A DNA stretch of 64,000 nucleotides from Pezicula radicicola. Taxonomy: Eukaryota; Ascomycota; Leotiomycetes; Helotiales; Dermateaceae. Below the pieces are notes generated by a model, which did not search any database, was not told where the DNA came from, and saw only the letters and a program-made list of their open reading frames with translations. The stretch lies in NCBI GenBank assembly GCA_003008705.1, contig PDUO01000074.1, positions 11,418-75,417 of the forward strand, written 5' to 3'. Shown here piece by piece: positions 1-64,000 of this stretch (positions within the stretch are counted from its first letter, which is position 1; every line of letters starts with the position of its first letter). Position numbers and translations under genes: made by a program.

Positions 1-3000
1 TAAAATTAAATTAACCTAGCCCTAGGTTAGTTAAGTAATAAGAGATAGTTTTATTTATATCTAATTTAAATCCCTCTTATAAAAACTTTCTAGTAATATT
101 AATAATAACTTATTACTATATATTAATATTAATTTATACTCTTATTTATACTATACTCTTCTTTTATATAATCTTTTATATCTTCTTAGATATCTATATC
201 TAGATATATAATTTTCTCTTAGTTAAACCTACTACCTCTACCTCTACTACTTCTACCTCTATTACCTTTATCTCTTTATCCTAATCCTAACTCTACTATC
301 TTAGATTAGTATAATCTCTCTATATAAATATATTTAATTCTTCTACTCTATTAATTATTATTTATATAGTCTTTTAAAATAATAATACTAATTATAAATA
401 ATATATTACTAACTCTTCTACTTCCTAGAGTAAAAACTATTAAATAATCTTAATCTTCTTATTATACTTATACTCTTTATAATATATAATAATAAATAAA
501 ACTATACTCTTATTAATAAATATATTATAAACTCTTCTATTAGAGGTATTTTAATAATAGATATTAATAATCTTAGTAGTTTAGATAACTTATCCTTTAG
601 TTAAATATATTAATATTAATAACTTCTTTTAGAATTTTTTAACTTTTTATTTATATATACTAACTATATTATATCTCTATTAGATCTTCTCTCTCTACTC
701 CTTCTAAATAAACTCTTACTTTAATATAGACTTTTTTATTATATATCTAGTTAATTACTCTCTATCTAGTATTTTAATCTTAAATTAATTTTATATATCT
801 TCTAAAAATAATTATTTAATCTTTTACTTAGTAAGATTATTTATAATATTAGTTTAATTAATCCTAGGTAATAACTAGTCTTAGATATTCTTATACTTAT
901 CTATTTATAATATTAATAAATCCTTAATTAAAACCCTTCTAGTTTAAACTACTAATCTATAAATTATACTATAAACCTACTATATATTAAACTAGATCTA
1001 CTAGTATAAAATAATATTATCTCTTTAACTAATATACCCTTTAGTTAATATATAATACTAGATATATAATTTATATATTTTTAAATTTAATATCTAATTT
1101 ATAAGACTAGATATACCTAGACTAGATATTAATATTATAAATTTCTAATTTATTTATTATATTAATTTTATATAACTCTAACTAGTCTCTTTAGTCTCCT
1201 CCTAGCTTATATCTTCTTATACCTTCTAGATAATACTAGCTTATTAGGTCTAGTATACCTAGAAAATTACTATTAACCTAGTTAACTTAATAATACTAGA
1301 TAAAATAAGTATATAATCTTCTATATTAAACTATCTACCTCTAGGCTAGATTACTAAAACTATTAATCTACTAATAATACTACTCTAGTACTAGTTATTA
1401 TCTAATTTATAATCTAATAATATAATATAAAACTATAATACTTAGTTTTTAACTTCCTTTTAGACTTACTTTTATACTAGCTTATCTCTTTCTCCTTAGT
1501 TAACTACTTTCTTTATTACTATCTTTAATTAATTAAATACTCTTTATTACTTTCTAGTTATCTTAAATATAAACTTCTAGTTCTTAGTTATTCTCTTAGT
1601 CTACTAGATATAACTTAATATCTAGCTCTACTACTATATATAATTCTAAAATATAGTCTTAACTATTTAGTTATTAAATAACTTACTAGTCTTTTAGTTA
1701 TTCTCCTTTTAATTTATTTTAACTAATATAAAATAGTTTATAACTTTAGTTTTAATAGTCTTCTAGACTACTTAGATTATCTATATAAATAAATAATAGA
1801 TAACTTCTAATATAAGATTATCCTTATTATTAATAGATTAAACTAATATTTATATTTTCTTTATATCCTTTTCTTTTAAATATCTAGACCCTTCTAAATA
1901 CTAACTTATAACCCTACTAGAAAAATTACTAATATTAGACTCTATCTTACTATAGTACTTTTAGTACTTTCTATAGACTATTCTTCTTTAGTTATCCTCT
2001 TTTCTAAGGGTTCTTCTATTTATATACTATACTATAATACTCTTATATTCTTTATACTATCTTAGAAATAAATAAATATTCTAATCCTCTACTTAGATTT
2101 ATATTAAATATATACTAGAACTTATTAACTCTAGAGGTTACTAATACTATAATTAATATAGATATATCTAATAGAAATAAGAATAGATACTAACTTAACT
2201 CCTTCTTATTCTAGATTAATTTATTAATTTTATAAATAGATTCTTAGATTTTTTAATATATTTCTTTAATAAAACTATATAAATATTTAAATATAAAATA
2301 GAATTTAATCTAGTTAGATAATATAATAAACTAATACTTCTAGTATACTATAATTTTAAAATTAAATAAATAAACTATAAATTCTATAATAATAATAAAT
2401 ATATTATTAAATCTTTATATATATTCTATTCTTTTTTTTTCTCTCCCCTTCTCTCTTATCCTAGTACTCCTTAATATATTAGGTATATTTTAATATTAAA
2501 CCTTATTTAGATATTTATTCTTATAACTCTAACTATTACTTAAGATTATTTAACCTTAATAATAACTTAGAATATAATAATTCTAATAATAGTAATAGAT
2601 TTAATAGATCTAGTTAGATTATTTATATTCTTATAATACTTTAATAGTACTTCTAATTATAATTTTTCTATAAATCCTATTAGTTTAGTTTTTTAAATCT
2701 TACTAGTCTTATATTATTATTATTATTATTATAATTATATAAGAAATTAAATTCTACTAGCTCTAGTAGAATTTATCTATACTAGTTAGAATTTTTAAAG
2801 TCTCTCTAGTTTATATTCTTAGACTATAAGTATACTCTAGATATTCTAAGAGAGACTAAAGTATAAAGACTATTAAAAACTCTTTAATTTATTTTCTTAT
2901 ATAATCTTTACTTATTACTAGGTCTTTTACTCTCTCTCTTATCTAATAAGAGTATTTAATAATACTTTTTATTATAGTATCTTAATAATTAAAAGTAGTA

Positions 3001-3630
3001 AAGGGAGAAGTCTAGATAAAAATATAAATTATATTCTATTATAATAGAAGAGAAATAAGAGAGGGGTAGAGAGGAGTAGAGAGGTAAAGGAAAGAGGAGA
3101 GTAAAAGATTAATAAAACTTAAAATATAATTTATAATATCTTCTTAACTTTATTTCCTCTTTATATTATCTTATCTTATTATTTATTTAGATTATTATTT
3201 ATTTACTTATTAATACTCTTATTCTTTATATATAGTCTTTAGAAATTATAAGGAATAATAATATAAATTAATTCTTTTATAAACTTTATAACTTTATAAT
3301 TACTCTTTTAAAGTTATATTAGAATTAAAAGCTCTATTACTAGTTATATATATCTTATAATACTATTTAATCTAATTAGTTATATTTAAGAAATTATAAG
3401 AAGAAAATAATAATAAAGTTATTATAATTATTAAAACTTTCTTTAATATTATAAAGTTATATTTTATTAAACTCTAATCTTTTTTATTTATTAATTAATA
3501 AGAAGGCCCTTTATAGTCTTATAACTACCCTTAGGGTTATAAGACTATTACTAATTATATATATTTTATAATAAGATTAAATCTAATTAACTATATCTAT
3601 AAACTATAATAGTATCTCTCTATAATAACT
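1..3630. repeat. AT-rich RIP-mutated block
   Basis: About 3.6 kb of extremely AT-rich sequence with almost no CG dinucleotides, many TA steps and no credible reading frame. This is what RIP leaves behind in old transposons of Pezizomycotina. A purine-rich stretch lies near 3050-3110 and a 12-bp inverted repeat (TAGTCTTATAAC at 3514-3525, its complement at 3536-3547) near the right end. I cannot name the original element. The block stops abruptly within the tandem duplication at 3.6-4.03 kb. Confidence 0.85.
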
Positions 3631-4034
3631 ATATAAGTCAATGAGTTGATTACTAATATCACTAACCTTAGCTCTATATTATTTAGCTATTTAAGAGCTA
3701 CTTTAAATTAAAGTAGGTGGTTATTACTATAGTAGTCGTAGTTGGTGCTATTACTAATCTAAGCAGGAAATCCGGCCTAAATGCAAGCCTGGTCTCGCTT
3801 AGGCCCGCGTCTGCCGGCGTCGGACTCTACAACAGCTGTATGAGTCGACGAGTCGATCGCTAACATCGCTGAGCTTGCCTCTGTATTATTCGGCTATGTA
3901 AGGGCTGCTTAGAATTAAAGCGGGTGGTTGTTGCTGCGCTGGTCGTGGTCGGCGCTGTTGCTGATCTAAGCAGGAAATCCGGGCCGAATGCGAGCCTGGT
4001 CTCGCTTAGGCCCGCGTCTGCCGGCGTCGGACTT
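3620..4034. repeat. 207-bp tandem duplication, one copy RIP-mutated
   Basis: Two head-to-tail copies with a 207-bp offset (roughly 3620-3830 and 3827-4034). The 3' third of both copies is nearly identical (for example AAGCAGGAAATCCGG in each). In the left part copy 1 differs from copy 2 almost only by transitions: CGAGTCGATCGCTAACATCG in copy 2 reads as TGAGTTGATTACTAATATCA in copy 1. The damage fades towards the copy junction. Copy 2 abuts the stop codon of the NLR gene at 4038. Confidence 0.85.
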
Positions 4035-4037
4035 AGT

Positions 4038-7000
4038 TTAGGTGAGTGTGATTTCTCGGGATCGGCTCGTCGTCGGTGACTGTAACCCATTATATACTAC
4101 AGGAATGGATGCTAAACTTCTATCGATAACCGCGGGAAGCTGGAAGTCAACTGCCTCAGATGCCGAGTATGATTCTTGAGCAGCCATGTTCAACACCAAA
4201 CGGATCTTGTCTAGGTCAAGGCCTTCATGTACAACTAGTGTCGGGGAGCATTTCTCCAGCGTTGATACATTTGGTAATAAGGTGAGCTCCGCCTGAATCC
4301 TAGACCTGGGTCCTAGCCATTTTTCATACTGCACCGCATTTAAGCCTTGCTGAAAGTTCAGAGTGGCTATGCTCATCTGACCACCTTCACCTGTGATAAG
4401 CGATATGGATGATGTTTCCATTATTGTGGGTCTGCTCCTGAACGGGGCACTAGTAAGACGTGGGTCTCGTTGAGCTAGACGTAATCTCTGTTCTTCAGAC
4501 CTCGTTGCTAGTGCACTCATCTCATGAAGGCTGAGTCGCTGAAACTCATTTGATGATTCAAGCTTTACGACAGTAGGAGCATGTTCCAAAGATTTTCTAC
4601 CAATGAGGTACTGGCCGTCTGGAGTAAAGCTGATGTCTTGCACGGAATCACAAACCGGGACAAAACGGCCCTCTTGAAGCGTATCAGTCGTCTTGAACTC
4701 AATTTTGGTAGGATCGAAAATTGAGAAAACGCACGTCACATACCTCTACTACCGAAGTCCCAAAGCATCGTTTTATTTGCCACGCTAAAAGCAAGAACGG
4801 GGATAAATGGATGAATACACAGTATCTTCTTCACATTCATATTACAGCGGGTGCCGATGCTAGATACCCGACGGAACAAAGGAGTTGAATTCCCATACTG
4901 TAAATTCCTGAAGACGCTAAGAACATATTGGTTATACATCGGTGGGCGGAGAGCTTGGCTCTGAGGAGGCCCGCCGCCTTCTATCAGAACGACGTATTTT
5001 TCATCTGGTGAAAAATGGAATTGGTACCAGTGAAAGCACTCAAATGGGCCTCCATGGGGTCTATGAGAGAACGCTTCGGCACTTGTGGACGATTCAAAGT
5101 ACTCGGGTTCTTCTTTCTGGTTAAGTAGCCTCTGATAAATTGGATTATGAGGACATCCTTGAGCCCGCAGTTGCTGTACGTGGTACTTGGGTTCTGAACT
5201 CGCTCCATATGAAGTAGCGATCTGATATAATGTTCCCAGCAACATTACAGATTTCAGAGAAGGGGAAATCGTACATGGAAATCTGAAGCGGTCGTAGTCC
5301 ACGGTCGCGCCTGGAAATCTATACTCTTCCACGGTTCTGTGAGGGACTTCAATGTCAAAGCTGAATACAGGTTTTATATCCTCAAAAGACCAAATCTGGT
5401 AACACAACTTCCAGTGCAATGCTGTTGGTCCTGAACTCGATCCAGAAGCTATAATGCACCCGTCATGTCCGTAAACGGAGTCGAATTTCCTGTTTATGCA
5501 GTTTTAGCCTCGCCATCATGGAACAAAAGAAGCTTCATGACTCACCGCGGCCACAATTTAATAATGCCAATTTCGTGTCCATCGGACGAGACTTGGGAGG
5601 CAATTATCATCGCCTCCGCGTCACGTGGGTCATCAATCGATTTGATTGATGCTGCGTCTGTGCCAACCAAAAATTCTGATTTGGAAATGGAGTTGATGCT
5701 TGGTAGCCAAATCTCATTAGGCCTTCTTCTAAGGACGTTTCCCCATTGATTATTTATATCCGAAAGACTTTGCGAGAATCGTTCCAGCGCTTTTCCGAGG
5801 ACGGGGTCCTGCTTTAAGATCCTTTGCCCATGTGTGGACAAATTCTCGATATTCGGTGGCCAGCTGAAGAGCCAGGAAGCTTCGATCCACATGGTAATTA
5901 GAGCCCTGTTTCTCATGGCCCTATGCATACTGTCGAGTAGGGTCCTCACCTCAGCAGTTATAGAATGTAGGTCATAAGAGGTAACTGAGTTGAGGTAATC
6001 GGTAATGTGACTGACCCAATACAAAGCAGCGTAACGTAATAGGGGGCACTCTTGGTTTGTAATTTTCTGGTCGGCCACGGTGGAAGCAGCACCACCGAGT
6101 GGCTCATGCTTCACGTTGTGAGTTAGATAGGACAGGCATATAATAGCCATAGAATGGTGCGCTGCTTGAACTCGAACGTTGAAGGGCCTCATCAAATCCG
6201 AAGATAGATTCATGCTAGTGAGGCATTCAGAGACGGAGCTATGAATAAATCTCACAGTTTTATCTTGCTCTACCTCAACCAGAGAGCCACACATGTACGG
6301 CAGAACTTCATCCAAGTTGGGTATATAGTCCTCCATCGTGGTTGGGCGGTCCCGTTGTGTTGCCAAAGTCTGTCCAAGTATTTCAACGGTCCATAATTCT
6401 TTTTGAACCGTCAACCATTGAAAGATACTTTGGATCTTGGACCACTCGCTTCTTGGCGTACGTTTCTGAAGGTTTTCCAGTATTCTGAAGTACAGCGTTT
6501 CGAGTCCTTCAAAGTAATTCAGGTTCTGCACTGCGTGAAGCCACTCGTGGGTGCTCAATGAAGGGACCGAAAGGTATTTCGTCATAAGCATAGCCCAAAG
6601 GAACATGGAATTGGCTCGTCGCGCAATCTCGGAGGTAACGGCATCTGCAGAATATTGCTCGCTGAGGCCCTTATTTTGAAGTAGCCATGCAATACTCGGC
6701 CGAAGATATGATTTAATGTCCTCTAGATTGTCTTCCATGCCAAGAACCACGTGGTAAGGCGGCATATGCTCAAAGAGGGTTGAGTAAATGTGCTGACGAG
6801 CAAGCAGGATTACCTTGCAATTTGACACGCCAGTAATCTCCTCTAATTCGCGGAGAAATTCTTCCGAATCAGAACACTCATCAAGACCATCAAAAACAAG
6901 AAGAAGTGGCGAAAAATGATTCACATAAACACTCAGGATTGAACGAATTTCGTCGAGTGATGCTTCTCCTTGGCTGAGGCCTGTCTCGTTCAGAATAAGG

Positions 7001-8706
7001 GATGCGACATCAACTATGTGGCGGTCCTTTTGCTTCGCACGGAGGCATTGTGCGAGGACTGCCCGGTGGGCAGCTGAGGCTGTTTGGAATTTGACATTTC
7101 GCTGATCAAAATGGAAATATGCTACGAGGGAATTCCTTGGTATTACCTCTCGCATGTGGTCGATGATCTGTGTGGACAGAACAGTTTTACCGAACCCAGG
7201 TTTTGCTAGTGCTTCAATCAGTCCACGTGTATCAGAGCTTGCTCACGGAACCAGTACCTGATATCAGAAGAAGTTTGTGACTCAAAGAGGCCTTTCCAAT
7301 AGAATTGGCCCCAGAAAGCCAAGCGTTATAGGTAGGGTTCTGCAAGAACCAGCCCCCAGTATTTTCGGTTCGTCGTCGTTTAACATCTTCATAGGCAGCC
7401 GCCCAATTTGGAGCTGCGATCCATGTCCTCAGGTTCTCCAGTGTTTCTTCTGTGGAAATGATGCATCAGCTCTATGTTAAAGCTCCACAATACCAAGACC
7501 CCAATATGCTGAACTTACGCAAAACTTCTTTTTCTCTCTGTTTCCTGCATTCTTCGTCTTTCTCTCGCGAGATCTTCATATCACCTTCCAACTGATCTTG
7601 TCTTGCTGAGCGCAAATTGATTTCATAATCCATTTTATCAAAATGCCGAAGAACCTCCTCAGTAAAGACTTCGCGCGCTGCCCTATTAAACAATTTGCTA
7701 TGCTCTACAAATCGGGAAATAATCGATCCGAATCGCTGGTCAAATGGAATCCAGAATGTGTCCAGTATGACTCTTGCTCGATGTCTGAAGTCTGGCATAA
7801 CATGAGGTGAAAGTTCTGCCTGACAGTGTTTGATGTGCTTACTTGTTTGTTTACCTGAAAATAGACGGCAGGCGTCATGGCAAAACTGCATGATGTCCGT
7901 ATAGACATACGACAAGGATTTGGTCAACCGTTCATGTGATTGTCGCCAGGTGCCAATCTGAACTCGCTCAATCAGAACGTTCACTTGCCGATTATAATCT
8001 GGCAAAATGGATGCCATTTCCTCGAACATGTGTGCAAGCTTTTCAAAAAATGTAACATGATTGCTACATAGCTAAATTTATGTCAACAATATGCTCTAGA
8101 GAACGTCCACACTTAGAATTACCTTGAATATCAGACGTAGTGAACCCCAAGCGATCGCGGCCCACTCTGGGGGGCTCGAAACAAAGATGTCGACTACTTG
8201 GAAGTATGCCTGCAGTGTCTGGCCAAATGCATCAATCTTCTTGCAAGCTGCCAGAAGTCGGTGTTGATTTCGAGAGACTCTGTCCCAAACATGGGACTGA
8301 ATCATTACAGCCAGTTCATGCGCATTTTGGCATGGTTCAAGCTCGATTTCGCCTTCAGCCAAACCATCCTGGAAATCCTCGAAGGCGGCCACGAAGATTG
8401 CCTCAGCACTGCGAACGGCACTAATTCAAGGCATTAACTTCTAGTACACGAAATGCAGACGAACAAGACTTACATCTTAGGTGATGACGGCATGCTAGGA
8501 TAAGGCACAATTGATGTTCGCAGATTGTTGTGCCTCTCGGCGTAGGAGTCGGATACGGCATCGTTCGCGGTCGGAAGTAGCTCGCGGGAAAATATGTTGT
8601 TAATGACGTCGCCTTGGTGGATTCGGGTGTTGGATCCAAATGTATTTGAGAAAATCGTGCGACTACTCATTGTATCTTTGTTCGGTATTGTAGACTGTGA
8701 ATCCAT
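4038..8706 (-). CDS. NLR: amyloid-like motif, DUF7708-like, NACHT, WD40-like
   Basis: Predicted fungal NLR/STAND receptor of 1438 aa in seven exons: 8706-8474, 8420-8123, 8071-7519, 7449-7258, 7205-5546, 5489-4744, 4672-4038. All introns are GT-AG, 51-71 nt. Residues 18-33 carry a motif (NTFGSNTRIHQGD) like the HET-s-related amyloid motif. A helical DUF7708-like region follows (about 60-280). Then comes a NACHT ATPase with Walker A AKPGFGKT, where the usual first Gly is Ala, and Walker B LLLVFDGLDE. The C-terminal third has WD40-like strands (IIKLWP, TMLWDFGS, DISFTPDGQYL). The start at 8706 is the first ATG that keeps the motif; ATG 8670 is an alternative. It is divergent from the HET-S-like gene at 9146, so receptor and effector of one cell-death pathway is the natural reading, inferred from family precedent. 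Confidence 0.8.
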
Positions 8707-8775
8707 CAATATCAACAAGCAATCCAAGCTACAGGAATGCTGACGGACGTGAGGCTGAACAGGTTACAGGACGAG

Positions 8776-9060
8776 TATGGAGGATTATTACGGCCACTTG
8801 AGCTGAAACTCTTCCGACCTCCGGAAAGCCTTTTCTGCCGGCAAAATCAAATAGACTCCCTAAAAAATATATATACTATAGTACCCCGAAAATACAAGCT
8901 ATAGTACCCTAAAAAAATTATAAGCTATAGTACTCTAAAAATATAAGATATACTATATTCTTAGGGCTCTACTACTTACCGTCTTAAAAGCGGTAAGAAT
9001 AAAATGCTATTTTTAGTACAAGAAGAGTTTCAGCCTAAGTGGCCGTAATAATCCTCTATA
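8776..9060. mobile_element. mariner-type MITE between the NLR and effector
   Basis: A 285-bp element with terminal inverted repeats of about 38 bp. The ends read TA-TGGAGGATTATTACGG and, on the other strand, TA-TAGAGGATTATTACGG, and the match continues through GCCACTT and TGAAACTC. Flanking TA dinucleotides fit a Tc1/mariner-type target duplication. The interior is AT-rich and non-coding, with repeats of the phrase AGCTATAGTACYC and an internal hairpin CTTACCG/CGGTAAG. A related element lies at 32.9-33.2 kb. The MITE fills most of the 439-bp gap between the two divergent start codons. Confidence 0.85.
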
Positions 9061-9145
9061 CACCAGATCTACAGCTCTTGCGAGCCTAGATAAATAGAGA
9101 CGAAGACTATCTAGACTGTCCAACATTTCAATCATCACGAACAAA

Positions 9146-10088
9146 ATGGTACGGCCATGATTTATCCACGATCGCTGAAGCTCCCTTCAATCGCTGACAC
9201 CTTTGTAATAGGCCGAAGTAATCGGAACAGCCGCTGGCGTTGTAGGCCTAATTGGCACCGCATTCACGCTGCTCCAGGAAATTCGAAAGGCACAAGACAG
9301 GGTCAAAGGAGCATCGACGACGCTGGACAGTGTCTCAAAGCAGCTAGGAGATCTAGGGCGGTCGCTCAGCCTTGTTAAGGACGAAGAAGAGCTGCAGACA
9401 GCAGGTGTTGAACAGCAAGTACGGTCAATAACCGAAGTCGCGGGGGAACTGAGGTCGTTTTTAGAGAAGCTAGCCACCGAGCAGGAGAGGAAGGCGTTCT
9501 CGCAATTCCTTCACGCTCTCAGGTCAGGCGACAAGGACGACGAAGAATTGCAAGGCATCCTCAATCGGCTCGACAGGGCGAGAGATGAGCTTGCCCTGCG
9601 TATCTCGGTTGCCCAGGTAGGCGTGGTCGGCAACATCAGGGATGGTTTCCGCGTGGCTTTCGATGTCCTCATAGAGACGAACAAAAAGGTAAATGAAGTA
9701 CTAGGAATAAATCTAGTCCTCGTGGATCGATTAAAGGGCCAAGAGCTGCACAGCACAGGTAGGCAGACTAGGGTTTCAGCAGTGCGTAGGCTAATCATGG
9801 TCAACAGCAGATCGGATGATACCCCTCGACGCGTCCGATGCTGAAAGTCTCAGTTTGGGTACCTGTGCTGGGGCTGCGACTGAAGCTGGTGAAACAGCAA
9901 TATACGACAATATAACACTAGGCCAGGCGCGTATTATGACTGGTAATGTTGGAGTTGAAAATTGGCGCAAGGAAGCCGGACAGAAGACAACTATCGCTCA
10001 CAACAAATTCGGCCAAGACGTTCGAATCATGACGGGCGACCAAGGGGGAGAGGCAGCCCTATATTTCAATAATAATTTCTGGAATTAA
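9146..10088 (+). CDS. HET-S-like effector: HeLo-like domain plus two amyloid-like repeats
   Basis: Predicted 276-aa protein, close to HET-S (289 aa). Exons: 9146-9148 (the ATG alone), 9212-9758, 9808-10088. Introns have good branch sites (CTGAC, CTAAT). The N-terminus is a hydrophobic Gly/Ala-rich helix followed by an all-helical domain (about 1-180) of HeLo/HELL type; in HET-S the first helix inserts into membranes. The C-terminus carries two pseudo-repeats: residues 215-230 (IYDNITLGQARIMTGN) and 246-261 (IAHNKFGQDVRIMTGD). The protein ends in FNNNFWN, like the aromatic tail of the HET-s prion domain. The same N-x-FG-x3-RI-x2-GD pattern occurs at the N-terminus of the divergent NLR. Role (inferred): NLR-triggered amyloid templating and membrane-disrupting cell death. 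I did not identify a specific HRAM subclass. Confidence 0.82.
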
Positions 10089-10660
10089 AATATTCAAGGT
10101 TAAGACTCTAAGCCTTAAAAAGCTAGACCTAATATAATTATCTACTTATTATATAGTCCTCTAATATAAGGTTCTCTACTTATAGAGATTCTACTTACTA
10201 ATTAGTTTTATATACTACTTATTAATACTTTTATATTCTATTAGAATAATCTTTTTTTTTTATCTTTTTTTAAAAAGTATTTATTTTCTAACTCTTAGTT
10301 TAATTAAACTTTTAAGAGTTAATTATATATATTATTTAATTTAAATTTAATTAAATCTAATTAATTTATTTATAATAATTACTTATATAACTAAATAACT
10401 AGTACTAGTATAGATATAGATATTATAATATATATTATTAAAGTAACTCTTTAATTTTTAAGTTCTTTTATAAAAGAAGTTTTATTTATTAATACTATAA
10501 TAGAGACTCTTAAAATAACTAGTTGTATATAGATAGCGCTAAGGATAAAACTCTAATTTTTAAGCTCTTATAAAATAATTTTTAATTATATTAATTATAT
10601 ACCTTATTATAACTCTTAAATTAATATTCTAACAAAGATAAATAAAAGCTACCTAGCTAC
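10089..10660. repeat. AT-rich RIP-like block
   Basis: About 570 bp of AT-rich, CG-poor, stop-dense sequence directly after the effector stop codon; it ends sharply where ordinary base composition resumes. It contains no gene I can support. With the block at 1-3630 it brackets the NLR/effector pair. Confidence 0.7.
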
Positions 10661-10699
10661 ATTCAAAGCATTAAGCCCACGATCTATTGTTAACAACCT

Positions 10700-12100
10700 T
10701 TAAGGCCATATACCAGTATCATATTGGGGATACAGTCTTGGATGCAGTCCATAAACTTGACTTAATTCATCACTCAATGGCTGTGGCCCGTTCAAATGTT
10801 CCCTCTGCCGCGCAAAGATATGTCTCCACAGGCCAATGTTCCAACTAAAACTCGAAGTGCCTGAGCCAGCAAAGCTCGACGATTGCAACAACACGAGGTA
10901 ATCCACCAGTGCATGCTGATCCCAGGTTAAAGCCAGCAATTCCTCTTTATCTCCCCCGCTTAATAAGTCGTGTTTGGTTACAACTGTAAGATTGTGGGGC
11001 TGCACATCATTGGTAAATTTCGTAGCTTCGGATACGTCCCCAGAAGTGAGGTAAATAAGTGAAAGGCCGGTTGAAAGGGCTTGTTTGACATAAGAATCTA
11101 ACTGTGTGCCGTAACTGTTTCCCCAAGATTTCTTCGCATCGGCTTCCGTTCGGAGATGGGCACCGAGGAAAGCATTCTCTTGGAAACGGGCCGAGATATT
11201 CAGTGGGGTGCCAGAGGTTTTCAAGAGTGAGACGAGCACTTTCGTAGCTAGGATGCGGACGTCGGAACGAAATTTAAGGATGCCCCCGAAGGACTCCGCA
11301 AACTCTTTGCCGTCAGAATAGACGGGGTAGCTGAGATAAGAGCGGGCGAGATCGACAATGAGTGGTTTCTCGGCGGTGGAGGTGAGGTTCCCTTTTTTAA
11401 GCCAGTTGGAGAAGTCCTGCGGCCATAGTTCGGGCAGTTCAACCAACATGGCTCTTGCGAAGAAAAACGGTTTCGACGCGATGTTTTCGACATGCAGGTT
11501 ATGCCTAGTCGCGTTATGCCTAGTCGCGTTTGCTAACTTTCCTATCTCGTCTTCAGAACGATATAATATCAATCCTGGACACGAGATCCTTAAAGAATCC
11601 ACCAAATGTTGCTCGTCGAACATGTAGGAAAAGGGAATTCGGTATTTGGTCCAAATGACCGTTATGTCATCGGGTTTGCGGAGGAGAAGCTGAGGCATTA
11701 CGAGACCGGCACCCGCAGCAATGCTATGTCGGACACATATTAAAATCGAGTTCCGCACGTTGCCTATGCCACCGCCATTGTTGGCGCAGGTGAAGACAAG
11801 ATGTGGATTCCATTTTGTCTTTGTACACAAAGACCTGACAGCTTCGGAGTCAAGTGGGGGATCGTCGAAGACGTCAGCTGGCGGATTCGGATTGTTACCG
11901 CCGGAGACCTCGGTCGGAGGAGGGTGGTTATTGTAAAGGTGGATAGCTACAGGGTTGGACGGGTTGCCCCACTTGACGCGCGCGATCCAGATCAACAGAA
12001 GGAGGGGGATGCATGCGAATTTGATAAACACGCTAAGGCGCAGTTTATGAAGGCAGTTCATCGCCATAATGAAGGAAAGACGAACAGGGCTAGGACCCAT
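10700..12100 (-). CDS. O-fucosyltransferase-like type II membrane protein
   Basis: Intronless 466-aa protein. A short basic N-terminus is followed by one membrane anchor (about residues 22-40) and a Pro/Asn-rich stem, then a lumenal domain: the layout of a Golgi glycosyltransferase. Motifs resembling fungal O-FucT-like proteins include GGIGNVRNSILICVRHS (about 110-127), FLGAHLRTEADA (about 310), YLTSGDVSEA (about 345) and a C-terminal SSFAGSGTSSFSWNIG. Donor and acceptor are unknown; family membership is inferred from these motifs. Oddity: an in-frame tandem duplication (NATRHNATRHN near residue 195) from a repeated 15-bp unit at about 11497-11530, which doubles an N-glycosylation-like NAT site. 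Confidence 0.7.
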   Translation of the reverse strand: MGPSPVRLSFIMAMNCLHKLRLSVFIKFACIPLLLLIWIARVKWGNPSNPVAIHLYNNHPPPTEVSGGNNPNPPADVFDDPPLDSEAVRSLCTKTKWNPHLVFTCANNGGGIGNVRNSILICVRHSIAAGAGLVMPQLLLRKPDDITVIWTKYRIPFSYMFDEQHLVDSLRISCPGLILYRSEDEIGKLANATRHNATRHNLHVENIASKPFFFARAMLVELPELWPQDFSNWLKKGNLTSTAEKPLIVDLARSYLSYPVYSDGKEFAESFGGILKFRSDVRILATKVLVSLLKTSGTPLNISARFQENAFLGAHLRTEADAKKSWGNSYGTQLDSYVKQALSTGLSLIYLTSGDVSEATKFTNDVQPHNLTVVTKHDLLSGGDKEELLALTWDQHALVDYLVLLQSSSFAGSGTSSFSWNIGLWRHIFARQREHLNGPQPLSDELSQVYGLHPRLYPQYDTGIWP

Positions 12101-13659
12101 CGTGCATAAGGGTCAACAACAGGTGTCGAACGGGTGATGGTGGTGTAGTAAAGACCACGTAGGTAATACAAGTGTGCAAATAATTGATTTTCAAGTTTAA
12201 AGGCTGCCTGGCTGCCTGAACTATCCTTTTTTTGACGTTAGGTTGGCTGTGGGTTATCTCATAAATCAGACTCTATTTCGATAATTCACTCTATCGCTTA
12301 TTATAATCAACCAATCAGAGCGCAATAATGCGAATTCTTGATAGAGTCTAAGGAAAAATAGTTCTAACTTTAGTGTAAATCAACCTTAATTTTCGATTTA
12401 CAACCTCTATTTTCAACAATATACTTTACCTATTAAACCAGCTCTAAATATAATAATAGTAGGCTTATTTAAAAGCTCTCCTTCTACTCTATTTATCTAA
12501 TTAACTAAGAAGCTAATTTTTTATAGATAAACTAGGGCGCAGAGCCACGAACCAGAGCCTCTGCGCAGCCCGAACTAAGGCCTCCGTACACGGCCCATCT
12601 TTTATCCGAAACCAGGCAGAGCGTTATAGAGTCAGGTGACAGCTTATATGGCTGTTACATTACTACCGAACTCCATAGACAATTTGGCCATTCTCCCGTA
12701 ATTCCTGTAGGGCAGCTTTAACTAGAATCCACTATCGCCCTTCGCATCAATGCTAGTTAGTGGCTAGAAGTATAACTAGCGTTCCTAATAGTAGCACTGC
12801 CCTGCTTTTTCAACCAGAGTTATACGGCTTAAGAGATCTTGAACATACTCCTTGACCGATAGCGATCGATCCTAGTAAGGCAAGTTTTCTAGCGGTCCCG
12901 CCATACTTTCTTGTCTGCTCTCCATTTTTCCCGTGTAGTTTCCAGCCGCTGATTCGGGGTTGGCATCAACGTAGCAAGAAGATACAGGGTGCGTGGTATT
13001 TTCGATAAGGCGATGTGATTGGCTCCGTACGAAACTAGTGCAGCTGCTCTAGGATATCCGACAGCGTACAGCTTTGCGGTAACTTAAGAACTTATATTTG
13101 TAGTCACGGTGATCTCCATACTAGCGGTGCCGAAAACTAGATGCCCCGAAATGTGGCGGTTGAATAGTTGTCCAAGGTCAACCAATTGCCAAGCATGCCT
13201 CACCACTAGCTATACCATCCCTACACACTCTTGCCCGAATTGGGTCTAGATTTGGGTAAATAATCCTGTAAAGTCGATTTATTTATCATGGCCTCTCGTG
13301 GCCTGTTTGTCATCAACTTGAAGTTATGATTATCGCAGCAATAATAGTGGACCAGCGAACAATGTACAAAATGGGGTTACCAAAATTCAACCATACTCGG
13401 TAACCCTAACAATGTTACCACCAAGTATACCTCAAATTTTATTAAAATTACATAGATCAAGAGCTAGAGTTAAGGTATCTAAAACAATTGACTTTCTTTT
13501 CAACTATATCTTGTTACGTTGCGGTAGATGAAGAATTATAAAGGTCTGTCAGTTTCTTGAATTTGGCAACCACCTTACGTAGCATATTAGTACCATCTGG
13601 GGTATAGGTGATCACATGCAAGATATCAAGTAAGCCTATATTTGAATATATCGTGTGCT
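12101..13659. other. Gene-free region
   Basis: No coding region I can support. It holds the promoter of the O-fucosyltransferase-like gene at its left edge, a small inverted-repeat element (12268-12349), an AT-rich stretch (about 12360-12530) and otherwise ordinary unique-looking sequence. The right edge borders the transporter pseudogene. Confidence 0.6.
12268..12349. repeat. 82-bp inverted-repeat element
   Basis: The ends are imperfect inverted repeats: AGACTCTATTTCGATAATTC on the left, and AGACTCTATCAAGAATTC when the right end is read on the other strand. The interior has no coding capacity. The size suggests a miniature element or its footprint. I see no convincing target duplication. 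Confidence 0.4.
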
Positions 13660-14800
13660 TTATTCAGTTAGTGAATAATCTGCAGTGTACATGTAGTGAA
13701 CTGCGTAGTTGAAGGCCCAATTAAAGAGAAATTGGGCGAAGAATCCGAGAGATTGGGACTTAGTCCTGAAGCGCATGGTCGAAGTCTCGGAAGCTACTAC
13801 AAGATAGGCACTTCCAACGACAAGTCCATAGAAGAATTGCACCACCACAATGGCAGAGCCGACAACACTAGTAAAAGATAGGTGTCAGTCCAAACCTCAT
13901 CCTCGGATATGCAGACACAACATGACTTACAAAAAAGCTTTGAACCTTTAAAACATCCAGCAATCCCAATGGCGAGCCAAAGCACCGCGATAGCACCCGT
14001 ACTTCCGAGTAGAAGAACTTGCCGACCAAACTTTGTCATTGTGAACCAGGATATCATAAGTGCCAACATTGAAAGACTTAGAGATATGGTTGTAATCGTA
14101 GTCGATTTCGCCGGTGACAGCCCACCTAGTTGCATAAAGTATGTCCATTAGCAATCATGGCAATACCAACAAATTGTTGCAAGATATTGACGTAAATAAT
14201 AATTCGTGTTCGTCGCCAATTTGAACCACAGAAGCACTCAACCCATTTGGTTTTGCCATTTTGTTCCTGAATTCGTCTCGTGCTGGAAACTTGCTTCAAT
14301 AATTCGAATACCTGGCTCTGCAGTCTCTGCCGAAAGCAGGCGTGCATACATTCTAGTTGTTCTAGCTAAATGCCTAAGCTTCAAGAGACAAACAGGGCTT
14401 TCTGGTGAAATAAGGGAAAAGCGGATGCACGCTCCTCCAGGAACAGCTTCTACAGCGAGGAGAATCTATGTCTTGTCAATTTATGGACAAAAAGTAGTCG
14501 AGAAACAACGCTTAATGGCCTACACGATACGAGGATATGATATACCTATCACTTGACCTAGGACCCTGGACTTGTTTTTAGCAATGGGATGATGATCCAG
14601 ATTAAGCGAACATACCACGAAGAAAAGTGAACAGCGACAGCAGCGGGCCTCGCAATTTTAAAGGAGCAACCTTAGATACATATGTCTGGGAAGCTGGAAG
14701 AAGGAGACCTAGTGCTATTCCGATAACGATCTTTCCAGTCACGAATATTGCCCACTTCGATTCCAGAGATTCAGGACGATCGGCGTAGAGGCAAGGACTT
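13660..14800 (-). pseudogene. Decayed MFS sugar (maltose/alpha-glucoside-type) transporter
   Basis: Read leftwards from about 14790 there are clear sugar-porter pieces: GKIVIGIALGLLLPASQTYV (14.75-14.70 kb), a linker, FCGSNWRRTRIIIYVNILQQ (about 14.2 kb), SLSMLALMISWFTMTKFGRQ (about 14.05 kb) and FFAQFLFNWAFNYAVHYMYT (about 13.7 kb). The frame breaks repeatedly. Near 14140 a single missing base shifts AN-GTYFMQLGGL out of frame, and the 14.35-14.56 kb segment contains several stops. The first membrane segments are missing and the C-terminus ends early at 13660. Substrate cannot be assigned. Confidence 0.75.
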
Positions 14801-14895
14801 TGAGTTTTTAACTAACTATATAATATTCATGTCGCGTAAGCTTCGTAAAATAGAGCATGGAAATACAAGAGTGGAGCTTGAATTATAGTTGTCTA

Positions 14896-14926
14896 AAGAA
14901 GAAGAAGAAGAAGAAGAAGAAGAGGG
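14896..14926. repeat. GAA trinucleotide microsatellite
   Basis: About ten GAA units in a row. In the minus-strand frame of the neighbouring regulator pseudogene they would encode a leucine run just before a stop codon. Confidence 0.9.
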
Positions 14927-14929
14927 TAA

Positions 14930-16566
14930 AGCCCTAGCGAATTAACACTTTTAACTCTGATGAATTCCAAGTTGCTCTTGACAATACCTACCTTAAGACT
15001 TGCTCGCAAATCGAGTAACTCGTCGACGATACGAATAGTACGTGTAGCTGCAATTGCTAGTCGTTTAAACGTTGCTTGCAGGGAACTATCAACTTGGACT
15101 TGCTTCTCTAGTATCTCTGCTGTAACGGATCGGGTTAAACGACCATCTTCTTCAAGATATATGCAAGCGATTGAAAGGGGTCGGAGAACAAGCATTAGAG
15201 CATGTTCGTAGACTATGGACATTAGCGATTAACTTCATATTGGGTATAGACCTACTTAATTTTATGGAAATAGCTCGCAGGTCTATTCCACTGGTCACTA
15301 GGTCACCTTCTAATGACGCTGGGTTACCAGGAAGATTTCTGCGTCCAAAGTCTTGCATTGCTCGTCCAATCGCCTCATTATGCTGGCCTAGGGCTTGCAT
15401 CGAGCCAAAAGCCCCCGTTCTTAAGTTATGTATTTTGCTGGCTATCTTGACTAGACCGAGTATGACAGAGAAAGAAGCATCGTAACTTGGTGTCTCAATG
15501 CTTATATCCTCAAGGATCAAAGATAGTGAGCGGCCAAGTGCCAAGCATAGTAGACTAATATGAGATTAGCGCCTCCTTTTGCAGTGGCAAATATGTACTC
15601 TACTGTTCTTGTAGAAAAAGACACCAGAGTACCATCCGACTGTTTGGGGATGGCACTAATGATCCGGGTAAATAGACCTCTTGTTTTGTGAATTCCTGTA
15701 GCTTGCGCCAATCTGACGGCGGAACCAAGATGTAGAAGGCTGCATCATAATTTCCCGAGCATGTCTGGAAGTGGGCGTGAAAATATTTGTGAAGTTAGCA
15801 GAGAGCTATATTTGAACAGCTTCTGGGTTTATCTGCTGCTGAAATGGTCTCAAATTATTTTGAGCCGCGTCTATCAAGCGTTGTTCCATTCTTTTTGGCC
15901 GGCGAAGATGGCCCCAACAACCATAACCGCGAGTATTAATGTTTGACTATACGCATCTATTGAAGAGCCATCTTTTGTCTCCAAAAGACGCGATAGCCTG
16001 TGCCTTAAAAAGTCCGGCGGAGGCGATGGAAATATCAAGTACACTGATGAGAGGTACTGTTCCAAGAAGCTTGTTGCTAGTTCCAAAGTGATATCATTAA
16101 ACCCAGCCTTATCGAGGACAGTGGACTCTAAATTAAAGCAAACACCACGATAGTGAAAAGCGTCAAGTCCAGTGTTCCCATTTTGGACGTTATTGATACT
16201 TTCTAGCTGGGGTAATGAGCTCGGTGAAAGGACTCTGTAGATTTGCCGTAGAAATGAGAAGTCTGATGAAAAGCCGTAATACAAATTTAGCATTCGCGAA
16301 GGAATGACATCATTCGATATTTCAATCCCCGAGTAGACGCCCACAGAGACGTTCATCGCATGATCTTTTGGTCTAGGCACAGAGTTTCGAACGGTGCGAC
16401 GATTTGGTCTTTTTTTGCCACGGAAAAGGCAATCTCTGCTGTGCCGACGACAATGTAAACATGGAAGTGCACCATCGCACCCGATTCTTCTAGTCCGGCA
16501 CTCCTCGCATGCGATTTGGGTACGTTTGTAAGCCGATCCAGATAAGTTTGCTAGGGAGTCGTTCAT
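14930..16566 (-). pseudogene. Decayed Zn2Cys6 transcription factor
   Basis: The N-terminus (ATG at 16566) is intact, with a complete binuclear zinc cluster CEECRTRRIGC-DGALPC-LHC-RRHSRDC and a basic linker. The fungal-specific regulatory domain then falls apart. The frame stops at 15874; downstream, GNYDAAFYIL and LGSAVRLAQATGIHK lie in different frames (about 15.74-15.71 kb). Another shift near 15.22 kb separates SIVYEHALMLVLRPLS from its upstream part. No splice sites rescue these breaks, so I read it as a pseudogene that may still make a short DNA-binding fragment. It neighbours the dead sugar transporter, possibly a former regulator/transporter pair. Confidence 0.65.
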
Positions 16567-16697
16567 TATTAGCACTCTTGCACTTTTTCATAGCAATCTT
16601 GGGAAGGAATACAGCCTGTCGCCAGAAGGCGTTTCGTTTCGCATAAGCGGGTAAGGCCGATAGTAGCGGATTAGGTATAGAGGGTAGACTGCAGAAT

Positions 16698-17059
16698 GGG
16701 TACCCATTAGGTTTCTATTATATAATTATAAGACAGATTACTACTATAGACTTTTCTACGTGGTTTACAAGTACTCTTACGTGTTCTACACGTGTTTATA
16801 CATACTATATACATGTGATTTTATCTCTACTCTCCTCTCTGCTCTCTGCTCTACGAAGTACTCTCTACACTCTACCCGACGACTCTCTACTTTTAGCCAA
16901 GCTTCTCTTTTTCGAAAACATAGGTATCTAAAAGTAGAGAGTTGTTAGGAAGAGAGCAGAGAGTAGAGTAGAGGTAGAAGTAGTAACACGTAAAAACACG
17001 TAAAAAAAATATATGGTAGTAATCTGTGTTATAATTATAACAGAAACCCACAGGTACCC
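16698..17059. mobile_element. 362-bp element with long terminal inverted repeats
   Basis: The left end GGGTACCCATTAGGTTTCTA is matched on the other strand at the right end (GGGTACCTGTGGGTTTCTG). The match extends about 80 bp through AATTATAA, ACAGATTACTAC and TTACGTG. The interior contains a second inverted layer of CTCTACTCTCCTCTCTGC / GCAGAGAGTAGAG type around 16830-16970, so the whole element could fold into one long hairpin. No coding region. MITE-like; superfamily unknown. Confidence 0.7.
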
Positions 17060-17454
17060 GTTAAAGACCCACGGGTAACCCGCGAGTAGTGCCAAGGACC
17101 CATGGGTTGGCAAAGTGGTAGAGCGCCCTACTTATCTAGTTACACACGAAGGGGATTGGCCTGAGAGCCACCTCTAGCGGAGGAAAGTTCCGAGATTTGA
17201 GGACCTGAGTGCGGGTATAGAGAGGGAAGACAAACCGCAAAGCACATATTTTTAGGGTGTTGGATCTACCAAGAGATAAAGAAGAAGGAATTTGGCATTG
17301 GGAGACGGATAGACTTAAGGGCAATATCAAATAAGCCGAAACCAGTTACGAAGGTAATGAGATTCGTAGAATAGGCGCATCTCCTTAGGCAGTCTCGGAG
17401 CTATGGTGTGGTACAGACAGATGAAGTTGAATGAGATCAGAAAAGAAAGAAATT
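17060..17454. other. Repeat-like non-coding stretch
   Basis: Moderately AT-rich sequence between the long-hairpin element and the lyase gene. It begins with GGGTAACCCGCG / CCCATGGGTT phrases echoing the element ends and contains a tRNA A-box-like stretch (TGGCAAAGTGG near 17107). I find no gene; it may be a transposon relic. Confidence 0.4.
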
Positions 17455-19277
17455 CTAAAGCTTGCTAACAATTGGTTTTGTTCCTAGGCTTTCCCAGTCT
17501 ACCCCTTTGCCCCCTTTGCGGAACTGCTTTAGACCGTGCTGAGACTCTGAACCTTCAGTCATCATCTTGTCAAAAACACTTCTGATAACTTTAAATTGTT
17601 GCATTCCGCCAGCATCTGTCCACGCAGCTTTTATCAGCTCTTTAGACAAAGCTGATGCCCGAGGTGCTACAAAACGTAGCTCATCTAGGATATCATCCTC
17701 AGCAACTTGTAGAGCGCCATCACCATCACCAGTAACAACTTTACAAATGGCTCGTAACTTGTAAAGTTCTGATGGGGATACCTCTGTGGCTGTCAACATC
17801 GCATATCGGGCCAAGCTCAAGCCCCATTCCCGAATGATGTACTTCGAGATCACGGCTGGACAAAGGCCGAGCCTGACCTCACTGAGCTTGAAGCTTGCTG
17901 TTGAGCTGACGATCCTCAAATCACATACAAATGCAAGGCCGACTCCTCCTCCGAAGCAGGGTCCATTGACAAGAGCAATGGTGGTCTGAGGACATTGCTC
18001 AATGGCTTCAAATAGACCACGCAAGAGCTCAAACTGTTCGTCAGCTTTGAAAATAGTCTTGAGATCCATTCCAGAGCAGAAGTATTTGCCCTTGGCGCTT
18101 AAGAGTATTCGAAATATAGTTTTATCCATAGCATACTTAGTAAACACTGTAGTAAGCCCTACGATCATTGTTTTCGTCAGGGCATTGCCATTTTTGCTGC
18201 GTGTAAGGCAGACTTTCAGATTTGCTCCACTCTGCTGCACGTTGAATTCTGCCGTTGACTCAACGACTGTCCATTTTCGTCGAGGAGTTGACTTCAAGCG
18301 CCATGCGATTGGTTCTGCTTTAAGTTGTGTACGTCCACCTAACGCAGCTCCAACCCGACTACCATTTGGTTGCTGGAGTTGATCCGATATCCAACTTCCA
18401 GTTGCGACGAGTTTGTCCAGATCAACTCCTGTCGATACGCCCATTCTTTGCATAGTATAAACAATATCTTCAGTTGACAGGTTTCCTTTTGCGCCTTTGG
18501 CAAAAGGGCACCCTCCTAATCCGGCGACACTGCTATCAAATGTTCTGATTCCCATATCGTAACTTTTTACAACATTGGCAATTGCTTGTCCATACGTATC
18601 ATGGAAATGACCGGCAAGTCGGTCTTTTGGGACGAATTTAAATAGCTCATTTAAAAGCGTCTCAACATCGGCAGGGGTACCGACTCCGAGAGTATCTCCC
18701 AAGCTGACTTCATAACAACCAGCATCTAACAAAAATTTGGTGACTTTGACAACCTGATGCGGTTTTGTAGGTCCGTCGTATGGATCAAAGAATATGCATG
18801 ACACGTATCTTGAGGGCGTTAGAACGCTGAACAATGAGCTTCCATATTTTTTGTGAAAACCTACCCTCTTACTTTGATACCCTGAGGTTTGGCGGCCTCC
18901 AAGACTTCCTTAACGCGAATCAACGACTCGTCAACTGTGCAGTTGATATTCTTTTTGCTAAATCCTTCTGTCGCTGATACAAAAACAGCCACCTCTTTGA
19001 CATTGCTCTGAATTGCTAACTTCAATCCTTGGATATTAGGGACAAGTACCGGAAGATGCACGTTAGATCGAGTCTGTGACCCAATACCTGCAAGAACTTG
19101 CGTGGCGTCGGCCAATTGAGGGATCCATCGTGGCGAGACGAAAGAAGTAGCTTCGATCGTATTTAGGCCTGCAGCAGCAAGTTTCTCAATTAATTCAATT
19201 TTCGTATCTGTTGAAAGAATCTGAGATATGTTTTGAAGACCGTCCCGGGGGCCTACTTCCACAATCTTGACCGACAT
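17455..19277 (-). CDS. HMG-CoA lyase / methylglutaconyl-CoA hydratase fusion, PTS1
   Basis: Bifunctional 588-aa protein; exons 19277-18865 and 18808-17455. The N-terminal half is an HMG-CoA lyase TIM barrel: VGPRDGLQN (catalytic Arg11), GHFHDTYGQA (metal-binding His) and GGCPFAKGAKGN (catalytic Cys loop). The C-terminal half is an enoyl-CoA hydratase: FCSGMDLK and VNGPCFGGGVGLA form the oxyanion hole, and SEVRLGLCPAVIS resembles LiuC/AtuE methylglutaconyl- or isohexenylglutaconyl-CoA hydratases. The two domains catalyse consecutive last steps of leucine-type catabolism. No mitochondrial presequence is visible, and the last residues, SKL, form a canonical peroxisomal PTS1. It diverges from the carboxylase alpha gene at 19685 and shares a promoter with an inverted CGGTCCG site. 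Confidence 0.88.
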
Positions 19278-19463
19278 GTCCAAAATTGTTTTTCTGGCTG
19301 CAATGATGGCGAAATGCCAAACATGTTCTAGAAGTGTGGTAATGATATGGTATCCGATCTAGAACAATGATTGATATCCCGCTCATGATTCATGGAGGCC
19401 GTCAGTCTGCTTTGCTCGGCCGCGAGTCAGGGCATTGAAGCCTCGGGTAGCAGCATAGCATCA

Positions 19464-19480
19464 CGGTCCGCTACGGACCG
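19464..19480. promoter_or_regulatory. Inverted CGGTCCG operator candidate (3-bp spacer)
   Basis: CGGTCCG-CTA-CGGACCG, a perfect 7-bp inverted repeat with a 3-bp spacer. It lies in the 407-bp gap between the lyase/hydratase fusion and the carboxylase alpha gene. Inverted CGG triplets are the standard target of Zn2Cys6 dimers, and one such regulator is encoded in the cluster. Confidence 0.65.
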
Positions 19481-19684
19481 GTGGGAACGAAGCGAAACTA
19501 CACCCCGGCTCACTCATATGCGAGGTACCAGAGGCAAGCAATGCGTCTACTCGTACCCCACAATATAGATCATAGGAAAGTATCATGTCAAATACTCTTG
19601 AGATTGTCGCTGCTACAGTTCTATTTTAGATAATTGAAGAGCGCAGTTACAACCAAGGCGAAGAAACCTTCGTATTCTGTCATA

Positions 19685-22185
19685 ATGTCTCCTATATCTA
19701 TCACCACAAATAGTCAGTTAGCGAGCCAAATACCGCAGCAGTATCCAGAGCGCAGCGTTCAAAAACTGCCAGAAAAGCTATTTGATCAGTTAAACGATTC
19801 TAATGGACAGCCTGTAATCAAGAGAGTGCTGATTGCCAATCGTGGCGAGATAGCATGCAGAGTCATTGCGACATGCCGGAAGCTCAACATTGCCTCTATT
19901 GCTGTTTACACTGAACCGTGAGCTCGACAGCTTTCCAGCCCTATTCCACTTCATCCCAGTCATTATGCTGATTGATTTATAGTGATGCCCTGTCACGGCA
20001 TGTGAAGGAAGCAGATCAAGCTGTTCTAATCGGCTCAATCGATGGGCGAGATGGAAATCCACATCAAAATATTGAATTATTAATTCAGACAGCACTTCAC
20101 TACAAGGCTGACGCCATTCATCCCGGATATGGGTACTTGAGCGAGAATCCTAGGTTTTCTAGGAGCGTCAAAGAGGCAGGAATTTTATTTCTCGGCCCAT
20201 CAGCAGATAGTATGGCGGTTTTAGGCGATAAACGCCTAGCCAAAGAGTATCTCACAAAGCACGCACCCCAAGTACCACTGATTCCAGGCTACAATGGCTC
20301 CGATCAAAGCATTGAACGATTGCTGATAGAAGCAGACCGGATCAAATTTCCTATCCTCATCAAAGCATCGGCAGGCGGGGGTGGAAAGGGGATGAGGATC
20401 GTCCAGCATAGAGACCACCTCGAAGCCGAGTTAACGAGAGCTCAATCGGAAGCCCAAAGATCATTTGGCTCGTCCGACTGCATCCTAGAACGCTATATCG
20501 AAAGAAGTAAGCATATTGAGATACAGATTTTCGGTGATCAGCACGACATTGTAGTATCCTTATTAGACCGGGAATGTTCTATTCAACGGCGACATCAAAA
20601 GGTCATCGAAGAGGCTCCATCTCCATGGTTATCTGAAGACCTTCGCAGAAAGATAAGCGCAACCGCGATCTCAATTGGACAGCTTCTAGGCTATGAAAGT
20701 GCAGGGACTGTCGAATTCATCGTCGACGTGGAGACGGCAGAGTTCTTTTTCCTCGAAGTTAATACACGTATCCAGGTTGAGCACCCCATCACCGAAGAGA
20801 CAACTGGTCTGGATATTGTAGCGCTGCAAATATATGTCGCTAGCGGCGGCAAACTTGATGACTTGAATTACTTTGAGAATGGAAGAGCCCCTCAAGTTGG
20901 GTATGCGATCGAATGCCGACTTTGTGCTGAGGACCCTTCACGGGACTTCTTGCCTGACCTGGGCGTTATTCGACGCTGGACTCCAGCGACAGCAATTCTC
21001 CCTCCTATGAAAACACAACATGTCAGATTTGAGACAGGGATAGAGACTGGTTCTGAGGTATCTATATATTTTGATTCTTTGATCGCCAAGATTGTGGTCT
21101 GGGCACCGACAAGAGCTCAAGCTATAGCGAAGATGGTTCTGATGATCGCCAATACGGTGTGTATCGGAATCAGAAGCAACCAGGCTTTCCTTCAGTCCTG
21201 CTTAGTGCATCCTAATTTCCACGATCCTACCTACTCCACCAGCTTCATACCAGATCTGTTACCCACTCTGCTCCAGAATCCGTATGTTGCTGATGTACCT
21301 GGCTTCTTATGTCGACTTTCTTTCGCCCCTTCACTACTTCGGCGACAATCCATCCGATCCCAGCAGAGATTGAGTGGAAAGCGACAGGCCTTTTCATCCA
21401 TTAGGCCCGGATACAGTAACCAAAAGGCCGACATTGCAAATGTCACCGCAGATATCGTTCAAATTCGGGGCCCGTATAGCCAAACCTTCCTCGTCGAATG
21501 GCCATCCACAGCGCTTGATCAGACCACTCAGGAGGTCAAGATTGTTCCCTTGGCACAGGCAACAGATGCGACAGTTGCATCTACAGCACGTCCAACTGAG
21601 AAGCAGACACAACTGGGCGCACAGTTAGCCCGGAGCTACAACGTCATCAGCACCCAGATTCGCAGACTGAAGTATTCGCCTAGCAGCAACGCCTCACCAA
21701 GTAGAGTATCTCTCCAGGTTGTGAAACATCATTCTTTCTCCTCAGCAGACCACGCACATTGGGATCTCAGCGACATCAGCTTGACCATTGACCTGGAGCG
21801 ACAGCCTATTTACACAGCTGTTTCGGGCACTATGACTGGTAACGACGCTGGAGATTATCAGAAGGCCTATGTGCATGTTCCCGCGCTGGGAACTTACATT
21901 GAATTCCGACTCTTCTCGCTGCTGAATTATGGCGAGAGCTTGCGCGTCGGCACCGAGGCACCAGTGGCTGCAAGTGACAAGCATGCAAAGGCACCCATGC
22001 CTTGTAGGGTCTTGGAAGTGAGCAAGAAGGATGGGGAACGCATTGAAGCTGGTCAGGTAGGCATGATTGTTGAGAGCATGAAGATGGAGATGAAGGTTTT
22101 GGCTACCGTGGCGGGGATATTCACGGGACGTTTCAGTAAAGGGGATGCGGTCGAGGAAGGGTCAGTTTTGTTTAGCGTGACATAG
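19685..22185 (+). CDS. Biotin-dependent acyl-CoA carboxylase alpha subunit (MCC/GCC-like)
   Basis: 811-aa protein; exons 19685-19917 and 19983-22185. Order: biotin carboxylase N-domain ([16 protein letters not shown]), ATP-grasp ([14 protein letters not shown] glycine-rich loop; [29 protein letters not shown]), BC C-domain, linker, then a biotinyl domain with [10 protein letters not shown]. Lys778 is the biotin site, 33 residues from the end as is typical. It carboxylates the gamma-methyl carbon of a 3-methylcrotonyl-CoA-like substrate together with the beta subunit at 27799-29924. The N-terminal extension (about 45 aa) is not a convincing mitochondrial presequence. The C-terminus (SVT) is not a PTS1, so peroxisomal import would need piggy-backing. 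I choose ATG 19685, the first in-frame ATG. Length exceeds typical fungal MCC alpha (about 710 aa) because of the linker before the biotin domain. Confidence 0.88.
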
Positions 22186-22337
22186 GTAGCAGTGAGGAAT
22201 AACGTACAAATGTGTTTATTTCGACAAATGTTCTTCTCTTCTAGTTATTCTCACTAGTTGATTGTGATTGACTCAAATATGTACAGGTGCATCGGTGAAT
22301 ATCCCTACTCAACTCCACCCATTAAAAGTTTTCACGC

Positions 22338-24794
22338 TCAAGCCCCAAAGTTCATGCTTGTGTCATAGAATATACTAGAGAACGGTGATGTTCCAGGCGG
22401 CATCAAGTCACTGTGAGCAGTGCTTTCATCATGGATTTGGTCGGCTGATTCTTGCCTTTGACCATCGACAGAAGTCAAAGCCGCTAACTCGTTCATATTC
22501 GCATTGAAGACTGTATCCCAATTTGGTGATTTTCCAAGGCTTGTCCGCGCAGCCCCTTTCGGCTCCTGTGACATAGTTGTATAATCTACTGCGGCCCAAA
22601 GATCGACTAATTCTTCGGAATCAAGTAGCTCAAATCTTGGCGAGGTTGTGCAAGTCGTCGGAATCAGAGATTGGTGTAGAGCAAGCTTGTCAATTATTGA
22701 CAGCTAGTACCATTAACATCGAATTAAACCATCTAGGATATGAAGCCCACATACCATATGCTTCCCAATCTTCCACACAAGAGCGTACTGCTCGAGGAAA
22801 GCTCTCTCAGTATGCAGACATTGTCTTGCTTGCTGCTGACGCTCGATATTCGGGTCGTTTACATACATGGTGTGTATGCTGGCACAAACCGTCGTGCAGT
22901 ACCCGAAATATGAGTAAAATACCGGACAGCCTAGAGCCTCCGTATCCTTAAGAAGCTTGGCCATCAAATAAGCATTCTCTCTTCCGCTCTCCAGGGCTCG
23001 ACTGAGAAAGCTGGCTGGAGGCTTCATATCCGTCGATTTAGACTGCTGATAGAGTAAAAATGGATGATTAATAAGACAATGTGACGTGTAAAACAAAGCA
23101 TAGGAAAATATGATCGGCCCAGCGACCTGCATGTCATAGCCAGCCCCATTTGAGCACTTCGCAGCCATAAGAGCGTCTTCAATACTGTTGCCAATTTCAA
23201 ATTGAGTTTCGAGCTGTAACAGTGTTGAATTGATCTTGGCAAAGTCGGATTTGGAGTCCCATGGTGGGAGACCATCTTCCCCCCGACCCTGATCGTGGAT
23301 CATATGCTGAGCGCACTTTCCAATTATGGAAGCAGTAAGAACGACGAAAGAAGAATGACTTTGACGTCCGTCGTGGCTATCGACTGAAGAGAAGGCCTGT
23401 TTTAGCGTTTGCACCCTTTGACCATCACTGTTTCGAGAATCGACTTCACGACCTGGCAGCTGGACGTCACATTGCGCGTCAGGAATCGCAGCTGGTCGTG
23501 CTTTTCCACAGGAGCATAGCTTATCCAGAACGTAGATAGACCAAAAGACTTTCCGCCGCTCCTCTTGGTCGATAATACTAAGCTCGCTACTAGGTTCCAG
23601 CATGAGCCCAAGGTCCTGAGCCACTCTGATTGCAAGGCCAATCTTCATCCAGCCTGGGTGTCGTTTTCCACCTAGACGTGAAATGTTGAGCCTGCAGACT
23701 CGACATATTGTCGCTAAGGTTCAAACTGGGTTATGATATGACGTACCTGTAAAGTCAATAATAGAGAGAAGTGTGACTGTCTGACAGACCTGGAGATTGG
23801 GATCGCGTTCAGCAGCGAACCACACATTTACTATGTGGTTCCATGAGCAGCTCGCATAAACCATGGTTGCTTCCTGTTGCTGGTGGTTAAAGTAAGGATG
23901 CTTTGCGAAGCGTAGGGAAGAAGCTAATATAGCGAAAGTCAGGTAATCAGGAATTGAGCCATCTGCGTATCTCTGTCGAAAGTCCTGCTCGTGGAAGAAA
24001 GAGTATGGCTGGTTGTGTACACTGGAGAAGTACACATCGATCAGAGCCAAAGTCACTTCTGCTGGTGGCAGTTTGTCAAAAGAACTACATCTATGAGCTT
24101 GCTGTGGTGTAGGAGGGGCGGTCTTTCCATACGTTTCCTGATTCTGCGCTGCTTGATACTGATCTTGCTGGTTGATGTCTTGACCAACATAGGTCGTTGA
24201 AGGATCTTCAAATGTACTTGTGGCCCAAGGTAAGACCAACGGCGAACTTGCTAGATTCCGAAGCAATGGGAGAAAACTACAAGCCATATTAGCTAACAGC
24301 ACTCTTGAACGTGCCTTGGACAAACATGTCATTGCTACGGCGTACCTATGTATCGTGGTTACTAGTTGGTCAATCTTACCCTCAAGTGCTACAATCCTGT
24401 GGGCCAATTGGTCCTGGTTACAGGTATCAGTAAGTGCGTGCTGGTTGATAGTTTCCGAGGGACGAGAGACTCACGTAGGGTATTCCACCTTGTTGCTCAT
24501 CAGGGACCGAAGGTGAAGGGAAGTTTTGACCGCTTTCCTGGTCGTCTTTGGGTCGCGTGGCATCACCATCGCCATATTTGCAAACCTGCGACAAACGGCG
24601 GCAGTTTCTGCAAATTGGTCGCTCCCCCGAGCACTTGGCTTTCTTTCGCCTGTCGTCGCCGATGAGTATGGTATGGTGTATGCAAGGAGATGCAATAGAT
24701 TTGGTGGGAATTATTCTGACCTGCAGTTCTGGCAAGCCCGTGCTATGCGCCTGATAGGGCGGTATTCACTGGGAGGAGGGGATTGCAAAGACAT
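22338..24794 (-). CDS. Zn2Cys6 transcription factor of the catabolic cluster
   Basis: 709-aa regulator in six exons: 24794-24721, 24649-24475, 24413-24346, 24276-23747, 23671-22755, 22703-22338. The first intron splits the zinc cluster; after splicing it reads CQNCRRKKAKC-SGERPIC-RNC-RRLSQVC, a perfect C-x2-C-x6-C-x6-C-x2-C-x6-C. A coiled-coil-like dimerisation segment follows (DQLAHRIVALEGKIDQLVTT), then the fungal-specific domain (about residues 180-560, including KIGLAIRVAQDLGLMLE and RRKVFWSIYVLDKL). Its position amid five enzymes, and paired CGG sites in each divergent promoter, make it the probable pathway-specific regulator. The first donor (GTCAGA) is unusual, so that boundary is less certain. 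Confidence 0.82.
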
Positions 24795-25493
24795 GATGTG
24801 ATATGAGGGCCACAGTTTCAAATTAAGTTAATAATAATGACGTAGAGATAAGGACAGCAGACTCTGTTGTAATTCTGAAAGGGGACTGTTATTAACAAGA
24901 GATTGCACCTGGGCCTTTACCTCTTTGAGCGTTGTTGAGGATGTGGGGTACGTACTCCAGATTATTCCGCTCAGGGGATCCAGGGGGGAAGAGACGTAAA
25001 CAGGGATGTTATGGTATGGGGTTATGGGGCAAGGCCAGGTTGGGAGAACGCGTCAGATTGTGGGATGGTAAGCTGTGGGATGTATTGCGTTGTGTGTGGT
25101 GTCGTGAAGTTAGGGTTAGCTGTAAGCACTCTGACTTCTGGCTAATATCACGTGGACTAATTAATTTGCAGGCCAAATCATCACATGACCAATAGGATTC
25201 TTCGGTCCGGTCGTACGGACCGTACCTCTTTGATTGGCTGATTGGTATTCCATCCATCTCCAGGATACAGTTATGTCGTGCATTTACTTGGGCCGAGGCG
25301 GGATATGATGGATCCTGGACGGCAAGCAATGCGATGGGCTCCGTACGTAACTCTAGTTCGTCGTGATACTTTAAAATCAGTGGTTAATTGTGCCTGGATG
25401 AGAAAGAGTTGGGAATATTTGCTCTTATTATTCCATCTAGTATCCAATCTAACTTAAACCTTCGACCGTGAGCAGACCCAATAATTGACAGCC
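24795..25493. promoter_or_regulatory. Divergent promoter, regulator / acyl-CoA dehydrogenase
   Basis: 699 bp with no gene. It contains the inverted pair CGGTCCG-GTCGTA-CGGACCG at 25203-25222 (6-bp spacer), about 270 bp upstream of the dehydrogenase ATG, and G-rich phrases on the left. Presence of the site upstream of the regulator itself suggests autoregulation. Confidence 0.55.
25203..25222. promoter_or_regulatory. Inverted CGGTCCG operator candidate (6-bp spacer)
   Basis: CGGTCCG and CGGACCG separated by GTCGTA. Same half-sites as at 19464 but with a different spacing. Confidence 0.6.
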
Positions 25494-27066
25494 ATGTCGA
25501 ACTTGCATCATGACGCCCTGATTCCATTTGGAGAACCAACTTGGTATTCTCGAAAATCATCTCCTTATTATAACGCATCGCACGAAAGACTTCGAACCGC
25601 GGTGCGGGCTTACGTCGAAGAAAAGATCATTCCAAACTGTGCCGAATGGGAAGCTGCAGGATATGTACCCAAGGAGGTTTGGGTCCCTTCTCTGACTTGT
25701 TTTACGATGAATGAATGAATATAATACTAATCAATCATTTCATGGGTAACCAGGTGCTTCAAGATTATTCTGCCCGAGGATACACGGCAGTTGCGTTGAA
25801 TCCTGCTGCCATCGCTGACTATCTTCATACGGTCGCGTTGCCCGGCGACATTCGCCCTCAGGAATGGGATGGTTTCCATGATCTTATCTGTATCGACGAA
25901 ATTGCACGCTGTGGCTACCTAGGAGTGATCTGGGCCCTTGGCTGTGGCGATTCAATTGGGTGTCCACCAGTCGTGAACTTTGGATCCGACGAACAGAAGC
26001 AACGATTCCTGCCATCTGTGATCCGTGGACAAAATCGGTTCTGTCTGGGGGTTACCGAACCTGACGGTATGTTAACATCCTGAGTTGTGGCTAAGAGTGC
26101 ATGGCTGATATTTGCAGCTGGCTCGGATGTTGCAGGCCTTCTCACTACTGCTGTGCGGAGAGGGGATGTGTACGTTGTTAACGGAGCCAAGAAATGGATC
26201 ACTAATGGCATGTGGGCAACTCATTGTACCGCTGCTGTGCGGACAGGTGGTCCTGGAAAAGGCGGAATTTCTGCCCTTGTGATACCTCTCACCTTGAAGG
26301 GTATAACCCGCAGGAAAATATTGAATTCGGGAGTCTCTGCTAGTGGTAAAGTTCTTCTTCCGAGCAGAGCTTGGATGTGCTGCTGATAAAGGTTCAACAG
26401 GCTCGACATATTTAGAATTCGATGACGTCGAGGTACCAGTGTCCAATCTTCTTGGTAAAGAGAACGAAGGGTTCAAAATCATCATGTCAAGTGTGTCCCG
26501 TTCCTTGCACAAATACCTTCCAGCTACAAAAGACATACTGACCTTCTCCAGACTTCAATCACGAGCGCTTATGGCTCGCTTGCACAAGTTTGAGAATGGC
26601 ACGCGAATGTATGAAAGACGCGTACAGGCACTCCCTTACTAGGAAGACGTTCGGTAAAAACCTCATTGACCATCAAGCAATACGCACAAAGTTCTCCGCA
26701 ATCGCCCTAAAGATCACCCCTACGTATGCGTTTATGGAGTCTCTTGTGGCAATGGCGAATGATACTGCATCCAAAAATAAGAAAATTTCCGCTGGAGATA
26801 GAACAGAAGAGCTACGTTATGGAGGTCTCATTGCATTGCTGAAGGTGTCTGCCGGCCGGGCCCTGGAGGAGACAGTCAGGGAGGCTCAACAGGTGATGGG
26901 CGGAATGGGTTACTCACGTACAGGTAAAGGTGCCAGAATTGAGCAGATCAGTCGTGATGTCCGGGTTATGGTAGTTGGCGGGGGAAGCGAGGAGATTCTC
27001 AACGACTTGGCATTCAAACAGGAACGTAGGGATCTCGCGGCGATCGGACGTGAAAGTAAACTGTAA
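25494..27066 (+). CDS. Acyl-CoA dehydrogenase (isovaleryl-type), PTS1
   Basis: 445-aa FAD enzyme in five exons: 25494-25676, 25754-26066, 26118-26345, 26392-26490, 26552-27066. Family signatures: FCLGVTEPDAGSDVAG, KKWITNG, and QVMGGMGYSRTGKGARIEQ near the C-terminus. The usual YEGT catalytic Glu is replaced by VGGGSEEI, while a Glu sits in NHERL (Glu279). This matches isovaleryl-CoA dehydrogenase, where the base comes from that helix, although other fungal dehydrogenases share FNHER. It would oxidise the branched acyl-CoA to the 2-enoyl-CoA carboxylated by the alpha/beta pair. It ends in SKL, a canonical PTS1, with no mitochondrial presequence. The first intron donor (GTTTGG) is weak. Confidence 0.87.
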
Positions 27067-27798
27067 ATTTAAACTGAGAGACGAATCAAATTATGCATGA
27101 ATCTTGGCTTCTACTCGTTGGCGACCACATGATGTTTTCCCGACTATTTCCTTCAATTAATTTTTCTTTTATTTAGCCGAGGGGTTAGTTCTAGCAATGC
27201 GATCAAAACAATAATAACACAACAAGGCTTAATCCTAAAAGTAATCTAAAAATTATACCTTACTCCTTATATTAACTAGTATTTAATTCTTATTTCTTAA
27301 TTATTTATTATTATATTGTAAGCATTATATATTACAAAGGAAAAGTAAAGCGAAATGTAGTTATAGTAGCAAGTACTATGCCGACGAGTTTATCAAGTCG
27401 CTTAATTCATAAATCGGTTGTAAATTTAGTAAAACACAGATTAGCCTTATTAAATTTAGTAGACAGCCTATAACTATATGGCTTACAGAGGCCTAATTAA
27501 CTCGTCGGCACAGTACCGTTTTATTTACTAAGCGAGAGGTAGGAACATAATAATTTACAACAGCTTCTTAATCATATAACTTAATAATAATAACTCAGAA
27601 CATTGGCGGCAAAATATGTCGTCGTTTTGAGTTCATTCATGGCTGACTGCCCATATCGTGTGCGAGATTTAACAATCACACACAAAAACGATTCAATACA
27701 GACTGAAGCTGACATCAACAGTGTTTTCGAAGACGGAGGTTTTACTTGAGGAGAAGCACTGCTCTGAATGAGCTTTTCAAAGCATTACTATTCGTACA
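27067..27798. other. Convergent intergenic region with AT-rich insert
   Basis: 732 bp between the 3' ends of the dehydrogenase and the carboxylase beta gene. AT-rich at 27200-27340, then the small inverted-repeat element at 27372-27517. No gene seen. Confidence 0.6.
27372..27517. mobile_element. 146-bp MITE-like element
   Basis: Ends are inverted repeats of about 21 bp: AGTACTATGCCGACGAGTTT on the left and, reverse-complemented, GGTACTGTGCCGACGAGTTA on the right. Non-coding AT-rich core. It sits in the convergent 3' gap, where it would disturb neither gene. Confidence 0.65.
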
Positions 27799-29924
27799 TT
27801 ATATCCTAGCAAGACCCCTGAAACCTATATTTCCCTTAATAGGACTAAGAGTTACAACCTCCAAACACATCCCCAGTACATCCCTTGTATCCCTAGGATC
27901 TATCACTCCATCATCTATCAGATGAGCTGAAGTGCGATAGCTTTCAGAGTCTCTGTGAACAGATGCACTGAAACTATCTATACGGCTCCTCAGTTTGTCC
28001 TCCTCGACTTCTTTTCCAGCGCGTGTGGCCGAATCGCGAGCGATCGTTTCCATAACCCCTCCCAGCTGCTCAGGTCCCATAACAGAGCAACGACTTGTAG
28101 GCCAGGCAAATAGAAATCGCGGTGCATATGCTCTTCCGCACATGGCATAGTTACCTGCACCGTATGATGCACCACACAGGATGCTGATATGCGGTACGGT
28201 GCTGGTGCTCACGGCACTCACAAGCTGGGCTCCTTTCTTAATGAGTCCCGCTCGCTCGGTCTTGACACCGACCATGAAACCGGTGACATTATGCATAAAA
28301 ACGATGGGATTGCGCCTTGATGATTAGGAAGTTAGCGGCTTTATAGTCCATTGCGGTAGGGTTTGTGGGACGGAGTTGCATACCCTTGGTTACAAAGTCT
28401 GATAAAGTTAGTGGCTTTGTCGGATTCATTTGGAAGAATGACCGAATGTTGATTCGCAATTATCCCAGTCAATCGACCTGTACAAGTTTCAGTATTTTGT
28501 GCGGATATGCTGGGCTCTGAACTTTTCACCATGAATATGTGCCCACGCGGTAATAATGCCAGGCCCAAATTGTGGCTTGAATTGTTCGATCCTGGAGTCA
28601 TCTACAATCCTCAGCAGGACCTCTTTCATATCCAGTGGCATCCGAATATCTGGGTTGATAATGCCAAGTAAATCTTGCACATTATATCTAGGTTCAAAGA
28701 CATCGTTTATGTGATTTGTTACCGCTAAGTGTTGAGAAGTAGCAGTGGTAGTCAAGATCCATTCCCTTGCCTTTCTTATTGCGTCGAGTCTATGGAAATT
28801 CAGCATTTTGCAAGTAATACCGATAACCCTCGATAGACTTACTCATCTATGGCCAGCTGATCTGACAGCCCAGTTACTGTTGAATGCATATCTGCACCTC
28901 CAAGGTCTTCCGCTTTTGTAATTTCGCCTGTGGCCATTTTCACCAGCGGAGGTCCGCCCAAGAAGACTTGAGCCTGATCCTTTACAAAGATTGTATAGTC
29001 AGAGAGTGCAGGGTGATATGCTCCTCCTGCAGTCGAGGATCCAAAGACAACAGCACAACTATGCATTCCATTTTTGGTTCGAATTGCGAGGTCTCGAAAG
29101 ATCTGGCCTCCTTTGTGAAAAACTCGGAACTGTTGGGGAAGGAAGACACCGGCCTAGTCAAACAACCAAGTCAGCATACTTCTGCTGTGTATTTATAGGG
29201 CAGAATTCCCGGACCGACTGCACCAAAGCTATTAAAGGGAGATTATTTTCAGATGCTATCGCTGTTATTCGATTCTGTTTCAAAACTTTACTAATGGTTA
29301 GAATGACTCGAATAGGGGTATGGAAATAGACTTACCAGTGAACTCGTTCCAAGCCCCGCCTTGCAAAGAAGGGATATGCGCAAGTATCATACAAATTATG
29401 CCACTAGGTTAGTCAAAGTCAGCCTCATGATACTTCTTTTTATTGTCCATGTGGGAAAAAGAAAGGGAAGCTAGCATCAATTGACAAGACACATATCGGA
29501 CTATGGTAACCCTTCACATACCTGACGACTCCGATTCCAGCAACCAAGGACGCCGAGGGAGACGATTCTTCAAGCTGATATCCCGCAAATGAGCACAGTT
29601 CCAAGAAAGGAGTTCCGTTGTCCCTCAATAGAGCTACTCTATCGCGCGCTTCCATAAAGTTAGATTTGCAATCCATTATTTTGAAGCTGGGAACCTACCT
29701 AGTAGGTGCCGCGCAGTGTGTTTCTCCAATGCGCCCGGCGATTTGCTTTCTGAGCAAACGGCCTGAGATGCAGCATCATGCTCGGCCATGATTTTCTTCC
29801 ATTTCAAATTATTTGCTTGAAAGTCTGGACTTTTCGAGTCCAAGTTGCTTGCTACTGGCGGGAAGGAGGACGGAATTGCTTCCCGTGACAATTGTGGAGT
29901 CTCATTGAAATCGTTTGGCAACAT
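27799..29924 (-). CDS. Acyl-CoA carboxylase beta (carboxyltransferase) subunit, ends in ARI
   Basis: 557-aa protein in eight exons: 29924-29699, 29648-29522, 29403-29336, 29285-29215, 29153-28843, 28789-28530, 28477-28384, 28315-27799. Carboxyltransferase halves are clear: N-terminal [41 protein letters not shown] and [17 protein letters not shown]-terminal [33 protein letters not shown] and [21 protein letters not shown]. These match methylcrotonyl/geranyl-CoA carboxylase beta subunits rather than acetyl- or propionyl-CoA carboxylases. No mitochondrial presequence is visible. The C-terminus GLARI ends in ARI, a permissive but non-canonical PTS1. The donor after exon 4 (GTCCGG) is atypical; the reading frame supports it. 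Divergent from the acyl-CoA synthetase gene. Confidence 0.85.
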
Positions 29925-30488
29925 ACTGCCCGATTGAAGATTTAGATAGGATTTGGTAATTACAGTGGAACATTCATAACCACTGATGATAGGGACACAG
30001 TCATTATCATACTTGGCCCATCAATATCCAATTCTCACCTTCCCGAGCTTCTCGGCTATACAGTAGTTTGAAAGTGGTTGCCGTGGGAGGTGGTTTTCTA
30101 AACCCGTCACGGTCCGTGTCCGGCATGGCCGGAACACCGTCCGGCTTCTCACATTCAACCTCACGGTAACTTTTGGAGGAGATCTGACGGACATTTGCCA
30201 CAACTTGATATGCACTAGCTACCAATATGAGTTCGCTGATACTTCTCATAATATTTGTGATGTCGAATCGATCCTCGACATCATTGCGATTTCGGTTTTA
30301 CAAGGGCAGTATCCTGGTTCGAAAGCTAAATCATCTTGTTGGAAACCTCACATATCTAGCCTTACTCAGTCTTGACATAAGGTACGTGTATATATGTCTA
30401 GTTGATTACAGTCCTCCATTACCAACATCTATCCCTAGTAACTAAGAAAACTCAGTTGAATATTCCCGTGACCAGTAGAAGTACAGTC
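29925..30488. promoter_or_regulatory. Divergent promoter, carboxylase beta / acyl-CoA synthetase, CGG-rich
   Basis: 564 bp without a gene. A compact cluster at 30110-30143 contains CGGTCCG (30110-30116), the palindrome TCCGGC-ATG-GCCGGA (30119-30133) and CCGTCCGG. This is the third divergent promoter of the cluster to carry the CGGTCCG half-site; here the second perfect half-site is missing but CCGG-type sites flank it. Confidence 0.55.
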
Positions 30489-32429
30489 ATGTTACCTCTC
30501 ACTTCTAAAATGTCATATCTTGATGGGCCAACAGACCAACCATTATGGAATATAACGCTCAGTCAGCTTCTCCAACAGCAAGCAAAACATGCTCCATCCA
30601 GACAGTGTCTTGTGTTTTCTGAAGCCAACTGCCGCGTTAATTATATGGACTTTTATCTTCGGACCTTAAGAGTTGCGAAAGCACTTATGTCCGCAAAAAT
30701 AGCTCATGGAGATCATATTGGAATCATGGCGGGAAATTGTCTTCCTTACGTGGAACTGTTGTTTGCTGCCTCCCATGTCGGTGCAGTGTTGGTGGTCTTC
30801 AACAACACTTATACAGCCACAGAGCTCAAGTCTGCATTGAAGCATTCTGGTACGTGTCATACCTTGCATCAAGCCTAAGACTAACAAAAGGCATTAGAGT
30901 GTAAAATTATTTTTACTGTACCATCCATAGGGAAAATCTCCAACTCGGCGATTCTAGATTCGCTCTGCACGGAACTTCACAGCGCAAACTTGCCCAAGCT
31001 TGAAAGAGTCGTTATACTAGAACCTGAACATTCACAACGATTCATACACTATGACGCTTTTTCTGCGTCAGGTGGACAGATTTCTAACGGTCAATTGAAT
31101 GCACGATTAAAAACAGTCCGAACTAGTGATGTTTGCAATCTTCAATTTACCAGTGGCACAACTGGAAGTCCGAAAGCTGCTATGTTAACACATAAGTACT
31201 CATAGCTTTGTTTTAGTGTCTGACAAATCACTGAACATAAAATAGGAATATCATCAACAACGGCCGCTTCATTGGTGATCGAATGCGCCTCTGCCAGGAC
31301 GACATAATCTGCTGTCCTCCGCCGCTTTTTCACTGCTTTGGTCTTGTCCTTGGGTTATTAGCAGTTTTCACACATGGTGCCAGTATTGTATTTCCGAGTG
31401 AATCTTTCAATCCCGCAGCAGTGTTACAAGCGGTCTCAAATGAACGTTGCACAGGATTGCACGGCGTTCCGGCAATGTTCTCCGCAGAATTGGAATGCAT
31501 CAAGGAGAACGTAGACTTTCCACACTTAAGAACTGGTATAGCAGCCGGAGCACCGGTTCCGAGAAAGCTAATGAAGGATATTCGTGAAATTTTGCATATG
31601 AATGAGATAACGAATACATACGGTGAGTAGTCCCTGAAGGCTCCCTTGTCAATGAACTCATGAGAAACAGGAATGACTGAAACCTCACCTGCAACCTTTA
31701 TGACTTTTACCGATGACCCAATAGAGAAGCGGCTTTCTACAGTAGGAAAAATACTACCCCATACAAAAGCCAAGATCATCGACCAAAATGGTCTAATAGT
31801 ACCGATTGGATCGAGAGGCGAGCTCTGTGTTGCTGGATACTCTCTTCAGAAGGGTTACTGGAAGAACCCAGCCAAGACGGCAGAAGTGATGAGAACTGAC
31901 GAAGAGGGCATTCTGTGGATGCACACTGGTGACGAGGCGATCTTCGACGAGCAAGGATACTGCAGTATTACTGGTCGCATTAAGGATATCATCATTAGAG
32001 GTAATGTCCTTTTATATTTATCTGCGTTTCTTAGGTCGTCTCTGACAGAAACACTATCCTGACATTGAGGCTTCGACTGCAGGTGGTGAGAATATCTATC
32101 CCCTCGAGATCGAGGAGCGTCTTATGCAACATCCAGCAATTGTTCAAGCAAGTGTAGTTGGTATCTCGTCTACCAAGTACGGTGAAAATGTTGCTGCTTT
32201 CTTGCAACATCGATCCAGGTATGAAAAGCCATCGCTGCCAGTCCTACGCTCTTTCGTACAGGAGACTTTGGCGTGGCATAAAGCACCTGTCCATATATGG
32301 TGGCTTGACGAGAACGAAGACTTCCCGAAGACAGGGAGTGGAAAGATCATGAAACACGTTTTGCGAGATAGGGGCGAGAGAATGCGGAAGATTGCTGAGC
32401 GTGGAGCACCAGCAGTTTCAAGATTGTAA
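30489..32429 (+). CDS. Acyl-CoA synthetase (AMP-binding), PTS1
   Basis: 570-aa adenylate-forming ligase in five exons: 30489-30849, 30898-31195, 31246-31622, 31671-32000, 32083-32429. Motifs: [19 protein letters not shown] (nucleotide-binding loop, about 215-233), [35 protein letters not shown] hinge region, [14 protein letters not shown], and [16 protein letters not shown] with the catalytic C-terminal Lys. It activates a carboxylic acid to its CoA ester with ATP, most likely the entry step for the cluster's branched substrate. It ends in SRL, a canonical PTS1. The substrate is not fixed by sequence; isovaleric or a longer 3-methyl acid is inferred from the neighbours. Confidence 0.87.
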
Positions 32430-34037
32430 GGAGTATAGGTGTATTTAGGTAGTACTTAAGAGATGTATCGAACATCGTCCCAGAGATAAAATATAGTGCC
32501 ATCTGTAGCTTCTACAGTTGACATATATAAAACCGATTCTCTTATGATCAGGAGTTCATATGTAAGATTACTACTTTTGAGTTGACTTGATGGGAATTGC
32601 GGCCCCAGACTTAAGGCCTGTCGTCGCTATATTTCAATAAGCTTGGAGATACCTTCCGGTCAGATCTATAAGTTATTCTGAAATAAGCACCTGAAGAAGC
32701 CCGTATGCGATGAGATAGCTCACTGAATCAGGCTGTTCTCAGGCATATTTTGCTAATTAATGTCCGGATGCATCATATATTTCCTGCCAGAATATTGAGT
32801 TGGTAATGCTGTTCTGGTGGCTTGACCAGGACACGGAACGGTCTGGCACGGCACCGCCACTTTCCAAATACTTCCCTTTTTTATAGGCCCGAGGAACTAA
32901 TTGATGTGATGTATAGAGGATTATAACGTCCATAATGGGCGAAACTCTTTCTGTCGGCAGAATTAGAATATAAGCTATAAACTCCCTAAAAATATAAGCT
33001 AATACTATAGATGATTATAACATCTATAATAAGTAAAACTAATTAGACCTTAATTAGTTAGCCTTCTAGGTCTTTCAACTAATAGAATAATTAGGGCACT
33101 ACAGCTTGTATTTTAGGAAGACGCTAACTTCTTGTGGATACCGCCTACAAAGCGGTGACCCTTTAAGGTCTAATTAGTTTCGCCCATCATGGACGTTATT
33201 ATCCTCCAGTGATGTTTATCCCCATGGGGTACGGGGTAATTATGGGTTTCTCTATGCAAAAGCATTACGGACTTGTGGAGTCAAATATAAATAGGTAATC
33301 ATGTCCCCTGTTACACACGTAACCAGTATTCATAATCTGCCTATTTTAGATATATAACCCCTATTCAGAAGTTTTAGCACTCAAATATAAATAATAGTAT
33401 TACATACAGCACCAGAACGTTGTCCAATTCATGCACCAATCTGAGAGGGAATCCCTAATCAACAGCGGCTTTAAATTGCGTGGGCTAGATTGGAAGGTAG
33501 ATATTGTTGGGCAAGGTCATCAACGAATCTCAGGCGCCAGAAATGATTGACTGGCAAGACTGCCACGTAACCGTTGAGGCAGCCTCCTCTCGCGAAGGAA
33601 CTACCTAGGTTCGTGCTATGCTTCCTCAATTACCCCGCCTGATTATGCACGTCACGCCGAATTTGGTTCGTTTGCGCCAATACCTTATGTACACGACTTC
33701 CCCTGCTATTGTAGGAGAAACCAAACGAAGACGGGATCAGCCGTACTTCTCAACGTGATGGGCAGAGCAGGTGGTCTGCGAGTGGCTCAGTACAGCTGAA
33801 AAGGTTTTCTTGTGTATATAGCAAGTTTGCCTCAAATCCTCGTATGTTGGATCTTTCCCTTCGGAAGGTATGAAGCAAATGTACAGATAACTATCTCCTG
33901 TCCAAGGCACAATTATTGTCTATTGTTTTCTATCGTGATATTGCGTGACTAGAAGCTTTGTCTACCTTACCTTCTTAATATCACTTGGCTCTAGACATTC
34001 CGTTTCCTTCTGCGACCAGATACAGCCAAATTTCACA
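32430..34037. other. Intergenic region with MITE-like repeats
   Basis: 1.6 kb with no gene I can support. The middle (32914-33208) is the MITE-like repeat described separately. The remainder is unique-looking sequence, including the promoter of the coiled-coil gene on the right. Confidence 0.6.
32914..33208. mobile_element. Composite MITE-like element related to the one at 8776
   Basis: The left end TAGAGGATTATAACGTCC and the reverse-complemented right end TGGAGGATAATAACGTCC are inverted repeats of the same family as 8776-9060. Inside, at about 33006, a second copy of the left end reads TAGATGATTATAACATCTAT, a C/G-to-T/A version. It pairs with the right end for about 48 bp through AAACTAATTAGACCTTAA. 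The structure looks like one element plus an extra, partly RIP-altered, terminal fragment. Confidence 0.65.
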
Positions 34038-35670
34038 ATGTCCGCCGGCACTATACAAGTTTTAGAAGCCTTTGTGAAAAGTGTTCGGAACTTGGCGTCG
34101 GACGAAAGCTACAAGTCGCTTGCTAGTGTACTTGACGAAGTCCCCCAACTGAAAGCACAGATTATGTCCAAGGATGCCGAACTCGATCAGCTCAGAGCAG
34201 ATATTACCACCAAGGAAGCCACGTATGAAAGTCGTGTCCACAAGAACCTCGAAACATATTGTAAGCAGCGCGATATATTGGAGAAAGATAAAGCTCGATT
34301 ATCTAAGGATATCTCTACTTTGACAGCAGACATAAAACAGAGAGATGTCGCGATAGAAGAATTTCGTCGAACACAAGACGAATTACAAGGACAGCTTAAT
34401 CTAGCCAAGAAGTCTTTAGAAGACGAGAAGAAGACGGTGGTGGCTGCGAATACAGCGATAACAAAGCTACAGCAGAGCTTAAAAGGAAAGGACACCGGGA
34501 TTGACAATCTGAGGGAAAGTCTGTACAATGAGAAGAGTCAAGTTTCCAAAGTCAAGAGCCAATTGCAAGATCTCGCAAAGCTGAGAACCTCTCTTCAGCA
34601 GGACCTGGAATCTTGCACAACAAGAATCGGCGAATTCGAGGGTTTCACAGCGAAATTACACGCAGAAGATGAAGCAGTATGGTAAGTCTGACTCTCGCTA
34701 ATAATGTATAGAAAAAAAAATCTTAAAAGGTTAGATCAATTCGACAAAGCGTAGGAATCTACCTACTAGCTAATAGAATCACTCTTTAGAGAAGATCTTA
34801 TAGAAGAATGCCTAAAAGTGAGTATTTCTCCTAGAAATTAAAAACAGTTCTCAGCTAAGAGCAACGTAGGACTTGAGCGCTTAGAAGGATTTCAGAGATT
34901 CGGCACATCTAAACTATGTTATACCTATCCCGCAGTCTAATTCTCTAGTAGTAAAACAAATGGGTATTGCTGCAATGCTAGCTATCCTCGCAAGGTGCAT
35001 TAATCTAAACGTATTCTCGTTAACCTGCCTTCTAGATAAGGAAGACGAGATAAGGTCACTCCTAATCCGTCTAGCAATAACCGATAGCAAAAAAGAGTCA
35101 TTCTATTGCGCTGCCTTACTCTCTGTGTTCCCTAAAGATCAGGCAAAGAATACTATTAAGGGCATAGAACGAGTAGTCCGAGATGTACCTTAGTGCGTTC
35201 GCGAACTACTCTCTAAAGCTTTGTATAGCAGCTTCAAGGTGGGCCTAAAGGACATCGTCCAACAGGCTTACTATACTTGGCAACTTATACAGTCTACCAA
35301 AGAGAAGTTCGAGCCACTCTTGAAGTTAAAACATTTCGAAGACATTGAATAGCAACCACTTAGATTTAAGACAGGTAGTACTAATGGCAATAAGGAAAGT
35401 GTGATAAGAACTTCTAGTGGAGATGATGCCTTGTTTGTGATTTTCCCCCGTCTCTATATTATAGAGAACAATGAGCCTGAGCCAGTCACCTAAGGGGTCG
35501 TGTTAATGAGAACATAATTGATAGTAGCGGATAGGGAGATAGAGAGAGGTAATCCACCAAGCCCTACTACTGGAAAGCCAGGTCCAAAATCCAGGGCAAT
35601 CAGATCCCGAACAAAGTCAATTTCTTTAAATGGGGGAAATGATTTTTTATCCCAACGAGCCCCATTAAGC
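34038..35670 (+). pseudogene. RIP-damaged coiled-coil (MEI5-like annotated family) gene
   Basis: The first 216 residues (ATG 34038 to 34685) are intact: a long coiled coil rich in K/E/Q/D with heptads. After a GT donor at 34682 the rest of the gene is recognisable to about 35670 but damaged. IAAMLAILARCINLNVF, ITDSKKESFYCAALLSVFP and IERVVRDV are in frame, then stops appear at TAG 35191, TAG 35350, TAA near 35490 and TAA near 35514. Each fits a Trp or Gln codon changed by one transition, the RIP signature. Similar coiled-coil proteins are common in ascomycetes and sometimes called MEI5-like; I am unsure of the function. A truncated N-terminal product could still be made. Confidence 0.6.
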
Positions 35671-36098
35671 GCACAGTGAGATGGTTCAGGAAACTGCTCC
35701 ATATCTCAGGAGAAACAAATTGAGTCTCCGAAGGATAGAAAACTGAAGGACGGTGCAGTCTATGAGCTAATGTGTGCAAATTTATTGTTATTTCAGGGGG
35801 GGTTGGGGGGTTAACACTACTGTGTTCAGGTTTTTTATCGGCTGTGTTTGTATACAGCTACTTAATCCCAATTATTGACATTTTACGTATCACCGGAAGG
35901 TCGAGACCAGATAGTGAGTGCGAGATTTTCATTATCAAAGCTGTTCTTCCTCTTCCTCTATTGTTACTCGTTGACTTCTTACGATTGCTTCAACGATATC
36001 GCCAACCAATAAGTCGTCTACCGCGCCTTTTCAGGGCAGATTTGCGCTAGTGAGAATAGAAGTCTAGCCCGTTTCCCAATGTAATGAGGTGAGTGGTC

Positions 36099-36640
36099 TT
36101 AAACTCTCAGCAGCTTTTTGCCCTTCTCAAGAGCAATTATCTCGTTCGTCAAACTTGTCCGGAGCTGATTCGTCGAATTCTCTTCCCTGGCAATGATGTC
36201 TAGCTGAGTTGCAGATAGGTTGTTCACGAAGGCAGTCCCGAATACTCGTAAACAGGAGAGTGGTCTAGTTAGGAGATGGTAGTCACTACCCTGCATACAT
36301 ATAGTGTCGACAAAGCGCTTCCTCGCAACTTTATAATACGATTCTAGTATGTCGTGAATTTCTTGGACCGTGTGTTCGACATTGTCCATAGTTTTCGACT
36401 GTGTGACTTGGTCGAGTTTCACGACCTTGCCAGGCTTAGAGTTGCCGTAGGCGTCATATTGTGTTTCAGCGTGTCCTTCTAGCAAATTCTTCAATCGATT
36501 TGTCTTGCGCTTCTGCAAGTTCTCGTTGAAATAGTGATTGGTTGTCAACGGTGTACCGTACCGCTCGACTCAGATGATGAATTTAACGTGGGTCACGGCC
36601 TTCTAATACTGCTCGACGAGGTACTCTTGCAATTTTAGGC
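36099..36640 (-). pseudogene. Dynamin-like GTPase effector domain (GED) fragment
   Basis: The minus strand encodes a GED: HTVQEIHDILESYYKVARKR, FVDTICMQGSDYHLL, then a terminal helix (QLRTSLTNEIIALEKGKKLL). This matches the C-terminus of fungal Mx/dynamin-type GTPases. Upstream (about 36640-36550) EYLVEQY*KAVTHVKFII*VERYGTPLT is interrupted by two stops. No G domain lies further upstream; instead there is a minisatellite. So this is a truncated relic of a dynamin-family gene. Confidence 0.7.
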
Positions 36641-36730
36641 AGTAATGGCCCCCTAATACATATTACTTCATGATGAACGAGGTAAGAGGCGAGGCATCGC
36701 TATGAAGCGAGAACCCCCGTATAACACAGA

Positions 36731-36821
36731 CGCATTTACGACACGCACGCATTTACGACACGGCCGCATTTACGACACGCACGCATTTACGGCATGGGTG
36801 AATTTCCGACATAGGCGCATG
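36731..36821. repeat. 17-bp minisatellite
   Basis: Five head-to-tail 17-bp units: CGCATTTACGACACGCA, then copies with GGC, GCA and GGCATGGG endings and a more diverged fifth copy (TGAATTTCCGACATAGG). The units start at 36731, 36748, 36765, 36782 and 36799. There are no unique spacers, so it is not a CRISPR-like array. Confidence 0.85.
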
Positions 36822-37370
36822 TCTGGTAGAACTTGACTAAATACAAACTCAAACTCTCTAACCTGATTTCAGCTTACAAGGTATGGTCTTAGTCGACGTA
36901 TAAGCTTGCGAACACTCAAGCCCAGGCCGCCACCAGAAGTACTTGTGCTACAAGGCACAAACTCCTTGCTCTTTCATTCGCAGATGCATCTAAGATAAGA
37001 ACATTTGCCATCCCACACTCCAACTTCTGAATACAGAATTATGCATAAGGCTGGTGCAACGACGTCAGTCTGCGGCGGAAACGGTTGGCTATCAATCTTC
37101 GATGCAATCCATCCCGCGTGCTGCGCCCCCTGGCGCTCAACTCGACCCTTCGAATAAACTTCTACTTATATCGGTCGGCTGGCTGTTAGATTTCCTTCTG
37201 TTCATTGTTGCTTCAATTCTCCATTTTATGTTTCAGAGAGATGAGATCGAATATCGTATCCACTAATAGCCATTCACCCCCCTTTATCCGTCCACCAACC
37301 CTTTGCGCCAAAGAAGAAACTAAAAGCGGCTTCACATAGCTCTTCCAGCGTGTCGAGTTTCGCCATTGAG

Positions 37371-38878
37371 ATGAAGACACAAAACAAAACCGAGAGGTCA
37401 CCATCTGACGCCGAGATTCAGGAGCTCACTGATCCGAAGCGACTTGCCTTTGTTGAACACAGCTCAAGCATCAATGCACCAACAATAACCGGGGACTTGA
37501 AGTCCTATGTTGGGCATGAACATATTACTGGCCATTTTCCACCTTGTGAGCTCGATATCCAGCCAGGCGACCAACCCAAAGAGCCAGAAAAAAATATATA
37601 CCGAGGGTTCAGCTTAAGGCGCATCATACTGCTATTGATAGCAACTGCTGTCATTATCATCGGCCTTGCTATAGGACTTGGTGCTGGTTTGAGTCTTTCT
37701 AAACACAAGGCTCCGCGGGTTATGGAGAATTATGGTGCTATTAATGGAAGTGGCATAGTAGCCCTTGATTTGGACAACACTACCAAAATCACCACATATA
37801 CTCAACGCTATGACGGAGTAATTGTAGAGAGCGAATACTTGGGTGGTGTTTGGTCTGGCGGTACTGATGTTGGTGATCTTGACACCGCATCTGGGTCTTT
37901 CAATGGCAAAAATTTGACTGCAAGGAACGGCACTCCTCTCATGGCATTATCATATGTAAACAATGCTGAGTTGCTGGTACGTCTTCCAAGAATTTCCTTA
38001 ACAATAGAAGTGCTCTATGTTGCCATATTCTACTATTTTCACTTAGTTAATTGTTTGTATCAACGATACACTGACCTCTGTTAAACTTTACAAAGTGGCA
38101 TGTATTTTATGTGACCACTGATAACAAGCTCTGTGACTGGCAAAAAAGCAACCTAACCAAAATCTGGAACCAAGGAACTCTCCGCAGCGGCGACTTCGCT
38201 GTCTCAAATTCTTCCCACGTCGGATTATCTGCATGTGTCAACACTCAGTGGTACGGTACTCCCGACAACGGGTTAGGAATTCGTCTTTACTATGGTACGT
38301 CTGACAATATCATCAAGGAGATTGGCTTGCATGTTGAGGGCCAAACAGCCTGGTTCGACGGGTTCAGTTTCCCAAACTCAAATGGAGCAGCTGGAGTGGA
38401 ATGCACAGTCCGGGGAGAAAGTATTACCTATGTATGGATGGAAAACCTACAAGGCGAACTCCAGCAAATGTGGTACGATTTCAACACTTCGGCAGGAACA
38501 TCAAGTCACACTGTTGGTGCCTGGGTACCTGGACTCACCTACCCAGATATCCTACATAACAGCGCCATCTCAGCTATTAATGACAATACAACCACTCCTC
38601 CGACCAAGAATGTCCATTTCCAGGCACCCGACCTGTCGGTTATGGAGATCATATCTAATGGCACGGCCGAGAATGATACTTGGGAAAGCCATTTTGTTGT
38701 TGGCACGGAGAAGGGGACAAATGGCACGCGAATTGGGAGTGTGGTGCTTAATACGGGCATTCTTGGCGGACAGGAGATTCATGTTATTTATCAGACGAAT
38801 GCCACTAATATGGTGGATTTCATTAGGGATCTGACAAACTCGAACTGGGCTGTAAAGCCAGTGCCTGTTGGGGTATAA
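37371..38878 (+). CDS. Membrane-anchored fucose-lectin-like protein
   Basis: 462 aa; exons 37371-37976 and 38096-38878. An acidic cytoplasmic N-terminus (about 80 aa) is followed by one strongly hydrophobic segment (about 83-108, IILLLIATAVIIIGLAIGLG) and an ectodomain with many N-glycosylation sequons. The ectodomain has repeated W/Y-containing blades (LLWHVFYVTTDNKLCDW, LGIRLYYGTSDN, ESITYVWMENLQGELQQMW), resembling the six-bladed fungal fucose-specific lectin fold. Type II cell-surface display is inferred from topology. The family call is moderate: sugar-binding residues cannot be confirmed by eye. It is the left neighbour of the UstYa-like gene and is not an obvious part of a biosynthetic pathway. 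Confidence 0.65.
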
Positions 38879-38977
38879 CGATTTTCAAACGGGCGTTAAC
38901 CTTGGATAACTATTAGAAGATCCATGTAATATCATGCCTTTACTGGTGATCTTATAAACAAAATTTCAATTCCACAT

Positions 38978-39984
38978 TTAAAAGGCATTATTCTCCTTAT
39001 CAATCCATCCGGTTGGCCTTTGAACGAAGAGACTCCCATTAAACCTTTCCGACACCAACTCTCGAATAGGCTCAAATTTCCGACATGTATGAACTGCATC
39101 ACTTTTCACATACAAACCACCATAACCTTCGAAATATTTCAGTGGAATGATGGCAGTGCTGCCCCAGCACATTATTGCTTGGCGTAGGTGGTCAATACAA
39201 TGTTCTGTTTTACTATTAGTCTTAGTTAATCATAAGCATAGCAGCACAAACCAGTATGCACTTTGCCATGGATTGGCACTTCTGGGTAAACATCTCGATG
39301 TAAAGCTTCCCTAATTTGGTTTAGGCAATGCAGCTGGTGAAACATATCGAATCTACCGCTTGTAAGCATTTGCAGGTCTCTATCACCAGTTGCTTTGGAA
39401 ACTTACCCTCCTGTGAAGCCACTTTTAATAGGATCCCAATACTCTACATAGTCTTCTCCCCACAAGCTCTTGGCCTCATCTTCGGATATAGAGAAGTATC
39501 TCCCCCAAAGTAATTCCTTCCATGCATCGTCAATCTCCTTTGATGGCTCTCCGACATAGGCCTTTTCGTTAGGTCGGGTAACAAGGAATTCGTGACCGTC
39601 TTCCTCAAAGTCTACTGGTGACTTAAAGCGTACTTGTTCGAGTTGAATAGAACTGGAGGGTACTAGATATCGAGAAATAATTAGTTTTCGTTATCTCTCT
39701 AACAGTATCCTGTCAAGAATTGCTTACTTACGTAGCTTTTCTTCCTTGAATCCTGTTTCATACTGGATAGGTGGATATAAGTAAGACTTAAGAGTGATGA
39801 TCGATAATGTAGAAACTACACCAGATAGTATTCCGATCGCAAAGAAGGCAATATAAAATGTCTGAAGACGGAAACATGGTGGTGATTTAGATGACTTGGG
39901 CTGTTCTCTTGATATGAAATAGCTTGTCTCTCCCTTCTCAGAATCATCGTTATCAATAGGTTCATACTTTAGAGAAGACGTTAT
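38978..39984 (-). CDS. UstYa-like (DUF3328) oxidase; start codon reads ATA
   Basis: Four exons (39984-39732, 39662-39407, 39358-39252, 39204-38978) give 280 aa in one frame. A short cytoplasmic N-terminus is followed by a membrane helix (FYIAFFAIGILSGVVSTLSI) and a lumenal UstYa domain: ELLWGRYFSISEDEAKSLWG, then both hallmark motifs, HQLHC (FHQLHCLNQIREAL) and the downstream HCIDHLRQAIMC. UstYa proteins oxidatively cyclise ribosomal peptides. The first in-frame codon where ATG is expected is ATA (39984-39982), preceded by an in-frame TGA. Either a non-AUG start or upstream exon is used, or the gene was silenced by one G-to-A change. It lies 1.05 kb from, and divergent to, the repeat peptide precursor at 41036. 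Confidence 0.75.
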
Positions 39985-41035
39985 TGTTCAAAAACACAAA
40001 TCTTGGTCAATTGAGAAGATTTGAGACGAGGGTCGAAAAGGCGAACAGTTTATTATCATAACACGATCAAGACATCGCCTATGATTTGTATTGAGAGATT
40101 CGTAGAATGTCATCTGTTTCCCTACGCCATCTCAGCTAGATCCTGACCGGTCATTCCGTGTATCACTAAACCCCCGCAAAATATTGTGTTTTCGGGGATT
40201 TAATCGGCAGTGTGGGGTTTGATACAGGAATCCTCCGTCTCAAACTGGGGCGTTTTGTATCAAAGCCTAAACGTATGGCCCTATTACGTAGATGACGCTT
40301 GATACATGCTACGTAGATTTTATTGGTGTTGGTAGATATCTTCTCTAGTAAGTTTACTCCAAGATAAGGTGCCTCTCCAAGTCGAATTGATAGAAGAGGG
40401 TGTGCGGAGGTGTACGCTAGCTGTATTTGTGGTGAATACTTAAAATATTAGAGAATAAATACAGCCTGAGCTAGGAATATTTTCTAGTCATCGACGCTTA
40501 TAGACGTATTAAAAGCTTAATGCTGGACGCATACCTTAAGAAGTGGGACAGATCTGGTGCTTTCGATTAATATTGTGTCGAATCTGTAACTCAACACCCA
40601 GTTGTTTCCAACATGGTTCCTCCTACGCGAACCAACCGTCAAAAACAAGCAACTACCGCATAAACTCAATCTGCACATCAATAGGAGTGCATCTGATCAT
40701 CATCTCGTCGGCATGTCACCTCATATGTGAAACATTTTAAACTTTTTGTTGACAGACGAGTAGTTTCAACTTTGATTCTAACAGGCGCAGCCTGACATCT
40801 TCATCAGATGCTCACGATTCCAGTCACAGTTCAACAGGAAGTGCAGGTACTATAAGCCGGCGTAACGTGCATCTGGCCAAGGGTTGTATAAAGTGATATC
40901 GCGCAACCTGAGAAGCAATAATAGCCTCAAGAAAAAAACAATATCCTTCATCGTTCTTCAAGTCTCTCACAACTTCTCTCTCTGTAATATAATCAACATT
41001 TTGCTGGTCAAAATCATATCTCCATCACCTCCAAT
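39985..41035. promoter_or_regulatory. Divergent promoter, UstYa-like / peptide precursor
   Basis: 1.05 kb with no further gene. A TATAAA box at 40887-40892, about 145 bp before the precursor ATG, is a plausible core promoter for a highly expressed small secreted protein. The rest is unique-looking AT-moderate sequence. Confidence 0.45.
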
Positions 41036-41287
41036 ATGCAGTTTTCTTCTATCGCAGCCGTGGCGACTCTCGCCCTGTGTGTGTCAGCCTTGCCAACTGC
41101 CAACAAGTCTCCATTTTCAGTTTTCACCAACAGCAATGGAGCCAGCGAAGCCACTGACAAACGAAGCGTATCACCATTCTCAGTTTTTACCAACAGCAAT
41201 GGGGCAAGTGAAGCCACCGACAAGAGGAGCGTCTCTCCGTTCTCAGTTTTCACCAACAAGAACGGCGCCAGCGAGGCCACCGACTAA
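41036..41287 (+). CDS. Secreted Kex2-repeat peptide precursor (dikaritin-type RiPP candidate)
   Basis: 83-aa protein. Residues 1 to about 22 are a classic signal peptide (MQFSSIAAVATLALCVSALP). Three 21-residue repeats follow, SPFSVFTNSNGASEATD-KR-SV; the third ends after ATD. Two Lys-Arg sites (42-43 and 63-64) would be cut by Kex2 in the Golgi to release three near-identical peptides. Across the 63-nt units at 41108, 41171 and 41234 most differences are synonymous; the only residue change is Ser to Lys at repeat position 9. This shows the peptide itself is under selection. The architecture matches UstA-like dikaritin precursors, and a UstYa-family oxidase is encoded next door. The likely core is SPFSVFTN(S/K)NG, with two Phe that UstY enzymes could cross-link, and GASEATD as a spacer. 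The product is unknown to me. Confidence 0.85.
   Translation: MQFSSIAAVATLALCVSALPTANKSPFSVFTNSNGASEATDKRSVSPFSVFTNSNGASEATDKRSVSPFSVFTNKNGASEATD
41108..41284 (+). repeat. Three 63-bp in-frame coding repeats
   Basis: Units at 41108-41170, 41171-41233 and 41234-41284 (truncated by the stop). They align without gaps and diverge mainly at third codon positions. Confidence 0.9.
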
Positions 41288-41985
41288 ACTCAGGCTTGCG
41301 GGATCTGAAGTGGAGGCCCAATCGGGCAGGCGAGCATTTGGTTGACCTTTCAGGATCTGCGGGTTTAGAACTTAAGACTTAGGGTTAAGATAATGCCAGA
41401 TGCCAGATGTAGACGTTCTTTAAGATCTCTCGGGCTTATGTTTATTTTGGGAGTAAAATTTGGGTGCGCAAGTGATGTTGTATTCCTTGAGGAGCTGGGG
41501 CAGGTTTGACATGGGCTTATTTGTAGGAAAAACAATCACATAACTATTTCTATTTAACATATTCATTCAAACATTCCGAGTTACTCTCGGTAGCTCAATC
41601 GAGATATTGCAGTGCCCCAAAAGCTCGTAAATTACAAATGGCAGAAAAAGCATAAACAAATTTCAAAGAGAGGCCCAGAGATTTGAGGTGGAATTTATAA
41701 GAGTTTTTCTATTGTTTATAACCACCACGGCTCAAGTCTACTTAGTTTCAGCTCGCTTAAACAGCAAGAAATTAGGCAGGGTCGGAAGCAGAAGTGATAT
41801 TTAGTGCAGTTAGTTTTAGCATTTATATAATAATATATATAATATCAAAGTAAGAGATGGAGTTAATATCAGAGTAAGAAATATCTAAAGGCCTAAATAT
41901 AATAAGGTGTAGCAAAAGGTGCCTAAGCCCATAATGTAATTTAAGGTATATAGCTATCTAGTAAACTAACAACATCTAAACACGC
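41288..41985. other. Intergenic region, partly AT-rich
   Basis: Convergent gap between the peptide precursor and the transporter. AT-rich at about 41810-41990 with an internal direct repeat (ATATCA-AGTAAGA and a near copy). No gene seen. Confidence 0.5.
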
Positions 41986-43819
41986 TTATAAGATATATCT
42001 AAAGGATAGGTTCTGCTTCATTCCTTCAACATATTGTAACTTTCCACTGTCTAATCTTATGTTCATATTTCTGTAGTAGAGGTACATAAATCCGGCAGTA
42101 AGAATCATAACTCCCTGGAAACATGCTGATGTGACTAGTGCTGGCGCATAAACCTTCCGTTCGTTAATTTAATATCATTAGCGGTGATACCTAGGATAAC
42201 TCACTGGGGCATCTTGAGATCTGAAGCTGACGGAAGAGATAATGCCTGCCATGTTCTGCATCATGGTGAGGAGACCGAGAGTTGTAGCGCGCCCTGAGGC
42301 TGAGACAATGTTATTCGATGCCCAAGCTGGGATGATGACAGCGGGAGTAAAACATCCGCAGGTGAGGAGGAAGCAGCTATGGAGAACATAAATATTGGGG
42401 CAGCCCAAGTCTCAAGGCGCACTTACAAGAAGTAACCCAGCGATGCATGGTGTACAAGGTCGACAGTACCAAGACATATGAATCCAATCATAGAGATTGA
42501 AATGGATCCCATAGATACAAGTCCTCGGAGCTGAAAATGGTCAGACATCCAACAGGCTAGGATGAGAAAAACTGCACCGCTAAGATTAGGACCAATAGTG
42601 TAAAGATTGGCTTTTACAGCATCAACTGTGAGTCGGTTGATCATTGTCTAACATGGCATTAGATTGATCTCATCAAGTAGGAATAAAGGGATTTACAGGC
42701 AGGAAATTTGCAATCGAGGCGGCAGCTACACCAGAACACAGGGACATAAATCCGAATATCCAAACGTGCCAATCCGTGAGCGGCCTCAACGTTGCAGACC
42801 ATGAGAACTTCAAGCTCTTGACCCCCGTCTCTCCATTTTTTCGTATAAGGGCACATTTCTTCTCGCTCTCGCTGAAATATCTGGAGGTAGTTACATCGCG
42901 TGGAAGAACTACAAAGCAGACGATCGCTAGAAAGATAGTCAGTCCGCCTTCGATAAGGAATAGATACTGCCAGTTCTGTTGGGTTTTGTTAGCGCCGGTC
43001 ATCAAAAAAGAGGCTTGAAGCATACGTGGAGTCTCCTGTGCCACTGGAATACTCTGTACATGTAGATTAGCAATCTGTACATATAAGACCCAGGGAACTT
43101 ACCGGTACGCAATCAGTCCCCCAAATGCACTAGAGATAAATCCCATCATGTAGTAGGCAGAGATTCGTTTCGCAAGCTCGTGTCTTGTGTAGAACATACT
43201 AAGGTAGTAAATAGCAGATGAGGACTAAGCTATACTGTCAGCAAGAAGAGCATAGATTATCACCTTCGGGCAAAGCATCTTACAAATCCAGACTCGACAA
43301 CGCCGAGGAAGATCCGAGCAGTCAGGATACCCTTGAAGTCCTTGACAGCGGCAGTGGCAGTTGAGATGATCCCCCATAAAAACATAAGTATGGGAATTAC
43401 TACAGCCGGACTGAAGCGTTTTGCAATCACTGTAGCTGGAATGCTACAAGACCCGTAGGCAATATAAAAGATAATCAGTATGAGAGAGTACTGGTTAGCT
43501 GTCGAAAAAATTAGTTATAGATCCAGAATATCCCTATCTAACGGGGCGTACCTTTCAATCCAATATCTTCCTCAAAGCCATTAGTCTTTGCATTGCCCAG
43601 ACTCGCGCGGTCCATGGCATGCGTAAAATAGACGATGCCAACAAGAGGTAAGACAATCAGATCAAATTTACGAACAAGTCTCTTCTCGACATCAGGATCA
43701 GCTACCTCCATTGATGTGGAAACATCTTCGACCTGGGGAACATCCGAAGCGATTTGCGTCGTCTGATATCCCTTTTTCTGCTCTTCTTGTGCCATTGCTG
43801 GGCTGAAACCTTCGTCCAT
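41986..43819 (-). CDS. MFS transporter, anion:cation symporter (allantoate-permease-like) family
   Basis: Multi-exon gene starting at ATG 43819 (MDEGFSPAMAQEEQ) and ending at TAA 41986. Early exons 43819-43552, 43498-43284 and 43224-43103 join in frame. A short exon and the 42.97-41.99 kb exons follow, for at least seven in all. The protein has a cytoplasmic N-terminus with DVEKRLVRKFDLIVLPLVGI, TM1 with YFTHAMDRASLGNA, then ILTARIFLGVVESGF, NWQYLFLIEGGLTIF and about 12 membrane segments: the Dal5/Tna1 type of ACS transporter. It moves an organic anion across the plasma membrane; substrate unknown. It could serve the neighbouring FMN monooxygenase or export the RiPP product; neither is proven. 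Confidence 0.75.
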
Positions 43820-44630
43820 GATAACCGAGATGTATAGATTTAATCGTCGAGGGAGTCCAACTACTAACGATATCAAGACAAGTCGATGCGAACGACTTAG
43901 TACAAGAGGGAAAGCGAAAGTCGGAAGGTGGCTTTGTCACTTTGGTGCTTGCAAGAGCTTTTAAGTAAGAGCTTCGAGTCGGAGAAATTGCGCCCCAATC
44001 AGTTTCCTTCCGCCATTAGATTGCCGGTATCATTTCAGCTCGGCACTGATAAGCACGGCGTCCAGCTGGCTCGAAGATCTTCTTCGGGCGTCGGACCAAC
44101 ATTCCCGCAAGCAAATATCTTTCTGATAACAGTGTATCCATTTAAGACTTCTAAATATGGAGAATCCGTAGTATCACTACTCTTGGAACAGGGTGTCATA
44201 AGATAGCAAGCTCCTACCATGGTCATAGCTCTGGTCACACTCCTAAGTCAGTGATGTGTCTGAGATTGAGTGATAAGTACAAAATGGCTTTAAGAATAGG
44301 TGGGCTACAAGGTGGTTCTTACAGATTTTGTAGTAAAGAGCACTTCCTGCTTATTTTTGCACAAGGGCTAAAATAGGTAGGTACAATTTTCGTGGGTACG
44401 TACTGTGAAGTAGTGCAGCAAGCGAGGATCTAAATAATTCCCAAGGTCACAACAACGCATTCATATAGACGGACAATTAATCGTTCTTTAAGGCCACTGG
44501 CATGGAAATTTTGGAAAAAAGGCTAGCATATGGCTTGTAAAACCTATCAATGTATGTACATGAATTGACCCAGCTCTTTTGGAAGTAATCTTGATCTTTT
44601 CATTTTGTGGGAAGCTTATGCACTGTCCTT
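43820..44630. other. Intergenic region
   Basis: 811 bp holding the promoter of the MFS transporter on the left and the 3' flank of the monooxygenase on the right. No gene, RNA or repeat that I can support. Confidence 0.5.
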
Positions 44631-46307
44631 TTACCCATCTAGACTTGTATCCTTTATTTTGTCAATAACTGGGATGATGCCCTTTTCTCTGTCAAGTCTG
44701 ATCTTGGCAGCAGGGTGAGGACTGGCTAGACGGGGCCGTCCTGGAGTGCAATACATGTTCTCTCGTAAGGTTCCTCCTGGAACGGGATAATCAGTCCACA
44801 ACACTCCACGTCGCTGTAACTCTGGAACCAAAAGCTCAACGATATCCTCATAGTTTTCGGGATTGCTGACGTCTATTAAATGTCAGTATGTAAGGCGGAG
44901 AAGATCAAACAGTCACGAACAGTATAGATTCCAACCTGTTTTGTGTTAGTATTATGGCTTTGTAGACACTTGTGTCAAGCGTATGTGACTTACCATCAAT
45001 ATCAGTCTCCTCAACCCACTTTACCATGTAATCTGCAATCGTTTCAGGCGTACCCACGGTCAAAGCATACATGCCACCGAACGCCATTTTTTCACCCAGG
45101 CGCCTTGGCGTCCATGGTTCCGTGTTATTTGGGTCCCCTGCTTGGAAATTGGATATCACACCCTGAACGGCGTTGATGGTTGTATCCCCAGTGAAGTCGA
45201 ATGGCGCGTCCAAGGGATACTTACTCATGTCAATACCGGTGTAACTACTGAACTTGACCAATCCAGCATGAATATCAGCATTTGGCTTCGCAGCCTCATA
45301 TTTGGCCTGCGCCTCTTCCATAGTGCGGCCAACGATGACAGTTATTCCTGCAAAGAACTTGAGGTCCTTAGGATCTCGACCAATTGAAGCAGCAAGTTCC
45401 CGTACATTCTTCACATATCGTGCTGTGTGAGAGGGAAGCATGCTTCCACAGTACAACCCCTCGGCATGACCGGCAGCAAGTGCCATTCCAGATTTTGACG
45501 CGCCTGCCTGGAAAAGCACTGGAACACGTTGAGGTGATGGATGTGTTTGGTGGCTTGCTGATAGTTTGAAAAACTTTCCCTTGTAGTCAATTTTGTGTAT
45601 CTTCGTTGGCTCGTAGGCTGTATCATTCTTGACGTCCCAAACCTGGGCATCATCATCCCAGCTTCCTTCCCATAGACTTTTTATACATCAGAAGAGCAAT
45701 GCGGGTGATATTTATAAGTCACTCACCGATACACAATGTCAACAAATTCTTCAGCAACCTCGTAACGTTGCTCATGAGACTGCAGAGCATCCTTACCCAT
45801 TGCCTTTGCAGACGCATTCGTGTAGCCGGTCACGATGTTCCATCCAATTCTTCCATTGGTGACGTGATCCAAGCTGGCCCACGTGCGAGCCATTGTATAA
45901 GGATTGAGATATGACGCGCTGCCAGTGAGGGCAAAGCCGACTGATTTGGTTACGGCTGCCATTGCTGATACCACAACCACGGGATCCAGCTGTGCAACTT
46001 GGGCCCCTCCTCGATATGTGGCGTCGGTGCTTCCACGGTAAACATCATTTGCGCCGTACGAATCGGCAAAGAAGATGGAGGTTATTTTGCCCTTCTCTGC
46101 CAGCTTCGCAAGCCAGATGTAGTAATCTAGGCGGTCCTTGTAACGAGAATTGTCGGTTGGAGATCTGTCTTCACAGTCAACGGAAGGCTCTCCTGCCAGG
46201 TCTCCAAAGTGGATGATATGTTCTTACCTCCATTGGCCAAGGTGATGCACACTGCCGGTGCAGGCTGTGTCGAAGAAGTTAAGTTGTATCTGCTTGGGTG
46301 CTGCCAT
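44631..46307 (-). CDS. FMN-dependent monooxygenase, NtaA/SnaA/DszA (bacterial-luciferase-like) family
   Basis: 484 aa from exons 46307-46228, 46164-45727, 45676-44994, 44935-44917 and 44865-44631. Typical sequence: QIQLNFFDTACTGSVHHLGQW, YYIWLAKLAEKGKITSIFFADSYG, RTWASLDHVTNGRIGWNIVTG, LFQAGASKSGMALAAGHAEG and VGTPETIADYMVKWVEETDIDG. The family uses FMNH2 from a partner reductase to oxidise chelators, sulfur or nitrogen heterocycles, or side chains of xenobiotics and nutrients. Exon 4 is only 19 nt; it restores the frame and gives GWNLYCSNPENYEDIVE as in homologues. It diverges from a truncated Zn2Cys6 gene. No flavin reductase is seen in the window. Confidence 0.85.
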
Positions 46308-46747
46308 GGTGGTTTCTGGTAGATTGATGGGGTTACAGTCTCAAGATGTGTGCGGCAATCCTCTTCAATGATTTTTTAAAAATGCTTAACCCTAACCCAT
46401 ATACAGTCGGGCAAGAGACGCGATACATTTAGTAACCGTGTAAGCGAGTGCGGAAAAGGGGCAGTCAAGAATCGGAGCATACAATTATTCAGGCTTCGGC
46501 TTCTGCCTCCGACATTCTCACAGTTACATGGGCCATAGGGAAGTACTGCCAATCAAACAACCGAGAAAGTCGGATTTCCCGAAGACGAAAAACTCCCTAG
46601 TCTACGCTGTATCCATCAAGCGGCCTGCCAGAGCCGACAATCACCGTCGGCACGCATTCTCCCACTTTTGTGGACGTCCTATCTCTCGACACCTCGCAAT
46701 TAAGAGATCAAGATCAACGAAACACTTTCGGCAATTCAAATCACACA

Positions 46748-46961
46748 ATGTCCCCAGAGAACGAAGAAAGAAGCCAGCCTCCAGCAAAGCGTCCCAGGGT
46801 AGCAGTAGCATGCCAGCGATGCAAAACGAGGAAGCAAAAGGTACGATCTCCATCCATCTCGCACTGCAGAACATTACCACTCACTTCAATGTCAGTGTGA
46901 TGGTGATGAGCCACGCTGCTCAAATTGTCAACGGTCACGTTCAGAATGTCATTATAAATAA
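46748..46961 (+). pseudogene. Truncated Zn2Cys6 regulator (zinc cluster only)
   Basis: Exons 46748-46840 and 46896-46961 encode 52 aa: a basic PPAKRPRV stretch and a complete zinc cluster, CQRCKTRKQKC-DGDEPRC-SNC-QRSRSEC, then HYK and a TAA stop. The sequence turns AT-rich immediately after and no fungal regulatory domain follows. Either the 3' part was lost or RIP-eroded, or a minimal DNA-binding peptide is still made. Its position, divergent from the FMN monooxygenase with 440 bp between, suggests it once regulated that gene. Confidence 0.65.
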
Positions 46962-47189
46962 GAACTTAATTACTTTAACTAGAGAGCATATTACCTATAT
47001 ATATAGGTCTATAGATAGAGCTAAGCTAGTACTAAATAAGGGAATGGGATTAAACAAGTAATATAGTCTTTGTAGGAGATTACTCTAAGGATAAAGTAAA
47101 AGTTGTTAATTAGGTGATCCTAAAACACGACACGACGCCTTATACAAAATCTCAAAAGCAGAAAAGAAAGACTTTAGTTCATTAACATT

Positions 47190-49769
47190 TCAATCTGTAG
47201 CATCTGCTTCAGGTGGTCCATCAGGGTCGAGACTATCGGAAGCCCATTGTGACGCACGAAACAAAGATTGTCCTAGCTGACCTTGCATCTTATCCACCAT
47301 CTCATTATACTTGTCTTCAAGGCCCATCCTAGTATAAAGGCTTTTGAGTATGAGAACAGTGTATAGTACGCTCCCGTTCAGAGGGCCTAGGTGCTCTTCA
47401 AATGCTTTCAGCGCTTGCGATAGAATCTTCTCTGCCTCCTCGTATCTACCTTGGTTACTCAAGATCAGCCCTAAAGCTCGCTTGGCCACCAAAGTTGATC
47501 CATGGTTTTCTCCATAGTAGCGAATTTTCGCCTCCAGGCAATTTTCGATTAGCTCTTGTGCTTTCTCAAAGCGTCGCTGGTATCTGTAGACAACCGCAAG
47601 GTTATTTTGAGAATTTAGATACACATGATGTCCCGGTCCAAGGACCGAGAGACCTTCCGATATCACATAGGACAACTTTTCTTCTGCTAATGCAAATTTT
47701 CGGGTCCTCCTATACGTAGTTCCGAGTTCCTTGATACTGGATAGTGTGGAGGGATGTTTTGCGCCAAGTGTCGTAGTTTTTTCCTTTACTGCGGTCTCGT
47801 ACATAGTCTCTGACTCTACGTATTTTCCCTGTCTTCTATAGCAAAGAGCGAGGTCGTCATAAACATCAAGCATATTGATTCCATGATGATCTGGTGATTG
47901 CAAGCAGTAGTCAACTACAGCTGTGTATATCTGCTCCGATGCCTCGAACTTTTCGAAGTGGAGATATAACCTGGCAAACGCCATTGCAGCTCTGACCGGG
48001 ATGATATCCAGGATCGCTCCATTCAATGTAAGCGCTCGTGTACTGGCAAGAAGATTGTCGACATACCCCATTTGCTGGATTCCTTCTATGAATGTAAGGC
48101 CTTCAATTGCCTCCAATTGGCTGTCTTGTAATCTGCTCAGCGCAATCGCTGCGACTTTGATCAAGGTATTCCGTTCATTAGTTTTGACACGAATCTTGAG
48201 CCATTCTGCTATCATTGGATGGAAGGAAAATGAAACCATCGGCGAGGATAATTCGATGCTCTGTAGTAGGGATAAGCTGTAAAGCTCCACCAGAATGTCT
48301 TGGAACTTGTCGTGGCGCCAGATCTTCCCTTCGAAACAAGATTCCAACCGCACAGCTTGATGCTCTTGGTTCAACAACGCAAGAACGAGTGTTTCCGTTA
48401 TGTTAAGCCTGCCAAATAAGGCTAGCACGGAGAGAAGTGTACCGATTTGTTCCTGAAAAGCCAAGCCTCCTTGCAGTTCCCTGAATGACATTTCCCATGT
48501 GTTGCTTACGCTCAGAGTAACTTGTGAATCATTATCTGTCTTTCTGTACTCCCAAAGATATGGCAAGGTTGACCAGAGAGATCCGTTGCTCAGTTGGGCA
48601 TACTGAGACTCGAAAGAGGCCAAGTTCAATCGGCGTGACCTGATATAGGCTGCAGCTTGGTCAATGGCTAAAGGAAGATGACCAAGATTTTCTATGATGC
48701 GAATTGCAGCCTCACAATTGGCGTCAGATCTTGGATACTGGGTGAGTTTGAAAAAGAGGTTTAGCCCATCAGTCTCGTCCAACTGACCAATATGAATCGT
48801 TGTCCCAAGGCGACTGCAATCTTCGTGTCTGCTGGTGAATAAGATGCACCCTGGGGTTTTATTCCCTTGTGGTAATCGTGCCATAATTTCAGGAAATTTC
48901 CTAGGCGAATCAAAATTGTCAAAGATGAGCAGCCAACGGCTTGGTAGATTTTCGATTGCTTCTTTGACAAATTCTTCAGAAGATCTTAGATCTTCGACGT
49001 TTGCAGAACCACCGGCCAGTATAAATGCAATCTCATCATAGCCATGTTTGATAGTTTCAGAAGTTGCAGCATCGATCCAAAAGATATTGCGGAACTGGCG
49101 GGATCGCCAAACTTTCTGGCAAAACTCGAGAGCGAGCTGTGTTTTTCCAAGGCCCCCCATTCCTAGTAATGTGCATATCCTACGCTCTCCGGGGTGACTG
49201 CTGTCTGATCGAGAAAATCCAGCCAAGATGGCTTCGAGTTGCTTAGCTCTACCAACGAACTGCGCAACTTTCAGCGGAGGCACATGGTAGTGCGAAGCAT
49301 CAGGATTGTGTTCCATTATTTGGTACAGTTGGCCGCTTTCTGTCACAACCAGAAATCTGAGGCAAATCAGACTCTTGTATGCTTCCAATGAGCGAGATAT
49401 TGCAGCAACTTTTTTCCCTTGACGGATGGTCGACCAGACCTTTTTGGCGCGTATAAAACGGGAATCTTGTTCCGCGAAGGTATGAGAGTCGATCAAAGAG
49501 GCGAGCTCCTCGATGCGGCGGGTACATCCGATAATAGCCTGCTCGAGGGTTCTGAAGTCTGCCTTGTCATGTGGATTTGTCGCTTCGTGTCTCACTTTTT
49601 CTATCAGCTTGATTAAAAGAGGTAGTTGGGCGGATAGGTCATCAAAACAAGAAGGAGCCTGGCGGCCAGAGCTATGCAGTTCTTGTAGTTGATTAAGGAC
49701 TTTCGATCCGGTATCAATGAATTGAATGATTGAACTTAGGAGACCGACAAATGCGAATGCCTCTGCCAT
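47190..49769 (-). CDS. NLR: N-terminal helical domain, NB-ARC, TPR repeats
   Basis: Intronless 859-aa STAND protein starting at ATG 49769 (MAEAFAFVGLLSSIIQF). Residues 1 to about 130 are a helical fungal NLR N-terminal domain (SesA/HeLo-like in pattern). NB-ARC spans about 165-400: Walker A LLGMGGLGKTQLALEF, Walker B RWLLIFDNFD, CILFTSRHEDCSR, and LGHLPLAIDQAAAYI (GLPLA-type motif). A winged-helix-like stretch follows, then TPR/Kinesin-light-chain-type repeats to the C-terminus (DDLALCYRRQGKYVESETMY, KELGTTYRRTRKFALAEEKL, NNLAVVYRYQRRFEKAQELI, RALGLILSNQGRYEEAEKIL). Likely an intracellular non-self receptor. No amyloid motif and no adjacent effector gene is apparent. Confidence 0.88.
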   Translation of the reverse strand: MAEAFAFVGLLSSIIQFIDTGSKVLNQLQELHSSGRQAPSCFDDLSAQLPLLIKLIEKVRHEATNPHDKADFRTLEQAIIGCTRRIEELASLIDSHTFAEQDSRFIRAKKVWSTIRQGKKVAAISRSLEAYKSLICLRFLVVTESGQLYQIMEHNPDASHYHVPPLKVAQFVGRAKQLEAILAGFSRSDSSHPGERRICTLLGMGGLGKTQLALEFCQKVWRSRQFRNIFWIDAATSETIKHGYDEIAFILAGGSANVEDLRSSEEFVKEAIENLPSRWLLIFDNFDSPRKFPEIMARLPQGNKTPGCILFTSRHEDCSRLGTTIHIGQLDETDGLNLFFKLTQYPRSDANCEAAIRIIENLGHLPLAIDQAAAYIRSRRLNLASFESQYAQLSNGSLWSTLPYLWEYRKTDNDSQVTLSVSNTWEMSFRELQGGLAFQEQIGTLLSVLALFGRLNITETLVLALLNQEHQAVRLESCFEGKIWRHDKFQDILVELYSLSLLQSIELSSPMVSFSFHPMIAEWLKIRVKTNERNTLIKVAAIALSRLQDSQLEAIEGLTFIEGIQQMGYVDNLLASTRALTLNGAILDIIPVRAAMAFARLYLHFEKFEASEQIYTAVVDYCLQSPDHHGINMLDVYDDLALCYRRQGKYVESETMYETAVKEKTTTLGAKHPSTLSSIKELGTTYRRTRKFALAEEKLSYVISEGLSVLGPGHHVYLNSQNNLAVVYRYQRRFEKAQELIENCLEAKIRYYGENHGSTLVAKRALGLILSNQGRYEEAEKILSQALKAFEEHLGPLNGSVLYTVLILKSLYTRMGLEDKYNEMVDKMQGQLGQSLFRASQWASDSLDPDGPPEADATD

Positions 49770-50325
49770 ACTTTGCCCTACTCTATGATGGCCTAGAAGT
49801 CGGAGCAAATGGACACAGGGTACATTTAAATTACCTTGATTCCAATCCGTCTAATAAGGCAGCGTCGAGAGTTTGCGGAATCAGAGTCTGCCTTGGGCTT
49901 AGCAACACTGCGGCCTATGTTGGCTTTGCCTTAGCTTGTCTGCAGCCATGGGTCGCAGAAGAACTCTACCATATGGTTGGAGAAGCCTGCAGCCTCAACC
50001 TTCGACTTATCGCCCTCCCAGCTCGTTGGGGGAGGACAAGACAACATCAGCCAGCCGGCGATTACGCTACTGTAAGGTGGTGTGGTGTGGTCTGCCACGC
50101 CAGGCCTTGCGTTCCCAAGTATGAGCACAGCTGTGCCCGTCTTAAATAGTGCCGTCGCCTCCTGCCTCTGCTTGCTTGAACATTCTTTTACAATTGACAC
50201 TAATTAAACAAAGCGTTATTCACATTCCCCTGATAGCCTTTATATCTCCCTTATATCCAAAAAAAAAATCCAGGTAATTGATCAAGTCATGTGGTCTTCT
50301 GCCACGATTAGTAACGAATGATAGA
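49770..50325. other. Intergenic region
   Basis: Promoter region of the NB-ARC/TPR gene on the left. No additional gene or repeat that I can support. Confidence 0.4.
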
Positions 50326-50502
50326 ATGCCAGCCAAAAACGAGATCGTCACGCAAAGCCCAAAGGCTCAGCCTTGGACAAAATTCTACACCCCAGACAAG
50401 TCAGCTGAACAGACTACCCACCACGTTATCCAGACTTATGGCCGCAATGGACGCGGACCCAACAATGAGCCTGCTAAGGTTTTTGGCAACACTCTCAAGT
50501 GA
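50326..50502 (+). CDS. Small hypothetical protein
   Basis: A 58-aa frame (MPAKNEIVTQSPKAQPWTKF to stop at 50502), hydrophilic, with a GRNGRGPNNEPAK stretch near the C-terminus. I do not recognise it. The ATG context (AGAATGCC) is acceptable and its composition resembles coding sequence, but there is no second line of evidence, so it may be spurious. Confidence 0.35.
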   Translation: MPAKNEIVTQSPKAQPWTKFYTPDKSAEQTTHHVIQTYGRNGRGPNNEPAKVFGNTLK

Positions 50503-50948
50503 TTGATGATTGGCGAGTCTTGAAGTAGGTTTACTGTCTTCCGAGTTCTCCTTTTTATCTTTTAATTGTTTTTAAGCATTATCTGACTTTCAGTAGTCTG
50601 TTTCATTTGGGCTGTTGTGTACTTCAGCCATCGCTCGCTGGGAGCGCTTTGGCGTCGACTACCAAGGAGCAGAGGTCACTCGATAGAATTGGACTTGATC
50701 AAACACAGAATGAAAGCGAAATAATCTATGATATGTGCTTTTTGGGCTGTACCCACCTACTTATATATCCTTTGAGCAACTGTGACAATCAATCCATGCA
50801 TAATATGTCAACAATTGATCGCCTAAGCTTAAAAATACCCCATGCACAATTCAAATAAGAGAATCCTTAGCTAAGAGTACAGCAAGATATCTATGCAAGA
50901 TTGTGTGACTATGTTAGCTTAAGTAAAGTTCCTATGCCAGGCAAGCCC
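50503..50948. other. Intergenic region
   Basis: Convergent gap between the small frame at 50326 and the CmcJ-like gene. No feature seen. Confidence 0.4.
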
Positions 50949-52100
50949 TCAGTAAAAGGCCGCGACCCGAACCTCTATACTTTCTCGAACTATATCATCT
51001 TCGGATGACATGGGGTGATGAAATGCTGAATGAAAAGCTCCTATAAGGATGGTAAGCGCGCAAGTATCCAGCTGCGATATAGCAACCTACGTGGCAGTTT
51101 TCCATGTGGTAGATCTGTATTTCGCCATACAGCTACTTCATCTGGTGTTTGCCGACTCTTGTAATACCACTGGTGGTCTGGATTGCTCTTAAGATAACAG
51201 TCCTCACCAAGACCTCGCCTATAGACAACATCGTTCGGCACAAGGTCCAAATCATTATTGACTGTCTGAAAATCGCAGAATCCTAGAGGCCAGTCATTGG
51301 TGGGGCCTTTGATCAATCGCCATATACTGAAGATAGTGACGTGTCAGCTGGCGATGGAAATAGTGATGCATGTAAAGTAATAGGTGAAGTGCTAGACTCA
51401 CTTCAGTTGATCACAGCAATGCCCAAGCCTTTCTAGAGCCTGCGAACCAATTGCATTCTCAAGTTTCAAAATTGCACCATTTGGAGTATAATCGACGTGA
51501 GCGAAAGGGTACGGCTGGGCGTAATCTGTTGCCACTCCGACTGAATGTGGAAATAAAAGAGAGCGTTTGCGGACCTGTGCTCTAAATTAGCTAGCATTCC
51601 TATCAAAATTCAGGACTACTAGAGGACTTTTGGAGTTATACCTCATAGTCGAAAAATGCTAAAGTTTTGTATTTCGGGAATTTCAATTGCATGAAGCGTT
51701 TTAACTCCTCATAATACATTGTTTGAACCTTATCTCTATCGTCGAAATCCTCGGGTTGCAAAGATGTCGGACAGGGAAGATACGTGAAGCCATGCACATC
51801 CAGATCTGGCTGCAAATGGCTACGAACATCTTGAAATATAACAGTTTTGGCCTCCCATTGTTGGTTAGAGACTGATCCGTTCGGAATATCATCCACTGGA
51901 AAAGTGGTATTAAATGGCTTCTCGGTATGGAACTTGTCGTCTTTTGAAAAGTAGGAAATAATGGCCCTGGCATCAGCTCCTAGAGTTTTCGACATGCTTG
52001 ACAAATTCAGGGTAGATGGATGTCTTTGTCGCTTGATCAACTTTGCTTCCGGAGTAGAACAGGTATAATCAGGCTTATGAACCCATTCATCGCTTGCCAT
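50949..52100 (-). CDS. CmcJ/AsaB-like hydroxylase-desaturase family protein
   Basis: 319 aa in four exons: 52100-51642, 51574-51402, 51326-51091, 51040-50949. Landmarks of this Fe(II)/2-oxoglutarate-type fungal family (GA4 desaturase / 7-alpha-cephem-methoxylase P8-like): AIISYFS near the start, DVHGFTYLPCPTSL, FFDYEVRKRS, AHVDYTPNGAIL (His and Asp of the likely metal site), NIWRLIKGPTNDWPLGFCDF, HQWYYKSRQTPDEVAVWRNTD, a late His in RAFHSAFHHP, and ESIEVRVAAF near the C-terminus. Such enzymes tailor secondary metabolites. A damaged regulator gene lies upstream, divergent. The substrate is unknown. Confidence 0.8.
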
Positions 52101-52575
52101 CGGATCCTAGGTATGAGGGGTAGCGCTAGACCCTGTAATTTGAGGAGGTCAACAGACACAAGCCTTGTCCACAGGTCTTATATTTGGGGCGGCGAGTGTG
52201 ACAATGCAAGGGTTAGAACATCTTGATGTGTTTCTAGTCAGCTGCTCGTACAAAATGTTTCTGTGATTCCTATTCGCTGCCCTAACAAATATTAGTGGGC
52301 CTTAAACATTGATGTTAGTATAATAACTTGTTTTTTTTAAGGGTCGAGCCTTTTCAAAGTGCTATAAGATATATTCTAGTTGTATACACCTTATAGGCAA
52401 AGGATAGATAGTAGACTTATAGGTTTAGTTACTCTACTATAACTATAAGTAGGTCCTATTCTAATAACTTCTAACTTATATAAATAAAAGTAAGGAATTA
52501 AGATATTAATATATCACATCTATAATGCTAAGAGCTACTGAGTAGAAGCTCTATTTAAAGGCTCTTAAAGACCTT
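52101..52575. repeat. AT-rich, RIP-like 5' flank
   Basis: The left 180 bp is the CmcJ-like gene promoter. From about 52290 to 52560 the sequence is AT-rich and stop-dense. In frame with the regulator at 52576 it contains ATE*KLYLKALKDLVAEL, which looks like a mutated zinc-cluster linker, so the 5' exon of that regulator appears to have been RIP-eroded. Confidence 0.55.
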
Positions 52576-54792
52576 GTGGCGGAGTTGGAAAGCACCCTGT
52601 TATTATATGATAGCAAGGTGGACGTTGCAGAGGACCATTGGAAACGCCCTCATGACAGGGAGGAAGTTGGCCAGTCATTGTCTAACACGATCCGGGATTT
52701 CTCCCTGAATGCAAGTGGCTACTACATAGGCGCAACATCCACCTTTTCCCTTGGGAAGCTTCTTAAAGCAGCAGCCTTGGGCCAGCAGCACCATTCTGGC
52801 AGTCAATACTTGGATACACGAGACGAGACCTGTCGGCATGAGCCCGTAGTCAGTCAGTCAGGAACAGAATCCGGTAGCCAGAAGACAACGCCGCCCACGT
52901 TCGCAGGAGATGGTGTTGACAAAGCCTTTCGACTGTACATGAAGCACATTGCGCCACAATATCCCTTCATTCCTTCTCGAAAGCTTCGAGACCTTCATGA
53001 AAGAAGAGATAGTGTTAGTGAAATCCACGAACGATGTCTACTCCATTTAATCTATGCCATTGGCGGGCGCGCCATGGAATGGGTAAGTACCAGTTGAACG
53101 CAGAGTGTCTTTGTAATGACATACATATGAATGTAGTGCCTTGCTGATTCCATGCTAGACCGGAGTAGGTGAGAACTTTCCTTCCAATGAGCATTGTGAT
53201 ACTGCGATGACGAGGTCGGAAATGTTGTTAGGACATTGCGACCGGCGATGTATGGTTTATCTGGGGTTAGCTACGATATATTGCTTGCGTGCTCCTAGGC
53301 GTAGTATTACATTGATTCCTTGAATCTACAAAGCAAGGTAGCGATTGCAGGAAGACTCACCATCTATCTGTCGGTATTTATGTGGAATAGCGGAGGTTAA
53401 CATGTTGCAGGATGCTGATAAGTCTCGCTATGAAAATAGGGATCGCCTTAGGATTGCATCGAAAAATGAGTAGCAGTGGACTGGGGCTACAGGCCGAGCT
53501 TGACAAGAGGCTTTTCTGGTCGTGTTATGTTCTGGACCTTAGCATAAACATATCATTGGGCAGACCACCATCAATATCCTATCGACACATCGATGTTCCG
53601 GTATGTTTCTACGATCTCATGCTGAGTGAATTGCCAACTTTACTAATCAAGCTTGACAGCTTCCATTGGATATAAACGAAGAGGAGACTGCGTTAGAGGC
53701 CTTTCAGGAGTCCAGGAAGAGGGACTCTTCACTTCCAGCTAGCCCTACAACACCATTGACATATTCTGTGCACATTCTCCGGTTGAAGAAGATCGAATCT
53801 AGAATACAAGATACAATATATCGAGTCGATATCTGCGGAAGTTAGTCCCATACTACTATAAATGAGTATCTTGATGAATTACGGCAGTGGAAAGAAGCTA
53901 TTCCGTGCATAGGAGGACATGGTCGAGGTAAAGATATCTCACCATACATAGGTCCCGAACTCTACGTGAGTTTCACAGATGGACCCTATTCAATAACCAT
54001 ATCATCCCGAACCATGTTCGTATGATGTTGAAACGCTAACAGATATAGCAGAAGATCCATTACTACCGGTGCGTCCGACTCCTACTATATCCGCAGTTGA
54101 CAGAGAGAGTGGTTGATCCACACTACCTCCAGCTCTGCGCCGAAGCCTGTGCTGGGGTTTGCCAATCATATAGAAAATTCCATGATTCAAGAGTCGTGTG
54201 TTACTCTCCATTAACCGTGCAAACACTCTTCCTTGCCGGTCAGTCCTTTTGGATCCTGTAGGAAAATATGAGCTTACTTATTACAGGCCTCACCCTCATC
54301 TATTGTATGTGGCAGGATCCAGAACAAAACTCCACTCCCTTCGCCACAACTGCTCTTACGGACTGCAGTATCATGTTGTACATAGTGACAGAACGATGGG
54401 CTGCCGCGCAACAGTTCCGCGATACATTCGAGAGCGTCAAGAATTCAATGTTAAACAATCCACGGATGAAAGAAAATCCACAGGCGAAAAGGGTTCCCAA
54501 AGCGAGAAATCAGAGCCCTCCATCAGCATTCGAGACTGGGAACAAGGAGTTCTTGGATGAGACCATGGCAGATATCTGCCAGAATATGACAAGTTCGTCG
54601 ATAAATCTCTGGGATTGTCGAGGGTTTAACCCTGAGGGTTCGTTGGGTTTTGATATGACGAACTCAGATGGTATTTGGTTAGAAGGTGACTATGGCCATC
54701 TTCAAATTACGGATTGCTTGGGTGCGACTCCCCAGAATTCATTTACATGGGACGTTCTAGATCTACCGGGTTGTACAACTCGAGAAACTTAA
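52576..54792 (+). pseudogene. Fungal-specific-domain transcription factor lacking its zinc cluster
   Basis: The regulatory (fungal_trans) domain is well preserved over several exons: DKAFRLYMKHIAPQYPFIPS, MVYLGLATIYCLRAP (about 53.26 kb), MKIGIALGLHRKMSSSGLGL, RLFWSCYVLDLSINISLGRP, LYPQLTERVVDPHYLQLCAE (about 54.1 kb) and a C-terminal activation-like region ending at 54792. The N-terminal Zn2Cys6 region is missing or mutated beyond recognition, and an in-frame TAG at 53843-53845 (Gln to stop by one C-to-T) interrupts the middle. It probably once regulated the CmcJ-like gene, and no longer makes a DNA-binding protein unless spliced in a way I cannot see. Confidence 0.6.
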
Positions 54793-55507
54793 TAGTCCTG
54801 ATCTACATAGCTTTTAGTCTGTCAGAAATACGATGCAGTCGTAAGCGAGGAATGGTAGCCTGTATTTGCTTAAAACTTATCCCTCTAGAGATTATTGATA
54901 CGTAGTAGATAGATATGAATATGAATTTGACTTGGCAAGTAAGAATGAAGTCACAGATGCGACAAATCGCAATTTTGCATGAGGAAGAAAATGGTTTCAT
55001 GATTCAATGATAGCCAAACACTACCCGAATGACAACAAACGTAACAGCGATGCAACGCAGTTCCATTACATGTGACCTTATCACTGCATTTCCTAGAGTC
55101 TAAAAAGAGGTCTCTCGGCTTTTCCGAAAGCTCCATCCGCGTCGAATCTTTCAGCGTCTGCTTCCGAACGAGGTTATGTCGTCAAGTATACCATAGCCGT
55201 ACACACCTGCTCTAAACTTCCACACGTATATTGCACCATTCGAAATTCCGACCAATTTTCAGTCCATTTCCAAGTTTTGGGCTCACGAACCAAGATAGAC
55301 ATGGGCTTGCTTGTAGTTTGGAGTATTCCACGCAATTTGAATATGTAAGGAGTGCATCCCTGATAGTAAAGACATATCTGTGCTACGTAGAAAGGAGAAA
55401 GGATAGACTCATTCTAATACTGATGTTATTTTCCCCGATAAGTTCAAGGATATACAACACTCGCCGATATAACCGGTCTTTAGAAATTTCATTCATATAA
55501 TCGACGC
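54793..55507. other. Intergenic region
   Basis: Convergent gap. No gene or repeat I can support. Confidence 0.4.
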
Positions 55508-56737
55508 TTAAGGCAACATCTCAATAATTGCTGGCATATCATCAACGCATATTCCAGAGCCTGCAATCATATCAATCTTTTCTGCAACAAATGTGCTTGC
55601 TCCAGTATAGAACGACTGCCCCTCAACACGTACTACAACTCCCCTTCTTTTAAGTCCATGGATGACTGGTATCTCAATTTCTGCAAGCGGTGTTGCAACA
55701 AAAATGCCTTGGCCACCGCTTGAGGCACTCACAAGAGAGTGGTAACCCCATCTTTCCCCGATCGATCTTTCTCCTTTGAAGTAAGCCAGAGCTACACGAG
55801 CAGCAGAAGCAGACCCGCAAGGACTCCTATCAATCAATTCCTTGCCATAAATGTTTATACCAAGCTCAGCACCCTGTAATCCACTCGGCACGAGGCCGAA
55901 TTCTTTATCATAAACGACAACTCCAACAATGGTTCTGAGATCCTCGCTGATTGGAAGGTTTATGTCGTTGTATATTTTTGGATCTTGATAGATGGCAGCT
56001 TTTAAGACCTTGGTAGCAAGCTGGAGATCAGCCACAGGTGTGCCTTTAAGCCCCTTTGGGAATCCAAGTTTCTTTGCAGAGACATAAATGTAGAACGCTC
56101 CTCCATACATGATGTCAACGCTAACGTCGCTCCCATCTGGAAGCTCCCTCCATCTATGTTCCTCTGGAATAGACACGTTCAAGTCCATGGCAGTAGCATA
56201 CGCTGAGCTTAGAATGAAGGAGACATTTCGATTTTGATCTGACTTCTTGCCACCATCTAGTACCGGAACTGTGACTGTCACTATACCACACGGCATATGT
56301 AGTCGAAGTTTAGCCGTCATCGTTGTCTCGTCGTATGATGCCGAGTTTCTCTGAGGGAAGATATCGAGGTCATGTGTATCAACAAGAAATCTTCCCAAAC
56401 CCATGGTTACATGCCCACACATGTCCGAAAACCCCTCATGGTGCATGAGAAGTACCGCAATATGTGCGCCACCATCAGCGACGGATTTTGATGTGAGCTC
56501 AGAAGTCTTGACTAGAGCACAGCCGTACATCTCGCGATGGCCTCGTGGTTCTCGCATTACGCGTTGGCGAAGGTGATCGTACGTAGATCTCGCAATTTCA
56601 CGTTGCTCCAATAATGTCTTCCCAGGCATTTCTGGAAAGCCTCCAAACAAGATCCGTACAGGGCCGCCAGTAGTATGCATGTCGATGCATTTCAGGTCGT
56701 TCGTAGCATCCGATCCAATACTAGAAAAGACATCCAT
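55508..56737 (-). CDS. Proline racemase / hydroxyproline epimerase family enzyme
   Basis: Intronless 409-aa protein, slightly longer than bacterial members (about 310-350). The N-terminus IDMHTTGGPVRILFGG is the family signature. Both catalytic positions are Cys: Cys107 in MCGHVTMG and Cys307 in DRSPCGSASAA. Two-Cys members are racemases or 4-hydroxyproline epimerases, whereas trans-3-hydroxyproline dehydratases have Thr at the second site. So epimerase/racemase chemistry on proline or 4-hydroxyproline is the better guess. The Ser-Ala-Ser-Ala after the second Cys departs from the common GTGTSA, so substrate remains open. No clustered partner genes. Confidence 0.85.
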   Translation of the reverse strand: MDVFSSIGSDATNDLKCIDMHTTGGPVRILFGGFPEMPGKTLLEQREIARSTYDHLRQRVMREPRGHREMYGCALVKTSELTSKSVADGGAHIAVLLMHHEGFSDMCGHVTMGLGRFLVDTHDLDIFPQRNSASYDETTMTAKLRLHMPCGIVTVTVPVLDGGKKSDQNRNVSFILSSAYATAMDLNVSIPEEHRWRELPDGSDVSVDIMYGGAFYIYVSAKKLGFPKGLKGTPVADLQLATKVLKAAIYQDPKIYNDINLPISEDLRTIVGVVVYDKEFGLVPSGLQGAELGINIYGKELIDRSPCGSASAARVALAYFKGERSIGERWGYHSLVSASSGGQGIFVATPLAEIEIPVIHGLKRRGVVVRVEGQSFYTGASTFVAEKIDMIAGSGICVDDMPAIIEMLP

Positions 56738-58095
56738 GATACGGAGAGTTGTGGGGGAGAACTATAGAACAGAGATGATAATAGTAAGAAAGTATTTTTT
56801 ACGAACTATTCGCATTTGTTCCTCTAGCGTGGGAAGCGATAACCTTTCGCTCTCGAGCACGACTTAAAATACAAGATGAGTCAATCGGAATCATTATCTC
56901 GTCAAATAGACTCTATTATATAAAGTCTCTGGTGTGATTCGGGATCTCATTCCGCGGCCAATACTCCGTATTTGGGTATACATTCCCTCGAGGTCTGTTC
57001 GGCCAAAATCCCCCGAGCGGCTCAAAACTTCCGAGATAGATAGTTATATAATCTATCCGCTTAGCAAGACTACTATAATTGTATTAGTGGGCGTTGTAGA
57101 GTCTGTATGTGGTATTGAGGCAGCCGAAGCGTGTGCAACTATCTAGGCGATCATGGTCACATGATATGGCGCCAGACGGCAGCTAAGATCGCTCCACAGC
57201 GTTCGATATCTCGCGTATCGATTGCCTTGTGCAAATTTATATAGGGGGGAGATAGTCGAAGTACGGGTGTCTCAGCGGTGCTATGCAGATATATTATATC
57301 TTCAATTGCCTCGGGTGTTGTGATCAAAGGTTGCGAATGTTCCTCTTAATACAGGGAAATCTACAGAATAGCGAGCTTTTTATAGCTTAGCCCTCCCCTT
57401 TTTTTAACTATGGATGTAAGGCAACGCCAGTTTTATTCTGCTTGTACAGTATTTAAGATACCATTTTGTTTGGTATTACTCCCCAACAACTATTATTTGA
57501 AATAACCTGGCAACTTCCGACAGCTCTATAAATTTCCACAGGCACCAGCAGGCGCCCTGCCCCTTTACTCATCCCTGCGAACTTCACCGGAACCAAAAGT
57601 TTAGCGAGGGAGACACCAAGCCTCCTCCGCTGTATGCCCTGTAGCGGGCGGGTGCTCGCGGCGGGTGTCACAAGGCGGGGTCATAAGGCACCCAATACCA
57701 AAGACACATTTCCCAGACTGGTACAGTACTGTACGTACACTGTCAGCATCACCATCAGGATCCCCATCAAGGCACCAGCATTTCAACAAATAATCTTAAT
57801 TCAATCTGACACACATTACCCAATATATGCAATATCATTTACCGGTCCAGTCACATTGTATATAGTACGCTGTAGGGAAGCGCCAAGTGGCGGAAAGGTC
57901 ACCGGGAGAGCCCTAGCTTCGTTGCTTGAGCGCTGCATAGCATAGCCTCACTGAGAAGCCTCGCAAAAGAAATAAAACGGACGAGCCGCATCTCAGCCTC
58001 ATATATAATCCAGATATAAAATCATTTCTCACCCTGGAAGGCTTGATTCTGTTCTTTACCCAATTCTGTACTGCTGCCAAGTCCAAATAGTATAC
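56738..58095. other. Intergenic region
   Basis: 1.36 kb between divergent genes. No gene I can support; small frames lack codon bias or homology I recognise. It presumably holds both promoters. Confidence 0.4.
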
Positions 58096-59163
58096 ATGGC
58101 CGAATCAATCATCACCCCCGATCTCGAGGCGCTCCTCGCCACCTACAAACCCCGTGCCACCCCTCTCGAAATCCCCAAGACAACAGCTCCACCATCCAGC
58201 CTTCCCACCGCCAAATACAAATCAGGCGCCAACCTTCTCACACTTCGTGCGACCAGCGAATCGCCATCACCGCGACCGTTGAAAATAATTCATCACGAGT
58301 TTAGCGATGCTGGCATTATTGGGCGGGTGAATAATGTCGTTCATGGAACTCACAATTCAAGGAACGCAACCCTTGTGACTTTCTCCTTCTCCTTCAGAAC
58401 CGGACATCACGCCCTCCGTTTTAAGAACGCGAGTATCAAAGTGGTGTTTGAAAAGCATCCTTCAGCAGAAAGCCATCATCGCGATCCAGCCATTGTTAAA
58501 TTTGCACCGAGAAAGATATTTGGACTGCCTGTCAAAGAAAAGGATCGCTTGAAATACAGTGCGGAATTTGCGGGAAGTGTACCAGTTGGTCCTGTTGAGG
58601 TTGGCCCAAAGGCAGGTGTGGAGATTGAGAAGGAGTACGAGAAAGAGTATCGCTTTAAGACGATAGGTAATTTCTGGAGTACTAAGCATGGGAGTGAATG
58701 GGATGTTGTGTATTGGATTGTCCAAGAGAACAAGAGGAGCGAGCAAGGCATTCCAGATCGTCTCAATGTCGCTGTTATTGTAGAAAATGAGGGACCGTTT
58801 CAGGCGACGGTTGAGGTGAGAGTTGATACTCCGCTATTTAAGGGATTGTTTGGCTTTCCCTGGAGCAAGGCAGATCCTGTCGCATTCATACCGGAGGTGG
58901 CTGTTGGTGAATGGGAAAGTACCTTGAGATTTGAGGAATTAACAGAGAAGGATTGGAGGAAGTTGATCCCATACGAAGAGGAGTTTGAGGATAAACTTAC
59001 AGAGGCGGCGCTCTATATCTCGAGAGAAAATACGCCTGTACCACCAGGGGCTTACGGGGATAGCCTTATCATAGCGGATGATGAAAAGCCAATTCTAGTG
59101 GAGGATCAACCAGAAGAAGACGATGAAGATCAAGACAGTCCGAGGAAGAGGCAAAAGCGATGA
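58096..59163 (+). CDS. Conserved-looking hypothetical protein with C-terminal NLS
   Basis: Intronless 355 aa. The N-terminal 60 residues are Pro/Ser-rich; the middle (about 65-290) looks like beta-rich globular sequence (FSFSFRTGHHALRFKNASIKV, EWDVVYWIVQENKRSEQGIP, NVAVIVENEGPFQATVEVRV). The C-terminus is acidic (EDQPEEDDEDQ) and ends in a basic PRKRQKR patch that could act as a nuclear signal. I do not recognise the family. The clean frame, good start (ATACATGGCC) and codon use argue it is a real gene. Confidence 0.75.
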   Translation: MAESIITPDLEALLATYKPRATPLEIPKTTAPPSSLPTAKYKSGANLLTLRATSESPSPRPLKIIHHEFSDAGIIGRVNNVVHGTHNSRNATLVTFSFSFRTGHHALRFKNASIKVVFEKHPSAESHHRDPAIVKFAPRKIFGLPVKEKDRLKYSAEFAGSVPVGPVEVGPKAGVEIEKEYEKEYRFKTIGNFWSTKHGSEWDVVYWIVQENKRSEQGIPDRLNVAVIVENEGPFQATVEVRVDTPLFKGLFGFPWSKADPVAFIPEVAVGEWESTLRFEELTEKDWRKLIPYEEEFEDKLTEAALYISRENTPVPPGAYGDSLIIADDEKPILVEDQPEEDDEDQDSPRKRQKR

Positions 59164-59237
59164 TGCAAGTACGAAAAGAATGCTATTACCACGAATACCA
59201 GGAAATTACAAGTTAATAGTCAACTATTCATATTCCT

Positions 59238-59686
59238 TCAACCAAATCTCGTCTCCTTGTCCTTGATTGGAATATCCTTGCCAGCCACTCCCTTATACTG
59301 CGCCCTGATGAAATCAGAAATCTGTTCATCCTTCGCTTGCTCAATAGCACTCTCATTGTCCTGTCGCCCTTGCCCAAGAACCTTCTCTTGAAACATATCA
59401 ACTCCTTCGAGGGCATGTCAGCGCTAGAAGATACCACGTGGGAAAACTTCGGGTAGGACCGCGGGACAAACAAACCTTTGTCAAGATAATCTTCGTTCTT
59501 CTCGCTTTCCTTTCCACCACCTGCTGCCGAGTTGAGTTTGTTGCCCAACCCACTGAGGAAACCACCGCCCTCTTGTTGCTGTCCTTGTCTGGTGTTGTTG
59601 CTTCCAGAGCTCTGGCTATCATGTTGTTGTTGGCTTTGGTTAGAGTCTTCGTTCTGGCCACCAACTGCTTTCTTGATGTAGTCCAT
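59238..59686 (-). CDS. Small disordered Gln/Gly-rich fungal protein
   Basis: 125 aa from exons 59686-59476 and 59404-59238 (71-nt intron). N-terminal MDYIKKAVGGQ, then a low-complexity Gln/Ser/Gly tract, GGGFLSGLGNKLN, KNEDYLDKGVDMFQEKVLGQ, and a conserved-looking tail (AIEQAKDEQISDFIRAQYKG, GKDIPIKDKETRFG). Similar short hydrophilic, stress-associated proteins are widespread in Pezizomycotina; exact function is unknown to me. Confidence 0.75.
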
Positions 59687-61051
59687 GGTGAAGATTAACT
59701 TAAATATGTCTCGATATGATGAAGATGGCTTCTTCAGGGGATGGTCAATTGAGAATTTGAGGGTTGATTTGTTGGTAATACTGGACAAGAGTAGTATGAG
59801 AAAAGAAGACAAAGGGTTGTGTGAAGTAAAAGAATTGAGAATGTTTATACCAAGTTTGGGCTTGGGTGATAGAGCGGGGTGATTGTGGATTTCAGGTATA
59901 GTAGTTAATGCCACTGGGAACTCGTTGGCTGTAATCTTCAGTTGGCCTTGTATTCTGCAACCAAACCAGCCACTGCCAAGGACTGCTACGTCAGTCTTCT
60001 CTAGGCGTACGTCAGGTTCAGCACGACATGTCAAACATTTTCAACTTTTTTAAACAGAACAAACCATGAATAATAGAGATGTAATCATTGCGTTCTTCAG
60101 GCCTTATTTTATACCACTGACCTTTCCCGTTACCTTCCCTTCCTCTTGATAAGTATGAGGTTCAATTTTATTGTTGGTCACGTGGGCATCGCTTATCCCC
60201 CTTTATTTTCGAGCCGAGGAGCCTTCTCAACGGTACGGCCGCAACCACTAGCGATCGAGATCCCGCAACACTGGCAGCTTGCTGAGAGCTACTTATTACA
60301 AGTAGGCTGCAGAAACTATGGAGCAAATATGCCTCTTCATCAATATGTTTCGTCTTCAAGAGCTGATAATATTCATTACGGGTAGAATTTCTGAGCTGCT
60401 TCTACTTCCCCTGGTACGATCAACTATCTTGCCCTCTCATTGCGAATATTGTTCATAATGGCTACTGTTTGCCGCAACCAATACTCGCTCTAAATCTAGT
60501 AGTAGATATGACATACCGCGTAGACCTCTAACATTCATGTTATCCAACTTGACAGCAAATCCCGTCAGTCGCCACATCTCGAGCTTATCCAACAAAGTCT
60601 GTTGGGCACTACATGTCCGCTGTCTCTATTAGTGACCAAGTAAATAGCTGTTAAGGGTGTTCTTTAATTTGCGTAAGTTATAACCTCTTTTGAAAACGCA
60701 CATGAGGCTGCGCTACAATTGAAACTCCCGATATGAAATACAGCATTGGGAAGCCATTGCGGAAGGAAGGATTATAGTAAATACGAATGGTTGTTCGATA
60801 GTCGACAAAAGAAGTCAGAGGTCTAGTGTCCAGAAACCAGCGGCCGGGAGCTTCCAAAGAAGACGTTAGACTAAGTCCGTGGCAAGATTATCGTATAGTC
60901 ACCGCCAAGGGAACTATAAGTTGAATAATTCAAGGAAACGGTGTAAATAGACTCGAGTTTGTCAAGAGCCGGATCTTCAAACAGACCAAGAATTACAATA
61001 CGTATCTGAAATACGGATTTTCCTTCTAAATAGGCCGTCAGTCCTAAAGTC
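59687..61051. other. Intergenic region
   Basis: 1.36 kb: promoter of the small disordered protein on the left and 3' flank of the MFS gene on the right. No supported gene. Confidence 0.4.
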
Positions 61052-63017
61052 TTAGAATTCATGAGTGGGAAGACTTGCATCAGTGAGATCTGAAAGACCT
61101 TTCTCGGTGAGCATTTCTTGGCTAGGAGCCTCTTGCCCCTCTTGTAATTTGTCTCTCTAATGAAACGTCAGCGCTTCTAGATATATAACAACGTGCAAAC
61201 GACGAACCTTTTGATTGTCAAATTTATACGCGGCGTAAAGTACCGCGATAATCATGATTTGGGCTGCGAGGCAGACGATCATAGCAATGAATCCGCTCTG
61301 GTAGCGAGGAGCTTCCCTTGAGAAGAAGAGTTGAGGTCCGATCAAGTTGCCCACGCCTTCAAATGTTATTCCTCAAGTCAAAAGAGAGGAGTTGGTATAA
61401 CTTACAGTAGCCGACGAACATTAAAGATGTTACCACAGTCTTCTTTGTTCGGCCACCAACGTTGGCCTGGATGAGACCGAGAGAAAGGGCATAGGAGGGG
61501 ATGTTACCAGCGAGGATATAGAGTCCAATGAGCCGTCCATTCTTCTGTTGCGAAGGAAGCCCATAAATCAAACTAGCTCCGAGGATGCCAATCAATGATC
61601 CACCAGCCATCAGAATCAATCGTGAATTCTTGAATTTTCCTGCCAAGAATCCAGATATAACGAGGGATACGACTGTTATTACTCCGCTCGGTATGGTAAG
61701 AAGTGTGCTTTTCAACACTGAGAAACCAAAGCCTTGTATGATCAAGCCAGAGAATGCTGTTACTCCGCCGGCGGGAATGGTGACTGCAAGCGTGAACAGA
61801 AAGAGAAGCCAGACCTTCACATCGGTAACTGCCTCTCGTGCGTGGGACCACTTGAAAGTCTTGTTGTCTATGCCCGTCTGATTTCCAGCGACGCGCTCTA
61901 CGGCAACGAGCTTCTGTCTTGGAGACAGCCATTTAGCCTCGACTGGATTTGGGGCCGCTAGAATGAAGAAGACGATTCCCCAGATGGCAGAAGCGACGCC
62001 GAAAACTATAAACGGGAATTTCCAGGCAGGAACCTTCCCATGGATATGCGTCATGCCAAAAGCAATTAAGCCTCCAATAATTGATGCAACACCGCTCATA
62101 CCGTACCAAATGCTTGTTCGAACTGGCTGTTCACTCCTGCAACGGATAAGATATCTGGTAGTAACTTCAGCAAGGAAAAGCTTACCTTTTGTTGAACATA
62201 CTACCCAGTTGGACAAAGCATGGAGCGGCGCCACTTTCAACTAATCCTATGAAGAATCTGGCCAACATAAGTCCTTTGAAGCTGTTTGCTGCGGCCGTAC
62301 ATGCAACTATTACTCCCCACAGAAATCTATTCATGGTTAGCTCTAGTCAATTGCCCACATTTGGAGGTTCTTGAAATAATTCATGGTACAGAGGAGCACT
62401 CTCGAGGACTAAGAAACGACATGTATCTGGTGGACGATTAGGAATACGTACATAAGCACCCCACAGGATCGTGTGATGTGTAATTTCTGGAAAAGAAAAT
62501 TTACTGGAAATTCTCCCACAAGGTTACCGATGAAGAAAATTGTAGTAAGCCCTAAAGACATCAACACAAGATCAAGTATGGAAATTGGGAGTGGAGCTAC
62601 AGACATGCGAATTGATTGCCAGTCAGGTGGTTGTCTTTGATTATACCCAGCAATGATGCATAGAGAAGTGCTGCTTTGTCGAGATACTTGTAAAATTTGT
62701 TAGTATTCATGGCTTGCTATAGGAAAGTAAATCAAGCGCGAACCTGGAATAGAAAAGTAATTCCCATCTAGCCCTGAAATTAGTAGACATTTATTTTGAC
62801 TCTAGTGTGGACATACTAAGGGCAATAAATGAATGTCAATTTTCCGCGCAACCTCCCGATCTTCAGCCTCAGTAAAAGCAAAGGAAGATCCAGCGCTGCG
62901 TATCACCGAAAGACCAAGATCTTGATTCCCATCGCTACTAGAACCCTTATTTTCTGTCTGGATAGCCTCAGCAGCGATGGCGACTTGCATAACTTCAGGC
63001 ATAATTATAGGGTTCAT
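61052..63017 (-). CDS. MFS transporter, anion:cation symporter family
   Basis: Multi-exon gene from ATG 63017 (MNPIIMPEVMQVAIAAEAIQ) to TAA 61052. N-terminal cytoplasmic part with TEAEDREVARKIDIHLLPLV, then helices including LVLMSLGLTTIFFIGNLVGE, WKFPFIVFGVASAIWGIVFF, RQKLVAVERVAGNQTGIDNK, ASLIYGLPSQQKNGRLIGLYIL and SGFIAMIVCLAAQIMIIAVLYA. The last exon encodes the cytoplasmic tail (QKRDKLQEGQEAPSQ), ending at HEF. This is the Dal5/Tna1-like ACS pattern. Probable plasma-membrane uptake of an organic anion; substrate unknown. I have not fixed every exon edge. Confidence 0.75.
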
Positions 63018-63505
63018 GCCAAGGTGGAAATGTTGATAAGTGGAAACGAAGGTTGGGAAATTGTAGAAGCTTGTTCTCCCAGACACTCAGTTGTTATATT
63101 GTTATAAGTACGGGAACCCCGAAATGTAGGATTCGGAATGGTAGGGATCAAGATGGTAAGTGCCCGGCTCTCGGGGGGTTTAGCAACGATGGAAAGCGTG
63201 CAAACATCTGAGTTTCTTTCAATTATCTGACACGTTTCGAAAAGTGTCATGGATTGTAGCTCTGCCGTGAAGATTACCCTTTACAAACGGTTGACTTGTA
63301 ATGTAAATTCTTATCTCATTGTACTTCATAGGAATTCATCGCCTCCAAAATATATATTGATAGAATTATATGTATGAAATATATCCTTATGACTCCCATT
63401 TGACGAATTTAGACTTATGTTGTATCTAATCTTTACATGTTGCTAACTCTATTCTAACTTATAAATTACCTGATACTATACATTCATTTTGATCCTATGT
63501 ATATT
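63018..63505. other. Intergenic region
   Basis: 488 bp; promoter of the MFS gene and 3' flank of the partial regulator. AT-rich, no gene seen. Confidence 0.4.
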
Positions 63506-64000
63506 CTAATCTCCCCATAATTCAACCATCCCAAAGAGAGACTCTATTTTGCAATGAATACCATCAGCCATGGTTTTTACAGCTTTGGACATAACTCCAT
63601 TGGAGTCCATTTGCGCCGCATGTCCCATATCTTCTAGTATGCGGGCTAATCTACTAAGACGAATCTTCAGTAGTTCCCGCACACATGACTTCCTCATCCC
63701 ACTCTCCACCGGAAAAGACCCAACACACAAGATAGATTCTGGGTCGTGCAGTGGGGAATCCCCGGATCGTCCCAACATCTCCCTGTCATGACCACTTCCT
63801 CTTTCTCCAGGGTCTTCATGAGATCCACTACTAGAAACCGTAGTTTGGAAGACACTTCGAAGGTGCTCTATTAACCAGTCGATAACAACGCAGAGACTGA
63901 CCATCTGGTACAGGGATCCAAACTGGCAATTGGCACAGTCAGAAATAGTCTCCTTTGCCTGGTAGGTTGCTTGCTCTACTGACAGAAGGAAAACAAGAGA
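63506..64000 (-). CDS. C-terminal part of an AflR-like Zn2Cys6 regulator (runs off the edge)
   Basis: The minus-strand frame is open from the window edge (64000) to the stop at 63506, about 164 aa of the C-terminus. The pattern VEQATYQAKETISDC-ANC, SLYQMVSLCVVIDWLIEHL and a final helical segment (REAL-like CVRELLKIRLSRLARILEDM) resembles the AflR-type C-terminal domain of secondary-metabolism regulators, with its Cys-rich start. The zinc cluster would lie beyond the window, so the family call is tentative. Confidence 0.5.
   Translation of the reverse strand, partial: SLVFLLSVEQATYQAKETISDCANCQFGSLYQMVSLCVVIDWLIEHLRSVFQTTVSSSGSHEDPGERGSGHDREMLGRSGDSPLHDPESILCVGSFPVESGMRKSCVRELLKIRLSRLARILEDMGHAAQMDSNGVMSKAVKTMADGIHCKIESLFGMVELWGD

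Follow-up and report, generated by a model that had tools for sequence, protein, structure and literature searches.

Organization of the gene cluster

The window, the whole stretch of 64,000 nucleotides of Pezicula radicicola DNA that was analysed, carries five enzyme genes and one regulator gene between positions 17455 and 32429, the regulator being placed among the enzyme genes. The five enzyme genes called in the initial annotation were confirmed by Pfam and by gene models, with the hydratase and lyase turning out to be fused in one protein. Introns were placed by hand and all five enzyme frames are intact, with zero internal stops through GT-AG introns. The HMG-CoA lyase/enoyl-CoA hydratase fusion (17455-19277, reverse strand; Pfam HMGL-like and ECH_1) has exons at 18865-19277 and 17455-18808, and its 588-residue product, free of stops, has the N-terminus MSVKIVEVGPRDG, a lyase domain in residues 1 to ~305, a hydratase domain in residues ~325 to 588 and the C-terminus SKL at 17455. 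The acyl-CoA carboxylase alpha subunit (19685-22185, forward strand; Pfam Biotin_carb_N, CPSase_L_D2, Biotin_carb_C and Biotin_lipoyl) is encoded by exons 19685-19917 and 19983-22185; the protein of 811 residues comprises a biotin carboxylase and a biotin carrier (ESMKMEM) and ends in SVT at 22185. In the middle of the cluster lies a fungal transcription factor gene (22338-24765, reverse strand, extent taken from reading frames) with a Fungal_trans domain (PF04082) within 22716-23720 and, by eye, Zn2Cys6-like cysteines within 24427-24765.

The acyl-CoA dehydrogenase (25494-27066, forward strand; Pfam Acyl-CoA_dh_1) has five exons (25494-25676, 25754-26066, 26118-26345, 26401-26490 and 26552-27066) and a product of 442 residues ending in SKL at 27066. 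The carboxylase beta subunit, the carboxyltransferase (27799-29924, reverse strand; Pfam Carboxyl_trans), is encoded by eight exons and has 557 residues, with ARI at 27799 as its C-terminus. The AMP-forming acyl-CoA ligase (30489-32429, forward strand; Pfam AMP-binding and AMP-binding_C), also of five exons (30489-30849, 30898-31195, 31246-31622, 31671-32000 and 32083-32429), has 570 residues and ends in SRL at 32429; it is of a generic fatty-acid type, its best NCBIfam model being PRK12583 at 584 bits, under the model cut-off of 832.

Promoter repeats and regulation

An inverted repeat, CGGTCCG-CTA-CGGACCG, is found at 19464-19480 in the divergent promoter of the fusion and alpha genes, and a second, CGGTCCG-GTCGTA-CGGACCG, at 25203-25222 in that of the regulator and dehydrogenase genes. 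These are the only two places in the 61-Mb genome with an exact match to CGGTCCG-N(2-7)-CGGACCG. The divergent promoter of the beta and ligase genes has a single CGGTCCG site and then CGG repeats (30110-30134). Promoter patterns with one mismatch were at background level, four and two places versus six and three for the controls, and the looser CGGTCCG-N(0-20)-TCCGG was uninformative (26 matches versus 106 for its control). The exact repeat, at two places genome-wide and both of them here, supports the co-regulation claimed initially, and the cluster genes apparently share their control, as judged from these promoter sites. The regulator within the cluster would act on the divergent promoters via CGGTCCG-N(3-6)-CGGACCG.

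Targeting signals and a second set of genes

The C-termini SRL, SKL, SKL and ARI given in the initial annotation are all borne out by the gene models, and the fifth enzyme, alpha, is untagged. By the strict PTS1 pattern, C-terminal [SAC][KRH][LM], three of the five enzymes are tagged (fusion, dehydrogenase and ligase), whereas the ARI of beta falls outside the strict form and the SVT of alpha fails the pattern; the chance of at least three strict ends among five proteins is about 1-2e-7. Bacterial GCC-type beta subunits end in VAR-F/L/M/P and the fungal ARI sits at the same position, so it is not countable as an independent tag and would be weak evidence for one. Mitochondrial-type N-termini were judged by net charge over the first 40 residues, which is −3 to +2 for the window enzymes versus +4 to +6 for separate IVD, MCC alpha, MCC beta and lyase proteins of the same genome. 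None of the window enzymes has a mitochondrial-type N-terminus by this measure, as had been claimed, and the strict ends support peroxisomal rather than mitochondrial signals for at least three of them.

The separate genes, whose existence the initial annotation had left as a question, are located at C67, where IVD, MCCB and MCCA are neighbours, as are the clustered window genes, and at C131 (HMG-CoA lyase); all have basic N-termini, and the window genes are therefore a second set. The MCCB at C67 retains PDREHFGR, with Phe191, and is 42% identical to the window beta; the window enzymes have neither the basic N-termini nor the Phe191 of these paralogues. Copies at C152 and C151 look decayed, with in-frame stops in the frames of both, and the C152 copy has nothing matching beta residues 386-480. 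The region C1:1304197-1306801 was considered as a further alpha/lyase pair and dropped, its frames reading by eye as pyruvate carboxylase.

Among the fusion matches listed, the window protein falls in a clade of 42 rows in which 22 ends are strict PTS1 and 17 broadly PTS1-like (39/42 together, mostly SKL, PKL or AKL) and N-extensions are short, 8-26 residues in 40/40 measurable rows. In the other 76 rows, 38 proteins end in AKL and N-termini are longer in most. Since AKL is also found on 27/60 of the listed fusions with N-extensions of at least 25 residues, a PTS1-like end is compatible with mitochondria. These AKL ends, together with the untagged alpha and the possible descent of beta ends ARI, ARM and ARL from VAR-F/L/M/P, could be taken to mean that the cluster holds ordinary leucine-pathway duplicates, mitochondrial or cytosolic, whose terminal tripeptides are coincidental. 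The low chance of three strict tags, the PTS1-like ends and short N-termini of the fusion clade and the basic N-termini of the same-genome paralogues argue against this, and we regard it as highly improbable.

The binding pocket of the carboxylase

In MCC beta, Phe191 and a three-residue insertion shrink the pocket; as described in PMC4673880, MCC F191G gains activity on geranyl-CoA and is essentially inactive on 3-methylcrotonyl-CoA, GCC G162F loses its geranyl-CoA activity, and wild-type GCC is very weak on 3-methylcrotonyl-CoA. Both MCC hallmarks were looked for in the window beta and neither is present. It has Gly179 at the position of MCC Phe191 and GCC Gly162, lacks the insertion, thus displaying both GCC hallmarks, and aligns to GCC beta without gaps through the pocket region. 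Among the 120 fungal beta homologues listed, the insertion is absent in 120/120 and the Phe191 column contains 109 Gly, 8 Ala, 3 Thr and no Phe. The residues suggest that the window carboxylase has an enlarged pocket of the GCC type. In a quick, unrooted tree that included the pocket-residue column, the window beta lies outside the MCC beta clade, in a fungal clade (100), and 30 Phe rows, including the MCCs of known structure, form one side of another branch (99); the fungal beta subunits are a third clade of their own among three separate groups when the window beta is compared with AtuC and MCC.

Substrate of the pathway

Comparison with the Atu and Liu proteins of P. aeruginosa PA7 gave higher scores with Atu for the dehydrogenase (AtuD 171 bits, LiuA 140 bits), alpha (AtuF 399, LiuD 372) and the hydratase domain (AtuE 106, LiuC 90). 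The dehydrogenase is not closest to IVD: its best PDB matches are non-IVD dehydrogenases at 187 and 174 bits, versus 102 bits for IVD (1ivh). When the hydratase domain was compared with the PDB, AtuE was also its best crotonase match (92 bits), but this was rejected as decisive for an Atu route, and the hydratase gives weak support, because the margin over LiuC is small and the SEVRLGL motif is, by eye, nearer LiuC. In a bacterial AtuC/AtuD/AtuF-type locus, the second dehydrogenase matches that of the window at 248 bits; a search of the same locus for AtuE, LiuC, LiuE and the window fusion gave no match.

The initial annotation had named exogenous isovalerate as one possible substrate, and the data do not support a module dedicated to isovaleryl-CoA/3-methylcrotonyl-CoA. 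A peroxisomal pathway using the same five enzymes on these two compounds, to process exogenous isovalerate in parallel with the mitochondrial route, would have all required activities; moreover, the lyase domain is 52.6% identical to LiuE, the window beta scores slightly higher with LiuB than with AtuC, and the fold comparison of GCC versus MCC leans slightly to MCC, without separating the two. Against it stand the absence of Phe191 and the insertion throughout the listed homologues, the essential inactivity of MCC with Gly at this position, a dehydrogenase far from IVD and the separate mitochondrial-type genes. We consider this pathway unlikely, and 'leucine-type' is probably the wrong label. 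The annotation's other guess, a geranyl-CoA-like, Atu-type route, is a candidate that fits the dehydrogenase scores and the pocket better.

On balance, the sequence data favour a co-regulated, peroxisomal, Atu-like module that would degrade 3-methyl-branched acids larger than isovalerate, with citronellate/geranate-type isoprenoid acids being the most likely ones. The SRL-tagged ligase would form the acyl-CoA from the branched acid, the SKL-tagged dehydrogenase would introduce the 2,3 double bond, and the alpha/beta biotin carboxylase, with its predicted enlarged pocket, would carboxylate the 3-methyl group; the SKL-tagged fusion would then hydrate the carboxylated product and cleave it, taking off the methyl branch that blocks beta-oxidation. 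The untagged alpha may enter the peroxisome by piggyback on beta.

Other 3-methyl acyl-CoAs are candidates for a peroxisomal route as well, for example anhydromevalonyl-CoA, which peroxisomal siderophore enzymes make, a long chain resembling phytanate, or a secondary metabolite specific to the cluster. An enlarged pocket indicates only a bulkier substrate, the ligase is of generic type and the fungal beta subunits form their own clade, all of which would suit such a compound; weakly against it, inspection by eye of the longer reading frames listed for the surroundings showed no recognisable siderophore, polyketide or phytanate gene. We judge it fairly unlikely.

Relation to known pathways and distribution

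The Pseudomonas Atu cluster consists of atuABCDEFGH, with the liuE lyase. By gene type the window has the complete Atu-type set, namely ligase, acyl-CoA dehydrogenase, a two-subunit carboxylase without Phe191, hydratase and a lyase of the LiuE/HMG-CoA lyase family. Unlike Atu, the window cluster is eukaryotic, three of its enzymes are peroxisome-tagged, hydratase and lyase are fused, the lyase lies inside the cluster and beta belongs to its own clade. No AtuA and no citronellol/citronellal dehydrogenase (AtuB/AtuG) could be recognised on visual inspection of the ORFs listed for the window and flanks. The mitochondrial leucine route (IVD, MCC, AUH, HMGCL) runs through the same types of reaction in the same order, with enzymes of the same superfamilies.

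The initial annotation knew of no description of this arrangement. The bacterial Atu route was already known, and in at least 14 sources among the matches listed a fusion gene and a beta gene appear to lie on one contig, so that this linkage is not peculiar to the genome; the best reading is that the cluster has relatives in many ascomycetes. Several database records name such fungal fusions, of identical two-domain make-up, HMG-CoA lyase/methylglutaconyl-CoA hydratase, and the full-length ones of the 120 matches listed share 49-67% identity with the window fusion. More tentatively, filamentous ascomycetes might widely carry a GCC-type enzyme and a complete Atu-like pathway in the peroxisome, with a dedicated regulator, for growth on acyclic terpenoid acids, in which the fused hydratase and lyase may carry out hydration and cleavage of the carboxylated intermediate in one polypeptide.

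A 2014 review (PMC4097962) states that for long no fungus had been described as able to live on monoterpenes as its only source of carbon, and goes on to name Grosmannia clavigera. The module, if confirmed, would represent a gene-encoded fungal pathway for acyclic isoprenoid acids and place biotin-dependent carboxylation in peroxisomes, which would require that a biotinylated enzyme be imported in assembled form. Records such as the 120 beta homologues listed, many of which are named methylcrotonoyl-CoA carboxylase, could then be re-tested by a single residue and a single promoter motif.

Organization of the gene cluster

The Pezicula radicicola genome consists of 61.0 Mb in 152 contigs, and the window corresponds to positions 11418-75417 of contig C123. 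Positions 17455-32429 of the window hold a regulator and five enzyme genes, built as three divergent pairs: fusion/alpha, regulator/dehydrogenase and beta/ligase. A Pfam scan of ten frames placed the lyase and hydratase domains of the fusion in one reading frame and also identified biotin carboxylase and biotin carrier, acyl-CoA dehydrogenase, carboxyltransferase, AMP-ligase and fungal regulator domains. Introns were placed manually at GT-AG sites, guided by homologous motifs, and the predicted spliced models of the fusion (588 aa), alpha (811 aa), dehydrogenase (442 aa), beta (557 aa) and ligase (570 aa) are all free of internal stops. The cluster is real and intact, and represents a variant of the Atu/Liu systems. 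Just outside it, at 15874-16587, lies another Zn2Cys6 regulator frame (Pfam Zn_clus). The first 4000 bases of the window are very AT-rich (GC 0.205 vs 0.42-0.48 in the remaining 4-kb blocks), possibly representing mutated repeats.

The cluster has relatives in many ascomycetes. Among the matches listed, the closest beta homologue is a Phialocephala record (82% identical); P. subalpina is a helotialean leotiomycete. Hand matching of the homologue listings by source and longest contig put fusion and beta on contigs of equal length, and hence apparently on one contig, in at least 14 sources, namely Halenospora, Coniosporium, Lachnellula arida, L. subtilissima, Hyphodiscus, Stipitochalara, Leptodontidium, two Cadophora, Bisporella, Thozetella, one Penicillium and two more. 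Their locus tags differ by 2-3 in Coniosporium (W97_02363/02365), Cadophora M221 (IFR05_009216/009219) and Penicillium IBT 16267x (N7486_000709/000711). The two genes are on different contigs in Aureobasidium subglaciale and Fonsecaea pedrosoi CBS 271.37, and also in Cladophialophora psammophila and Cercospora zeae-maydis, where the listed fusions may be of the other type. A Macrophomina beta record (P0186) is annotated as fused with a Zn-cluster domain, as expected from the adjacency of the regulator.

Prior work reportedly exists on an ivdA/mccB/mccA cluster in Aspergillus nidulans and on limonene clusters in Grosmannia clavigera. Among the papers listed in the literature searches, and in passages of PMC4673880, PMC13343957, PMC7188761, PMC4097962, PMC3199775 and PMC4847356, no comparable peroxisomal carboxylase cluster is described from a fungus, which is a weak negative.

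Substrate pocket of the carboxylase

According to Jurado et al. 2015 (PMC4673880), Phe191 of the 3-methylcrotonyl-CoA carboxylase (MCC) stands where geranyl-CoA would place its second isoprene unit; the geranyl-CoA carboxylase (GCC) has Gly162 there, and MCC carries a three-residue insertion. The same paper reports that GCC G162F has no geranyl-CoA activity, that MCC F191G gains appreciable geranyl-CoA activity and is essentially inactive on 3-methylcrotonyl-CoA, and that wild-type GCC uses 3-methylcrotonyl-CoA very weakly, with a very high Km. The window beta aligns with GCC beta without gaps across the pocket region, and the three extra residues are present in all five MCC-type chains shown in the alignments. 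The window residue at the F191 column is Gly179. In a MAFFT alignment of the 120 listed fungal homologues this column holds Gly in 109, Ala in 8, Thr in 3 and Phe in none, with the three-residue gap in 120/120; these are the best matches to the window protein, and the counts therefore describe its clade rather than all fungal carboxylases. The mitochondrial-type MCCB of the same genome reads PDREHFGR at this site. The probable substrate is a larger acyl-CoA than 3-methylcrotonyl-CoA, likewise with a 3-methyl branch.

A beta tree of 72 rows, which took in 27 of the 30 bacterial loci L143-L172 (the other three yielded no usable frame) and whose alignment included the F191 column, separated rows with Phe (30), bacterial rows without it (12) and fungal rows (30) on three sides of branches, with supports of 99, 97 and 100, respectively. 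One bacterial beta without Phe (L160) sits in locus L173 (G036:C1:556501-570500), whose proteins are 54%, 51% and 67% identical to AtuC, AtuF and AtuD and which also holds a partial ligase; its 14 kb yielded no match to a hydratase or lyase. The window dehydrogenase matches the second dehydrogenase of L173 with 248 bits (36% over 415 residues), and scores lower against AtuD (171 bits) and LiuA (140). This bacterial Atu-type locus also contains an AraC-like regulator and a glutathione-transferase-like frame, and its beta ends in VARP.

Predicted peroxisomal targeting

The initial annotation had read peroxisomal signals at four C-termini. Those of the fusion (SKL), dehydrogenase (SKL) and ligase (SRL) stand, and for these three enzymes the predicted peroxisomal targeting signals are well supported; alpha ends in SVT. 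Since a strict [SAC][KRH][LM] end has a chance of 0.0023-0.0027, based on the composition of 240 homologues, at least three such ends in five would arise with a probability of about 1-2e-7. The ARI end of beta was not counted as an independent signal, because in the 12 bacterial rows that lack Phe191 beta terminates similarly, in VARF, VARL, VARM or VARP; FRM is the usual end of full-length bacterial MCC rows. The 120 listed beta homologues end in ARI (61), ARM (33), ARL (20), SRM (1), SRL (1), ARF (1) or otherwise (3). Judged by sequence, the C-terminus of the fungal beta keeps an inherited position and may have been exapted.

We also built a quick tree of the window fusion and 117 sequences of suitable length from the 120 fusion homologues listed (P0001-P0120). 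The window fusion belongs to a 42-member clade (support 100). Of the C-termini in this clade, 22 are strict PTS1, 17 broadly PTS1-like and 3 neither, and N-extensions are 8-26 residues (40 measurable); the window-type fusion therefore looks peroxisomal. Outside this clade an AKL end occurs in 38/76 rows and most rows have longer N-extensions, and by a simple split among the matches listed, 27 of the 60 fusions with N-extensions of at least 25 residues end in AKL. Such ends on proteins with long presequence-like N-termini suggest that many other fungal fusions may be dual-targeted to mitochondria and peroxisomes.

Promoter motif

Six CGGTCCG/CGGACCG sites occur in the window against a mean of 2.38 in shuffles (six or more in 3/100), and five of them lie in the three divergent promoters, which cover 1,699 of 64,000 bases; the sixth is within the beta gene at 29210. 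Two pairs form perfect inverted repeats, an arrangement that none of 100 shuffles produced. These window statistics are post hoc, because the motif was initially spotted by eye, and the genome-wide count is a fairer test: CGGTCCG-N(2-7)-CGGACCG is found in two places, both in the cluster, and the reversed control pattern in one. The sites suggest that the cluster genes are probably co-regulated.

Separate mitochondrial-type gene set and other copies in the genome

The initial annotation had set the cluster apart from the mitochondrial route, and a search fixed in advance as its test recovered a separate set of mitochondrial type: isovaleryl-CoA dehydrogenase (IVD), MCCB and MCCA at C67:152499-157877 and a stand-alone lyase on C131, all with basic N-termini. 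The outcome favours the cluster as a distinct second set. Net charges over the first 40 residues are +6 for MCCB, +4 for MCCA, +6 for IVD and +5 for the lyase; those of the five cluster enzymes are -1, -1, +2, -3 and +1.

Further fusion genes are found on C141, with a longer N-terminus, and on C151 and C152, where they look decayed, beta and ligase remnants adjoining the C152 copy. No CGGTCCG-type site is present in the stretches examined around these three copies. The partial cluster copy at C152:56001-66000 comprises a ligase start, beta, a Zn2Cys6-like frame (by eye) and the fusion, with in-frame stops and part of beta gone. At C151:38001-46000, the fusion-type gene has several in-frame stops and adjoins a degraded-looking acyl-CoA dehydrogenase. 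In the region C141:60501-81000, the fusion has a presequence-like N-terminus; its neighbours include acyl-CoA dehydrogenases, of which one has an AKL end, and a frame that by eye is a CaiB-type CoA-transferase, and this region is possibly another branched-acid cluster. A divergently transcribed biotin carboxylase/carboxyltransferase pair at C87:1057563-1061135, unlike MCC, would encode a putative fungal acyl-CoA carboxylase.
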